From contig JAUVGH010000021.1 of NCBI GenBank assembly GCA_030593885.1, positions 1 to 33,858 of the forward strand: DNA of 33,858 nt, written 5' to 3'. The position numbers and the translations under genes are program-made. Each line of letters begins with the position of its first letter. Within the stretch, counting starts at the first letter, position 1. A model generated the notes under the pieces. It did no database searches. It was not told where the DNA came from and was given only the letters and a program-made list of their open reading frames with translations. Source of the DNA: Methanomassiliicoccales archaeon. GTDB lineage: Archaea > Thermoplasmatota > Thermoplasmata > RBG-16-68-12 > SOIM01. Below, piece after piece: positions 1-33,858 of this stretch.

Positions 1-95
1 CCAACACCCTCGGTGTGAGCCAAAAACGCAATTGCGAGAAAGAGGGACAACACCAAAACCCAGAAGAGTATTCTTTCTCGTTTGGTTTTTGCCAT
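1..95 (-). CDS. Partial membrane or exported protein, N-terminus only
   Basis: On the minus strand an ATG at 95-93 opens a frame that stays open to the window edge (31 complete codons). The start reads MAKTKRERILF and is followed by a strongly hydrophobic stretch (residues about 9-26, FWVLVLSLFLAIAFLAH), which is the pattern of a signal anchor or signal peptide: a positively charged N-terminus and then one membrane helix. The rest of the gene lies outside the window, so no family can be named. Whether this is real rests only on the charge/hydrophobic pattern; there is no obvious strong ribosome binding site. Confidence 0.4.
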   Translation of the reverse strand, partial: MAKTKRERILFWVLVLSLFLAIAFLAHTEGV

Positions 96-574
96 GAGGA
101 AACCAATAATCCGTTTTGTCAAACCCATATGTCATCTGCTCCACAGCTATTCAGCTTCAGCATTTCTCTTGCGGTAGATAAGGATTTTGCTGGCTCTGAA
201 TTAGAAGTGTGGCTTATGCCTTCTTCAGCATTTCCTTGTCAGAATGCAGATAGACCATCGTGGTCTCGATTGCCTATGCCAGATATGAGGCCCCCGCGGT
301 CAACAATGGGATATCCAACGTGCAGTGTTCTCAAGTGAAGCAGCTGCGCCAAAATTGTGCCTAAATCGTTCCAAAACCTTTGGTCACTGTCTTGCCGGAT
401 GGGGAACTGGACGAGAATCAAGAAATGCACGGTCCCACAGTTTTGGACGGTGCGATTCGAACCTGAACTTCAACTTCTCGCCTCCGCATCAATCTACGAT
501 AGCGACATTCCAATGTGTAGCCTCTCTTCGGGAAATTGATTAATATCATCACATCCATCATTCCAATTGATGCA
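96..574. other. Gene-poor stretch
   Basis: No convincing gene is seen here. Short open frames exist on both strands but have no recognisable motif, poor compositional character and no ribosome binding site. A T-arm-like string (GGTTCGAATC on the minus strand near 452-461) is not flanked by pairing stems and is not a tRNA. A TTAATAT string at about 540-546 may be the box A of the gene starting at 575. Confidence 0.4.
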
Positions 575-790
575 ATGACATCACCAAAAAGATACACCAC
601 CATCCCCGTCCGCAAGGAAACACTGGACAAACTGAGAGGATACAAAGTGGGAGGAGCAACATACGACGACCTCATAAATGATCTTTTGACTGTCCACCCT
701 CCGGAGGAGTTCTTCCTTGAGCATCTAAGGCGGCTGCGTGGAGAAAAGAGACGGACCTGGTCTGAAATAAGGGAAGAGCTTGATCTCTGA
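575..790 (+). CDS. Orphan VapB-type antitoxin-like protein
   Basis: A 71-residue protein beginning MTSPKRYTTIPVRKETLD. The N-terminal beta strand with TTIPVRKET, then KLRGYKVGGATYDDLINDLL, matches the layout of archaeal ribbon-helix-helix antitoxins (strand, helix, helix), which bind their own promoter and neutralise a PIN-domain toxin. The C-terminus is charged and helical (LRRLRGEKRRTWSEIREEL), as expected of a toxin-binding tail. The frame is open from a TTG at 536, but the ATG at 575 is preferred: an AT-rich box A-like string lies about 30 nt upstream, suggesting a leaderless message. No toxin gene follows on the same strand; the next genes point the other way. It may therefore be a solitary antitoxin or the remnant of a pair. 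The family assignment is by resemblance. Confidence 0.6.
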   Translation: MTSPKRYTTIPVRKETLDKLRGYKVGGATYDDLINDLLTVHPPEEFFLEHLRRLRGEKRRTWSEIREELDL

Positions 791-819
791 GGTGAGACTC
801 TGCCAGAGTATACAATAAG

Positions 820-1083
820 CTATCTCATGTATACGGTGTCGTGATGTTCATATTCAAGTACAGTGACTGTCCGCGATTCTTCGTCGATTTCATACACCAG
901 CACAAAAGGCCCGATCTGTACTCTGCTTGAGCCATCTAACGGATATTTCAGCGGCTTGAAATGATGGGGATCTTCCAAAATCTGCTGAATCTTGTTCCTA
1001 ATCCTTCCTAGCAGTTCTTTGTCCTTCTTGGCGAGCTTTCTGAACTTTTTGTCAGCACTTGGCTTAATCTCGAGGCAGTACAT
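820..1083 (-). CDS. RelE/ParE-superfamily toxin
   Basis: An 87-residue basic protein of typical RelE length. It starts MYCLEIKPSADKKFRKLAKK and continues with a helical hairpin, then KPLKYPLDGSSRVQIGPFVLVYEID and a final strand VTVLEYEHHDTVY, the usual order of the RelE fold (strand, two helices, three to four strands). RelE-type toxins cleave mRNA in the ribosomal A site; that activity is known for the family, not shown here. Its ATG directly abuts the TAG stop of the upstream gene (1084), giving a zero-spacing TAGATG junction, so the two are translationally coupled and form a toxin-antitoxin pair. Confidence 0.8.
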   Translation of the reverse strand: MYCLEIKPSADKKFRKLAKKDKELLGRIRNKIQQILEDPHHFKPLKYPLDGSSRVQIGPFVLVYEIDEESRTVTVLEYEHHDTVYMR

Positions 1084-1317
1084 CTACTCCAATCCGTAGC
1101 GCTTGGCAAAAGAATCGACCTTGATGCTCTTCTCTCCACGAATCTTCCTTATTCTCTCGATGAACTCAGGTCGCAGCTCCAGTTCCATCAATTCCTCCTC
1201 GTAGATATGGACCACCTTTTCAATCGCTTTGGATTTGTCCTTGAGGCCATACTGGGCCTTCACAATGTTCAGCACTTGATTGGCACGCTTGTCAATGTCG
1301 ATCATCGCCTTGACCAT
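1084..1317 (-). CDS. Antitoxin of the RelE-like pair (DUF2683-like)
   Basis: A 77-residue protein starting MVKAMIDIDKRANQVLNIVK, followed by AQYGLKDKSKAIEKVV and a glutamate-rich helix. This N-terminus is characteristic of small archaeal proteins of the DUF2683 type that accompany RelE-like toxins; it has the strand-helix-helix look of a DNA-binding ribbon-helix-helix, and the C-terminal part (RIRKIRGEKSIKVDSFAKRYGLE) should wrap the toxin. It is the first gene of the pair, as usual for antitoxins. A strong box A lies about 27 nt upstream with no ribosome binding site between, so translation is probably leaderless. A second ATG at codon 5 is possible. Confidence 0.75.
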   Translation of the reverse strand: MVKAMIDIDKRANQVLNIVKAQYGLKDKSKAIEKVVHIYEEELMELELRPEFIERIRKIRGEKSIKVDSFAKRYGLE

Positions 1318-1337
1318 ATATATGCACCATTAATATG

Positions 1338-1349
1338 ATATATATTTAA
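1338..1349 (-). promoter_or_regulatory. Box A promoter of the RelE-like toxin-antitoxin pair
   Basis: On the minus strand this reads TTAAATATATAT, close to the archaeal box A consensus, centred about 27 nt before the ATG at 1317. That spacing implies a transcript that starts at or very near the start codon. Confidence 0.6.
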
Positions 1350-1414
1350 CATATACTTAACGTTTTCTGGTCAGATTCCTGACTGGGAAAGAACTGGAAA
1401 TAACCTAAGCTAAT

Positions 1415-1798
1415 TCAGCCGATAAACAAGGCATCGGTCTCGTCTTTGAAATCTGAATCGCCAGTGACGACCTTTGCTCCCAGTGACCTGGCTGTCGAGT
1501 ATACTATGCTGTCACCGAGACCCCATTTCTTAGCTTGCCTGACCTTTGCAGCCTCAACGGCAATGTCTATTACGACCGCAACGGCGTGACATCTCTTCAG
1601 AACGGTTGATATGGCGTTCTCGGCTTTCTTCTCATCGTAGGAAGACAGGACCCATTTGTAGATCTCGGCAATGTTGACAGTTGACACATAGGCCTCGTCT
1701 AGACCTTCTATGAACGCCCGAGCTTCCTTAGCTTTCGGGCCCTTTGACCAGTATTCGATCCAGACCCATGAATCAATCAATATCTTAGAACCTGTCAA
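1415..1798 (-). CDS. vapC: VapC-type PIN-domain ribonuclease toxin
   Basis: A 127-residue PIN-domain protein. The acidic residues expected to hold the catalytic metal are all present: Asp9 in KILIDSWVWIEY, Glu45 in TVNIAEIYKW, Asp96 in KKWGLGDSIVYSTARSLG, and Asp114/Asp116 in VVTGDSDFK. VapC toxins are Mg-dependent endoribonucleases, usually cutting tRNA or rRNA; the target of this one cannot be told. The start overlaps the end of the upstream antitoxin gene by 14 nt, the usual vapBC arrangement, and implies coupled translation. Length is normal for the family and nothing looks broken. Confidence 0.9.
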   Translation of the reverse strand: MTGSKILIDSWVWIEYWSKGPKAKEARAFIEGLDEAYVSTVNIAEIYKWVLSSYDEKKAENAISTVLKRCHAVAVVIDIAVEAAKVRQAKKWGLGDSIVYSTARSLGAKVVTGDSDFKDETDALFIG

Positions 1799-1976
1799 TC
1801 TCTTCCCTCTTGAACGGTTTGAGCTTTGGATACTTCCCCATCTCGGACTTGGCGATGCTCTTGCTCTCAGTTATGAGATCCCGGATTACCTCGTCATAAC
1901 TGACCAGATCCCGGTCTCCCTTCAGTTTCTTCAACAGGTCTATGGTCTCACTTCGAACTTGGATTGTCGTCGGCAT
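1785..1976 (-). CDS. vapB: VapB antitoxin
   Basis: A 63-residue protein starting MPTTIQVRSETIDLLKKLKG. The TTIQVRSETIDLLKKLK strand-helix and the following SYDEVIRDLI helix form a ribbon-helix-helix DNA-binding domain; the tail (KSEMGKYPKLKPFKREEIDRF) is the toxin-binding segment. A TTG lies one codon upstream (1979), but the ATG at 1976 is preferred. It precedes and overlaps vapC, and the promoter shows three tandem 8-bp elements that could be its own operator, consistent with autoregulation. Confidence 0.85.
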   Translation of the reverse strand: MPTTIQVRSETIDLLKKLKGDRDLVSYDEVIRDLITESKSIAKSEMGKYPKLKPFKREEIDRF

Positions 1977-1981
1977 CAAAT

Positions 1982-2012
1982 CTATAGTGCTATGGTTCTA
2001 TAGTATATATAA
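1982..2012 (-). promoter_or_regulatory. vapBC promoter with three tandem 8-bp elements
   Basis: Box A on the minus strand reads TTATATATAC (plus 2003-2012), about 27-30 nt before the vapB ATG. Between it and the start codon, on the plus strand, are three head-to-tail 8-mers: CTATAGTG, CTATGGTT and CTATAGTA (1982-1989, 1990-1997, 1998-2005). Their position over the transcription start fits a repressor site for VapB or VapBC; that role is inferred. Confidence 0.55.
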
Positions 2013-2089
2013 CATTTTGCCCCCTAGACCCCTCAGATAGTGTATCCATGATCGAATTGACACCGAAAGGTGAAAGGAGTTGACCTGAC

Positions 2090-2405
2090 ATGAGCAGGCT
2101 TGAATTGGACGCAGTGGTGACGCTCAACAACGGACTGGAGATGCCCCTTTTCTGGACTTGGGGCATATCAGGCAACTGGGAGGGGGACCACAGATGCGGT
2201 ACTCTATGAATTGGAGATAGGCTACAGACTCATTGACACCGCCGAGATGTACGGGAATGAAAGGGAGGTCGGAGAAGCTGTTCGCAAGAGCGGGATGTCC
2301 CGGGATGACATATTCGTCACCACCAAACTGTGGAATGAAAATCACGGTTGTGAGAGTACATCGAGAGCGTTTGAGAAGGCCGGCAAGGGATTGGATATCA
2401 TTTGA
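2090..2405 (+). pseudogene. Broken, truncated aldo/keto reductase copy
   Basis: The first about 105 codons of an aldo/keto reductase are recognisable by comparison with the intact gene at 3994. The frame begins at ATG 2090 (MSRLELDAVVTLNNGLEMPLF) with a GGAG ribosome binding site just upstream. One extra T at about 2153 then shifts the frame; removing it restores GLGAYQATGRGTTDAVLYEL, followed by EIGYRLIDTAEMYGNEREVG and IFVTTKLWNENHG. The catalytic Asp, Tyr and Lys are therefore still encoded, but the frame stops at 2405 soon after the Lys strand and the remaining two thirds, including the catalytic His, is missing. Immediately downstream is an unrelated methyltransferase. It is the remnant of a duplicate or paralogue of the 3994 gene. 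Confidence 0.8.
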
Positions 2406-2462
2406 GCTGGCAGGTTCCTGCATCAGGGCGTCGGAATCAACTGGGCCAAAATGAGCGACCAT

Positions 2463-2470
2463 TTTAAATA
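2463..2470 (+). promoter_or_regulatory. Box A promoter of the methyltransferase gene
   Basis: TTTAAATA lies about 38 nt before the ATG at 2505. This placement argues for the downstream ATG at 2505 over the in-frame ATG at 2451, which would lie upstream of the promoter. Confidence 0.5.
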
Positions 2471-2504
2471 CGTCACCAGCCCAATATCATATTGTTGTGG
2501 AGCA

Positions 2505-3281
2505 ATGCGTTTCGATAAGCTAGGGAAGAACTGGAATAATTTTGCGAAAGCAGATCCTCTTTGGTCAATACTCACAGAAGATGACAAAAAGGGAAACAGA
2601 TGGGAGGATGAAGAGTTCTTTGAGAGAGGAAAGAAGGAAATCGAGGAACTCATAGAATACTCACGCTCTCTGAACATCGACATCAAAAGGGGAATGGCAC
2701 TGGATTTCGGATGTGGAGTTGGGAGACTTACGCAGGCGCTCGCAGTCCATTTTGAAGAGGTCCACGGCGTGGATATCTCTCCCAGAATGATAGAACTTGC
2801 CAATGAATACAACTCTCACGGCAGCAGATGTGTCTACCACTTGAACGAGAGATCTGATCTGAAGCTCTTTGATGACGACACCTTTGATTTCATCTATTCG
2901 ACCATCACACTTATGCACATGGAACCCAAGTATTCCAAGAATTACATCAAGGAGTTCTTGAGGGTGCTGTCTCCGGACGGTCTGTTGGTGTTCCAGCAGC
3001 CAAATGAAATGATAGTATATCCGGGTGATTCTTTGATCAGAAGAATGAAGAATAAGATGAAGACCGATCTTCCGATACTGGGATACATACACAGATATAC
3101 GTATGCGAGGCTCTTCAATCCAGATTATATGAATGCTCCTTTGATGGAAGTGTATTGTGTCAGGACGAGAGAGATAGAGAAACTGATCAGGAAGAACAAT
3201 GGAAAGCTCCTGAACGTGATAGATGACGACCTGCGTCACATGCCCGCGCATAGAAGCCTCAGATATCATGTCACGAAGTAG
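2505..3281 (+). CDS. Class I SAM-dependent methyltransferase
   Basis: A 258-residue protein, start chosen at ATG 2505 (MRFDKLGKNWNNFAK) because a box A sits between it and the in-frame ATG at 2451. The SAM-binding motif I is ALDFGCGVGRLTQAL, followed by an acidic end of strand two in VHGVDISPRMIELA and the post-motif FDFIYSTITLMHM; EFLRVLSPDGLLVFQQP is the usual strand near motif III. The C-terminal part has charged helices and a region rich in Tyr (IHRYTYARLF) that could bind the substrate. The methyl acceptor cannot be named. The gene probably has its own promoter and lies between the broken reductase and a second methyltransferase. Confidence 0.8.
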   Translation: MRFDKLGKNWNNFAKADPLWSILTEDDKKGNRWEDEEFFERGKKEIEELIEYSRSLNIDIKRGMALDFGCGVGRLTQALAVHFEEVHGVDISPRMIELANEYNSHGSRCVYHLNERSDLKLFDDDTFDFIYSTITLMHMEPKYSKNYIKEFLRVLSPDGLLVFQQPNEMIVYPGDSLIRRMKNKMKTDLPILGYIHRYTYARLFNPDYMNAPLMEVYCVRTREIEKLIRKNNGKLLNVIDDDLRHMPAHRSLRYHVTK

Positions 3282-3393
3282 ATGCGGATTCCAACATCTC
3301 ATGTATCGGATCACTTGGGATTGGTTGGGTGAATTGTAATCAAAGGCATAAATACTCAATCGGACATTTTGAGAGAAGTTCAGAGGTCCGGCA

Positions 3394-3972
3394 ATGAGTT
3401 CTTTCGATTCAAGATATTCTGGAACCCCTCCGTGGGACGTGGGTCATCCGCAAACCGAATATGTCAGACTTGAGGAGAGCGGTGAAATCGAAGGTTCGGT
3501 CCTGGATGTGGGCTGTGGAACCGGAGAGAACGCGCTTCTCATGGCAGAGAAGGGGCATCAAGTCTGTGGAATTGACTCGTCACCAAGAGCGATAAAGAAG
3601 GCGCAGGCCAAGGCGGAAGAACGAGGAGTTGAAGTTGACTTCAAGATTTGGGATGCATTTGATCTGGAGAAGCTTGACAGGCAGTTCGACACGGTGATCG
3701 ACTCCGGCCTGTTCCATGCGTTCGATGAGGAAGACCATCCAGCCCTTGTGAAGAGCATCCGTTCCGTCCTGAAGACAGATGGAACGTACTTCATTCTCTG
3801 TTTCAGCGTAAAGGAGACCAGGGAGCCGGGGCCAAGGCGCATCACGGAGGAGGAGATCCGATCGGACTTCAATGTCAACTGGAATATCAACTACATCAAG
3901 GACGCAAGGTTCGACAGCCTTGTCCACGAAGGTGGAGCAAGGGCCTGGCTCTCTTCAATCACAAAGTTATAG
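3394..3972 (+). CDS. Class I SAM-dependent methyltransferase (thiopurine-type-like)
   Basis: A 192-residue methyltransferase. The N-terminus YSGTPPWDVGHPQTEYVRL is the signature of a group related to TehB/thiopurine methyltransferases; motif I is SVLDVGCGTGENALLMA, then GHQVCGIDSSPRAIKKA (acidic residue contacting the ribose), FDTVIDSGLFHAF and YFILCFSV. Such enzymes commonly methylate small, often toxic, acceptors such as thiols, selenium, tellurium or halide species; the substrate here is unknown. A GAGGT ribosome binding site precedes the ATG by about 6 nt and an ATAAATA box A lies about 40 nt upstream. The stop is 21 nt before the aldo/keto reductase start, so the two are probably co-transcribed. 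Confidence 0.8.
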   Translation: MSSFDSRYSGTPPWDVGHPQTEYVRLEESGEIEGSVLDVGCGTGENALLMAEKGHQVCGIDSSPRAIKKAQAKAEERGVEVDFKIWDAFDLEKLDRQFDTVIDSGLFHAFDEEDHPALVKSIRSVLKTDGTYFILCFSVKETREPGPRRITEEEIRSDFNVNWNINYIKDARFDSLVHEGGARAWLSSITKL

Positions 3973-3993
3973 TTCGAAAGAAGAATAGGTGGG

Positions 3994-4824
3994 ATGATGA
4001 CCGAGATTGGTATCAATACGATGGTGAAGCTCAACAACGGAGTGGAGATGCCTCTTTTCGGCTTGGGAACGTATCAGGCCACAAGAAAGGGAACGGAAGA
4101 AGCAGTCTTGTACGCTTTAGAGATAGGTTACAGACTGATAGACACCGCCCAGATGTACGGAAACGAGAGAGAAGTTGGCAACGCGGTCAGAAAGAGCGGA
4201 ATCCCAAGAGAAGAGATCTTCGTAACAACCAAGCTGAACAATTCGAATCACGGATATGAGAGAGCACTCAGTTCTCTTGAAACAAGTCTTGAGCTAATGG
4301 GGCTCTCCTACATTGACCTATTCTTGATACACTGGCCTGTTGAAGGTCTTCGCAATGAATCCTGGAGAGCGATGGAGAAGTTGTTAGAGGAGGGGAAATG
4401 CAGGTCGATTGGAGTGAGCAACTACACGATCGGACATCTCAGTGAGCTGAGGGAGAGTTCGTCAACCATGCCTGCAGTGAATCAGGTGGAGTTCAGTCCG
4501 TATCTCTACCAGAAGGACCTGCTGGAATTCTGTCGTTCGAACTCCATTCAGTTAGAGGGATACAGCCCACTTACCAAGGGAGAGAACCTTGGCGACACTG
4601 CACTTGGAGCGATCGCTTCGAAGTACTCAAAGACCTCCCCACAGATCCTGCTTCGCTGGGCCCTGCAGAAAGAGATCGTCACTATACCCAAATCGACCAA
4701 CAGAGAGAGGCTCAGGGAGAACGCGGATATCTTCGATTTCGAAATCTCGCAAGAAGACATGGCGACACTCGATAGTTTTAACATCGACCTAAGGACTAGC
4801 TGGGACCCGACAACGGCACCGTGA
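3994..4824 (+). CDS. Aldo/keto reductase
   Basis: A 276-residue NADPH-dependent oxidoreductase with the (beta/alpha)8 barrel of the aldo/keto reductase family, of normal length. The catalytic tetrad is complete: Asp50 and Tyr55 in LIDTAQMYGNE, Lys80 in IFVTTKL, His113 in DLFLIHWP. Other family landmarks are GKCRSIGVSNY, AVNQVEFSPYLYQ and the cofactor 2'-phosphate loop TIPKSTNRERLRENADIFDF. It would reduce aldehydes or ketones to alcohols in the cytoplasm; the physiological substrate is not evident. Two consecutive ATGs follow AGGTGGG, and either may be used. It shares an operon with the preceding methyltransferase and the GyrI-like gene. A broken relative lies at 2090. Confidence 0.9.
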   Translation: MMTEIGINTMVKLNNGVEMPLFGLGTYQATRKGTEEAVLYALEIGYRLIDTAQMYGNEREVGNAVRKSGIPREEIFVTTKLNNSNHGYERALSSLETSLELMGLSYIDLFLIHWPVEGLRNESWRAMEKLLEEGKCRSIGVSNYTIGHLSELRESSSTMPAVNQVEFSPYLYQKDLLEFCRSNSIQLEGYSPLTKGENLGDTALGAIASKYSKTSPQILLRWALQKEIVTIPKSTNRERLRENADIFDFEISQEDMATLDSFNIDLRTSWDPTTAP

Positions 4825-4846
4825 TGCCGGAGGGGTAGTGATTCAG

Positions 4847-5455
4847 ATGGAGAAGGTCGATTTCAAGAAAGAGCTGAAGCATCTTTACAATCCTTCGAAG
4901 AAGGAAATTGTGACAGTGGACGTCCCTGAAATGAACTTCCTGATGATTGACGGCAAGGGAGATCCTAACACCGCCAAGGAATATCAGGACGCCTTGGAGG
5001 CCATGTACTCAGTTGCCTATACGCTCAAGTTCATGCTCAAGGGTGAGGGCAAGGCGGACTTCGTGGTGATGCCATTGGAAGGTCTCTGGTGGGTGCCGGA
5101 CATGGAATTCTTTAGCGAAAAAGACAAGGGCTCCTGGCTCTGGACATCGATGATAATGCAACCTGAGCATGTGACGAAAGAAGATTACGAAAGGGCCGTA
5201 AAGGAGGCCGGAGAAAAGAAGGATCTGCCTTCTTTACCGAAGATGAGGCTGGAAAAGTATGGCGAGGGATTGTCAGCACAGATCATGTACATCGGTCCAT
5301 TTGCGGATGAAGGCCCCACGATTGAGAGGATCCACAAGTACATCATAGAGAGCAAGCACGAGCTCAGAGGGAAGCACCACGAGATCTATCTGAGCGACCC
5401 GAGAAGGACCAAGCCAGAGAGGTTGAAGACGGTCATAAGGCAGCCGATGGAATGA
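4847..5455 (+). CDS. GyrI-like small-molecule-binding protein
   Basis: A 202-residue protein starting MEKVDFKKELKHLYNPSKKE. The N-terminal motif and VPEMNFLMIDGKGDPNTAKEYQDAL are typical of stand-alone GyrI-like proteins, with WWVPDMEFF, WLWTSMIMQPEHV, and the closing HHEIYLSDPRRTKPERLKTV as further family landmarks. These proteins have the SOUL/GyrI-like fold with a hydrophobic pocket; some bind and hydrolyse small cyclic electrophiles or sense drugs. The start is set by GGAGGGG at 4829-4835, 11 nt before the ATG; the in-frame GTG at 4838 is too close to that site. It ends the short operon with the methyltransferase and the reductase, which hints at small-molecule detoxification (inference). 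Confidence 0.8.
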   Translation: MEKVDFKKELKHLYNPSKKEIVTVDVPEMNFLMIDGKGDPNTAKEYQDALEAMYSVAYTLKFMLKGEGKADFVVMPLEGLWWVPDMEFFSEKDKGSWLWTSMIMQPEHVTKEDYERAVKEAGEKKDLPSLPKMRLEKYGEGLSAQIMYIGPFADEGPTIERIHKYIIESKHELRGKHHEIYLSDPRRTKPERLKTVIRQPME

Positions 5456-5472
5456 TGGTCGTCCAAACAGCA

Positions 5473-5482
5473 TTATAATATA
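5473..5482 (+). promoter_or_regulatory. Box A promoter of the chelatase-like gene
   Basis: TTATAATATA lies about 35-40 nt before the TTG start at 5515. The expected transcript start at about 5503 leaves a leader of roughly 12 nt. Confidence 0.5.
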
Positions 5483-5514
5483 CGCGACAGCGTTCACTGG
5501 CTTCTGGGATTCGA

Positions 5515-6828
5515 TTGAAGGTCGGTGTAGTTCTTCTGGACCACGGTGAGCCACCTGAGTACAACGAGCACACCTACCATTCCTTCAGGGATTTTGCGAC
5601 AAGCCTGATCCACATGAACTTCGTTCCCAAGATAGTCCTGAAGTTCGACAAGGGGACCATTCTCCAGGACTCGAACCATTTGTATGCAGACAGAGAGTCG
5701 GCCAGTCCCGCACTGATCGATTCGAAGTTGAAGCCATACGCAGGGAAGGCGCACTACATCCCAAAGGTCGAGAAGAGCCGGATGACCCGTTTCGGTTTCT
5801 ACCGCAAGGGCACCAAACCCCATTACCTGGCAAGAAAGGAAGGATGGGGGTATGGAGAGCCGGATTACTATGAGATGTACGGTTTCGAAATCCACAACCG
5901 CTGGTCGCTGATGGGCGGGCGTTCACCGTTCTATGAACAGACCCAGCCTCAGAAGGAAGAGGTCAAGAAGAGGTTGGAGAAGGAGTACGGGGACGAGATC
6001 GTGGTGAGATACGCTTACGGAATAGATCCCTATCCTCACAAGAAGATCCAGACTCCGATGGTAGTTATCAATGAGCTTGTGAAGGACGAAAGCATCACGC
6101 ACCTGGTGGTATCCGAACACTTCTCAGTGACGGCCGATTCGATGTCCACGTTCCATCTGCGGAAGCATTCAGAGCACGCGCTCCACGAAACAGGAGCAGA
6201 TATCCCACTGACCTTCGCTGAACAGCTCGGGGGAATGGAGGCGTTCAACGAGGGTATCGTTCTGAAGGTCAAAGAGGAGCTGGAGCAACTGCCCAAGGAT
6301 GCCAATGTTGCAGTATTCTTGTCCAACCACGGGTTCCCGACAACGAAGATTGGCACGTATGACGCATCAACGGACTGCTATCATCAGAACGTGAAGGATG
6401 TCTTCGAGAGCGCCAAGCAAGCAATCGTACAGGATGTCAAATGGGATGGTGAGTTCACTGTGATGCAGATCTTCGGCCAGTTCTTGGGGGAGGAGTATAA
6501 CCCGAGACAGAAGATGATGAGCCCCAGAAGAGCACTGGATGTTGTTTCATCCCAAGGTTACACCCATGTAGTGGACATCCCCTACGAGTTCCCTGGTGAT
6601 TCGGTCGATATACTGGTCAAGCTGAGACAGGCTTACGGACTGAAGGAGCTTCCGGACTGGAACGAGAAGTATGAGACCCGCTTGAAGCACAACGAAGTCA
6701 AGGTCAAGATCACCAGCGCAAACTTCTACCCAGAACATTGGATCGAGTCTTATCGACAACGGACCGTCGATGCGATCGACAGAGTTGTGAAGGGAGAGGG
6801 TTCCCAACCTTCTGGCGAGTGCCATTAG
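5515..6828 (+). CDS. Ferrochelatase-superfamily protein
   Basis: A 437-residue protein with a TTG start; no in-frame ATG exists upstream before a stop. The N-terminus VGVVLLDHGEPPEYNEH parallels the first strand of ferrochelatases. VAVFLSNHGFPTTKIG places His272 where ferrochelatases have the metal-loading His, and THVVDIPYEFPGDSVDILVK resembles the ferrochelatase strand that ends in the conserved acidic residue; here Asp365 stands in for the usual Glu. The family inserts metal into tetrapyrroles. It is longer than typical ferrochelatases (about 310-350), with an insertion around residues 80-135 rich in Tyr, Trp and Gly. No other haem or corrin biosynthesis gene is in the window; the next two genes encode an ABC transporter. 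The metal and the macrocycle cannot be told. Confidence 0.6.
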   Translation: MKVGVVLLDHGEPPEYNEHTYHSFRDFATSLIHMNFVPKIVLKFDKGTILQDSNHLYADRESASPALIDSKLKPYAGKAHYIPKVEKSRMTRFGFYRKGTKPHYLARKEGWGYGEPDYYEMYGFEIHNRWSLMGGRSPFYEQTQPQKEEVKKRLEKEYGDEIVVRYAYGIDPYPHKKIQTPMVVINELVKDESITHLVVSEHFSVTADSMSTFHLRKHSEHALHETGADIPLTFAEQLGGMEAFNEGIVLKVKEELEQLPKDANVAVFLSNHGFPTTKIGTYDASTDCYHQNVKDVFESAKQAIVQDVKWDGEFTVMQIFGQFLGEEYNPRQKMMSPRRALDVVSSQGYTHVVDIPYEFPGDSVDILVKLRQAYGLKELPDWNEKYETRLKHNEVKVKITSANFYPEHWIESYRQRTVDAIDRVVKGEGSQPSGECH

Positions 6829-6885
6829 AGCATGCTATACGGTATACTAAAATACGCATTTCCCATTAGTATTGACGGGGTGTAC

Positions 6886-7584
6886 ATGACCAATAATGGC
6901 ACGATCGTTCGGCTTGAGAAGGTCACAAAGGAATACATAATGGGGGAGACCACCACCAAGGCACTGGATGCGGTCGACCTTGAGATACAGAAGGGGGAGT
7001 TCCTTGTCATACTCGGCCCAAGTGGCTCCGGAAAGACGACGCTTCTCAACATGATAGCTGCACTGGACAGCCCTTCCAGGGGGAAGATCTACGTCGACAG
7101 GGATGAAATCTCAGCCCTATCGGACAGTCAACGTACCAAATTCCGTGCAGAGAAGATAGGTCTTGTGTTCCAGTTCTTCAACCTTTTCCCCGCCCTGACG
7201 GCCAGAGAGAACGTGGAGATAGGTCTGGCACTGGCGATGAAGGACCCTGATGAGATGAGGAAGAGGTCCACCAAATACCTCAAGATGGTCGGGATGGAAA
7301 AGCACATGGACAAGTATCCTTCCCAGTTGAGTGGTGGCGAACAGCAGAGGGTAGCCGTCGCGAGAGGATTGGCAAAGGAACCCAGCATACTCGTGGCAGA
7401 TGAACCGACCGGTAACCTGGACGCGGAAACGGGCAAGAAGGTCTGGGAGATGCTTCTGCAAATCAACAAGGAAATGGGAACAACTATGATCTCGGTGACC
7501 CACCAGACGCAGATGTCCAAGATCGCGGACAGGGGCATATTTCTGAGATCGGGCAAGATCGCTCAGGTCGTGACCGGGGGCTAG
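6886..7584 (+). CDS. ABC transporter ATPase (MacB/LolD-like)
   Basis: A 232-residue nucleotide-binding subunit. Walker A is GPSGSGKTT, the Q-loop is in GLVFQFFNLFPALTA, the signature is LSGGEQQRVAVARGLA, Walker B is ILVADEPTGNLD and the H-loop is SVTHQ. The TMGETTTKALDAV-like N-terminus and FFNLFPALTARENVE are typical of the MacB/LolD/FtsE subgroup, which drives mechanotransmission or export by an FtsX-like permease. The ATG at 6886 (MTNNGTIVRLEKV) is preferred to the in-frame ATG at 6832, because a box A-like ACTAAAATAC at about 6846-6855 lies between them. Its stop is 2 nt before the permease start, so the two form one transporter. Confidence 0.92.
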   Translation: MTNNGTIVRLEKVTKEYIMGETTTKALDAVDLEIQKGEFLVILGPSGSGKTTLLNMIAALDSPSRGKIYVDRDEISALSDSQRTKFRAEKIGLVFQFFNLFPALTARENVEIGLALAMKDPDEMRKRSTKYLKMVGMEKHMDKYPSQLSGGEQQRVAVARGLAKEPSILVADEPTGNLDAETGKKVWEMLLQINKEMGTTMISVTHQTQMSKIADRGIFLRSGKIAQVVTGG

Positions 7585-7586
7585 AT

Positions 7587-9941
7587 ATGGGACATCTGGA
7601 CCGGAAGATGAGGAGAGACCTGTGGAGAATGAAGGGTCGAGCGATAGCGAGCGTTCTCCTGATCACCGTGGGCGCAATGCTGTACGTGTCCTTCATGGCC
7701 ATGATGCCGAGCGTTCAGACCTTCTTCTATGACTTTTACGAGGAGTCGGACTTCACGGACTTCGAGGTCTACGTGAACCGTGCTTTCATGAACGTGACCC
7801 AACAGCTCGAGGCTATTCCAGGAGTGGAGGCCGTCGAGCCCAGGCTGGTTTTCCCAGCAAGTGTGGCGTTGTCCAGCACTGAAGATGTCACGGGTCAATT
7901 ATACGGGGTCAACTCGAGCAGGGAGATGTTAGTGAACAGGCTGACCGTCACAAACGGACAATACCTCCATCCCTCCTATCCGAACGGGGTCCTTTTGGAC
8001 AAGAACTTCGCCGATAGCAAGGGTTACGATGTGGGCGATCAGATCGAGGTCATCATCCAGAACCAACCACACACATACACGATCAGGGGCCTGGTCGTCT
8101 CACCGGAGTTCCTATTCTGGGCGATCGACGCCGAGGCGATGATCCCGCTACCCGGGACCCTGGGAATCGTGTTCATGCCTTTGGAGACGCTGCAACAGGC
8201 CCTTCCCGCATACACTGGAGCCGTCAATCAATTCTCATTCCTGCTTACGGAAGATCTTGAAGAGGACGCGAAAGAAGACATCGTCGAGGTCCTATATCCT
8301 CCATTGCTGGTGCTGAATAAGGAGGACATCCCGGTCTACACACTCATAAAAGAGGATCTCGAACAGGGGGGAGGTTCCACGGGAGCAATAGCGCTTGTGT
8401 TCCTTCTTGTTGCTTTCTTCGTGGTCTACTCGGCATATGTTAGATTGGTCGCTAGCCAGAGGAGGGAGATCGGTGTGCTCAGAGGACTTGGATACTCACG
8501 CAGACGGATATTGTTCTCCTACATCTATCTCGCAGCGATTACAGGACTGGTGGGATCCATTCTAGGTGTCATACTGTCGATACCTCTGGGGTTCTATCTC
8601 ACTGATTGGTATATTCAAATGATCTTTGGCCTGACCTCAGATACAGTTCATTTCGATGTCATGTCAGGGATTGTTGGCCTTCTATTCGGACCGATAACGG
8701 CAGGCCTGGCCGCGGCCTTTGCCACCGTGAGCATCATCAGGCTCGAGGCGCATGAGGCAATCAGAGGGAGCACAGTGGACATGAAGCCTGTCAAGAAGAC
8801 CCTCCTTGAGCGCATCTTCGGCGTCTTCAGAGGCAAGAAGTTGTCCTATGCCACTATCTACATGAGCCGAAATCTGTCCAGAAGGAAGGTCAGAAGCGGA
8901 CTGATGGTCTTGGCAATAGCTGGGTCGTTCGTCCTTGGGGTCATGGGTCCTGTCATGGTCGATGCAATGGTCGTATCTGTCGACCTGGCTCTTGATGACA
9001 TCGAGAAATGGGACCTGCTTGTGGAGTTCTCTGGAACGGTAAATCAGACACAGGTAGATGGAATAGACTCTCTAACTGTAGACCACAAAGAACCTGTCTT
9101 ACGGATAGCTGGAACCGTTGGGGACGAGAACACTCCCGTAAGTTTGATTGGCATTCCATTGGACTCTGAACTCCACGAGTTCAAGCTGGATAAGGGAAGA
9201 GCATTCAACGCTCCGAACGAGACGGTAGTGACTACAATGATGGCAAAGGAGATTGGTGCGAGTGTTGGCGACACCTACGAGATGGGTGGTTTCACATTCC
9301 AAGTAACGGGCATTGCAAAGGACTTCCAAGAGGGATTCTTCATTCCAATATCGCAGGCCAGAACGATAGCGAATGCGAACACTACAATGGATCAGTATGC
9401 CACTGCCTTGTGGGTGCGAGCGGCGGACGGGCAGATATCGGAGGCTGAGGACTACTTCCGAGGCCTGCCTTTCGTCTCTTCGGTGACGGAGAAGACAGAG
9501 GTAAGCCAAGGCTTGAAGGACCTACTGTCGTCTTTCGGGGCCGCCATGTACATTTTCTCCATAATCGGCATACTGATGACGGTCCTCGTGGTCACCAACA
9601 TTGTGATGATCAGCGTGATGGAGAGGTACGTCGAATACGGTCAGATGAAGGCTATTGGGTACAAGCAGAAAACCATCCGGAGGATCGTGCTCTCAGAGGT
9701 TCTGATTCTTGCGATTGCAGGAGTTGGGGTGGGGATTCCGCTCTATTGGTTGGTTGGAGAGTGGTTCGTAACAATCATGGAGGAGTTTTTCTCGTTCTAT
9801 GAGAACATCATAGTCTGGGAACCAATGGTTGCCATGGCAATAGTGACGATAGTCGTGGCGCTTCTGGCAGCGTTGCCTGCAGTACGCCATCTTGGAAAGA
9901 TGGAGGTTGCGACCGTGATATCAGAGAGGCAGTTCGGGTAG
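7587..9941 (+). CDS. ABC transporter permease with two FtsX domains
   Basis: A 784-residue membrane protein. One helix at about residues 19-40 is followed by a large extracytoplasmic domain (about 41-265, MacB periplasmic-core-like); then helices at about 267-290, 314-342 and 359-385 form the first FtsX domain. A second half begins with a helix at about 437-458, a second outside domain (about 460-650), and helices at about 651-677, 705-727 and 747-767. The motif REIGVLRGLGYSRRRI and the later EYGQMKAIGYKQKTIRRI are the coupling segments that contact the ATPase. This duplicated layout matches archaeal and Gram-positive permeases of the DUF214/FtsX type. The cargo is unknown; the upstream chelatase-like gene raises the possibility of a tetrapyrrole, which is only an inference. 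Confidence 0.85.
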   Translation: MGHLDRKMRRDLWRMKGRAIASVLLITVGAMLYVSFMAMMPSVQTFFYDFYEESDFTDFEVYVNRAFMNVTQQLEAIPGVEAVEPRLVFPASVALSSTEDVTGQLYGVNSSREMLVNRLTVTNGQYLHPSYPNGVLLDKNFADSKGYDVGDQIEVIIQNQPHTYTIRGLVVSPEFLFWAIDAEAMIPLPGTLGIVFMPLETLQQALPAYTGAVNQFSFLLTEDLEEDAKEDIVEVLYPPLLVLNKEDIPVYTLIKEDLEQGGGSTGAIALVFLLVAFFVVYSAYVRLVASQRREIGVLRGLGYSRRRILFSYIYLAAITGLVGSILGVILSIPLGFYLTDWYIQMIFGLTSDTVHFDVMSGIVGLLFGPITAGLAAAFATVSIIRLEAHEAIRGSTVDMKPVKKTLLERIFGVFRGKKLSYATIYMSRNLSRRKVRSGLMVLAIAGSFVLGVMGPVMVDAMVVSVDLALDDIEKWDLLVEFSGTVNQTQVDGIDSLTVDHKEPVLRIAGTVGDENTPVSLIGIPLDSELHEFKLDKGRAFNAPNETVVTTMMAKEIGASVGDTYEMGGFTFQVTGIAKDFQEGFFIPISQARTIANANTTMDQYATALWVRAADGQISEAEDYFRGLPFVSSVTEKTEVSQGLKDLLSSFGAAMYIFSIIGILMTVLVVTNIVMISVMERYVEYGQMKAIGYKQKTIRRIVLSEVLILAIAGVGVGIPLYWLVGEWFVTIMEEFFSFYENIIVWEPMVAMAIVTIVVALLAALPAVRHLGKMEVATVISERQFG

Positions 9942-9947
9942 GCGGGA

Positions 9948-10661
9948 CTAGTCCTTCTCGATTATGCCTATGTAGTTCCCTATCTCAGGATCTCCGTACA
10001 AGATGTCCTTCACCTTCCAACCGGTCTCGTGGCAGAGCTCCATCATCTCCCCTGGAGAGACTAGAAGGAAGTCCCATGGCTTCCCCTTCCGGCCTTTGTA
10101 CTCGAAGACCAATGTGACCAAGCCGATGTCTCTCCCCCTTTCCAGATTCCACTGCAAATAATCTCGGTGATGTTTCCGATGTCCACCGGGCGTGATGGTC
10201 TGCGCAATAATCCTTCCGTTCTTTGTGGTGATCCTGTGGAGGTCTCTGAGCATCCTCCTTGTCTTCTTTTTCGACCCGGCTATGCCGAAGTTGTTCCCGA
10301 ACATTAGAACGGTCCCGAACGTTCCTGGTTTGAACTGAAGTTTGGTGGCATCCATCAATCTGCAATCCTTGAGGCCCCTCATCTTGGCAACATCAAGTGT
10401 CGCTTTGGAACAGTCAATCCCGGTGATCTTGAACGCTTTCCGCTGAAGATACAGAGCGATTCGGCCAGGGCCACAGCCAACATCCAGTACTCTGCCTTTC
10501 ACATGTTTGAGGGCTCTCTTTTCGTAAAGATCGAAGTCTGGATAGCTCCGGAAGTAAGTCTCAGGACTGAAGGGATCGACGTAGCCATCGTCTCTGGTGA
10601 TTGTGACGTTGACCTTCTTGCCCTCATAGTAGTCCCTGTTCGCTTCTCCGAAGACGTCCAT
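9948..10661 (-). CDS. Class I SAM-dependent methyltransferase
   Basis: A methyltransferase of about 237 residues with motif I GRVLDVGCGPGRIALYLQ, acidic ribose-binding residue in ITGIDCSKATLDVAKMRG, then CRLMDATKLQFKPGTFGTVLMFGNNFG and LHRITTKNGRIIAQT. The C-terminal half has HRKHHRDYLQWN and KGKPWDFLLVSPGEMMELCHETGW, typical of broad Methyltransf_11/25 proteins with unknown acceptors. The frame is open back to an ATG at 10718; further ATGs occur at 10673 and 10661. The last is taken because AGGAG lies 3 nt before it and a weak box A-like TTTAGCAA lies further upstream, but the choice is uncertain. It faces the permease gene, the two stops only 6 nt apart. Confidence 0.75.
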   Translation of the reverse strand: MDVFGEANRDYYEGKKVNVTITRDDGYVDPFSPETYFRSYPDFDLYEKRALKHVKGRVLDVGCGPGRIALYLQRKAFKITGIDCSKATLDVAKMRGLKDCRLMDATKLQFKPGTFGTVLMFGNNFGIAGSKKKTRRMLRDLHRITTKNGRIIAQTITPGGHRKHHRDYLQWNLERGRDIGLVTLVFEYKGRKGKPWDFLLVSPGEMMELCHETGWKVKDILYGDPEIGNYIGIIEKD

Positions 10662-10814
10662 ACTCTCCTGCATGCTCCTGACCAAACGCCAAATTGCTAA
10701 AGACCTTTCTCCACACATCGTGTTGATATGTTATCATTCTCAGAAACAGAACTACTTACAACTAAGCAACATGTAGTAACACCCTTTGATAACCCCCAAA
10801 CCAATCGATTCTCC

Positions 10815-11054
10815 ATGTCCGGAATAAGCTCGAAAGTGGGGCCCAACGGCCAACTTGTGATACCCGAAGAGATAGTCAACAGCCTAGATTGGAGGCCTGG
10901 CGCAGATGTCAGCCTTTCGATAGAGGACAACAGACTCGTTGCGAGGAAGTCGATCCCGAAGAGCGTCCCGCTCTTCTACACCCTGGCCATGAGGAGCCTC
11001 GAGGAGATGAGACGCAGAAAACAGGAAAGAAGAGACGAGGCGTTGAACTCGTAG
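10815..11054 (+). CDS. AbrB/SpoVT-type transcription-regulator-like protein
   Basis: A 79-residue protein whose first half, MSGISSKVGPNGQLVIPEEIVNSLDWRPG and the following strands to RLVARK, is a clear swapped-hairpin AbrB DNA-binding domain (the GQLVIPEEIV core is diagnostic). The C-terminal half is a basic helix (MRSLEEMRRRKQERRDEAL). AbrB-type proteins of this size are either small transcription factors or antitoxins to PIN toxins; no toxin gene follows. The frame is open from 10728, but the ATG at 10815 puts the domain at its normal distance from the N-terminus, with a TTTGATAAC box A-like string about 30 nt upstream. A T-run at 11069-11073 may end transcription. Confidence 0.75.
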   Translation: MSGISSKVGPNGQLVIPEEIVNSLDWRPGADVSLSIEDNRLVARKSIPKSVPLFYTLAMRSLEEMRRRKQERRDEALNS

Positions 11055-11111
11055 AACCGTTCCAAACCTTTTTCTCATACTTTAGAATACGTCAGCCCGG
11101 AAAGAGCCTGC

Positions 11112-12188
11112 ATGACCAGTGACTTCACGCCTTACCAGGTGGACAAGGCAACCTACAAACGATTCGACCAGAAGATGATTTGTTTTTCCAGATGGAGATG
11201 GGACGAGGATTTCATCGCCTACGGCAAGGGGATATACGACAATGCGCCTGCCAAGATCGCGCAGGGACAGGAAGGATACTCAAAGGAGGAGTTTGCCGCG
11301 ATCGAAGCGACCTGGCACGTTCACGACACCTTCGCCAGAATAAAGGCACTTAGCGCAGGCGAGCTTGAGAGGGATTCATTTCCGAACAAGATAGGTGATG
11401 TCTCAGGCTATACACCAGAGAGCAACTCCGCACAGGTCAAGAAGTTCGCTGAGGGCCTTGGATCTTCGATCGTGGGGACTACCAGGGTGAATCCTGACTG
11501 GATATATTCCAGGGATGTCAGAGGCAATTCCCTGAACCTGGAGAACCTCCCGTATGCTGTTGTGTTCGCAGTCCCCATGGATCAGGCCAAGCTGAAGAAG
11601 TCTCCGTCTTATGTTGCCTCGGCTGCAGTGGGCGTTGCATATTCGAGATGCAGGTTCGTCGGTGAGAGCCTGGCGGAGTTCATCAAGCGCTTGGGTTACA
11701 GTGCCCTGCCTGCGGTGAACGAAACTGCCATTTCAGTCCCCCTGGCCATAGATGCCGGCCTGGGAGAGTTCGCCAGGAACGGCCTCCTGATCGGAGAGAA
11801 GTGCGGAATGGGTGTGAGGATCGGCAAGGTTCTGACCGACATGCCCCTGGCTCAAGACACGCCTGTAAACCTGGGAGTGAGGAGATTCTGCACGAAATGC
11901 AAGAAATGCGCCGAGAACTGTCCTGCGAATGCGATCTCGTTCGAGGATCAACCTGACGGGAAGACATTGACAAAATCAAACAACCCAGGCATCCTGAAAT
12001 GGTACGTCAACGTGGACAGATGCTACAGCTTCTGGACCCACAACAGCTCCGACTGCTCCAATTGCGTCACTAGCTGCCCCTTCACCAAGCCGGATGATTG
12101 GCTCCACAACACGACAAGGTCCGTCATCAAGCGAACTGGAGCATTTGACAGACTGCTGGTCAAAATGGATGATTGGTTGTACGGATAG
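11112..12188 (+). CDS. Soluble reductive-dehalogenase-like corrinoid/Fe-S protein
   Basis: A 358-residue protein resembling the catalytic subunit of reductive dehalogenases. The block from about residue 191 to 260 follows the order found in that family: RLGYSALPAVNE, then VPLAIDAGLGEFARNGLLI, the metal/cobamide region GVRIGKVLTDMPL, and GVRRFC. Two four-cysteine sets follow: Cys260, 263, 266, 270 (CTKCKKCAENCP) and Cys304 with Cys315, 318, 322 (CSNCVTSCP), enough for two 4Fe-4S clusters. There is no twin-arginine signal peptide and no small membrane-anchor gene nearby, so it is probably cytoplasmic rather than respiratory. Epoxyqueuosine reductase (QueG) shares cofactors, but the motifs here fit dehalogenases better. 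Substrate unknown; it could catalyse cobamide-dependent reductive cleavage of halogenated or other compounds. Confidence 0.75.
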   Translation: MTSDFTPYQVDKATYKRFDQKMICFSRWRWDEDFIAYGKGIYDNAPAKIAQGQEGYSKEEFAAIEATWHVHDTFARIKALSAGELERDSFPNKIGDVSGYTPESNSAQVKKFAEGLGSSIVGTTRVNPDWIYSRDVRGNSLNLENLPYAVVFAVPMDQAKLKKSPSYVASAAVGVAYSRCRFVGESLAEFIKRLGYSALPAVNETAISVPLAIDAGLGEFARNGLLIGEKCGMGVRIGKVLTDMPLAQDTPVNLGVRRFCTKCKKCAENCPANAISFEDQPDGKTLTKSNNPGILKWYVNVDRCYSFWTHNSSDCSNCVTSCPFTKPDDWLHNTTRSVIKRTGAFDRLLVKMDDWLYG

Positions 12189-12189
12189 C

Positions 12190-12396
12190 CTACCTTTCTA
12201 TCTCGAACGCGATCTTCAGATGCGCCCTGAAGTTGGTGACCTGGTCATTCTCAACTGTCGCCTTCAGCCCGATCACGTCCACTCCCTTTATCCCCCTGAC
12301 GGTCTTCTTGGCCTCTTCCAAACCGGCCTTGATAGCATCTTCGAACCCGGTCGGTGATGCGCTGACCAGCTCTATCACTTTAACAACATTCGCCAA
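12190..12396 (-). CDS. Dodecin-family protein
   Basis: A 68-residue protein with the dodecin pattern: KVIELVSASPTGFEDAI in strand one and the helix, KKTVRGIKGVDVIGL in strand two, and FRAHLKIAFEIER in strand three. Dodecins form hollow 12-subunit shells that bind pairs of flavins (riboflavin, FMN or FAD), protecting the cell from free flavin. The start is a TTG at 12396, fixed by a near-perfect AGGAGGTGA 5 nt upstream; the in-frame GTG at 12405 lies inside that ribosome binding site. The strand-two position that carries the flavin-stacking Trp in many dodecins appears to be Gly here (IKGVDV), so ligand binding may differ. It converges tail to tail with the dehalogenase-like gene. Confidence 0.85.
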   Translation of the reverse strand: MANVVKVIELVSASPTGFEDAIKAGLEEAKKTVRGIKGVDVIGLKATVENDQVTNFRAHLKIAFEIER

Positions 12397-12401
12397 ATAG
12401 T

Positions 12402-12410
12402 TCACCTCCT
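12402..12410 (-). promoter_or_regulatory. Shine-Dalgarno site fixing the dodecin TTG start
   Basis: The minus strand reads AGGAGGTGA, then ACTAT, then the TTG at 12396. This strong site and spacing decide for the TTG start over the GTG it contains. Confidence 0.7.
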
Positions 12411-12459
12411 CTCCTTTTGAAAGGGTATTCCAATAGCACTAATAGTTATTTTGGGACAG

Positions 12460-12771
12460 CTACTCCCCGAAAGCCTCCAACGCCGCGGGCAGACACGCCA
12501 TCAACCCGTTCAACCCCGCAGCAGGTATGGTCACCAGCATGGAGCCGAATATCTCGTCTTTGGTCGCTCCACCTTCCAGAGCCATGGGTATGTGGGCCCT
12601 CACCGCGTTCGCATTTCCCAAAGCGGTCTGGACGCCAATGTAGATGAGATGTTTGGTCTTCTTGTCGGGGTGCGGATGCTCGTCCAATGTGCTGACAAAA
12701 TCCGAGAATCGTTCGTATATCTCCCCACCTTCTTCCATGAACAACTGGTAAGCCGACTTCTTTTCAGCCAA
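12460..12771 (-). CDS. Carboxymuconolactone decarboxylase-like (AhpD-fold) protein
   Basis: A 103-residue all-helical protein starting MAEKKSAYQLFMEEG. The segment from DKKTKHLIYIGVQTALGN to AHIPMALEGGATKDEIFG is the core of the CMD/AhpD fold. In peroxidase-linked AhpD proteins this core has a Cys-x-x-Cys pair before the conserved His; here the corresponding residues are in GNANAVRAH, so the Cys pair is absent while the His is kept. A thiol-disulfide role is therefore unlikely, and decarboxylase or other functions remain possible. Both candidate starts are TTG; 12771 is preferred because AAGGTGAT stands 3 nt before it and an AAATAACC box A-like string lies further upstream, too close for the 12795 start. 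Confidence 0.75.
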   Translation of the reverse strand: MAEKKSAYQLFMEEGGEIYERFSDFVSTLDEHPHPDKKTKHLIYIGVQTALGNANAVRAHIPMALEGGATKDEIFGSMLVTIPAAGLNGLMACLPAALEAFGE

Positions 12772-12842
12772 GGAATCACCTTTGCGCCAGGTCAATTATC
12801 CTTGTTGGTTATTTGTCTTTTGGAGCAGTTCTCATATCGTTG

Positions 12843-12854
12843 AAAAAGAAAAAA
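12843..12854 (-). terminator. T-rich putative terminator
   Basis: On the minus strand this is TTTTTTCTTTTT, about 200 nt downstream of the small Cys-rich gene at 13054-13317. Archaeal transcription commonly ends at such T-runs without a hairpin. The rest of 12855-13053 shows no convincing gene, apart from the out-of-frame extension described for the next gene. Confidence 0.35.
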
Positions 12855-13053
12855 GGGAGGCCAGTGCGTTCTAGAGAGGGGAAGGTGGGACACTTCTAGG
12901 AGAGAAGGGGACTATTAATCCCAAATCGCGGGTCTCCACATGTCGAACGCACCAGGCCTGCCCTATACAGCAACATTCCGAAGCAATCACTCCCTCCACA
13001 TCGGGCCGTTCTTGCCTTCATAGTTATTCTTTGTATCCTCCAATTCCGTTGGG

Positions 13054-13317
13054 TCAGCCGATCTCAGTGATATTTGCGGAGCGGTAGCCGCCACTGGTTT
13101 CGAACACTCCCCAAGCATCGTGGAACCGTCCCTCGGAGTTCTTCAGGATGTATTGCACCCCGCCTCTCCTCGGGCATGTGTAGCAGTTCTTCGAGTGGGC
13201 GTAACACAAACTCCGGAACCTGCAATTAAGCGCCAGCTCACTTCTCTTTGTAGCGAGATCCACTATTCTGATGTCTGCGGACATCTTCTGGGACACCTCT
13301 CCTCCTATTTCGTCCAT
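13054..13317 (-). CDS. Small Cys-rich hypothetical protein, possibly frameshifted
   Basis: An 87-residue frame starting MDEIGGEVSQKMSADIRIVD. I recognise no family. It contains four cysteines in CRFRSLCYAHSKNCYTCPRRGG, a spacing that could bind zinc or an Fe-S cluster. Codon use matches the neighbours (Arg mostly AGA/AGG or CGG, mixed ATA/ATC). GGGTGA precedes the ATG by 5 nt and a box A-like AGAATATA lies further upstream, which supports expression. The frame ends with ANITEIG, but a different minus-strand frame carries on as SADPTELEDTKNNYEGKNG to a stop at 12987, which looks like plausible protein; one indel near 13060-13075 would join them. Confidence 0.55.
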   Translation of the reverse strand: MDEIGGEVSQKMSADIRIVDLATKRSELALNCRFRSLCYAHSKNCYTCPRRGGVQYILKNSEGRFHDAWGVFETSGGYRSANITEIG

Positions 13318-13486
13318 ATCTTCACCCAGGTATATTCTCTGGCGCTGGTGGTATATGAGGTTTCTAGTCCGAAGTTCTCCCTATGATGAATATAGAATGG
13401 ACAGGATTGGTACAATAATTGGTTATGAGAAGATGTTCCTGCAGATTGGAAAAATGCAAAAGGGATGACCCCATTCACAGCATCGA

Positions 13487-13948
13487 ATGAAGTTCGAAGT
13501 GATCGCCAGGGCCATAATAATAGTTGAAGGGAAGGTCCTGTGCCAGAGGAATGTGGAAAAGGATGAATACGCCCTGCCAGGAGGCCACATCGAGAGAGGG
13601 GAGACGGTCCGGGAGACGCTGATAAGAGAGCTCGAGGAAGAGACCGGGATGCCCATATTCGTGGGGAAGTTGACGTACATCAACGAGAACTTCTTCGTGC
13701 AGGATGGAGAGGAGATTCATGAGATTGGATTCTATTTCTTGTCAAGCATCATCGGCGATATTCCCGAGACGATAGAGAGCAGGGAGGAACACATCGACTT
13801 CAGGTTCATCGACCTCGATCATCTGGAAGACAAAGATGTGTATCCCCGTTTCCTCAGGACGGTCCTGCCAGAGGATGCGAAGAAGAACTTCTCCGATACG
13901 TTGAAGCACATAATCCAGAAAGGGGAAGAAGAGCACTGGACAGAGTGA
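13487..13948 (+). CDS. Nudix hydrolase
   Basis: A 153-residue Nudix protein. The full Nudix box GX5EX7REUXEEXGU is present at residues 33-55: Gly33, Glu39, Arg47-Glu48, Glu51-Glu52 and Gly54, in GGHIERGETVRETLIRELEE. The Glu residues bind the Mg ions that cleave a nucleoside diphosphate linked to another group. The preceding strand (ARAIIIVEGKVLCQRN) and the ALPGGH turn are standard. The substrate (oxidised nucleotide, sugar nucleotide, mRNA-cap-like or other) cannot be told from sequence. The gene stands alone, separated from the TPR gene downstream by 46 nt. Confidence 0.9.
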   Translation: MKFEVIARAIIIVEGKVLCQRNVEKDEYALPGGHIERGETVRETLIRELEEETGMPIFVGKLTYINENFFVQDGEEIHEIGFYFLSSIIGDIPETIESREEHIDFRFIDLDHLEDKDVYPRFLRTVLPEDAKKNFSDTLKHIIQKGEEEHWTE

Positions 13949-13994
13949 TCTCTGAAAAACTAATTATCCAAGTTGCTGACTATCAGGAAACGAC

Positions 13995-14903
13995 ATGCCA
14001 TTGTTCCGCAGGAAGAAACCCAAAGCCCGCAAGGTCAGGATGAAGAAGTACTACCGGAAGGACGGGAGCACGATCGAACTGACAGAGGCGCAGGACAGAG
14101 AGACCAGAGAACTGGATGCCGAACTGAACTGGGACAAACCCGAGAGGTTGAAGGAGGTAGGGAAGGCATGCATCCAGAGCAAGTACTTCGACCTTGCCGA
14201 ATGGGTCTTCGAGAGGGTGATGGAGCTGGACGAGGACGATGATGAGGTCATCATAGAGTTCACCAGCGCCCTGCTAAACCAGGAGAGGTGGGACGAGGCT
14301 GAGGAAATGATGTCCGGATTTCTCATGACCAGCCCACGTTCGTCGGTCGGTCACCAGTTCATGGCGGCAATTCACGAGAAGAGGGGCGAGCACGAGGAAG
14401 CGACGGAAGAGATGAACAAGGCGCTCGAGTGCGACCCCAACAACGAGAGCGTCCTGTGGATGGTATACTGGAAGATTCACAAGGTCTCAGGGGACAATGG
14501 TGCACTGAAGAAGATGCAGGAACTGTCCACCGAGTTCCCTCAGGCATGGGGACCGATGTACGTAATGGCAAGACACTACGAGGACCTGAATCCAGATGTG
14601 GCCATGGAACATTACGAGACCGCGTTGAGGAAGGACGATGCGGGCCCGGTCTTGATCTCATACTCCGCATTCATGGGGAAGACTGGCAACCACAAGGAGA
14701 TGATCAGGGTGGTGGAGGAGAGCAGGAAGAAGAGTGAGGTGGACTTCAGGGTCCTGTTCAACCTCGGAGAAGCGTATCTGGAAGAGGGCAGGGTGGATGA
14801 GGCTCACGAGATATCCATCGAGCTCCAGGCCGTGGCGCCGCCGCCCTATCTGGGCAGGTTAAAGGACTTCGTTCACAGGGTCCATTCCGCCAAACGAGGA
14901 TGA
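13995..14903 (+). CDS. TPR-repeat protein
   Basis: A 302-residue soluble protein with a basic N-terminus (MPLFRRKKPKARKVRMKKYY) and then helical repeats of TPR type, for example the blocks around residues 62-92 (YFDLAEWVFERVMELDEDDD), 95-160 (ERWDEAEEMM, HEEATEEMNKALECDPNNE), 190-215 (NPDVAMEHYETAL) and 255-280 (NLGEAYLEEGRVDEAHEIS). Such repeats form a curved scaffold that binds other proteins. The basic N-terminus might touch nucleic acid, ribosomes or the membrane. No partner is suggested by the neighbours. AGGA stands 6 nt before the ATG. Confidence 0.75.
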   Translation: MPLFRRKKPKARKVRMKKYYRKDGSTIELTEAQDRETRELDAELNWDKPERLKEVGKACIQSKYFDLAEWVFERVMELDEDDDEVIIEFTSALLNQERWDEAEEMMSGFLMTSPRSSVGHQFMAAIHEKRGEHEEATEEMNKALECDPNNESVLWMVYWKIHKVSGDNGALKKMQELSTEFPQAWGPMYVMARHYEDLNPDVAMEHYETALRKDDAGPVLISYSAFMGKTGNHKEMIRVVEESRKKSEVDFRVLFNLGEAYLEEGRVDEAHEISIELQAVAPPPYLGRLKDFVHRVHSAKRG

Positions 14904-14948
14904 ATTGCCCCAAAGATACAAATATCTCCGAATTCTGTTCAGCTAGGG

Positions 14949-16847
14949 ATGAAGAGGGTTTCGCTTGCTACAGGTCTTATCGCGATAATCCTTGCAACCC
15001 TGATGATAGCCCAGACTGCATCTCTCGGTCAAATGGATGAGAGATTCTCCATCGAACCCGATGAGGAGCCGTACTCGGGCGAGCCTTGGGAACACATTTT
15101 CACAGTGGACGGCCAATGGGCGATTGCCATCACACCCTACAACGGTAACCTGTACCTGGCTGAAAGGGACTACCTGAACCACACTGCCTGGATATACGAG
15201 TCCACCGACGGAACCACCTTCACCAAGAAATACAACACTCTGTCCGACCAGGTCTTCGTGATGAGCGTCAACCCGCTCAACAACACACTGTACATCGGAA
15301 CGCTTTGGAGGATCGGCCAGGGGATTGGCAGCCTATTCTACGTGAACAATGGAAACTTTGGGGAGTTCGATGCGGACACGTGGTGGAACAGCTCGAGCTC
15401 ACCGGGTATGCCGCTTTCGATGAAAATGTACAAGAACAGATTCTTCGTGGGTGGACTGTCCTGGTCCGCGTTGAGCGAGAGCGGTAACAAGATGTGGGTC
15501 AAGTATGAGGACCAGAATGGTGACTGGTATTGGACCGACATGAGCTCCAGCCGGGTCGGAACGGCAATAGAGGCCTACTCGATGGAAGAGTATTATGGAA
15601 AACTGTATGCTGGCACTTTCGAACCTGCGAAGGTGGTCGTGTACGATGATGCGTCCAACATGTGGAACAATTCGTTGACGGGAGTGGTTGACGGACCCAC
15701 CATAGGCAACTCAGGCGTGATCGAGCTCATAAACTACAGCGACGAACTTCACGGACTCACCTGGAAATACGGATGCGATTGGATCTACGACGGAATCAGC
15801 TGGCAGGGGGGTGACGTCTCCCAGTACGGCGGATACGGAAGGGCGATAGAGCACAACGGCACGCTGCTGGCCGGAACGACACCGTTCTACGGAGGTATCA
15901 AGCCCTGGACCTCTAGCAACATCTCGAGCTACGATGGGACGAGCTGGACGGATGAGTGGCTCATAGACACGATCGTACCCATGTATTTCGCCAAGTATGA
16001 TGGATACATCTACGCCACCGCCGGGAGAAAGGTGTACAGAATGGACGCCAGCGCACCTCCACCCCCGATCACCGATCCTCCGAAGAACCTCCATGCAAGA
16101 CTGGAAGGGCCGGGTCTGGTCAGTGTTAACATCACATGGGACCTTTCCGAGCAGGAATCGTGGATCACCAACTACACGGTCTACCACAGCAACACTTACA
16201 GGAGCGACAGGATGGGTTACCAGTTCCTCAGAGAGTTTCCGAAGGGGACGACCAACTTCATTCACGCATTTGCCGGTCACGGGGACAGCCAGAACCACTT
16301 CTATTACGTCCAGGCCAACGGCACCAACGGTTCCGCCCAGAGCGTTCTGCAGGTGGGCAAGTTCACCAGGAGTGTCTCACTTGGTGCTCAGCTGGTCTCC
16401 GTTCCGCTGGAACAACAGGACGACTCCATCTCATCGGTGTTCGCCACCGTAAGCTACGACAGGATATGGACCTACGACAGCACTCCAGGCAACGCGGGAT
16501 GGGAAGAATACGATCCAGGCAAGCCATGGCAGGACATCGAGCTCATTGATTTTGAGAGAGGGTACTGGGTGGAAGTGAATTCCGCGGGTCCGATGACGAT
16601 AGCTGGCAGGGTGCCGGCATCCCCGGTACTTCATCTGTACACAGGGTGGAACCTGATGTCGTTTCCGAGCTTTGAGAACTATGATGTGACAAGGGTGGTG
16701 GCAGAAACCGGTGCGACCAGGGTGGAAACAGGCGATTCCATGAATGTTCCATATCATCTTGTGCAGATCACTGGAACGGATTCACTGATGGCAGGCGAAG
16801 GTTACTGGATATACGTTCCTGCAGGCGTGAACTGGGTTCTTGCCTAA
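14949..16847 (+). CDS. Exported cell-surface protein with fibronectin-like domain
   Basis: A 632-residue exported protein. Residues 1-26 form a signal peptide (MKRVSLATGLIAIILATLMI). Residues about 35-370 are repetitive beta-rich units that read like a propeller (phrases such as NGNLYLAERDYLN, NNTLYIGTLWRIG, GKLYAGTFEPAKV). Residues about 377-470 look like a fibronectin type III domain beginning PPKNLHARLEGPGLVSVNITW. The last 160 residues hold two related strands-and-turn units (AQLVSVPLEQ and GWNLMSFPSF), a pattern common in archaeal surface proteins. Many NxS/T sequons suggest N-glycosylation. There is no C-terminal membrane helix, so it is secreted or held by other means. A box A-like ATACAAATATC about 30 nt upstream points to a very short leader. 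Confidence 0.75.
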   Translation: MKRVSLATGLIAIILATLMIAQTASLGQMDERFSIEPDEEPYSGEPWEHIFTVDGQWAIAITPYNGNLYLAERDYLNHTAWIYESTDGTTFTKKYNTLSDQVFVMSVNPLNNTLYIGTLWRIGQGIGSLFYVNNGNFGEFDADTWWNSSSSPGMPLSMKMYKNRFFVGGLSWSALSESGNKMWVKYEDQNGDWYWTDMSSSRVGTAIEAYSMEEYYGKLYAGTFEPAKVVVYDDASNMWNNSLTGVVDGPTIGNSGVIELINYSDELHGLTWKYGCDWIYDGISWQGGDVSQYGGYGRAIEHNGTLLAGTTPFYGGIKPWTSSNISSYDGTSWTDEWLIDTIVPMYFAKYDGYIYATAGRKVYRMDASAPPPPITDPPKNLHARLEGPGLVSVNITWDLSEQESWITNYTVYHSNTYRSDRMGYQFLREFPKGTTNFIHAFAGHGDSQNHFYYVQANGTNGSAQSVLQVGKFTRSVSLGAQLVSVPLEQQDDSISSVFATVSYDRIWTYDSTPGNAGWEEYDPGKPWQDIELIDFERGYWVEVNSAGPMTIAGRVPASPVLHLYTGWNLMSFPSFENYDVTRVVAETGATRVETGDSMNVPYHLVQITGTDSLMAGEGYWIYVPAGVNWVLA

Positions 16848-17266
16848 CGTTTGACTCTGCGAGAATTGGGAGCCGTACTTTCAGCAGATGACACTTTTCC
16901 AGAAGTCTCATCAGAGGACCATTGCATCGGCATGCCACAATAGACACAGTGAATTGGCGAATGATTGGGATCAATTATGGAACGACACCTTGGGCATGTA
17001 CGACCCCAAGTCTCTGGTCTTGGCATTCTGAAGAAGAGAAGAATAACCAGGCCAAGAATCAAGAGACTAAATCCAAAAGCCATTCCACTTATTCCGAGAT
17101 TTCTATCACTTTCTGCGTGATCGCAGTAATGCGGACGGCCGATCTCGACTGAGAAGCCATCACACTTCTCGATGATAGGTTGATTGACGAAATAAGACCT
17201 TGCACCAACCGAGATGAGAAAAACTCCGATTCCTAAGATAACGGCTCCGACGGTTGCTATCTTCAT
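16844..17266 (-). CDS. Two-helix membrane protein with C-terminal zinc ribbon
   Basis: A 140-residue protein. Helix one is at about residues 4-22 (ATVGAVILGIGVFLISVGA) and helix two at about 60-78 (ISGMAFGFSLLILGLVILLFF), with an outside loop of about 35 residues containing two Cys. After the second helix comes a cytoplasmic zinc ribbon CPRCRSIIDPNHSPIHCVYCG. This is a recurring archaeal architecture without an assigned function. The ATG at 17266 is preferred to a TTG at 17278; AAGGA lies just before it. The gene overlaps the stop of the surface protein by 4 nt, tail to tail. Confidence 0.65.
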   Translation of the reverse strand: MKIATVGAVILGIGVFLISVGARSYFVNQPIIEKCDGFSVEIGRPHYCDHAESDRNLGISGMAFGFSLLILGLVILLFFRMPRPETWGRTCPRCRSIIDPNHSPIHCVYCGMPMQWSSDETSGKVSSAESTAPNSRRVKR

Positions 17267-17345
17267 TGCATCCTTCAACTCGCATTAAGTGGATGCCCTG
17301 GCGCGCAAATAATGATTTCGGAACCACCAATTGAAATCGGTCTCT

Positions 17346-18287
17346 TCATTTCAAAATGGAAGCCACAAGCAGGGGAAGTATGACAGTCGCGTCCCCATCT
17401 ATCGTCACCCTGTTCGCTTTGGATTTGACCTTGCCCCATGAAATGCCTTCTCTGATCCGAGCACCTGACAGGCTCCCATCGAACTCCTGAGCGGTCGTGA
17501 TGTAGACCACATAGTCCAGGCCGTCCCTGAACTGGTTCCACCACATGACGTGATGCTTGGAGATCCCCCCGCCGATCATCAGAGCCCCTGTCTCCTCCGC
17601 TTCGAAAACGATATCGGCCAGCTCCTTCTCGTCCTGGAACAGGTCGATGGTGAAGTCCTTGTGGTCCTGCCAGAAGCTCCACAGCTGGTAGCCGACGGAT
17701 CCGTCGGTAATGCCAGGCACGTAAACAGGTATCCGGTTCTTCTCCGCCCAGTACAAGATGCTGTCCTCGTTCCCGGTCTCCCTGCCGAAATACCACGAGA
17801 GGTCCTTTGTGGAGACCTTCTTCCTACCTTCATCCCAGAGCTTCTGAAGCATGGGCTGGAGCTTTTCTTCCAAGACTATCCCGTAGCTCTCGTCGGGCAC
17901 CAATACGTTCCCCAATCTGCTGATGCCTTCATCCCGCAGGCTGGAATCGTCCATGTCAAAAGAACCGTGATAATAATCCTTCCAGCACCTGGCCAGGTCG
18001 TGGTCCAACGTGCCGCAGGTGGTCACGATGACATCAACCAGCTTCTTCCGGACCAGGTCCTTGATCACCCCTCGAACCCCCGTGGCAACGACGCATGCCG
18101 GGAACGAGAGGAACGTGACGCAATCCTTGTTAGTGACCATTCTCTCAAAGATGTCGGCTCCCTCGGCGATCTTCGTGGCGGTGAAACCGCCGGCTTCTTC
18201 GAACCCTTTCATCAGGTCGTCCAGACCTTGTGCATCCTCCAGATGGATGTCCTTGACCTTCCTTCCTGGGGCTTCATCGGGACACAT
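17346..18287 (-). CDS. dys: Deoxyhypusine synthase
   Basis: A 313-residue enzyme that transfers the aminobutyl group of spermidine to one Lys of translation factor aIF5A, using NAD, as the first step of hypusine formation. Diagnostic blocks include VDVIVTTCGTLDHDLARC, IPVYVPGITDGSVGYQLW, the catalytic Lys in MIGGGISKHHVMWWNQ (Lys244 from this start), YVVYITTAQEFDGSLSGARI and EGISWGKVK. Length fits the family. The frame is open from an ATG at 18311, but a box A (TATTATTTAA, minus strand, about 18313-18322) overlaps that position; the ATG at 18287 sits about 30 nt downstream of it and begins MCPDEAPGRKVKDIHLEDA, so a leaderless start there is preferred. It is divergent from the CBS-domain gene. 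Confidence 0.92.
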   Translation of the reverse strand: MCPDEAPGRKVKDIHLEDAQGLDDLMKGFEEAGGFTATKIAEGADIFERMVTNKDCVTFLSFPACVVATGVRGVIKDLVRKKLVDVIVTTCGTLDHDLARCWKDYYHGSFDMDDSSLRDEGISRLGNVLVPDESYGIVLEEKLQPMLQKLWDEGRKKVSTKDLSWYFGRETGNEDSILYWAEKNRIPVYVPGITDGSVGYQLWSFWQDHKDFTIDLFQDEKELADIVFEAEETGALMIGGGISKHHVMWWNQFRDGLDYVVYITTAQEFDGSLSGARIREGISWGKVKSKANRVTIDGDATVILPLLVASILK

Positions 18288-18367
18288 GTGCGAGTTGAAT
18301 GTTTGTCTCATTAAATAATACTGGTGGCAAAAGGATTATATTCGGGTCCAATCGTGCAATACTGGAG

Positions 18368-18862
18368 ATGCTAGCTAAGGATATCATGGTTCAGGAGGTC
18401 GTCACTCTACACCCAGAGGATACGGTGGCCGAGGCGACCATGAAGTTCGCGGAGCACAAGGTAAGCGGGTGCCCGGTGGTGGACGATGAGGGAACGGTAG
18501 TCGGAATCCTCAGCGAAGCGGACGTCCTGGCCCACCTGAAGACCCAGTACAAGAGCCTCAAGATGAAGCTCCCACCCGAGATCATGTTCGGCATCTCCTT
18601 CGAGGAGAAGGTCGAGGAGAAGGAGATGGTCAAGGCCTTTGACGAGATCGGCGGTGCAAAGGTCAGGGACGTGATGAGAAGGAACGTGGCCGTGGCCGGC
18701 GAAAATGACACCATCCAGAGCATTGTGAGAAGAATGGTGAAGAACAAGATAAACAGGGTGCCGGTGACAAGTGGTGGGAAACTCGTGGGCATTGTCACGA
18801 GGGGAGATGTGATAAGCGGTCTTTACCAGAACGATAGCTCTACTCCCAGAAGAAGCTCCTGA
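18368..18862 (+). CDS. Paired CBS-domain protein
   Basis: A 164-residue protein made of two CBS motifs: residues about 1-60 (MLAKDIMVQEVVTLHPEDTV to VVDDEGTVVGILSEADVLAHL) and about 98-155 (VRDVMRRNVAVAGENDTI to VTSGGKLVGIVTRGDVISGL), separated by a charged linker. Paired CBS domains bind adenine nucleotides or related ligands and act as energy or metabolite sensors; no effector domain is attached. An in-frame ATG at 18299 lies upstream of a TTATATT box A (about 18337-18343), so the ATG at 18368 is used. The end overlaps the converging 18840 gene by 23 nt. Confidence 0.85.
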   Translation: MLAKDIMVQEVVTLHPEDTVAEATMKFAEHKVSGCPVVDDEGTVVGILSEADVLAHLKTQYKSLKMKLPPEIMFGISFEEKVEEKEMVKAFDEIGGAKVRDVMRRNVAVAGENDTIQSIVRRMVKNKINRVPVTSGGKLVGIVTRGDVISGLYQNDSSTPRRSS

Positions 18863-20561
18863 GCTTCTGCCAAGAGCTCTTCTCAGGTGTCTTCACCCAT
18901 GTGAACGTCTTGCCGCACCTGAGGCATTCCCCATATCCTTCCTCATGGAACTCCAGATCCCTCGACTTGCAGTTCCCGCATATCCCGGCCGCGGGTTTAT
19001 CGATCCCGCGTTTCTTCCTCTCGTTCATGATCTCCGGCAGCAGGTCCTCCACGGCGTCCTGGGCGCTGGCCACGTATCTGGTCATCCTGACGAAATCGTG
19101 CTCCCTGACCGTCTCCTGTGCGACGTAAAGAAGTCTCCTGGCCTTGGCGATGTTAAGCCTGTAGGAGTCCGCTTCTAATATGACGCTCTCCAGGTTCTCA
19201 ATCTCCTTCTTGGCTTGGTTGATCTGCTTCTCCCTGATGTCCATCGCCTGCTGAATCTGGTCGTGCTGGACCTCGCTGGCCCTCGCCTCCGCCCTGCCCG
19301 CGAGCTCTGCACAGAGAACGTAATCGTCATTGTCCATCGCGATCTGGGCCTGCATGAGCATCTTCTCTCCATCGCTCACGTCCGCGCCCAGGTGCTTGGC
19401 CTCCTCCATGAGACCTTGGGTCCTGGGGATCATCTCCTGGATCTCGTATATCCTCTTCTCTTTGGCCTCCAGAGCGACCTCCTTGGACCTGACCATCAAC
19501 CTCGCAGAGTCCACGTTGTCGTTCCTTCTGGCGGCCTCTCTTGCCCTTTGGAGAAGGTCCCTGGCAACTGTTAGATCGGCTCCCAGGTTGGATATCTCCG
19601 CCAAGAACTCTCCCGTGGTGTAAAGCGAATCACGTATCTTCTTGATCTCCCTGGAATAGAGCGACCTTATGGCAACTGAGAGATCGTTCATGAGCTCTAT
19701 GTCCTCGTCGAACCTGTTCTCCTTGTAAGCTTCCTTGGACCGTATCAGTATGTTGACCGGCTCGCTGAAGTCCCTTCCGCTCTTCCTCATCCGGATTATC
19801 AACTTCTCGTTGGACATGATCTGGTATGCCAGCGCGAGCCTCAGCAGATCCTGGAACCTGCTCTTCGCGACCCTTATGGCCTCGCCGGAAAGCTCCACGG
19901 CCTTGTCGAAGTTCTCCTCCTCGAACCTCATCCGCGCGAAGTCCAGCAGGTCCTCGACGTCGTTGAAGTCCACATCGATGTTCCTCGCATCCACGAGCAA
20001 TTGGTCGGCCGAGTCATCCTCCATGGAAGGTAGGGTCTCGGTTTCCTCGATCGTCTCCTCGATCCCGACGCCGACCTCGATGAGCTCCTCCCGGATCCTG
20101 TCCAGTTCCTTCTCTCTTTCCTTGGCGTCCACCTCGTCCAGTAATAACGCCACGTTCCCCTTTCTTGAGAGCACGTCCAAGTAGTCGCTCTTCCGCTTGC
20201 ACATGGAGATGTCGATCTTGTATTTGCTGGCCATCTTCTTCAGTTCGGAGACCTTGAATGCTGACAAGGCATCCCTGATGTCGTCCTCGTCAAAAGCGCG
20301 TTCGGCAGGTCCTCCGAAGACCTCGATCTCCTCGTCCTCCGGTGGCGGTGGCAGTTCTTCTTCAATTGGTTCCTCTTCGGGAGCTTCCTCTGGTGCCTCT
20401 TCCTCTTCGAGATACTTCTCAATCTTCTTGCGGGAGGCGAGCCTCTCGACGATGTCCTTCTTGGTCCTCAAGCCCTTGATCTTCATCCTGTGATGCTTGG
20501 CGAAGGCTCTAAGCTCCTTAATCTTCATCTTGGATAGAACGTCTTTGACATCCTCCGCCAT
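18840..20561 (-). CDS. SAP-like, helical-repeat and zinc-ribbon protein
   Basis: A 573-residue protein of unknown function. Residues about 5-43 (VLSKMKIKELRAFAKHHRMK...KKDIVERL) look like a SAP or Rho-N type helix-extended loop-helix that binds nucleic acid; a very acidic, Pro-rich linker follows (about 48-85), then a second SAP-like unit (about 92-135, ALSAFKVSELKKMASKYKID). Residues about 160-520 are long charged helices reminiscent of coiled coils or TPR-like arrays. The C-terminus has a zinc ribbon with Cys528, Cys531, Cys546 and Cys549 (CGNC and CLRC). GGGGAGGT stands 7 nt before the ATG at 20561, deciding against the in-frame start at 20636; a TTTATTA box A is at about 20609-20616. A role in DNA or RNA organisation is inferred. 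Confidence 0.7.
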   Translation of the reverse strand: MAEDVKDVLSKMKIKELRAFAKHHRMKIKGLRTKKDIVERLASRKKIEKYLEEEEAPEEAPEEEPIEEELPPPPEDEEIEVFGGPAERAFDEDDIRDALSAFKVSELKKMASKYKIDISMCKRKSDYLDVLSRKGNVALLLDEVDAKEREKELDRIREELIEVGVGIEETIEETETLPSMEDDSADQLLVDARNIDVDFNDVEDLLDFARMRFEEENFDKAVELSGEAIRVAKSRFQDLLRLALAYQIMSNEKLIIRMRKSGRDFSEPVNILIRSKEAYKENRFDEDIELMNDLSVAIRSLYSREIKKIRDSLYTTGEFLAEISNLGADLTVARDLLQRAREAARRNDNVDSARLMVRSKEVALEAKEKRIYEIQEMIPRTQGLMEEAKHLGADVSDGEKMLMQAQIAMDNDDYVLCAELAGRAEARASEVQHDQIQQAMDIREKQINQAKKEIENLESVILEADSYRLNIAKARRLLYVAQETVREHDFVRMTRYVASAQDAVEDLLPEIMNERKKRGIDKPAAGICGNCKSRDLEFHEEGYGECLRCGKTFTWVKTPEKSSWQKLRSFFWE

Positions 20562-20643
20562 CAGTCCGACCTCCCCTGAACCAGACGCTCTCGGATTAAG
20601 ACCTGGAGTAATAAATCTTTCGTCATTGACCCCCACAGACCCA

Positions 20644-20991
20644 TCAGATCGTCTTGTCCATGAGGATGCTGATCTCCTTCTCGAACATGCCTATGAGGTC
20701 CTTGGTCACTTCCTCTCTCAAATGAGATGGAACGAGTTCCAGGCCGAGCTTTGCTCCTGCCTTTGCCATCTTCACCATTGCGGCCGCCTCCCGGATCTTG
20801 GCCTCCATCAGCTCCGCAACGGCGACCTTCAGTTCTTCCTTGAGTTCGGGCCGTCCCTCGAGCTTCTCCCTGACGTACCGCTTGATCTCGTCCTTGACCA
20901 TGTCCCTGACGGCTTCAACGAGAATGTCCTCTGCCTGCAGCAAACCCTGGGTCTGCTTCAGCGCCAGTCCGACTATACCTTCCTCTGCCAT
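20644..20991 (-). CDS. Small all-helical hypothetical protein
   Basis: A 115-residue protein, MAEEGIVGLALKQTQGLLQ onward, almost entirely predicted helix with charged heptads (VRDMVKDEIKRYVREKLEGR, LKEELKVAVAELMEAKIREA). No family is recognised. Its box A (CTTTATGTC, minus strand, plus 21012-21020) is about 25 nt before the ATG, so the message is probably leaderless. It lies 82 nt upstream of the SAP/zinc-ribbon gene on the same strand, which has its own promoter; the similar helical, charged character suggests that the two products may work together (inference). Copies of the GGCCGTTTCCGAA repeat begin about 20 bp beyond its box A. Confidence 0.65.
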   Translation of the reverse strand: MAEEGIVGLALKQTQGLLQAEDILVEAVRDMVKDEIKRYVREKLEGRPELKEELKVAVAELMEAKIREAAAMVKMAKAGAKLGLELVPSHLREEVTKDLIGMFEKEISILMDKTI

Positions 20992-21038
20992 TGTGGGAAC
21001 AACCTGAAACTGACATAAAGAGTTTTTGTGGCGCAGAC

Positions 21039-21206
21039 TTTTCGGTTATGGCCGTTTCCGAAGATTGCTGGATTTGGCATCGACTGGGGCGATTTCGGTT
21101 ATGGCCGTTTCCGAAAGACCCTCGGTAAGGGGAAGCTCACTCCTTGGATGCACATTCGATCACCTCCTCCATGCATTCATTTATGTGGAAACGGCCGTTT
21201 CCGAAG
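21039..21206. repeat. Three GGCCGTTTCCGAA repeats, likely operator cluster
   Basis: The 13-mer GGCCGTTTCCGAA occurs at 21050-21062, 21103-21115 and 21193-21205. In the first two copies it is part of a longer identical unit, TTTCGGTTATGGCCGTTTCC plus GAA, whose ends (TTCGG and CCGAA) are inverted repeats. In the third it completes a perfect 16-bp palindrome, GGAAACGGCCGTTTCC (21187-21202). The spacing (53 and 90 bp) does not keep a reading frame, so this is not a coding repeat. The palindrome lies directly after a TTTATGT box A (21180-21186) of the plus-strand gene at 21232; the first copy lies just upstream of the box A of the minus-strand gene at 20991. That placement fits binding sites of one regulator acting on both. 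Confidence 0.65.
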
Positions 21207-21231
21207 GAAAGGAGGGGTGGAGAGACTATCT

Positions 21232-21567
21232 ATGGTCAAGAATGCACCGCTCGAGAACAGAGATCTCGAGGAGGCACTCCTGATCTCGTTTGATATCCCG
21301 GACAGATACAAGACAAGGAGGACCGCCGTCTACAGGTTCCTGAACGGACGGAGTGACACCAAGATAGTGGGCGGGATTCCAAAGACGTACAGATATCCAG
21401 GATTACTTGATGAAGGAGGATTCAGACTGGGACAATCTGTATTCCTATTTCCCGCCGATCTTGCATCCAGACTGATCGTGAAGCTTAGAGAACTCAGGAT
21501 AAGCCACCGATATTGGCATGTAATGATGAAGGATCGAATGCTGTATCTGGCTGTCGGCTCTACGTGA
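21232..21567 (+). CDS. Hypothetical protein of unknown family
   Basis: A 111-residue protein starting MVKNAPLENRDLEEALLISF. I do not recognise the family. It has a basic Arg/Tyr-rich region (IPDRYKTRRTAVYRFLNGR), a central turn-rich segment (IVGGIPKTYRYPGLLDEGG) and strands or helices LGQSVFLFPADLASRLIVKLREL and ISHRYWHVMM. The composition suggests a compact basic domain that could bind nucleic acid. The frame is open from 21028, but that region holds non-coding repeats; the ATG at 21232 follows GGAGGGGTGG by 11 nt and lies about 50 nt after a TTTATGT box A carrying the palindromic repeat. Confidence 0.6.
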   Translation: MVKNAPLENRDLEEALLISFDIPDRYKTRRTAVYRFLNGRSDTKIVGGIPKTYRYPGLLDEGGFRLGQSVFLFPADLASRLIVKLRELRISHRYWHVMMKDRMLYLAVGST

Positions 21568-21674
21568 ACATTCCAAAATCCTAAACTTATTTTCGCCCCA
21601 TATAATGCCTAGATTTGAGGAAATCAGTTATCCTTATATATCATGGATTCAAATCGAAAATCTCCGGTGACAGC

Positions 21675-21866
21675 ATGGAGAAAGAGGGGAAATACACGAA
21701 GACGCTCAAAGTGAGGATCGACCCGGAACTTCTTGATCGGGCGAAGGAAGAAGCAAAGAGGCTCAACACAGACTTGTCCACCTATGTGAGATGGTGCATC
21801 CGCACAGGGTTGTATCTGGTGGATTTGAACTCGTTCATCCGTTCGAAGAGCGGAGAGACTGTGTGA
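21675..21866 (+). CDS. Ribbon-helix-helix protein
   Basis: A 63-residue protein starting MEKEGKYTKTLKVRIDPELLD. The strand KTLKVRIDPELLDRAKEEAKRLNTDL and helix STYVRWCIRTGL match a CopG/Arc-type ribbon-helix-helix DNA-binding fold. Such proteins are transcription repressors or antitoxins; no toxin follows. The start is the ATG at 21675, with GGTGA 5 nt before it and a TTATATAT box A at about 21635-21642; the in-frame ATG at 21615 lies upstream of that promoter. A hairpin plus T-run follows the stop. It could be the regulator acting on the repeats at 21039-21206, but there is no direct evidence for that. Confidence 0.75.
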   Translation: MEKEGKYTKTLKVRIDPELLDRAKEEAKRLNTDLSTYVRWCIRTGLYLVDLNSFIRSKSGETV

Positions 21867-21873
21867 AGGAGGG

Positions 21874-21898
21874 CTCCTGAGAAAGGAGTGACTTTTTT
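21874..21898 (+). terminator. Hairpin and T-run terminator
   Basis: CTCCT (21874-21878) and AGGAG (21884-21888) can pair around a 5-nt loop and are followed by six T residues (21893-21898), 8 nt after the stop of the ribbon-helix-helix gene. The remaining sequence to 22123 shows no convincing gene and ends with the box A of the next gene (GATTTAATC, about 22094-22102). Confidence 0.5.
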
Positions 21899-22123
21899 CG
21901 ACTGTGGAGTTGTAGGAATCGGCTCAGGCTTTCATTCCCTGTTCGTTCTTGCCGGAACGTTAAGCCAGAGCCCTTGGCGTTTCTTTCGGGCGAAATTGCT
22001 GCAGAAGAGCACCATCTCTTTCTCACTTGTGAGAGGACTCAGGCGTGACGTGTGCCCACTAGTGGTCACAAACGGTTATGAAGTGAATTCTGATGATTTA
22101 ATCAAGGTTAGGAAGTTGAAAAA

Positions 22124-23107
22124 ATGAAAAACAAAATAGGAAAGATAATTGTGCCAATTGTTATAGGAATGCTGGTAATGATGAGTTTTCCTCTGGCCAG
22201 CGCGCCGCCGCCGGGCAGTTGCACGCCGTGGCCTGAGTGCAAGGATGGCGGAGAGGACCCCCCGTCAACGCCCGCGGACCCGGCGATTGCCTACACCACC
22301 ACCGGACAGAAGAGCCTGTGGGTGATGGACGCGGACGGGTCACATCGGACCCAGATCCACACCACCGATGAGAACATCCAGAAGCCCACGTGGGCGCCGG
22401 ACGGGTCCGCCATTGCCTTCGGAGTGGGCATTTGGTTCAAAGAGCTGTGGCGCATCAACGTGAGCGTCGTGGACGGCGTGCCCGTGGGAAGCAACGCCAC
22501 GATGCTACATTCCAATATAGACTTTAGCGTGGAGTGGTCCCCCGCTGGGGATGTCATCGTGTTCGTAGAGCTGATCTCGGACCTTTACCGCCTGCGCACA
22601 ATCCCGGCTAACGGGGGGAACCCGACGACCCTCTACACCACCCCGAGTGGTTTCGCCCCCATAGATCCGACTTGGAGCCCGGACGCCTCGAGTATCGCCT
22701 ATGTGGAAATGGAACTCCTCACCGGCCCGGACAACTACAGCATCAATGTGTTTGACATGGCCTCAGAATCAGTGATGACTGTCTACGGGCCCGTGACGAC
22801 AAATATTTACTGGCTGGAATGGGGGAAGAGCTCCGGCAGCACGGAGATCGCCTTCACTATGAGCTCCGGTGTCTACACTATTGATATCGAGTTGTCGAAC
22901 CCGCCGGTCCTCGTAGAGGGGAACTCCCGGTTCCCGAGCTGGTCGCCAGACGACTCCGAGATTGCCTACACGGTGACCGTGTACTCCAAGAACGGTCGTC
23001 GGCTCCGCGCGGCGAACATCTGGGTCGAGAATGTCGCGAGCGGGGACAGGACGGAGATTGCCGGGGGCTGGTCGCTGGACTGGGTGCGGTGCGACCCCTG
23101 CTCCTAG
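22124..23107 (+). CDS. Exported TolB-like beta-propeller protein
   Basis: A 327-residue protein. Residues 1-27 are a signal peptide (MKNKIGKIIVPIVIGMLVMM, then SFPLASA). After a Pro/Cys-containing linker (about 28-52) come repeats of the TolB/PD40 type, each with a W-x-P-D-G-like turn: WAPDGSAIAFG, WSPAGDVIVFV, WSPDASSIAYV and WSPDDSEIAYT. These form a beta-propeller, usually for protein contacts outside the membrane. Two Cys pairs (start and end of the mature chain) could close the propeller by disulfides. The coding sequence is visibly richer in G and C, with more CGC, CGG and GCG codons, than its neighbours, and the flanks are AT-rich: a possible sign of horizontal transfer. Box A GATTTAATC about 26 nt upstream suggests a leaderless message. 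Confidence 0.8.
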   Translation: MKNKIGKIIVPIVIGMLVMMSFPLASAPPPGSCTPWPECKDGGEDPPSTPADPAIAYTTTGQKSLWVMDADGSHRTQIHTTDENIQKPTWAPDGSAIAFGVGIWFKELWRINVSVVDGVPVGSNATMLHSNIDFSVEWSPAGDVIVFVELISDLYRLRTIPANGGNPTTLYTTPSGFAPIDPTWSPDASSIAYVEMELLTGPDNYSINVFDMASESVMTVYGPVTTNIYWLEWGKSSGSTEIAFTMSSGVYTIDIELSNPPVLVEGNSRFPSWSPDDSEIAYTVTVYSKNGRRLRAANIWVENVASGDRTEIAGGWSLDWVRCDPCS

Positions 23108-23369
23108 GTATCCCAGAAGACATGCAAGCTCGTTTCATAACAGCTACAGCATGTCTTCCCCTTTTCCTTCTATTTCTTGGCCAAAATCCACTCTAAATAC
23201 CTACCTTTTGCGACTGGTGTGCAAGGAGTGACTATAGAGGATATGAAGCGGGTTCTCAGAGGTCTCTTGAGGGAGAGGGGGTTTTTTCTGATGGCGTCTT
23301 TCCAAGTCGATAATATAGGTTCTATTACGCAAAACGAAGGAACGGTAACGTTTTTATCTGGAAAACGGA

Positions 23370-26300
23370 ATGATGATTGAGGTGGGAAGCCACCGAAAGA
23401 GGGGGATGATGCCTCATCTAGGTTTTCAGCCCAAGATGGTCGGTCGAGAGGACGAACTAAGCGAGCTGCAGACTTATTTGGACAAGGCTGCAGCAGGGCA
23501 AGGCCGCACCGTATTCGTTTCGGGCGAAGCTGGGATAGGAAAGACGAGACTGGTGAATGAGCTGAAGCAGCTTGCTCAATCCCAAGGTTTCCAAATCCTC
23601 TCAGGAAACAGCATGTACGAGTCTCTGACGCCCTTCATGCCCTTCATTGAGGCTCTCAGGTCGGCAGGTCTCGAATCCCTGTTTGCGGAAGAGACGCCTA
23701 GGGTCGAGGCGGTCTTCCTCGTGACACACACCGGTCTGCTGATCAAAGAGATCACGAGACGAGAAACGAAGCTCAATCCAGACATTTTCTCCTCTATGCT
23801 AACTACTGTGAGCAACTTCGTCAAGGAATCCCTATCCATACTCTTGGGAGAGGACAAGGATGGAGCATTGAACACTCTGGGATATGAGAACTATCGAATT
23901 CTCCTAGAGAGCGGAAGGAGCGCCAGCCTCGTGGTGATTATGAGCGGGAGGGAGAACGAATTCCTAATCAATGATATGAGGGAGATCTTCCTGAGGGTTG
24001 ACAAGAAGTACGGAGGTATGCTGGAGGATTGGGACGGAGACGGTGAGAAAATCGATAGTATCGAGAAACTCCTCGAACCTCTAATCACTTCGGGAAAGTA
24101 TGATGGCATCTATTACGGAAAGGAGGATCCCAAGGCAAGAAGGAACCTATTGTTCGAGAACGTGTCAATGGGACTAGCCAGGCTTGCACAGAAAGCACCA
24201 GCGCTCCTGTGCATCGAGGACCTGCAGTGGGCAGATCCATCTTCATTAGCTTTGGCGCACTACATCGCCAGAAACACGAGGGAGCACGGTTTGCTGATTC
24301 TGGGCACCTATCGGCCGGAGGATGTTACAGCAAATGAAGGCAATGGTCATCTTCTCATTGAAACCATGCAGTTGATGGACCGTGAGGGTCTGAACGAAAG
24401 GATGAAGCTCAAGAGATTGCCCGAAGAGTGCATGGTCGATTTCTTATCTTCCCTTCTTGGGAAGATTGACTTGGATGAGGAATTCACAAATAGTATCTAC
24501 AAGGAGACAGAGGGGAACCCGCTGTTCATGATAGAGCTTGTCAAATTCCTTGAGGAAGAGGATTACTTCGAGAACAGAGAAGGAGTCTGGATATTGGCGA
24601 AGAATCTCGAAGACGTCAAAATCCCTTCTAAGATATATAACGTGATAAAGAGAAGATTGAACCGATTGGGCAGTGAAGACAGAGAGATTCTGGACTATGC
24701 TTCTGTCATTGGTGAGAACTTCACATCAACGATACTAGTTGAGGCTTTGGGTGTTGAAAGAATCCAATTGTTGGAGCAGTTGAGGGTCCTAGAGCAGACC
24801 CATCGATTGATTCAACCTTCCAATGGAAGTTATAGATTCGACCACGCGAAGATTAAAGAAGTCGCGTACGGTGAAATACCAGAGGAATTGAGGAGGGAAT
24901 ATCATTCAGTCGTCGCAAACTCGATTGAAACACTGAATAAGGGCAACATGGATAAGGTGATTGGAGACCTGGCCTTCCACTACTTCCGATGCCCGGATCG
25001 TAGGAGAGCTCTACCATACTTCCTAAAGGCTGCGGAGAGGGCCAAGGATCGGTTCGCGAACGCCGAGGCGATCCGGTTCTATGGCGAGGCGTTGAAACTC
25101 GAAGAGGACGTTGAGGGAAGGCTAGCTTCCTTTGAGGCGCTGGGCTCTGTCTACAGGTTGATGGGAGACTACGAAAGAGGCTTGGAATCCTACCGCAGCG
25201 CGTTGGAATTGGCGCAAGAGAAGAAAAAGAGGGCGGAGATCCTGGCTAGGATCGGGGGGGTTCACTATAGTGGAGGAGATTATGATGAATCCATGAGCAG
25301 CTTCACGGAGGCATTGGGCTACGCCGAAGAGGAGGGGTCAATGGAGGAGGCACTTGCACTCCGTGGAATCGGCAATGTTCATCTTGCACGAGGGGACTAC
25401 GACCGGGCCCTCGAGTACTACGAAAGGAGCCTAGTGATGAGTGAGAAGATGGGGGATGAGAAGGGCATCGGGGGCACCCTGAACTGCATCGGCGTTGTCC
25501 ATAGTAGTCGAGGGGACTGCGACCGGGCCCTCGAGTACTACGAAAGGAGCCTAGCGATGAGCGAGAAGATTGGAGACCGGGCGGGTATCATGACCACCCT
25601 GAACAACATAGGCGTTGTCCATCATACACGAGGGGACTGCGACCGGGCCCTCGAGTACTACGAAAGGAGCCTAGCGATAAAAGAGAAAATCGGAGACCAA
25701 GAGCGCATCGCGGCCACCCTGAACAACATCGGCGAAGTGCATCGAGTTCGAGGGGACTACGACCGGGCCCTCGAGTACTTCGAAAGGAGCCTAGCGATAC
25801 GAGAGAATATCGGAGACCAGGCGGGCATCGGGGGCACCCTGAGCAACATCGGCGTTGTCCATCATAATCGAGGGGAGGACGACCGGGCGTTGAAGTACTA
25901 TGGTAGGGCAGTTGTGATTTCGGAGAGAATCGGCAATCAGGAGTACCTTGGAGAACATCTCCATAACATCGGCATTGTCCATAAGGAACGAGGGGACTAT
26001 GACCAGGCCCTCGGATATTTCAGGAAAGGTCTCTCGATATGGGAGAAGCTCGAAGTGCAGTGGGAGATATGCAACACATACTGTGAAATCGCGGAAGTCC
26101 ATCTTGAGAAGAGAGAGTTGGAGAAAGCCCAGGAGTTCTGCAACCTGGCCGCTTCGATCTCCGCTGAAGTTCATAACAGGAAACTCTCCGCCATGTCAGG
26201 GAGGATTTCTGGAATGGTCTATCGCGAATGTGAGACGTGGAAGGAGGCCACGAACAACTTCGAGGAGAGTATCAAGGCCTTCGAGGACATGGGAGAAAAG

Positions 26301-26501
26301 CTTGGAGAAGCCGAATCGCACTACGAGTTCGGATTGATGTGGAAGGCCAAAGGGGATGCTGACAAAGCGAAAGAGCATCTGAACAAGGCGCTTAAGGTTT
26401 TTGAGGAATTGAAACTAGAGAGGAATGCCGAAAGAGCGAGGGAAGCGTACAAGAGCCTCCCCACAGTGCGTCATGTGAACGCTCGTGGTAAAGGCGGATG
26501 A
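23370..26501 (+). CDS. STAND-type AAA ATPase with inserted sensor-like domain and TPR array
   Basis: A 1043-residue soluble protein. A start of NTPase domain MVGREDELSELQTYLDK is followed by Walker A GEAGIGKTR (residues 52-60) and Walker B LLCIEDLQWADP (279-290); TYRPEDV follows as sensor 1. Between the two motifs, at about residues 112-225, sits an extra domain (VFLVTHTGLLIKEITRR to GGMLEDWDGDG) that ordinary members lack and that resembles small longin/roadblock-like sensory folds. A winged-helix-like region (about 430-500) precedes about 13 TPR-like repeats (about 560-1035), several nearly identical. STAND proteins are signal-triggered switches, often controlling transcription or stress responses. 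The following GTPase gene starts 4 nt after the stop. Starts at 23370 or at the double ATG 23406/23409 are possible; a TTTTTATC box A at about 23350 favours the latter. Confidence 0.8.
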   Translation: MMIEVGSHRKRGMMPHLGFQPKMVGREDELSELQTYLDKAAAGQGRTVFVSGEAGIGKTRLVNELKQLAQSQGFQILSGNSMYESLTPFMPFIEALRSAGLESLFAEETPRVEAVFLVTHTGLLIKEITRRETKLNPDIFSSMLTTVSNFVKESLSILLGEDKDGALNTLGYENYRILLESGRSASLVVIMSGRENEFLINDMREIFLRVDKKYGGMLEDWDGDGEKIDSIEKLLEPLITSGKYDGIYYGKEDPKARRNLLFENVSMGLARLAQKAPALLCIEDLQWADPSSLALAHYIARNTREHGLLILGTYRPEDVTANEGNGHLLIETMQLMDREGLNERMKLKRLPEECMVDFLSSLLGKIDLDEEFTNSIYKETEGNPLFMIELVKFLEEEDYFENREGVWILAKNLEDVKIPSKIYNVIKRRLNRLGSEDREILDYASVIGENFTSTILVEALGVERIQLLEQLRVLEQTHRLIQPSNGSYRFDHAKIKEVAYGEIPEELRREYHSVVANSIETLNKGNMDKVIGDLAFHYFRCPDRRRALPYFLKAAERAKDRFANAEAIRFYGEALKLEEDVEGRLASFEALGSVYRLMGDYERGLESYRSALELAQEKKKRAEILARIGGVHYSGGDYDESMSSFTEALGYAEEEGSMEEALALRGIGNVHLARGDYDRALEYYERSLVMSEKMGDEKGIGGTLNCIGVVHSSRGDCDRALEYYERSLAMSEKIGDRAGIMTTLNNIGVVHHTRGDCDRALEYYERSLAIKEKIGDQERIAATLNNIGEVHRVRGDYDRALEYFERSLAIRENIGDQAGIGGTLSNIGVVHHNRGEDDRALKYYGRAVVISERIGNQEYLGEHLHNIGIVHKERGDYDQALGYFRKGLSIWEKLEVQWEICNTYCEIAEVHLEKRELEKAQEFCNLAASISAEVHNRKLSAMSGRISGMVYRECETWKEATNNFEESIKAFEDMGEKLGEAESHYEFGLMWKAKGDADKAKEHLNKALKVFEELKLERNAERAREAYKSLPTVRHVNARGKGG
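25381..25980 (+). repeat. 120-bp tandem repeats encoding near-identical TPR units
   Basis: Five consecutive 120-bp units (40 codons each) inside the STAND gene. The first four (25381-25860) are almost identical over long stretches: CGAGGGGACT, then GACCGGGCCCTCGAGTACT and GAAAGGAGCCTAG, recur at the same offset. The fifth (25861-25980) is more diverged. Conservation extends to synonymous positions, pointing to recent tandem duplication or gene conversion, and copy number may vary between strains. Encoded unit: about GDYDRALEYYERSLAMSEKI. Confidence 0.85.
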
Positions 26502-26505
26502 GTCA

Positions 26506-27381
26506 ATGGTGGTAAAGAAAAAGATCGTCCTTTTGGGCGACAGCGCAGTTGGGAAGACCAGTCTCATTCGGAGATATGTTCTAGATCAATTCGAGGAATC
26601 CTATACATCAACCATCGGGAGCAAGGTCAGGATGAAAGAACTTGTCGTTCAAGGGCCAGACGAGGACGTGAATCTTACCTTCATGATTTGGGATCTGATT
26701 GGCAGAGAAGGATACCATGCCTTGCATGCCAGAACCTTCGTGGGCGTCCACGGTGCCATTCTGGTGGCTGACTTGACCAGGAAGGAGACCCTGGGCAGCC
26801 TGGAGCGGTATTGGATTCCATTCCTCTTCAAGGTCGTCGAGAATGTACCTTTGGTCTTTGTCTGCAATAAATCGGACCTGGAGGAGCAGTTCGAGTTCGA
26901 GCCAGAGGACTTGGCGGTTCTGGCGTCGAGATACAATGTAGGCCTGGACAAAATCCTCCCGACGTGGCTCAAGTCAAGCTACGCCACAAGCGCAAAAAGC
27001 GGGAGGAATGTTGAGGCAGCCTTCGAAAGCCTTGGACATATGATCCTTTGCAGTAGAGAGCTAGCAGACCCAGTGAAAGAGCTCTATCAAAGCGTTGTCG
27101 CCACAGGCCTTCGGAGATCTTCGGAGAAGACGACTGCAATCGGTGCACTGGATGCTATCATGGTGGATTTCTGCGAGGGGTTCGAGGATTCGAGGCTGGC
27201 GATGCCGATACTGCGTCAGGAAATGGCTAGGGCTAGCATCGGTGTGAACAAACCGACCAAAGGGGGGATTCTCGAAGTTGTCGAGTACCTGGCAGAGGCT
27301 GAGAACGAGTTTAAGGATGAGAAAACAGTGGTTGCCAATATGAAAAGAAGGCTGAAATGGGCCGACAGCATAGTTGAGTGA
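26506..27381 (+). CDS. Ras-like small GTPase with C-terminal extension
   Basis: A 291-residue protein. Residues 1-180 are a Ras/Rab-like G domain: G1 GDSAVGKTS (11-19), switch I Thr36 in YTSTIGSK, G3 WDLIGREGY with Asp63 and Gly66, G4 NKSD (121-124) and G5 SAK (162-164). The residue after Gly66, where Ras has the catalytic Gln61, is Arg67, so intrinsic GTP hydrolysis may be slow or need a partner. Residues about 185-291 are a helical extension not seen in simple Rab-like proteins. There is no prenylation motif. ATG 26506 comes 4 nt after the stop of the STAND gene; an in-frame GTG at 26485 overlaps that gene. The tight coupling suggests that GTPase and STAND protein act in one signalling pathway. 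Confidence 0.85.
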   Translation: MVVKKKIVLLGDSAVGKTSLIRRYVLDQFEESYTSTIGSKVRMKELVVQGPDEDVNLTFMIWDLIGREGYHALHARTFVGVHGAILVADLTRKETLGSLERYWIPFLFKVVENVPLVFVCNKSDLEEQFEFEPEDLAVLASRYNVGLDKILPTWLKSSYATSAKSGRNVEAAFESLGHMILCSRELADPVKELYQSVVATGLRRSSEKTTAIGALDAIMVDFCEGFEDSRLAMPILRQEMARASIGVNKPTKGGILEVVEYLAEAENEFKDEKTVVANMKRRLKWADSIVE

Positions 27382-27466
27382 TGAAAAGGCCACTGTATCC
27401 GTCCAAGGGCCTCGAATATCCTAGATACAGAAATTCCTAAATATCCACCATCCATTTGCAGTTGAC

Positions 27467-28420
27467 ATGAAGCTCAAAGCGATCTACGATATGGTTTTGA
27501 AGTTGGGTGTGGAGGCGGACCCCCGGGGAAGGGCCTACGTGAAGAAGGAACTCAAGAAGGAGGAAGAGGCCTACAAGAAGCTGAAAGGGGACGATAAGAA
27601 GGAGTTCGACAAGGAAAGGCTGACCAATCCTTACGCTGACACCAGGATGCTGTACGGGGGGGCGAACAGAGAGATCAAGAGGGCTCTAATTGGGATCGAC
27701 ATGACGACCGGTGAGGTAGTTCTGGCAGATAGGCTTGGAGAGAAAGGCAGGAAGATCGATCTCATCATCGGACATCATCCAAGAGGAAGAGCGCTGGCGG
27801 AGCTTCACGACGTCATGCACCTTCAGGAGGAGACCCTCAGAGGTCTCGGCGTTCCCATCAACATCGCAGAGGGGGTGATGGCCAAGCGGATAGCCGAGGT
27901 GCAGAGGAGACTGATGCCGGCAAATCACATGCAGGTCGTGGACGCGTCCAGATTACTTGACATTCCATTAATGTGCACGCACTCGCCCGCGGACAACATC
28001 GGCTGGAAGTTCGTGCAGAAACTGATGGACAGGAAGAAGCCGGAGACGGTCGGAGACGTCATCAAGTTCCTGAAGGAGGTACCCGAGTTCGCGGAAGGCG
28101 TGAAGAACGGTTCGGGACCAAACGTCGTGGCAGGCAGCAAGAAGGGCAAAGCAGGGAAGGTCATCGTCAAGTTCACCGGAGGAACCTCGCCTGGAAAAGA
28201 GGTCTATAAGGAACAATCGGCGAGTGGTGTGGGTACCATCATAGGCATGCACATTCCCGAGGAACATCTGGAAGAGGTGAAGAAGTACCACATCAACTTC
28301 GTGGTCGCCGGCCACATGGCGTCAGATTCGGTCGGGATGAACAAGATAAGTGACGAGCTTGAGAAGAAAGGCGTCGAAGTGATACCCTGCTCCGGTTTCA
28401 TCAGGGTGAAGAGGAAGTAG
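27467..28420 (+). CDS. NIF3-family protein
   Basis: A 317-residue protein of the NIF3/YbgI-type family. RALIGIDMTTGEVVLADRL and DLIIGHHPRGRALAELH carry the first metal-binding His pair (His103, His104); the C-terminal VVAGHMASDSVGMN (His283, Asp287) carries the second set that completes the dinuclear site of this family. A basic insertion (about 15-55, KKELKKEEEAYKKLKGDDKK) precedes the core. NIF3 proteins are widespread, hexameric and of uncertain role; a GTP cyclohydrolase or metallohydrolase activity has been suggested for some, so no reaction is claimed. A CCTAAATATC box A about 30 nt upstream suggests a leaderless or very short leader message. Confidence 0.75.
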   Translation: MKLKAIYDMVLKLGVEADPRGRAYVKKELKKEEEAYKKLKGDDKKEFDKERLTNPYADTRMLYGGANREIKRALIGIDMTTGEVVLADRLGEKGRKIDLIIGHHPRGRALAELHDVMHLQEETLRGLGVPINIAEGVMAKRIAEVQRRLMPANHMQVVDASRLLDIPLMCTHSPADNIGWKFVQKLMDRKKPETVGDVIKFLKEVPEFAEGVKNGSGPNVVAGSKKGKAGKVIVKFTGGTSPGKEVYKEQSASGVGTIIGMHIPEEHLEEVKKYHINFVVAGHMASDSVGMNKISDELEKKGVEVIPCSGFIRVKRK

Positions 28421-28581
28421 AGCTCTTCTGAGTTGATAGCCAGCACCGGAAAACTATTAATCCGCATCAGTCCATACGCTCTGCCAGTCATCCTACAAAG
28501 TATGATTCTAATGATGACGGCGCCGAGGGGGGGCGTTCACGAAGTACCCATGGGCCCTTGATCTGGGAAGGAGGTGAATAC

Positions 28582-29085
28582 ATGGATCGAAAAATGATAT
28601 TCGCGCTGATAGCCGCAACCATCTTCAGTCTTTCGATAAGTGCGGTGGTTATCGCTCCTTCGCCAACGAGAAATGATCCGCTGCCGGACCACAAATTCGT
28701 GGTCGAGATCGACGGAATAGCATCCTCTGGGTTCACGCTCGTTGAGGGGATCAGATCCACGACAGATGTCATCGAGTACAGAGAAGGGAATGAGAACGAT
28801 GTACGATACCTGCCTGGATTGACCCGAGTCGGAGCACTGACCCTGCAGAGGGGATTGACGGAGAACTCGGAACTGTGGGACTGGTACAAGGAGTTCAAGA
28901 GCGGGCTTGGCACAAGGCGTGCTATGTCCATCATAATCCAAGACCACTCCCGCAACGAGAGGGTCAGGTTCAATTTCCAGGAGTGCTTCCCGGTGCAGTA
29001 TGAGGTCCTACCGCTGGACTCAACGCCTGGCGGCACGGCCACTGAGGAGTTGGAAGTGGTGTGCGAGAGGATGGACTGGGCGTGA
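28582..29085 (+). CDS. Phage/contractile-injection tube protein (gp19-like) with signal peptide
   Basis: A 167-residue protein. Residues about 5-25 form a hydrophobic signal sequence after MDRK (MIFALIAATIFSLSISAVVI). The mature part, from about residue 33, is a clear gp19-type tail tube domain: HKFVVEIDGIASSGFTLVEG, TDVIEYREGNENDVRYLPGL, ALTLQRGLTENSELWDWYKE, MSIIIQDHSRNERVRFNFQ and EELEVVCERMDWA match the strands, the EYREG...LPG loop and the RG..ENSELWDW motif of tubes in T4-like phages and extracellular injection systems. Those tubes are normally made without a signal peptide. AAGGAGGTGA lies 4 nt before the ATG at 28582 (the frame opens at 28558). No sheath, baseplate, terminator or protease gene is near. 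It may build extracellular tubes or be a lone derivative; function unknown. Confidence 0.8.
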   Translation: MDRKMIFALIAATIFSLSISAVVIAPSPTRNDPLPDHKFVVEIDGIASSGFTLVEGIRSTTDVIEYREGNENDVRYLPGLTRVGALTLQRGLTENSELWDWYKEFKSGLGTRRAMSIIIQDHSRNERVRFNFQECFPVQYEVLPLDSTPGGTATEELEVVCERMDWA

Positions 29086-29233
29086 AACGCCATTCGTTTC
29101 ATGTTCGTCCTGCCCCAGCTTCAGCGAGAGCGACATTGCGACAGGGTCAGGGTCGACAGCGCTGAGATGGCATAGTCCGCCCGAATGGGATTCCAAAGGC
29201 TTTAAGATTCCAGAACAGCATTCGCCCCCCATC

Positions 29234-30391
29234 ATGGGAGGCACCGTGTTCAAGGACTTCAGGAAGCTCTCTTTCGATTGGGTTCCCAAGGAGCTCAAGC
29301 ACCGTGAGGCCCAGATGAAGAGGCTCATGATGCTGTTCCGTCCGGTCGTGGACTCCAACGTTTCCCAGAACGTGTCGATCAAGGGCGCCGTGGGAACTGG
29401 CAAGACCCATCTTTCCAAGCTCTTCTCGGCCAATTTCGAGAAGCTAGCGCAGGAGAAAGGGAAGTATGTCGAGCATGTCCTGGTGAACTGCAGGCAGTAT
29501 TATTCGGAGGACATGGTCCTTCTCAAGGTCCTGTCCAAGTTCCAGCCCCACTTCCCCGACCGGGGTTTCTCGGTCCCGGAGAAGACAGAGATCCTGAGGA
29601 AGGAGCTGAACAAGAACAAGTGCCATTTGCTGGTGATACTGGACGAGGCCGATGTGTTGTTGAAGAGGAGCGGTTCCGATCTTGTATACACCTTTACCAG
29701 GTTCGATGAGGAGGCCCCCGGAACGAGGGCTTCACTGTCGCTGATCCTGATCTCGCAGCAGGACGTCTTCAAGTTGATGGATCCGGCATCGGTTTCCACC
29801 TTCAAGAGAACGAACGTCATTACTCTGGACAAGTACGGCAGAGATGAGCTGAAGGACATCATCACGGACAGGGTGGACCTGGCCTTTCATCCCGGAACCG
29901 TGCAGGAAGATTCGACGGACCTGATAGCCGACATTGCATCCGAAGGAGGGGACGCTAGATTCGCGATCGAACTGCTGGCCAACGCGGGAATGCTGACCGA
30001 TGAGCAGGGCATGGAAGAGATGACGCCCGAACACGTGAGGTTCGCGAAGGCGGAGACCTTCCGCACGATAACCGAAGAGAAGCTGGCGGAGCTGGACAAG
30101 AGCAAGAAGATGGCACTGCTGGCCATAGCGAGGAAGGTGAAGAAGAGCGCTTACATCAACACAGGGGAGGCGGAGGGTTCGTACGCGGTCGTCTGCGAGG
30201 AGTTCGGCGAGAAGCAGAGAGGGCACACCCAGTTCTGGAAGTACATCAAGGACCTGGACGCGTTGGGGTTCATAGACACCAAGATATCGGGAGAGGGTGT
30301 GGTCGGCAAGACGACGCTCATATCACTATCAGAGATACCTGCGGGACAGCTGGAGGAGATATTGGCGAAGGAGATCGGAGGGAGCGAGTAG
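29234..30391 (+). CDS. Orc1/Cdc6 replication initiator protein
   Basis: A 385-residue AAA+ protein. Walker A is GAVGTGKTH (51-59), Walker B LLVILDEAD (132-140), sensor 1 in LILISQQD, and sensor 2 has the Cdc6 signature GGDARFAIELL (238-248). The C-terminal winged helix (about 300-370) ends YIKDLDALGFIDTKISGEG, the standard layout. Orc1/Cdc6 binds origin DNA and loads the MCM helicase. The start is ATG 29234, with a CTTTAAGAT box A about 30 nt upstream, so the message is leaderless; a frame opening at 29000 inside the preceding gene is not used. No origin-recognition (ORB) repeats were found in 29086-29233, so this copy may not mark an origin. It is coupled to a DUF835 gene 1 nt downstream. 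Confidence 0.88.
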   Translation: MGGTVFKDFRKLSFDWVPKELKHREAQMKRLMMLFRPVVDSNVSQNVSIKGAVGTGKTHLSKLFSANFEKLAQEKGKYVEHVLVNCRQYYSEDMVLLKVLSKFQPHFPDRGFSVPEKTEILRKELNKNKCHLLVILDEADVLLKRSGSDLVYTFTRFDEEAPGTRASLSLILISQQDVFKLMDPASVSTFKRTNVITLDKYGRDELKDIITDRVDLAFHPGTVQEDSTDLIADIASEGGDARFAIELLANAGMLTDEQGMEEMTPEHVRFAKAETFRTITEEKLAELDKSKKMALLAIARKVKKSAYINTGEAEGSYAVVCEEFGEKQRGHTQFWKYIKDLDALGFIDTKISGEGVVGKTTLISLSEIPAGQLEEILAKEIGGSE

Positions 30392-30392
30392 T

Positions 30393-30923
30393 TTGCCCAA
30401 AGGAGATTCACCGTTGGAGTTGGAAGCCGGGATGTCCTACATGATCAAGGAGAAGGACGCTGAGCTCAGCTACCGCCTCTTGGAGAGGAACGTCAAGAAG
30501 ACCATGCCGGGGATCCTGATCAGCCGGCAGCACCCTTCAAGGCTCAAGGAGAGGTTCAAGAACACCAGGTTCGTGTGGATAAGCCAGACGCCGGGAAAGG
30601 ACTACTACGAGCCCACGGCCCTGAACTCTCTGGCGAAACTTGTCTGTCAGTTCATTGAAGAGAAGGAGAAGTGCCTTGTCCTGCTGGACTGCTTTGAGTT
30701 CCTGACCATCCATAACGAGTTCGAGCACGCCTTCAAGACGCTGGAGCTGATCAACGAGTTCGTGATGCAGAGGGAAGCTGTTTTTATCATGCCAATCGAC
30801 CCGGAGGCGATGGAGCCCAAGCAGGTATCGCTTCTGGAGAAGGGGATGGAAGTTGTCGAGTCGGAGGAAGCGAAGGCTTCCATGGTGGGGGATGAACTGG
30901 CGGACCTGATGGGCAAGTACTAA
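30393..30923 (+). CDS. DUF835 protein
   Basis: A protein of about 176 residues. After a short lead it reads GMSYMIKEKDAELSYRLLER, GILISRQHPSRLKERF, FVWISQTPGKDYYEPTALNSL, CLVLLDCFEFLTIHNEFEHA and AVFIMPIDPEAM, the conserved course of DUF835, a P-loop-like domain common in euryarchaeotes that is often attached to sensor or ATPase proteins. Its function is unknown. The start is uncertain: a TTG at 30393 with GGAGGGAG about 8 nt upstream, a TTG at 30414 with AAAGGAGAT upstream, or the ATG at 30432. Any of them leaves almost no gap after orc1/cdc6, so both are one transcript and the products are likely to act together. Confidence 0.75.
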   Translation: MPKGDSPLELEAGMSYMIKEKDAELSYRLLERNVKKTMPGILISRQHPSRLKERFKNTRFVWISQTPGKDYYEPTALNSLAKLVCQFIEEKEKCLVLLDCFEFLTIHNEFEHAFKTLELINEFVMQREAVFIMPIDPEAMEPKQVSLLEKGMEVVESEEAKASMVGDELADLMGKY

Positions 30924-30961
30924 AGCAAATCGTTATCTCTCAACCCTCGTTTCCCCGTTGA

Positions 30962-31669
30962 ATGGACAGGAGGGTCATGCTTGTCATCGTCACGATTCTA
31001 TCGTTCGTCGGTGTCCTGGGTCTCTATTTCTATTCGTGTTCGGTCCAGCCAATTCAGATTCAGATCGGAGATGTTGGCCTTGGAGACGTCGGCAGCGTTG
31101 TGAAGACGCGCGGTCACATTATGGTGCTTTACCAGACAAGCGCGGGTGATGTCATCCTTGAGATGGCGGATCTTGATGATGGGGCTTCCATAGCCGTTTA
31201 CATTCCAGAGAATGTATTCTCCAATCTTGGCAACAGTGAGTTGATCCCCGGTGCTGAAATCGAGGTCGTTGGCGAGGTCCAAGAATATCAGGGCGAGATG
31301 GAGCTGGTGGTTGATTCTGAAGACGACATAAGGATAGTTCGATCTCCAGATGACGCCAAACTGACCATCGAGATGCTGGCTGAAAATCCGGAGTTGTTCT
31401 TGGATAGAGAGGTAAGCGTTCCGGGACAGATGCTGAACATAAAGAGTGAGAGGATGTGGGAGAAGGGCAAACTAGTGGACGCCACCACCTTCCAGCTCCG
31501 CTATTCCGGGAAATACCTGAATTACACCATGGACTGCGTTCTATTCGGCACGGACGTCAGCAACGATTTCTATCAGGGCCAGCTGGTACGTTTCACCGGA
31601 ACCTTCGAGTATTACGAAAAGGAATCAAAATACAGGATCGTGTCAGATGAGATGACACTTCATTCATGA
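30962..31669 (+). CDS. Exported or membrane-anchored OB-fold protein
   Basis: A 235-residue protein with an N-terminal hydrophobic helix (about 6-24, MLVIVTILSFVGVLGLYFY) followed by two OB-fold-like domains. The first (about 42-130) has VGSVVKTRGHIMVLYQT and IPGAEIEVVGEVQEYQGEMEL, the second (about 145-232) has LDREVSVPGQMLNIKSERM and YQGQLVRFTGTFEYYEKESKYRI. OB-folds of this type occur in nucleic-acid-binding (tRNA_anti-like) and in metabolite-binding proteins. Placement outside the membrane makes a role in replication unlikely despite the neighbouring orc1/cdc6. The end overlaps the RecJ-like gene by 10 nt, tail to tail. Confidence 0.65.
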   Translation: MDRRVMLVIVTILSFVGVLGLYFYSCSVQPIQIQIGDVGLGDVGSVVKTRGHIMVLYQTSAGDVILEMADLDDGASIAVYIPENVFSNLGNSELIPGAEIEVVGEVQEYQGEMELVVDSEDDIRIVRSPDDAKLTIEMLAENPELFLDREVSVPGQMLNIKSERMWEKGKLVDATTFQLRYSGKYLNYTMDCVLFGTDVSNDFYQGQLVRFTGTFEYYEKESKYRIVSDEMTLHS

Positions 31670-32979
31670 GATCCAAGTTGCCCCTCGACGATCGAATCAA
31701 CGTTCTCCAGGAACTTGTCTTCCTTCCCCTTCGGTATGGTCGCCCCGGAAGCCACCGCATGCCCTCCGCCGCTCCCGTCCAACGACCCTGCAGCAACTTT
31801 GAACGCCTCGGCCAGATCGAGTCCCTTGCTAACAAGATACCGTGTCCCGCGACCTGAGATCCTGGTCTGCTTCTCCTGGACGGACAGCGCTATCGTGGGC
31901 TTCTCCTGGTTGAACAGGTACTGCATCCCCACTCCTGCCCAGGTACCCGAATAAGATGCGTTCTCGGTGTAAAAGAACTGTATCCAATCCTTCTCGAAGA
32001 CGCCTTCCTTCTCCAGCTTCACCAGGCCTTTCATCATACCGGAAAGGTACTCCTCCCTGAGCTTCTGCGCCTCTTCCATCGCCTCCTTGTCCCCCATGCA
32101 CAGAGACAGCCCAGTGCCCAGATGCCCGGTCCTCCCGCACGCGTTCATGAGACTTCCTAGATCGGACGCGTAAACATCCAGTGCCTCGATCAAATGCCTG
32201 TCCTCGGTCAGCTCCGCCACCGTCTCCGGCCTGGCGCCCTGCTTCATCAGCTGAAGTGTGAGATATGATATGAGGCCCCTCTTCACCCCGCCGTCCAGAC
32301 CCTTGAGCTTGGTCGATGGTTCCAGTCCCAGTTTCTTCACCAACTTCGCAATGGAGCTCTTCCTCCCGGATATGCCTTTGAAGAATGGGAATATGGTTCT
32401 CTGAAGACCTTCCTCCAAGGTGTCACCGATGAGGGCCAGCTGTTTCTCCACCTTGATGAACTTCCTTTCGACGCTTCCGTTCAAGACGATCTCGTTCAAT
32501 CCGGAGAACGCTGGAACCTGCTGCCGGTCGGAGATCGCTCCTGAAAGGGCATAACCGCAAAGGTCCCAGTTGGATTCGTCCATCGCCACTGCGAAAAGAA
32601 ACGACACCGTAGAAGCGCTTCCCTGCGTGGACCCGTCAAGACCGAAGAGATGAGGGTTGATCTGAACGACCGAATCAGACTCCCTGATGATGGTATGATG
32701 GTCCAGCACGACGACGTCGCCCTTCAACTGCTCCATAAGTTCGATCTGCCCGCTGCCCATGTCGGAGATGATCAAGCACTCGACGTCCTCCTCCTTCACC
32801 TTCTCGAAGAACTCCGGGTCGAGGCTCCTTGTGAGCGTTGCGTGGAATCTCTTCCCTTTCCTCAACAGTGCGTTGCATATGATTCCGGCAGCCGAGATAC
32901 CGTCCGCGTCATAGTGGGAGATGACCCTTACCCAAGAGTGCTTCTCAACAACGGAAACGGCTTCCTCAAGCCTCTTCAA
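31660..32979 (-). CDS. RecJ-like DHH-family phosphoesterase/nuclease
   Basis: A 439-residue protein with the DHH motifs: HYDADGIS (motif I, residues 22-29), ISDMGSGQ (II, Asp73), VLDHH (III, 93-95) and GAISDRQ (IV, Asp151), and a C-terminal DHHA1 domain ending in GSGGGHAVASGATI. Archaeal relatives are manganese-dependent 5'-3' nucleases, some bound to GINS at the replication fork. The start at TTG 32979 has no good ribosome binding site. Upstream the frame stays open, and residues GRLPAGLSELISDDFLKR fit the protein, so the true start may lie close to 33010 at a CTG. It follows the S15 gene on the same strand, an association I recall as common in euryarchaeotes. Confidence 0.85.
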   Translation of the reverse strand: MKRLEEAVSVVEKHSWVRVISHYDADGISAAGIICNALLRKGKRFHATLTRSLDPEFFEKVKEEDVECLIISDMGSGQIELMEQLKGDVVVLDHHTIIRESDSVVQINPHLFGLDGSTQGSASTVSFLFAVAMDESNWDLCGYALSGAISDRQQVPAFSGLNEIVLNGSVERKFIKVEKQLALIGDTLEEGLQRTIFPFFKGISGRKSSIAKLVKKLGLEPSTKLKGLDGGVKRGLISYLTLQLMKQGARPETVAELTEDRHLIEALDVYASDLGSLMNACGRTGHLGTGLSLCMGDKEAMEEAQKLREEYLSGMMKGLVKLEKEGVFEKDWIQFFYTENASYSGTWAGVGMQYLFNQEKPTIALSVQEKQTRISGRGTRYLVSKGLDLAEAFKVAAGSLDGSGGGHAVASGATIPKGKEDKFLENVDSIVEGQLGSHE

Positions 32980-33026
32980 AAAGTCGTCAGAAATCAGTTC
33001 AGAAAGACCCGCAGGCAGGCGACCAC

Positions 33027-33482
33027 CTATTTGATCTCGAGCTCGGCGCTCGCAGGACTGTAGTTCCAGTCTTCTGGCAGGACGCCGTTCCTCTTGTAGT
33101 ATTTCGCCAACCGCCTGATCTTGGCCTCGGTGAGATGCACGCTCCTGAGGTTGTGCAGGTCCCTTGGGTTGTCCTTAAGGTGGGAGTGCAGGTCGATCGC
33201 CTTCCTCATCAGATTGGTCATGTCCTCTGGGAACTTCGATTGGATGTCGTTCTCTTTCAGAATGGCGGTGACTGATTTGCCCGTTGCCAGCTTTACGTTG
33301 GGAACCGCATATTGGTCCCTGAGCCTCAGGCCTATCATCGCCGATGTGTTGCCCTCGTTGTGCAGTTCCAGGACCAGCTTCTCGATCTCCTTCGGTTTCT
33401 GGGTGACCCATTTCGGATTCTCTGTCACATAGGGCTTTGTTGAGGACGACCTCCCCTTCTTACGTGCATGCATTCTGGCCAT
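33027..33482 (-). CDS. rps15: 30S ribosomal protein S15
   Basis: A 151-residue archaeal/eukaryotic-type S15 (S13e-like N-terminal extension). It starts MARMHARKKGRSSSTKPY, with PKWVTQKPKEIEKLVLELHN, then the rRNA-binding helices: DLHSHLKDNPRDLHNLRSVH and AKIRRLAKYYKRNGVLPEDW are the standard core. It binds 16S rRNA and nucleates assembly of the small subunit. The frame opens at 33506, but ATG 33482 is the proper start; TTAAATAC (box A) lies about 40 nt upstream. It is the first gene of a unit with the RecJ-like gene. Confidence 0.95.
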   Translation of the reverse strand: MARMHARKKGRSSSTKPYVTENPKWVTQKPKEIEKLVLELHNEGNTSAMIGLRLRDQYAVPNVKLATGKSVTAILKENDIQSKFPEDMTNLMRKAIDLHSHLKDNPRDLHNLRSVHLTEAKIRRLAKYYKRNGVLPEDWNYSPASAELEIK

Positions 33483-33517
33483 ATGATTCCCGTGAGATTC
33501 AACCAATGTGAAATCAA

Positions 33518-33525
33518 GTATTTAA
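33518..33525 (-). promoter_or_regulatory. Box A promoter of the S15 gene
   Basis: Minus strand TTAAATAC, about 40 nt before the ATG at 33482, placing the transcript start near 33494 and supporting the downstream start. Confidence 0.55.
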
Positions 33526-33580
33526 CTATAAGGATATGAAAGGGTCGAGAGCCAGCGTACTCAAAGGGGGCGCAGCATAG

Positions 33581-33588
33581 TTTTATAG
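33581..33588 (+). promoter_or_regulatory. Box A promoter of the kelch-type gene
   Basis: TTTTATAG about 30 nt before the double ATG at 33615/33618, divergent from the S15 promoter. Confidence 0.5.
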
Positions 33589-33614
33589 TCCGTTTCTGTT
33601 TTTGGAACGAGAAC

Positions 33615-33858
33615 ATGATGGAGCCATCATTCCTCAAGATGTTGAAGGGCGTGACCGCTCTGAGCGTCACTTCGGTTCTGATTCTGTTGTCGTTCAGTGC
33701 ATTGGCCCAGACGGTTGAGACGGAGTCGACCCATCTCCCCGCGGCGCTTTACAGAGGCTGTGCGGTATGGGTCGGTGATTACGCTCTATACATCGGGGGC
33801 AGGATTGAAGCGGAGCAACAGGACACCATCGTCAAGTTCGACCCGCAAACCCACGAGG
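33615..33858 (+). CDS. Exported kelch-type protein, N-terminal part only
   Basis: The frame runs off the window after 81 codons. It starts with two ATGs, MMEPSFLKMLKGVT, then a hydrophobic signal peptide (LSVTSVLILLSFSALA) that should be cut before QTVETEST. The mature part begins LYRGCAVWVGDYALYIGGRI and IVKFDPQTHE, which is the start of a kelch repeat (the di-Gly followed by a spaced Tyr or Trp). Kelch repeats fold as a beta-propeller; this would be an exported surface protein. The remaining repeats lie outside the window. Confidence 0.7.
   Translation, partial: MMEPSFLKMLKGVTALSVTSVLILLSFSALAQTVETESTHLPAALYRGCAVWVGDYALYIGGRIEAEQQDTIVKFDPQTHE

Follow-up and report, generated by a model that had tools for sequence, protein, structure and literature searches.

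We describe an archaeal gene that, judged from its sequence, is an orphan encoding a complete tube domain behind an added N-terminal segment, and that forms a single clade with three relatives, all four being preceded by a shared leader. The relatives have the same design and the same control region, which suggests that a part of an injection machine has been put to new use at the cell surface. The reading that we favour, with moderate confidence, is that an inner-tube protein of a contractile injection system (CIS) was exapted, in a single event, as a surface protein that is exported and possibly tethered to the membrane.

The window, by which we mean the whole stretch of DNA analysed (33,858 nucleotides), is an entire contig (C50) of a 2.14-Mb, 86%-complete MAG with 91 contigs (G000). 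The gene, hereafter SP-gp19, lies on the + strand at 28582–29085 and encodes 167 amino acids. It starts at an ATG at 28582, behind the Shine–Dalgarno sequence GGAGGTGA (28570–28577, +), and its stop codon ends at 29085, where a consensus scan alone marks a terminator-like stem-loop (29079–29091, +). A gp19-type tube domain had been claimed in the preliminary description, and the profile search proposed there bore this out. PF06841 matched residues 36–164 with an E value of 2.6e-30 and 105 bits (cut-off 28.2), covering profile positions 2–133 of 134, and TIGR02241 matched with an E value of 6.7e-28 and 97 bits, above its cut-off of 62.4. The CIS1 (NCBIfam NF053769; E = 9e-16, 58 bits) and CIS5 (NF053770; E = 7e-22, 78 bits) equivalogs stayed below their cut-offs of 220 and 260, and the PHROG tail tube profile matched at 4.5e-10. 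An AlphaFold2 model, predicted as a single chain from an alignment of 63 rows, has a mean pLDDT of 88.8, mostly above 90 in the domain, which spans residues 37–164 (28690–29073, +). Its best solved-structure match is the CIS tube chain 7adz (TM 0.70/0.82, E = 1.4e-10), and it also fits tube chains from the Algoriphagus, Anabaena, Streptomyces, PVC and AFP systems. The strong matches in a sequence search of the PDB were all injection-system tube or tube-like proteins (best 3.7e-10).

The protein had initially been labelled a tail-tube protein; the tube assignment stands, whereas the trees and the plasmid and phage searches replace a phage-tail origin with the CIS branch. By sequence, its nearest kin are the tubes of bacterial CIS, not those of phages. 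In a tree of 95 gp19 rows, the four SP-gp19 proteins form one clade (support 93/86) that adjoins the CIS tubes of plasmids and Pelotomaculum, and the clade has support of 96/91 in a 27-row tree; these trees are limited by few columns and long branches. CIS tubes encoded on plasmids reach up to 44% identity to the window protein (the top match being from a Cereibacter plasmid), and the Cereibacter, Rhodococcus and Nostoc matches belong to CIS clusters that also encode a sheath and a baseplate. A phage origin was rejected, with no tblastn match among 50,697 phage records and the trees placing the clade with CIS tubes.

Inner tubes of extracellular CIS (Pvc1/Afp1 and Pvc5/Afp5 types) share the fold, the families (PF06841, TIGR02241) and the EYREG...LPG motifs of SP-gp19 and provide the best solved-structure matches. 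By contrast, SP-gp19 has an added hydrophobic N-terminus and a shared archaeal leader, and lacks sheath, baseplate and cap genes nearby. The T4-type phage tail tube protein gp19 shares its Pfam family and its fold with SP-gp19 (5w5f, E = 7e-5), but is more distant than the CIS tubes, and phage genes are absent around SP-gp19. Hcp of type VI secretion also has a similar tube fold, with a weaker fold match (6bdc, E = 7e-7), and leaves the cell; it does so through its own machine, without a Sec signal. We further compared the 26 positions conserved in 80% or more of the CIS tubes, of which the window protein retains 19, G424 21, G414 15 and G403 12. A CIS-invariant Asn (window position 85) is replaced by Pro or Ala in all four proteins, while the EYREG and LPG motifs and the domain length are retained. 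This pattern fits a fold that has been kept with the loss of some contacts.

The domain is preceded by a segment of 26 residues (28582–28659, +), delimited from the sequence of the four relatives and composed of MDRK, a hydrophobic stretch (residues 5–25) and Ala25-Pro26. The stretch, MIFALIAATIFSLSISAVVIA, comprises 21 residues without charge or proline and has a mean hydropathy of 2.47. All four SP-gp19 proteins have a positively charged start and a long hydrophobic segment, which ends in an invariant Ala-Pro. We saw no clear signal peptidase I site by eye, with Pro directly following the conserved Ala; owing to this and to its length, the segment could at least as well be an uncleaved signal anchor. 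The segment may therefore be an export or membrane-anchor element, either a cleaved signal or an anchor, and the 'classical signal peptide' of the preliminary description was slightly overstated, being right about the hydrophobic N-terminal segment and not about a clear cleavage site. Archaeal type IV pilin-like (class III) signals carry [KR][GA] just ahead of the hydrophobic segment; no such signal was found in the four proteins, which have DRKM, SRRI, KKSV and KRSI at this place. In G424, the sequence behind the segment, GGRV-DPYRNFNFRVEIDGI, aligns with the first residues of the Rhodococcus tube, MATGERV-DPYRNFNFLVEIDGI, which indicates that the segment was added onto a complete protein. 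A hydrophobic N-terminus was absent from ~115 other gp19 open reading frames of viral contigs, plasmids and bacteria, some of them redundant. Viral-contig relatives were rejected as the source of the exported form, the segment being present at none of 80 loci: L055 appeared to match from residue 7 onwards but has no hydrophobic segment at its N-terminus, and in L079 the hydrophobic stretch is located ahead of the start codon.

When 400 genomes of the class were searched with PF06841, six proved to have gp19. The SP-gp19 layout (charged start, 20–22 hydrophobic residues, Ala-Pro and tube domain) occurs in three genomes besides that of the window, two from other families of the same order (G424 and G414) and one from another order (G403), with proteins 37–39% identical to the window protein. 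Thus, a check for a conserved orphan state found orphan, segment-bearing gp19 in three further genomes, and the segment, whose loss in close homologues would have told against the original proposal, is kept in all three nearest homologues. No tail genes were found within the 8–19 kb read around each of these genes, and no sheath was found in the three genomes. In G414, the Shine–Dalgarno sequence is followed by ACG, and there is no ATG, GTG or TTG at the expected start of the segment, making the N-terminus of this protein less certain. SP-gp19 is rare, occurring in 3 of the 37 genomes of the order, which was searched completely.

The other gp19 genes in a wider sample of the phylum are either neighbours of phage-type tail genes or the orphans of G217 and G246, which lack the segment. 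These two genomes carry orphan tail-sheath-like genes (L137:8916–10433 in G246 and L136:9382–10116 in G217) and, on other contigs, orphan gp19 genes without an export segment (L049:8479–8982 and L050:11666–12169). Two related acyl-CoA-synthetase-like genes recur here, one or the other adjoining each of these sheath-like and gp19 genes, and no further tail genes were found around them. G403 has a second, non-exported gp19 adjoining a Pvc16-type gene (PF14065, 3.2e-31) at L042:8327–9479, a tube-and-cap pair in a genome in which no sheath was found.

A conserved 5' leader is common to all four SP-gp19 genes. In the window it extends to the start codon (28520–28581, +), and the comparison of the shared leaders delimits two parts, GCGCCGAGGGGGGGCGT (28520–28536, +) and AAGTACCC (28542–28549, +). 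Directly upstream of all four genes, the layout is GCGCC-RAG-n3-GGGCG-n6-AARTACCC-n18/20-(Shine–Dalgarno)-start, with GGAGGTGA as the Shine–Dalgarno sequence in three genes and GCGGGTGA in G424. This layout is fixed although identity to the window protein does not exceed 37–39% in the other three. The leader has no Rfam match at gathering score and chance matches only below it, and a known riboswitch is ruled out at that score. We searched for its hairpin motif, GCGCC[AG]AGGnGGGGCG[CT], with at most one mismatch in sampled stretches amounting to 676 kb for G403, 344 kb for G000 and less for other genomes. In the G403 sample, the motif lies ahead of SP-gp19 and six other genes (L043:2081, 3946 and 8750; L184:7771, 10708 and 15960; L146:10136). 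Five of these six genes begin with ATG and a signal-peptide-like N-terminus, and the sixth (L184:14798–15850) encodes a hydrophobic N-terminus with an ambiguous start; two of the six encode DUF7901 proteins. A weaker copy on L143 precedes another gene with a signal-peptide-like start, and no second copy was found in the 344 kb sampled from the genome of the window. With up to one mismatch allowed, five repeats of a second-order Markov control gave zero matches; first-order controls at two mismatches gave ~5 matches per repeat, so that looser copies are not safe.

A similar leader, GCGCCGAGGAGGGGCGC-n6-AAGTACCC, occurs on a viral contig (L200:3592–3621) ahead of a gene named SnoaL-like by eye. 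The leader is thus not limited to exported proteins and is no pure secretion signature. This contig also has terminase- and portal-like genes. RNAalifold proposed a stem together with a pairing of UACC and GGUG that covers the Shine–Dalgarno sequence, with a covariation term of zero. As the hairpin hardly varies, covariation is no evidence for or against an RNA fold, and a DNA operator and an RNA element are equally possible. We consider the leader a putative, previously undescribed element ahead of SP-gp19 and other exported-protein genes.

In the exaptation that we favour, a CIS inner-tube subunit would have been captured once by archaea of this class, separated from its machine and provided with an N-terminal export or anchor segment. 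As is general for Sec signals, this segment would take the chain through Sec, placing the domain outside and the charged end inside, and the exported domain would then be released or held by its hydrophobic helix. The leader may place SP-gp19 under common control with exported proteins, given that its hairpin also precedes other exported-protein genes in G403. Self-association of the domain into tube-like rings at the cell surface is plausible, given that the tube fold and the majority of the CIS-conserved positions persist; sheath, baseplate and injection would have no part in this role. A more specific picture, in which N-terminal helices hold hexameric rings in the membrane or a hollow filament is secreted, co-expressed in either case with leader-marked exported proteins, is a tentative suggestion. 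Points against an exported exaptation are the rarity of SP-gp19, the start in G414, the 12 of 26 positions in G403, the incompleteness of the MAGs, the leader before the SnoaL-like gene on L200 and the lack of a second leader copy in the 344 kb sampled from the genome of the window.

The partial loss of CIS-conserved positions, greatest in G403, could instead point to a lone domain that does not self-assemble, with the tube fold kept only as a stable β-barrel scaffold for surface binding. The lack of a partner gene conserved beside all four would suit such a domain, but the preserved EYREG and LPG motifs and domain length argue against it, and we consider it unlikely.

More doubtful still is a hollow surface filament, in which the protein would be secreted, freed by signal peptidase and polymerised outside the cell into a sheath-less tube. 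It would resemble the cannulae of Pyrodictium in function with an unrelated fold: the secreted archaeal protein CanA forms hollow extracellular fibres (PMC12326000), but differs from SP-gp19 in fold and family, and its filament is established where that of SP-gp19 is hypothetical. Besides this precedent, the export segment and the retained tube fold speak for a filament, as does the phage tube protein SPP1 gp17.1, which polymerises alone (PMC8718954); NBD2 gp39 is reported to do the same (PMC6466441). However, what holds for some phage tubes does not hold for Hcp: this protein, the closest of the tubes studied apart from their machines, requires the tail tip for polymerisation (PMC8718954). 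Moreover, SP-gp19 has no clear cleavage site, and the substituted Asn and the loss of several other conserved positions also weigh against a filament.

SP-gp19 was probably gained recently in this lineage, as indicated by an empty site in congeners and its absence from all four other genomes of the family. Its neighbours in the window encode a DUF34/NIF3 protein and an Orc1/Cdc6 protein with a winged-helix domain. In the same-genus genomes G001 and G002, these two genes adjoin without gp19 (Cdc6 97–98% identical); homology ends at the NIF3 stop codon (28420) and restarts near 29175, leaving a stretch of approximately 28421–29174 that is missing there. The empty site also shows that SP-gp19 is chromosomal and not misbinned. 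A mobile element at the insertion was rejected, with short, imperfect repeats only, and no neighbour is common to all four SP-gp19 genes. DUF835 is found near SP-gp19 in the window and in G414, and adjoins Cdc6 without gp19 in the congeners. The gene content of the window, namely DUF835 and the Orc1/Cdc6 protein with its winged-helix domain, marks the organism as archaeal. Elsewhere in the window, a gene for a Ras-like small GTPase with a C-terminal extension (26485–27381; PF00071, 1.4e-28) lies directly behind one encoding a 1043-aa AAA/TPR protein (23370–26501). Recent gain, sporadic distribution and the lack of partner genes would also be expected if a captured CIS or prophage had left a decaying remnant whose hydrophobic N-terminus arose by chance. 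However, four families have the same kind of segment, the Ala-Pro and the leader, the frames are intact and the proteins form a single clade, which makes this very unlikely.

Because the window is an entire contig, a tail cluster outside it could be sought only by a genome search. No tail genes were found around SP-gp19 in the window, and neither a second gp19 nor a sheath gene was found elsewhere in the 86%-complete MAG. The orphan state claimed in the preliminary description is thus upheld, and the tail or injection cluster that would have contradicted it did not appear in this search for gp19 and sheath. Nor was there a sign of an extracellular CIS gene cluster (sheath, baseplate and spike), as judged from the searches for sheath genes in the four SP-gp19 genomes and for tail genes near SP-gp19; the MAGs are 81–94% complete, so a CIS cluster may have been missed. 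The scattered orphan genes of G217 and G246 and the tube gene beside the Pvc16-type gene of G403 would suit a scattered CIS with its other genes elsewhere or in the missing part of a MAG, but no sheath was found in any of the four SP-gp19 genomes, and a subunit sent out of the cell could not be incorporated into a cytoplasmic tube, which makes this the least probable explanation.

A search of the open-licence literature yielded no account of an export signal on a gp19 or Hcp protein, and none of a comparable archaeal orphan. The usual view of tube proteins is that they belong to contractile machines and are cytoplasmic. Under the favoured exaptation, a clade that retained the tube fold, lost the machine and acquired an export segment would clearly exemplify the reuse of such a part at the surface. 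SP-gp19 makes it testable whether an exported domain of this kind forms rings or tubes, and the shared leader offers a handle on jointly controlled exported proteins in uncultured archaea.
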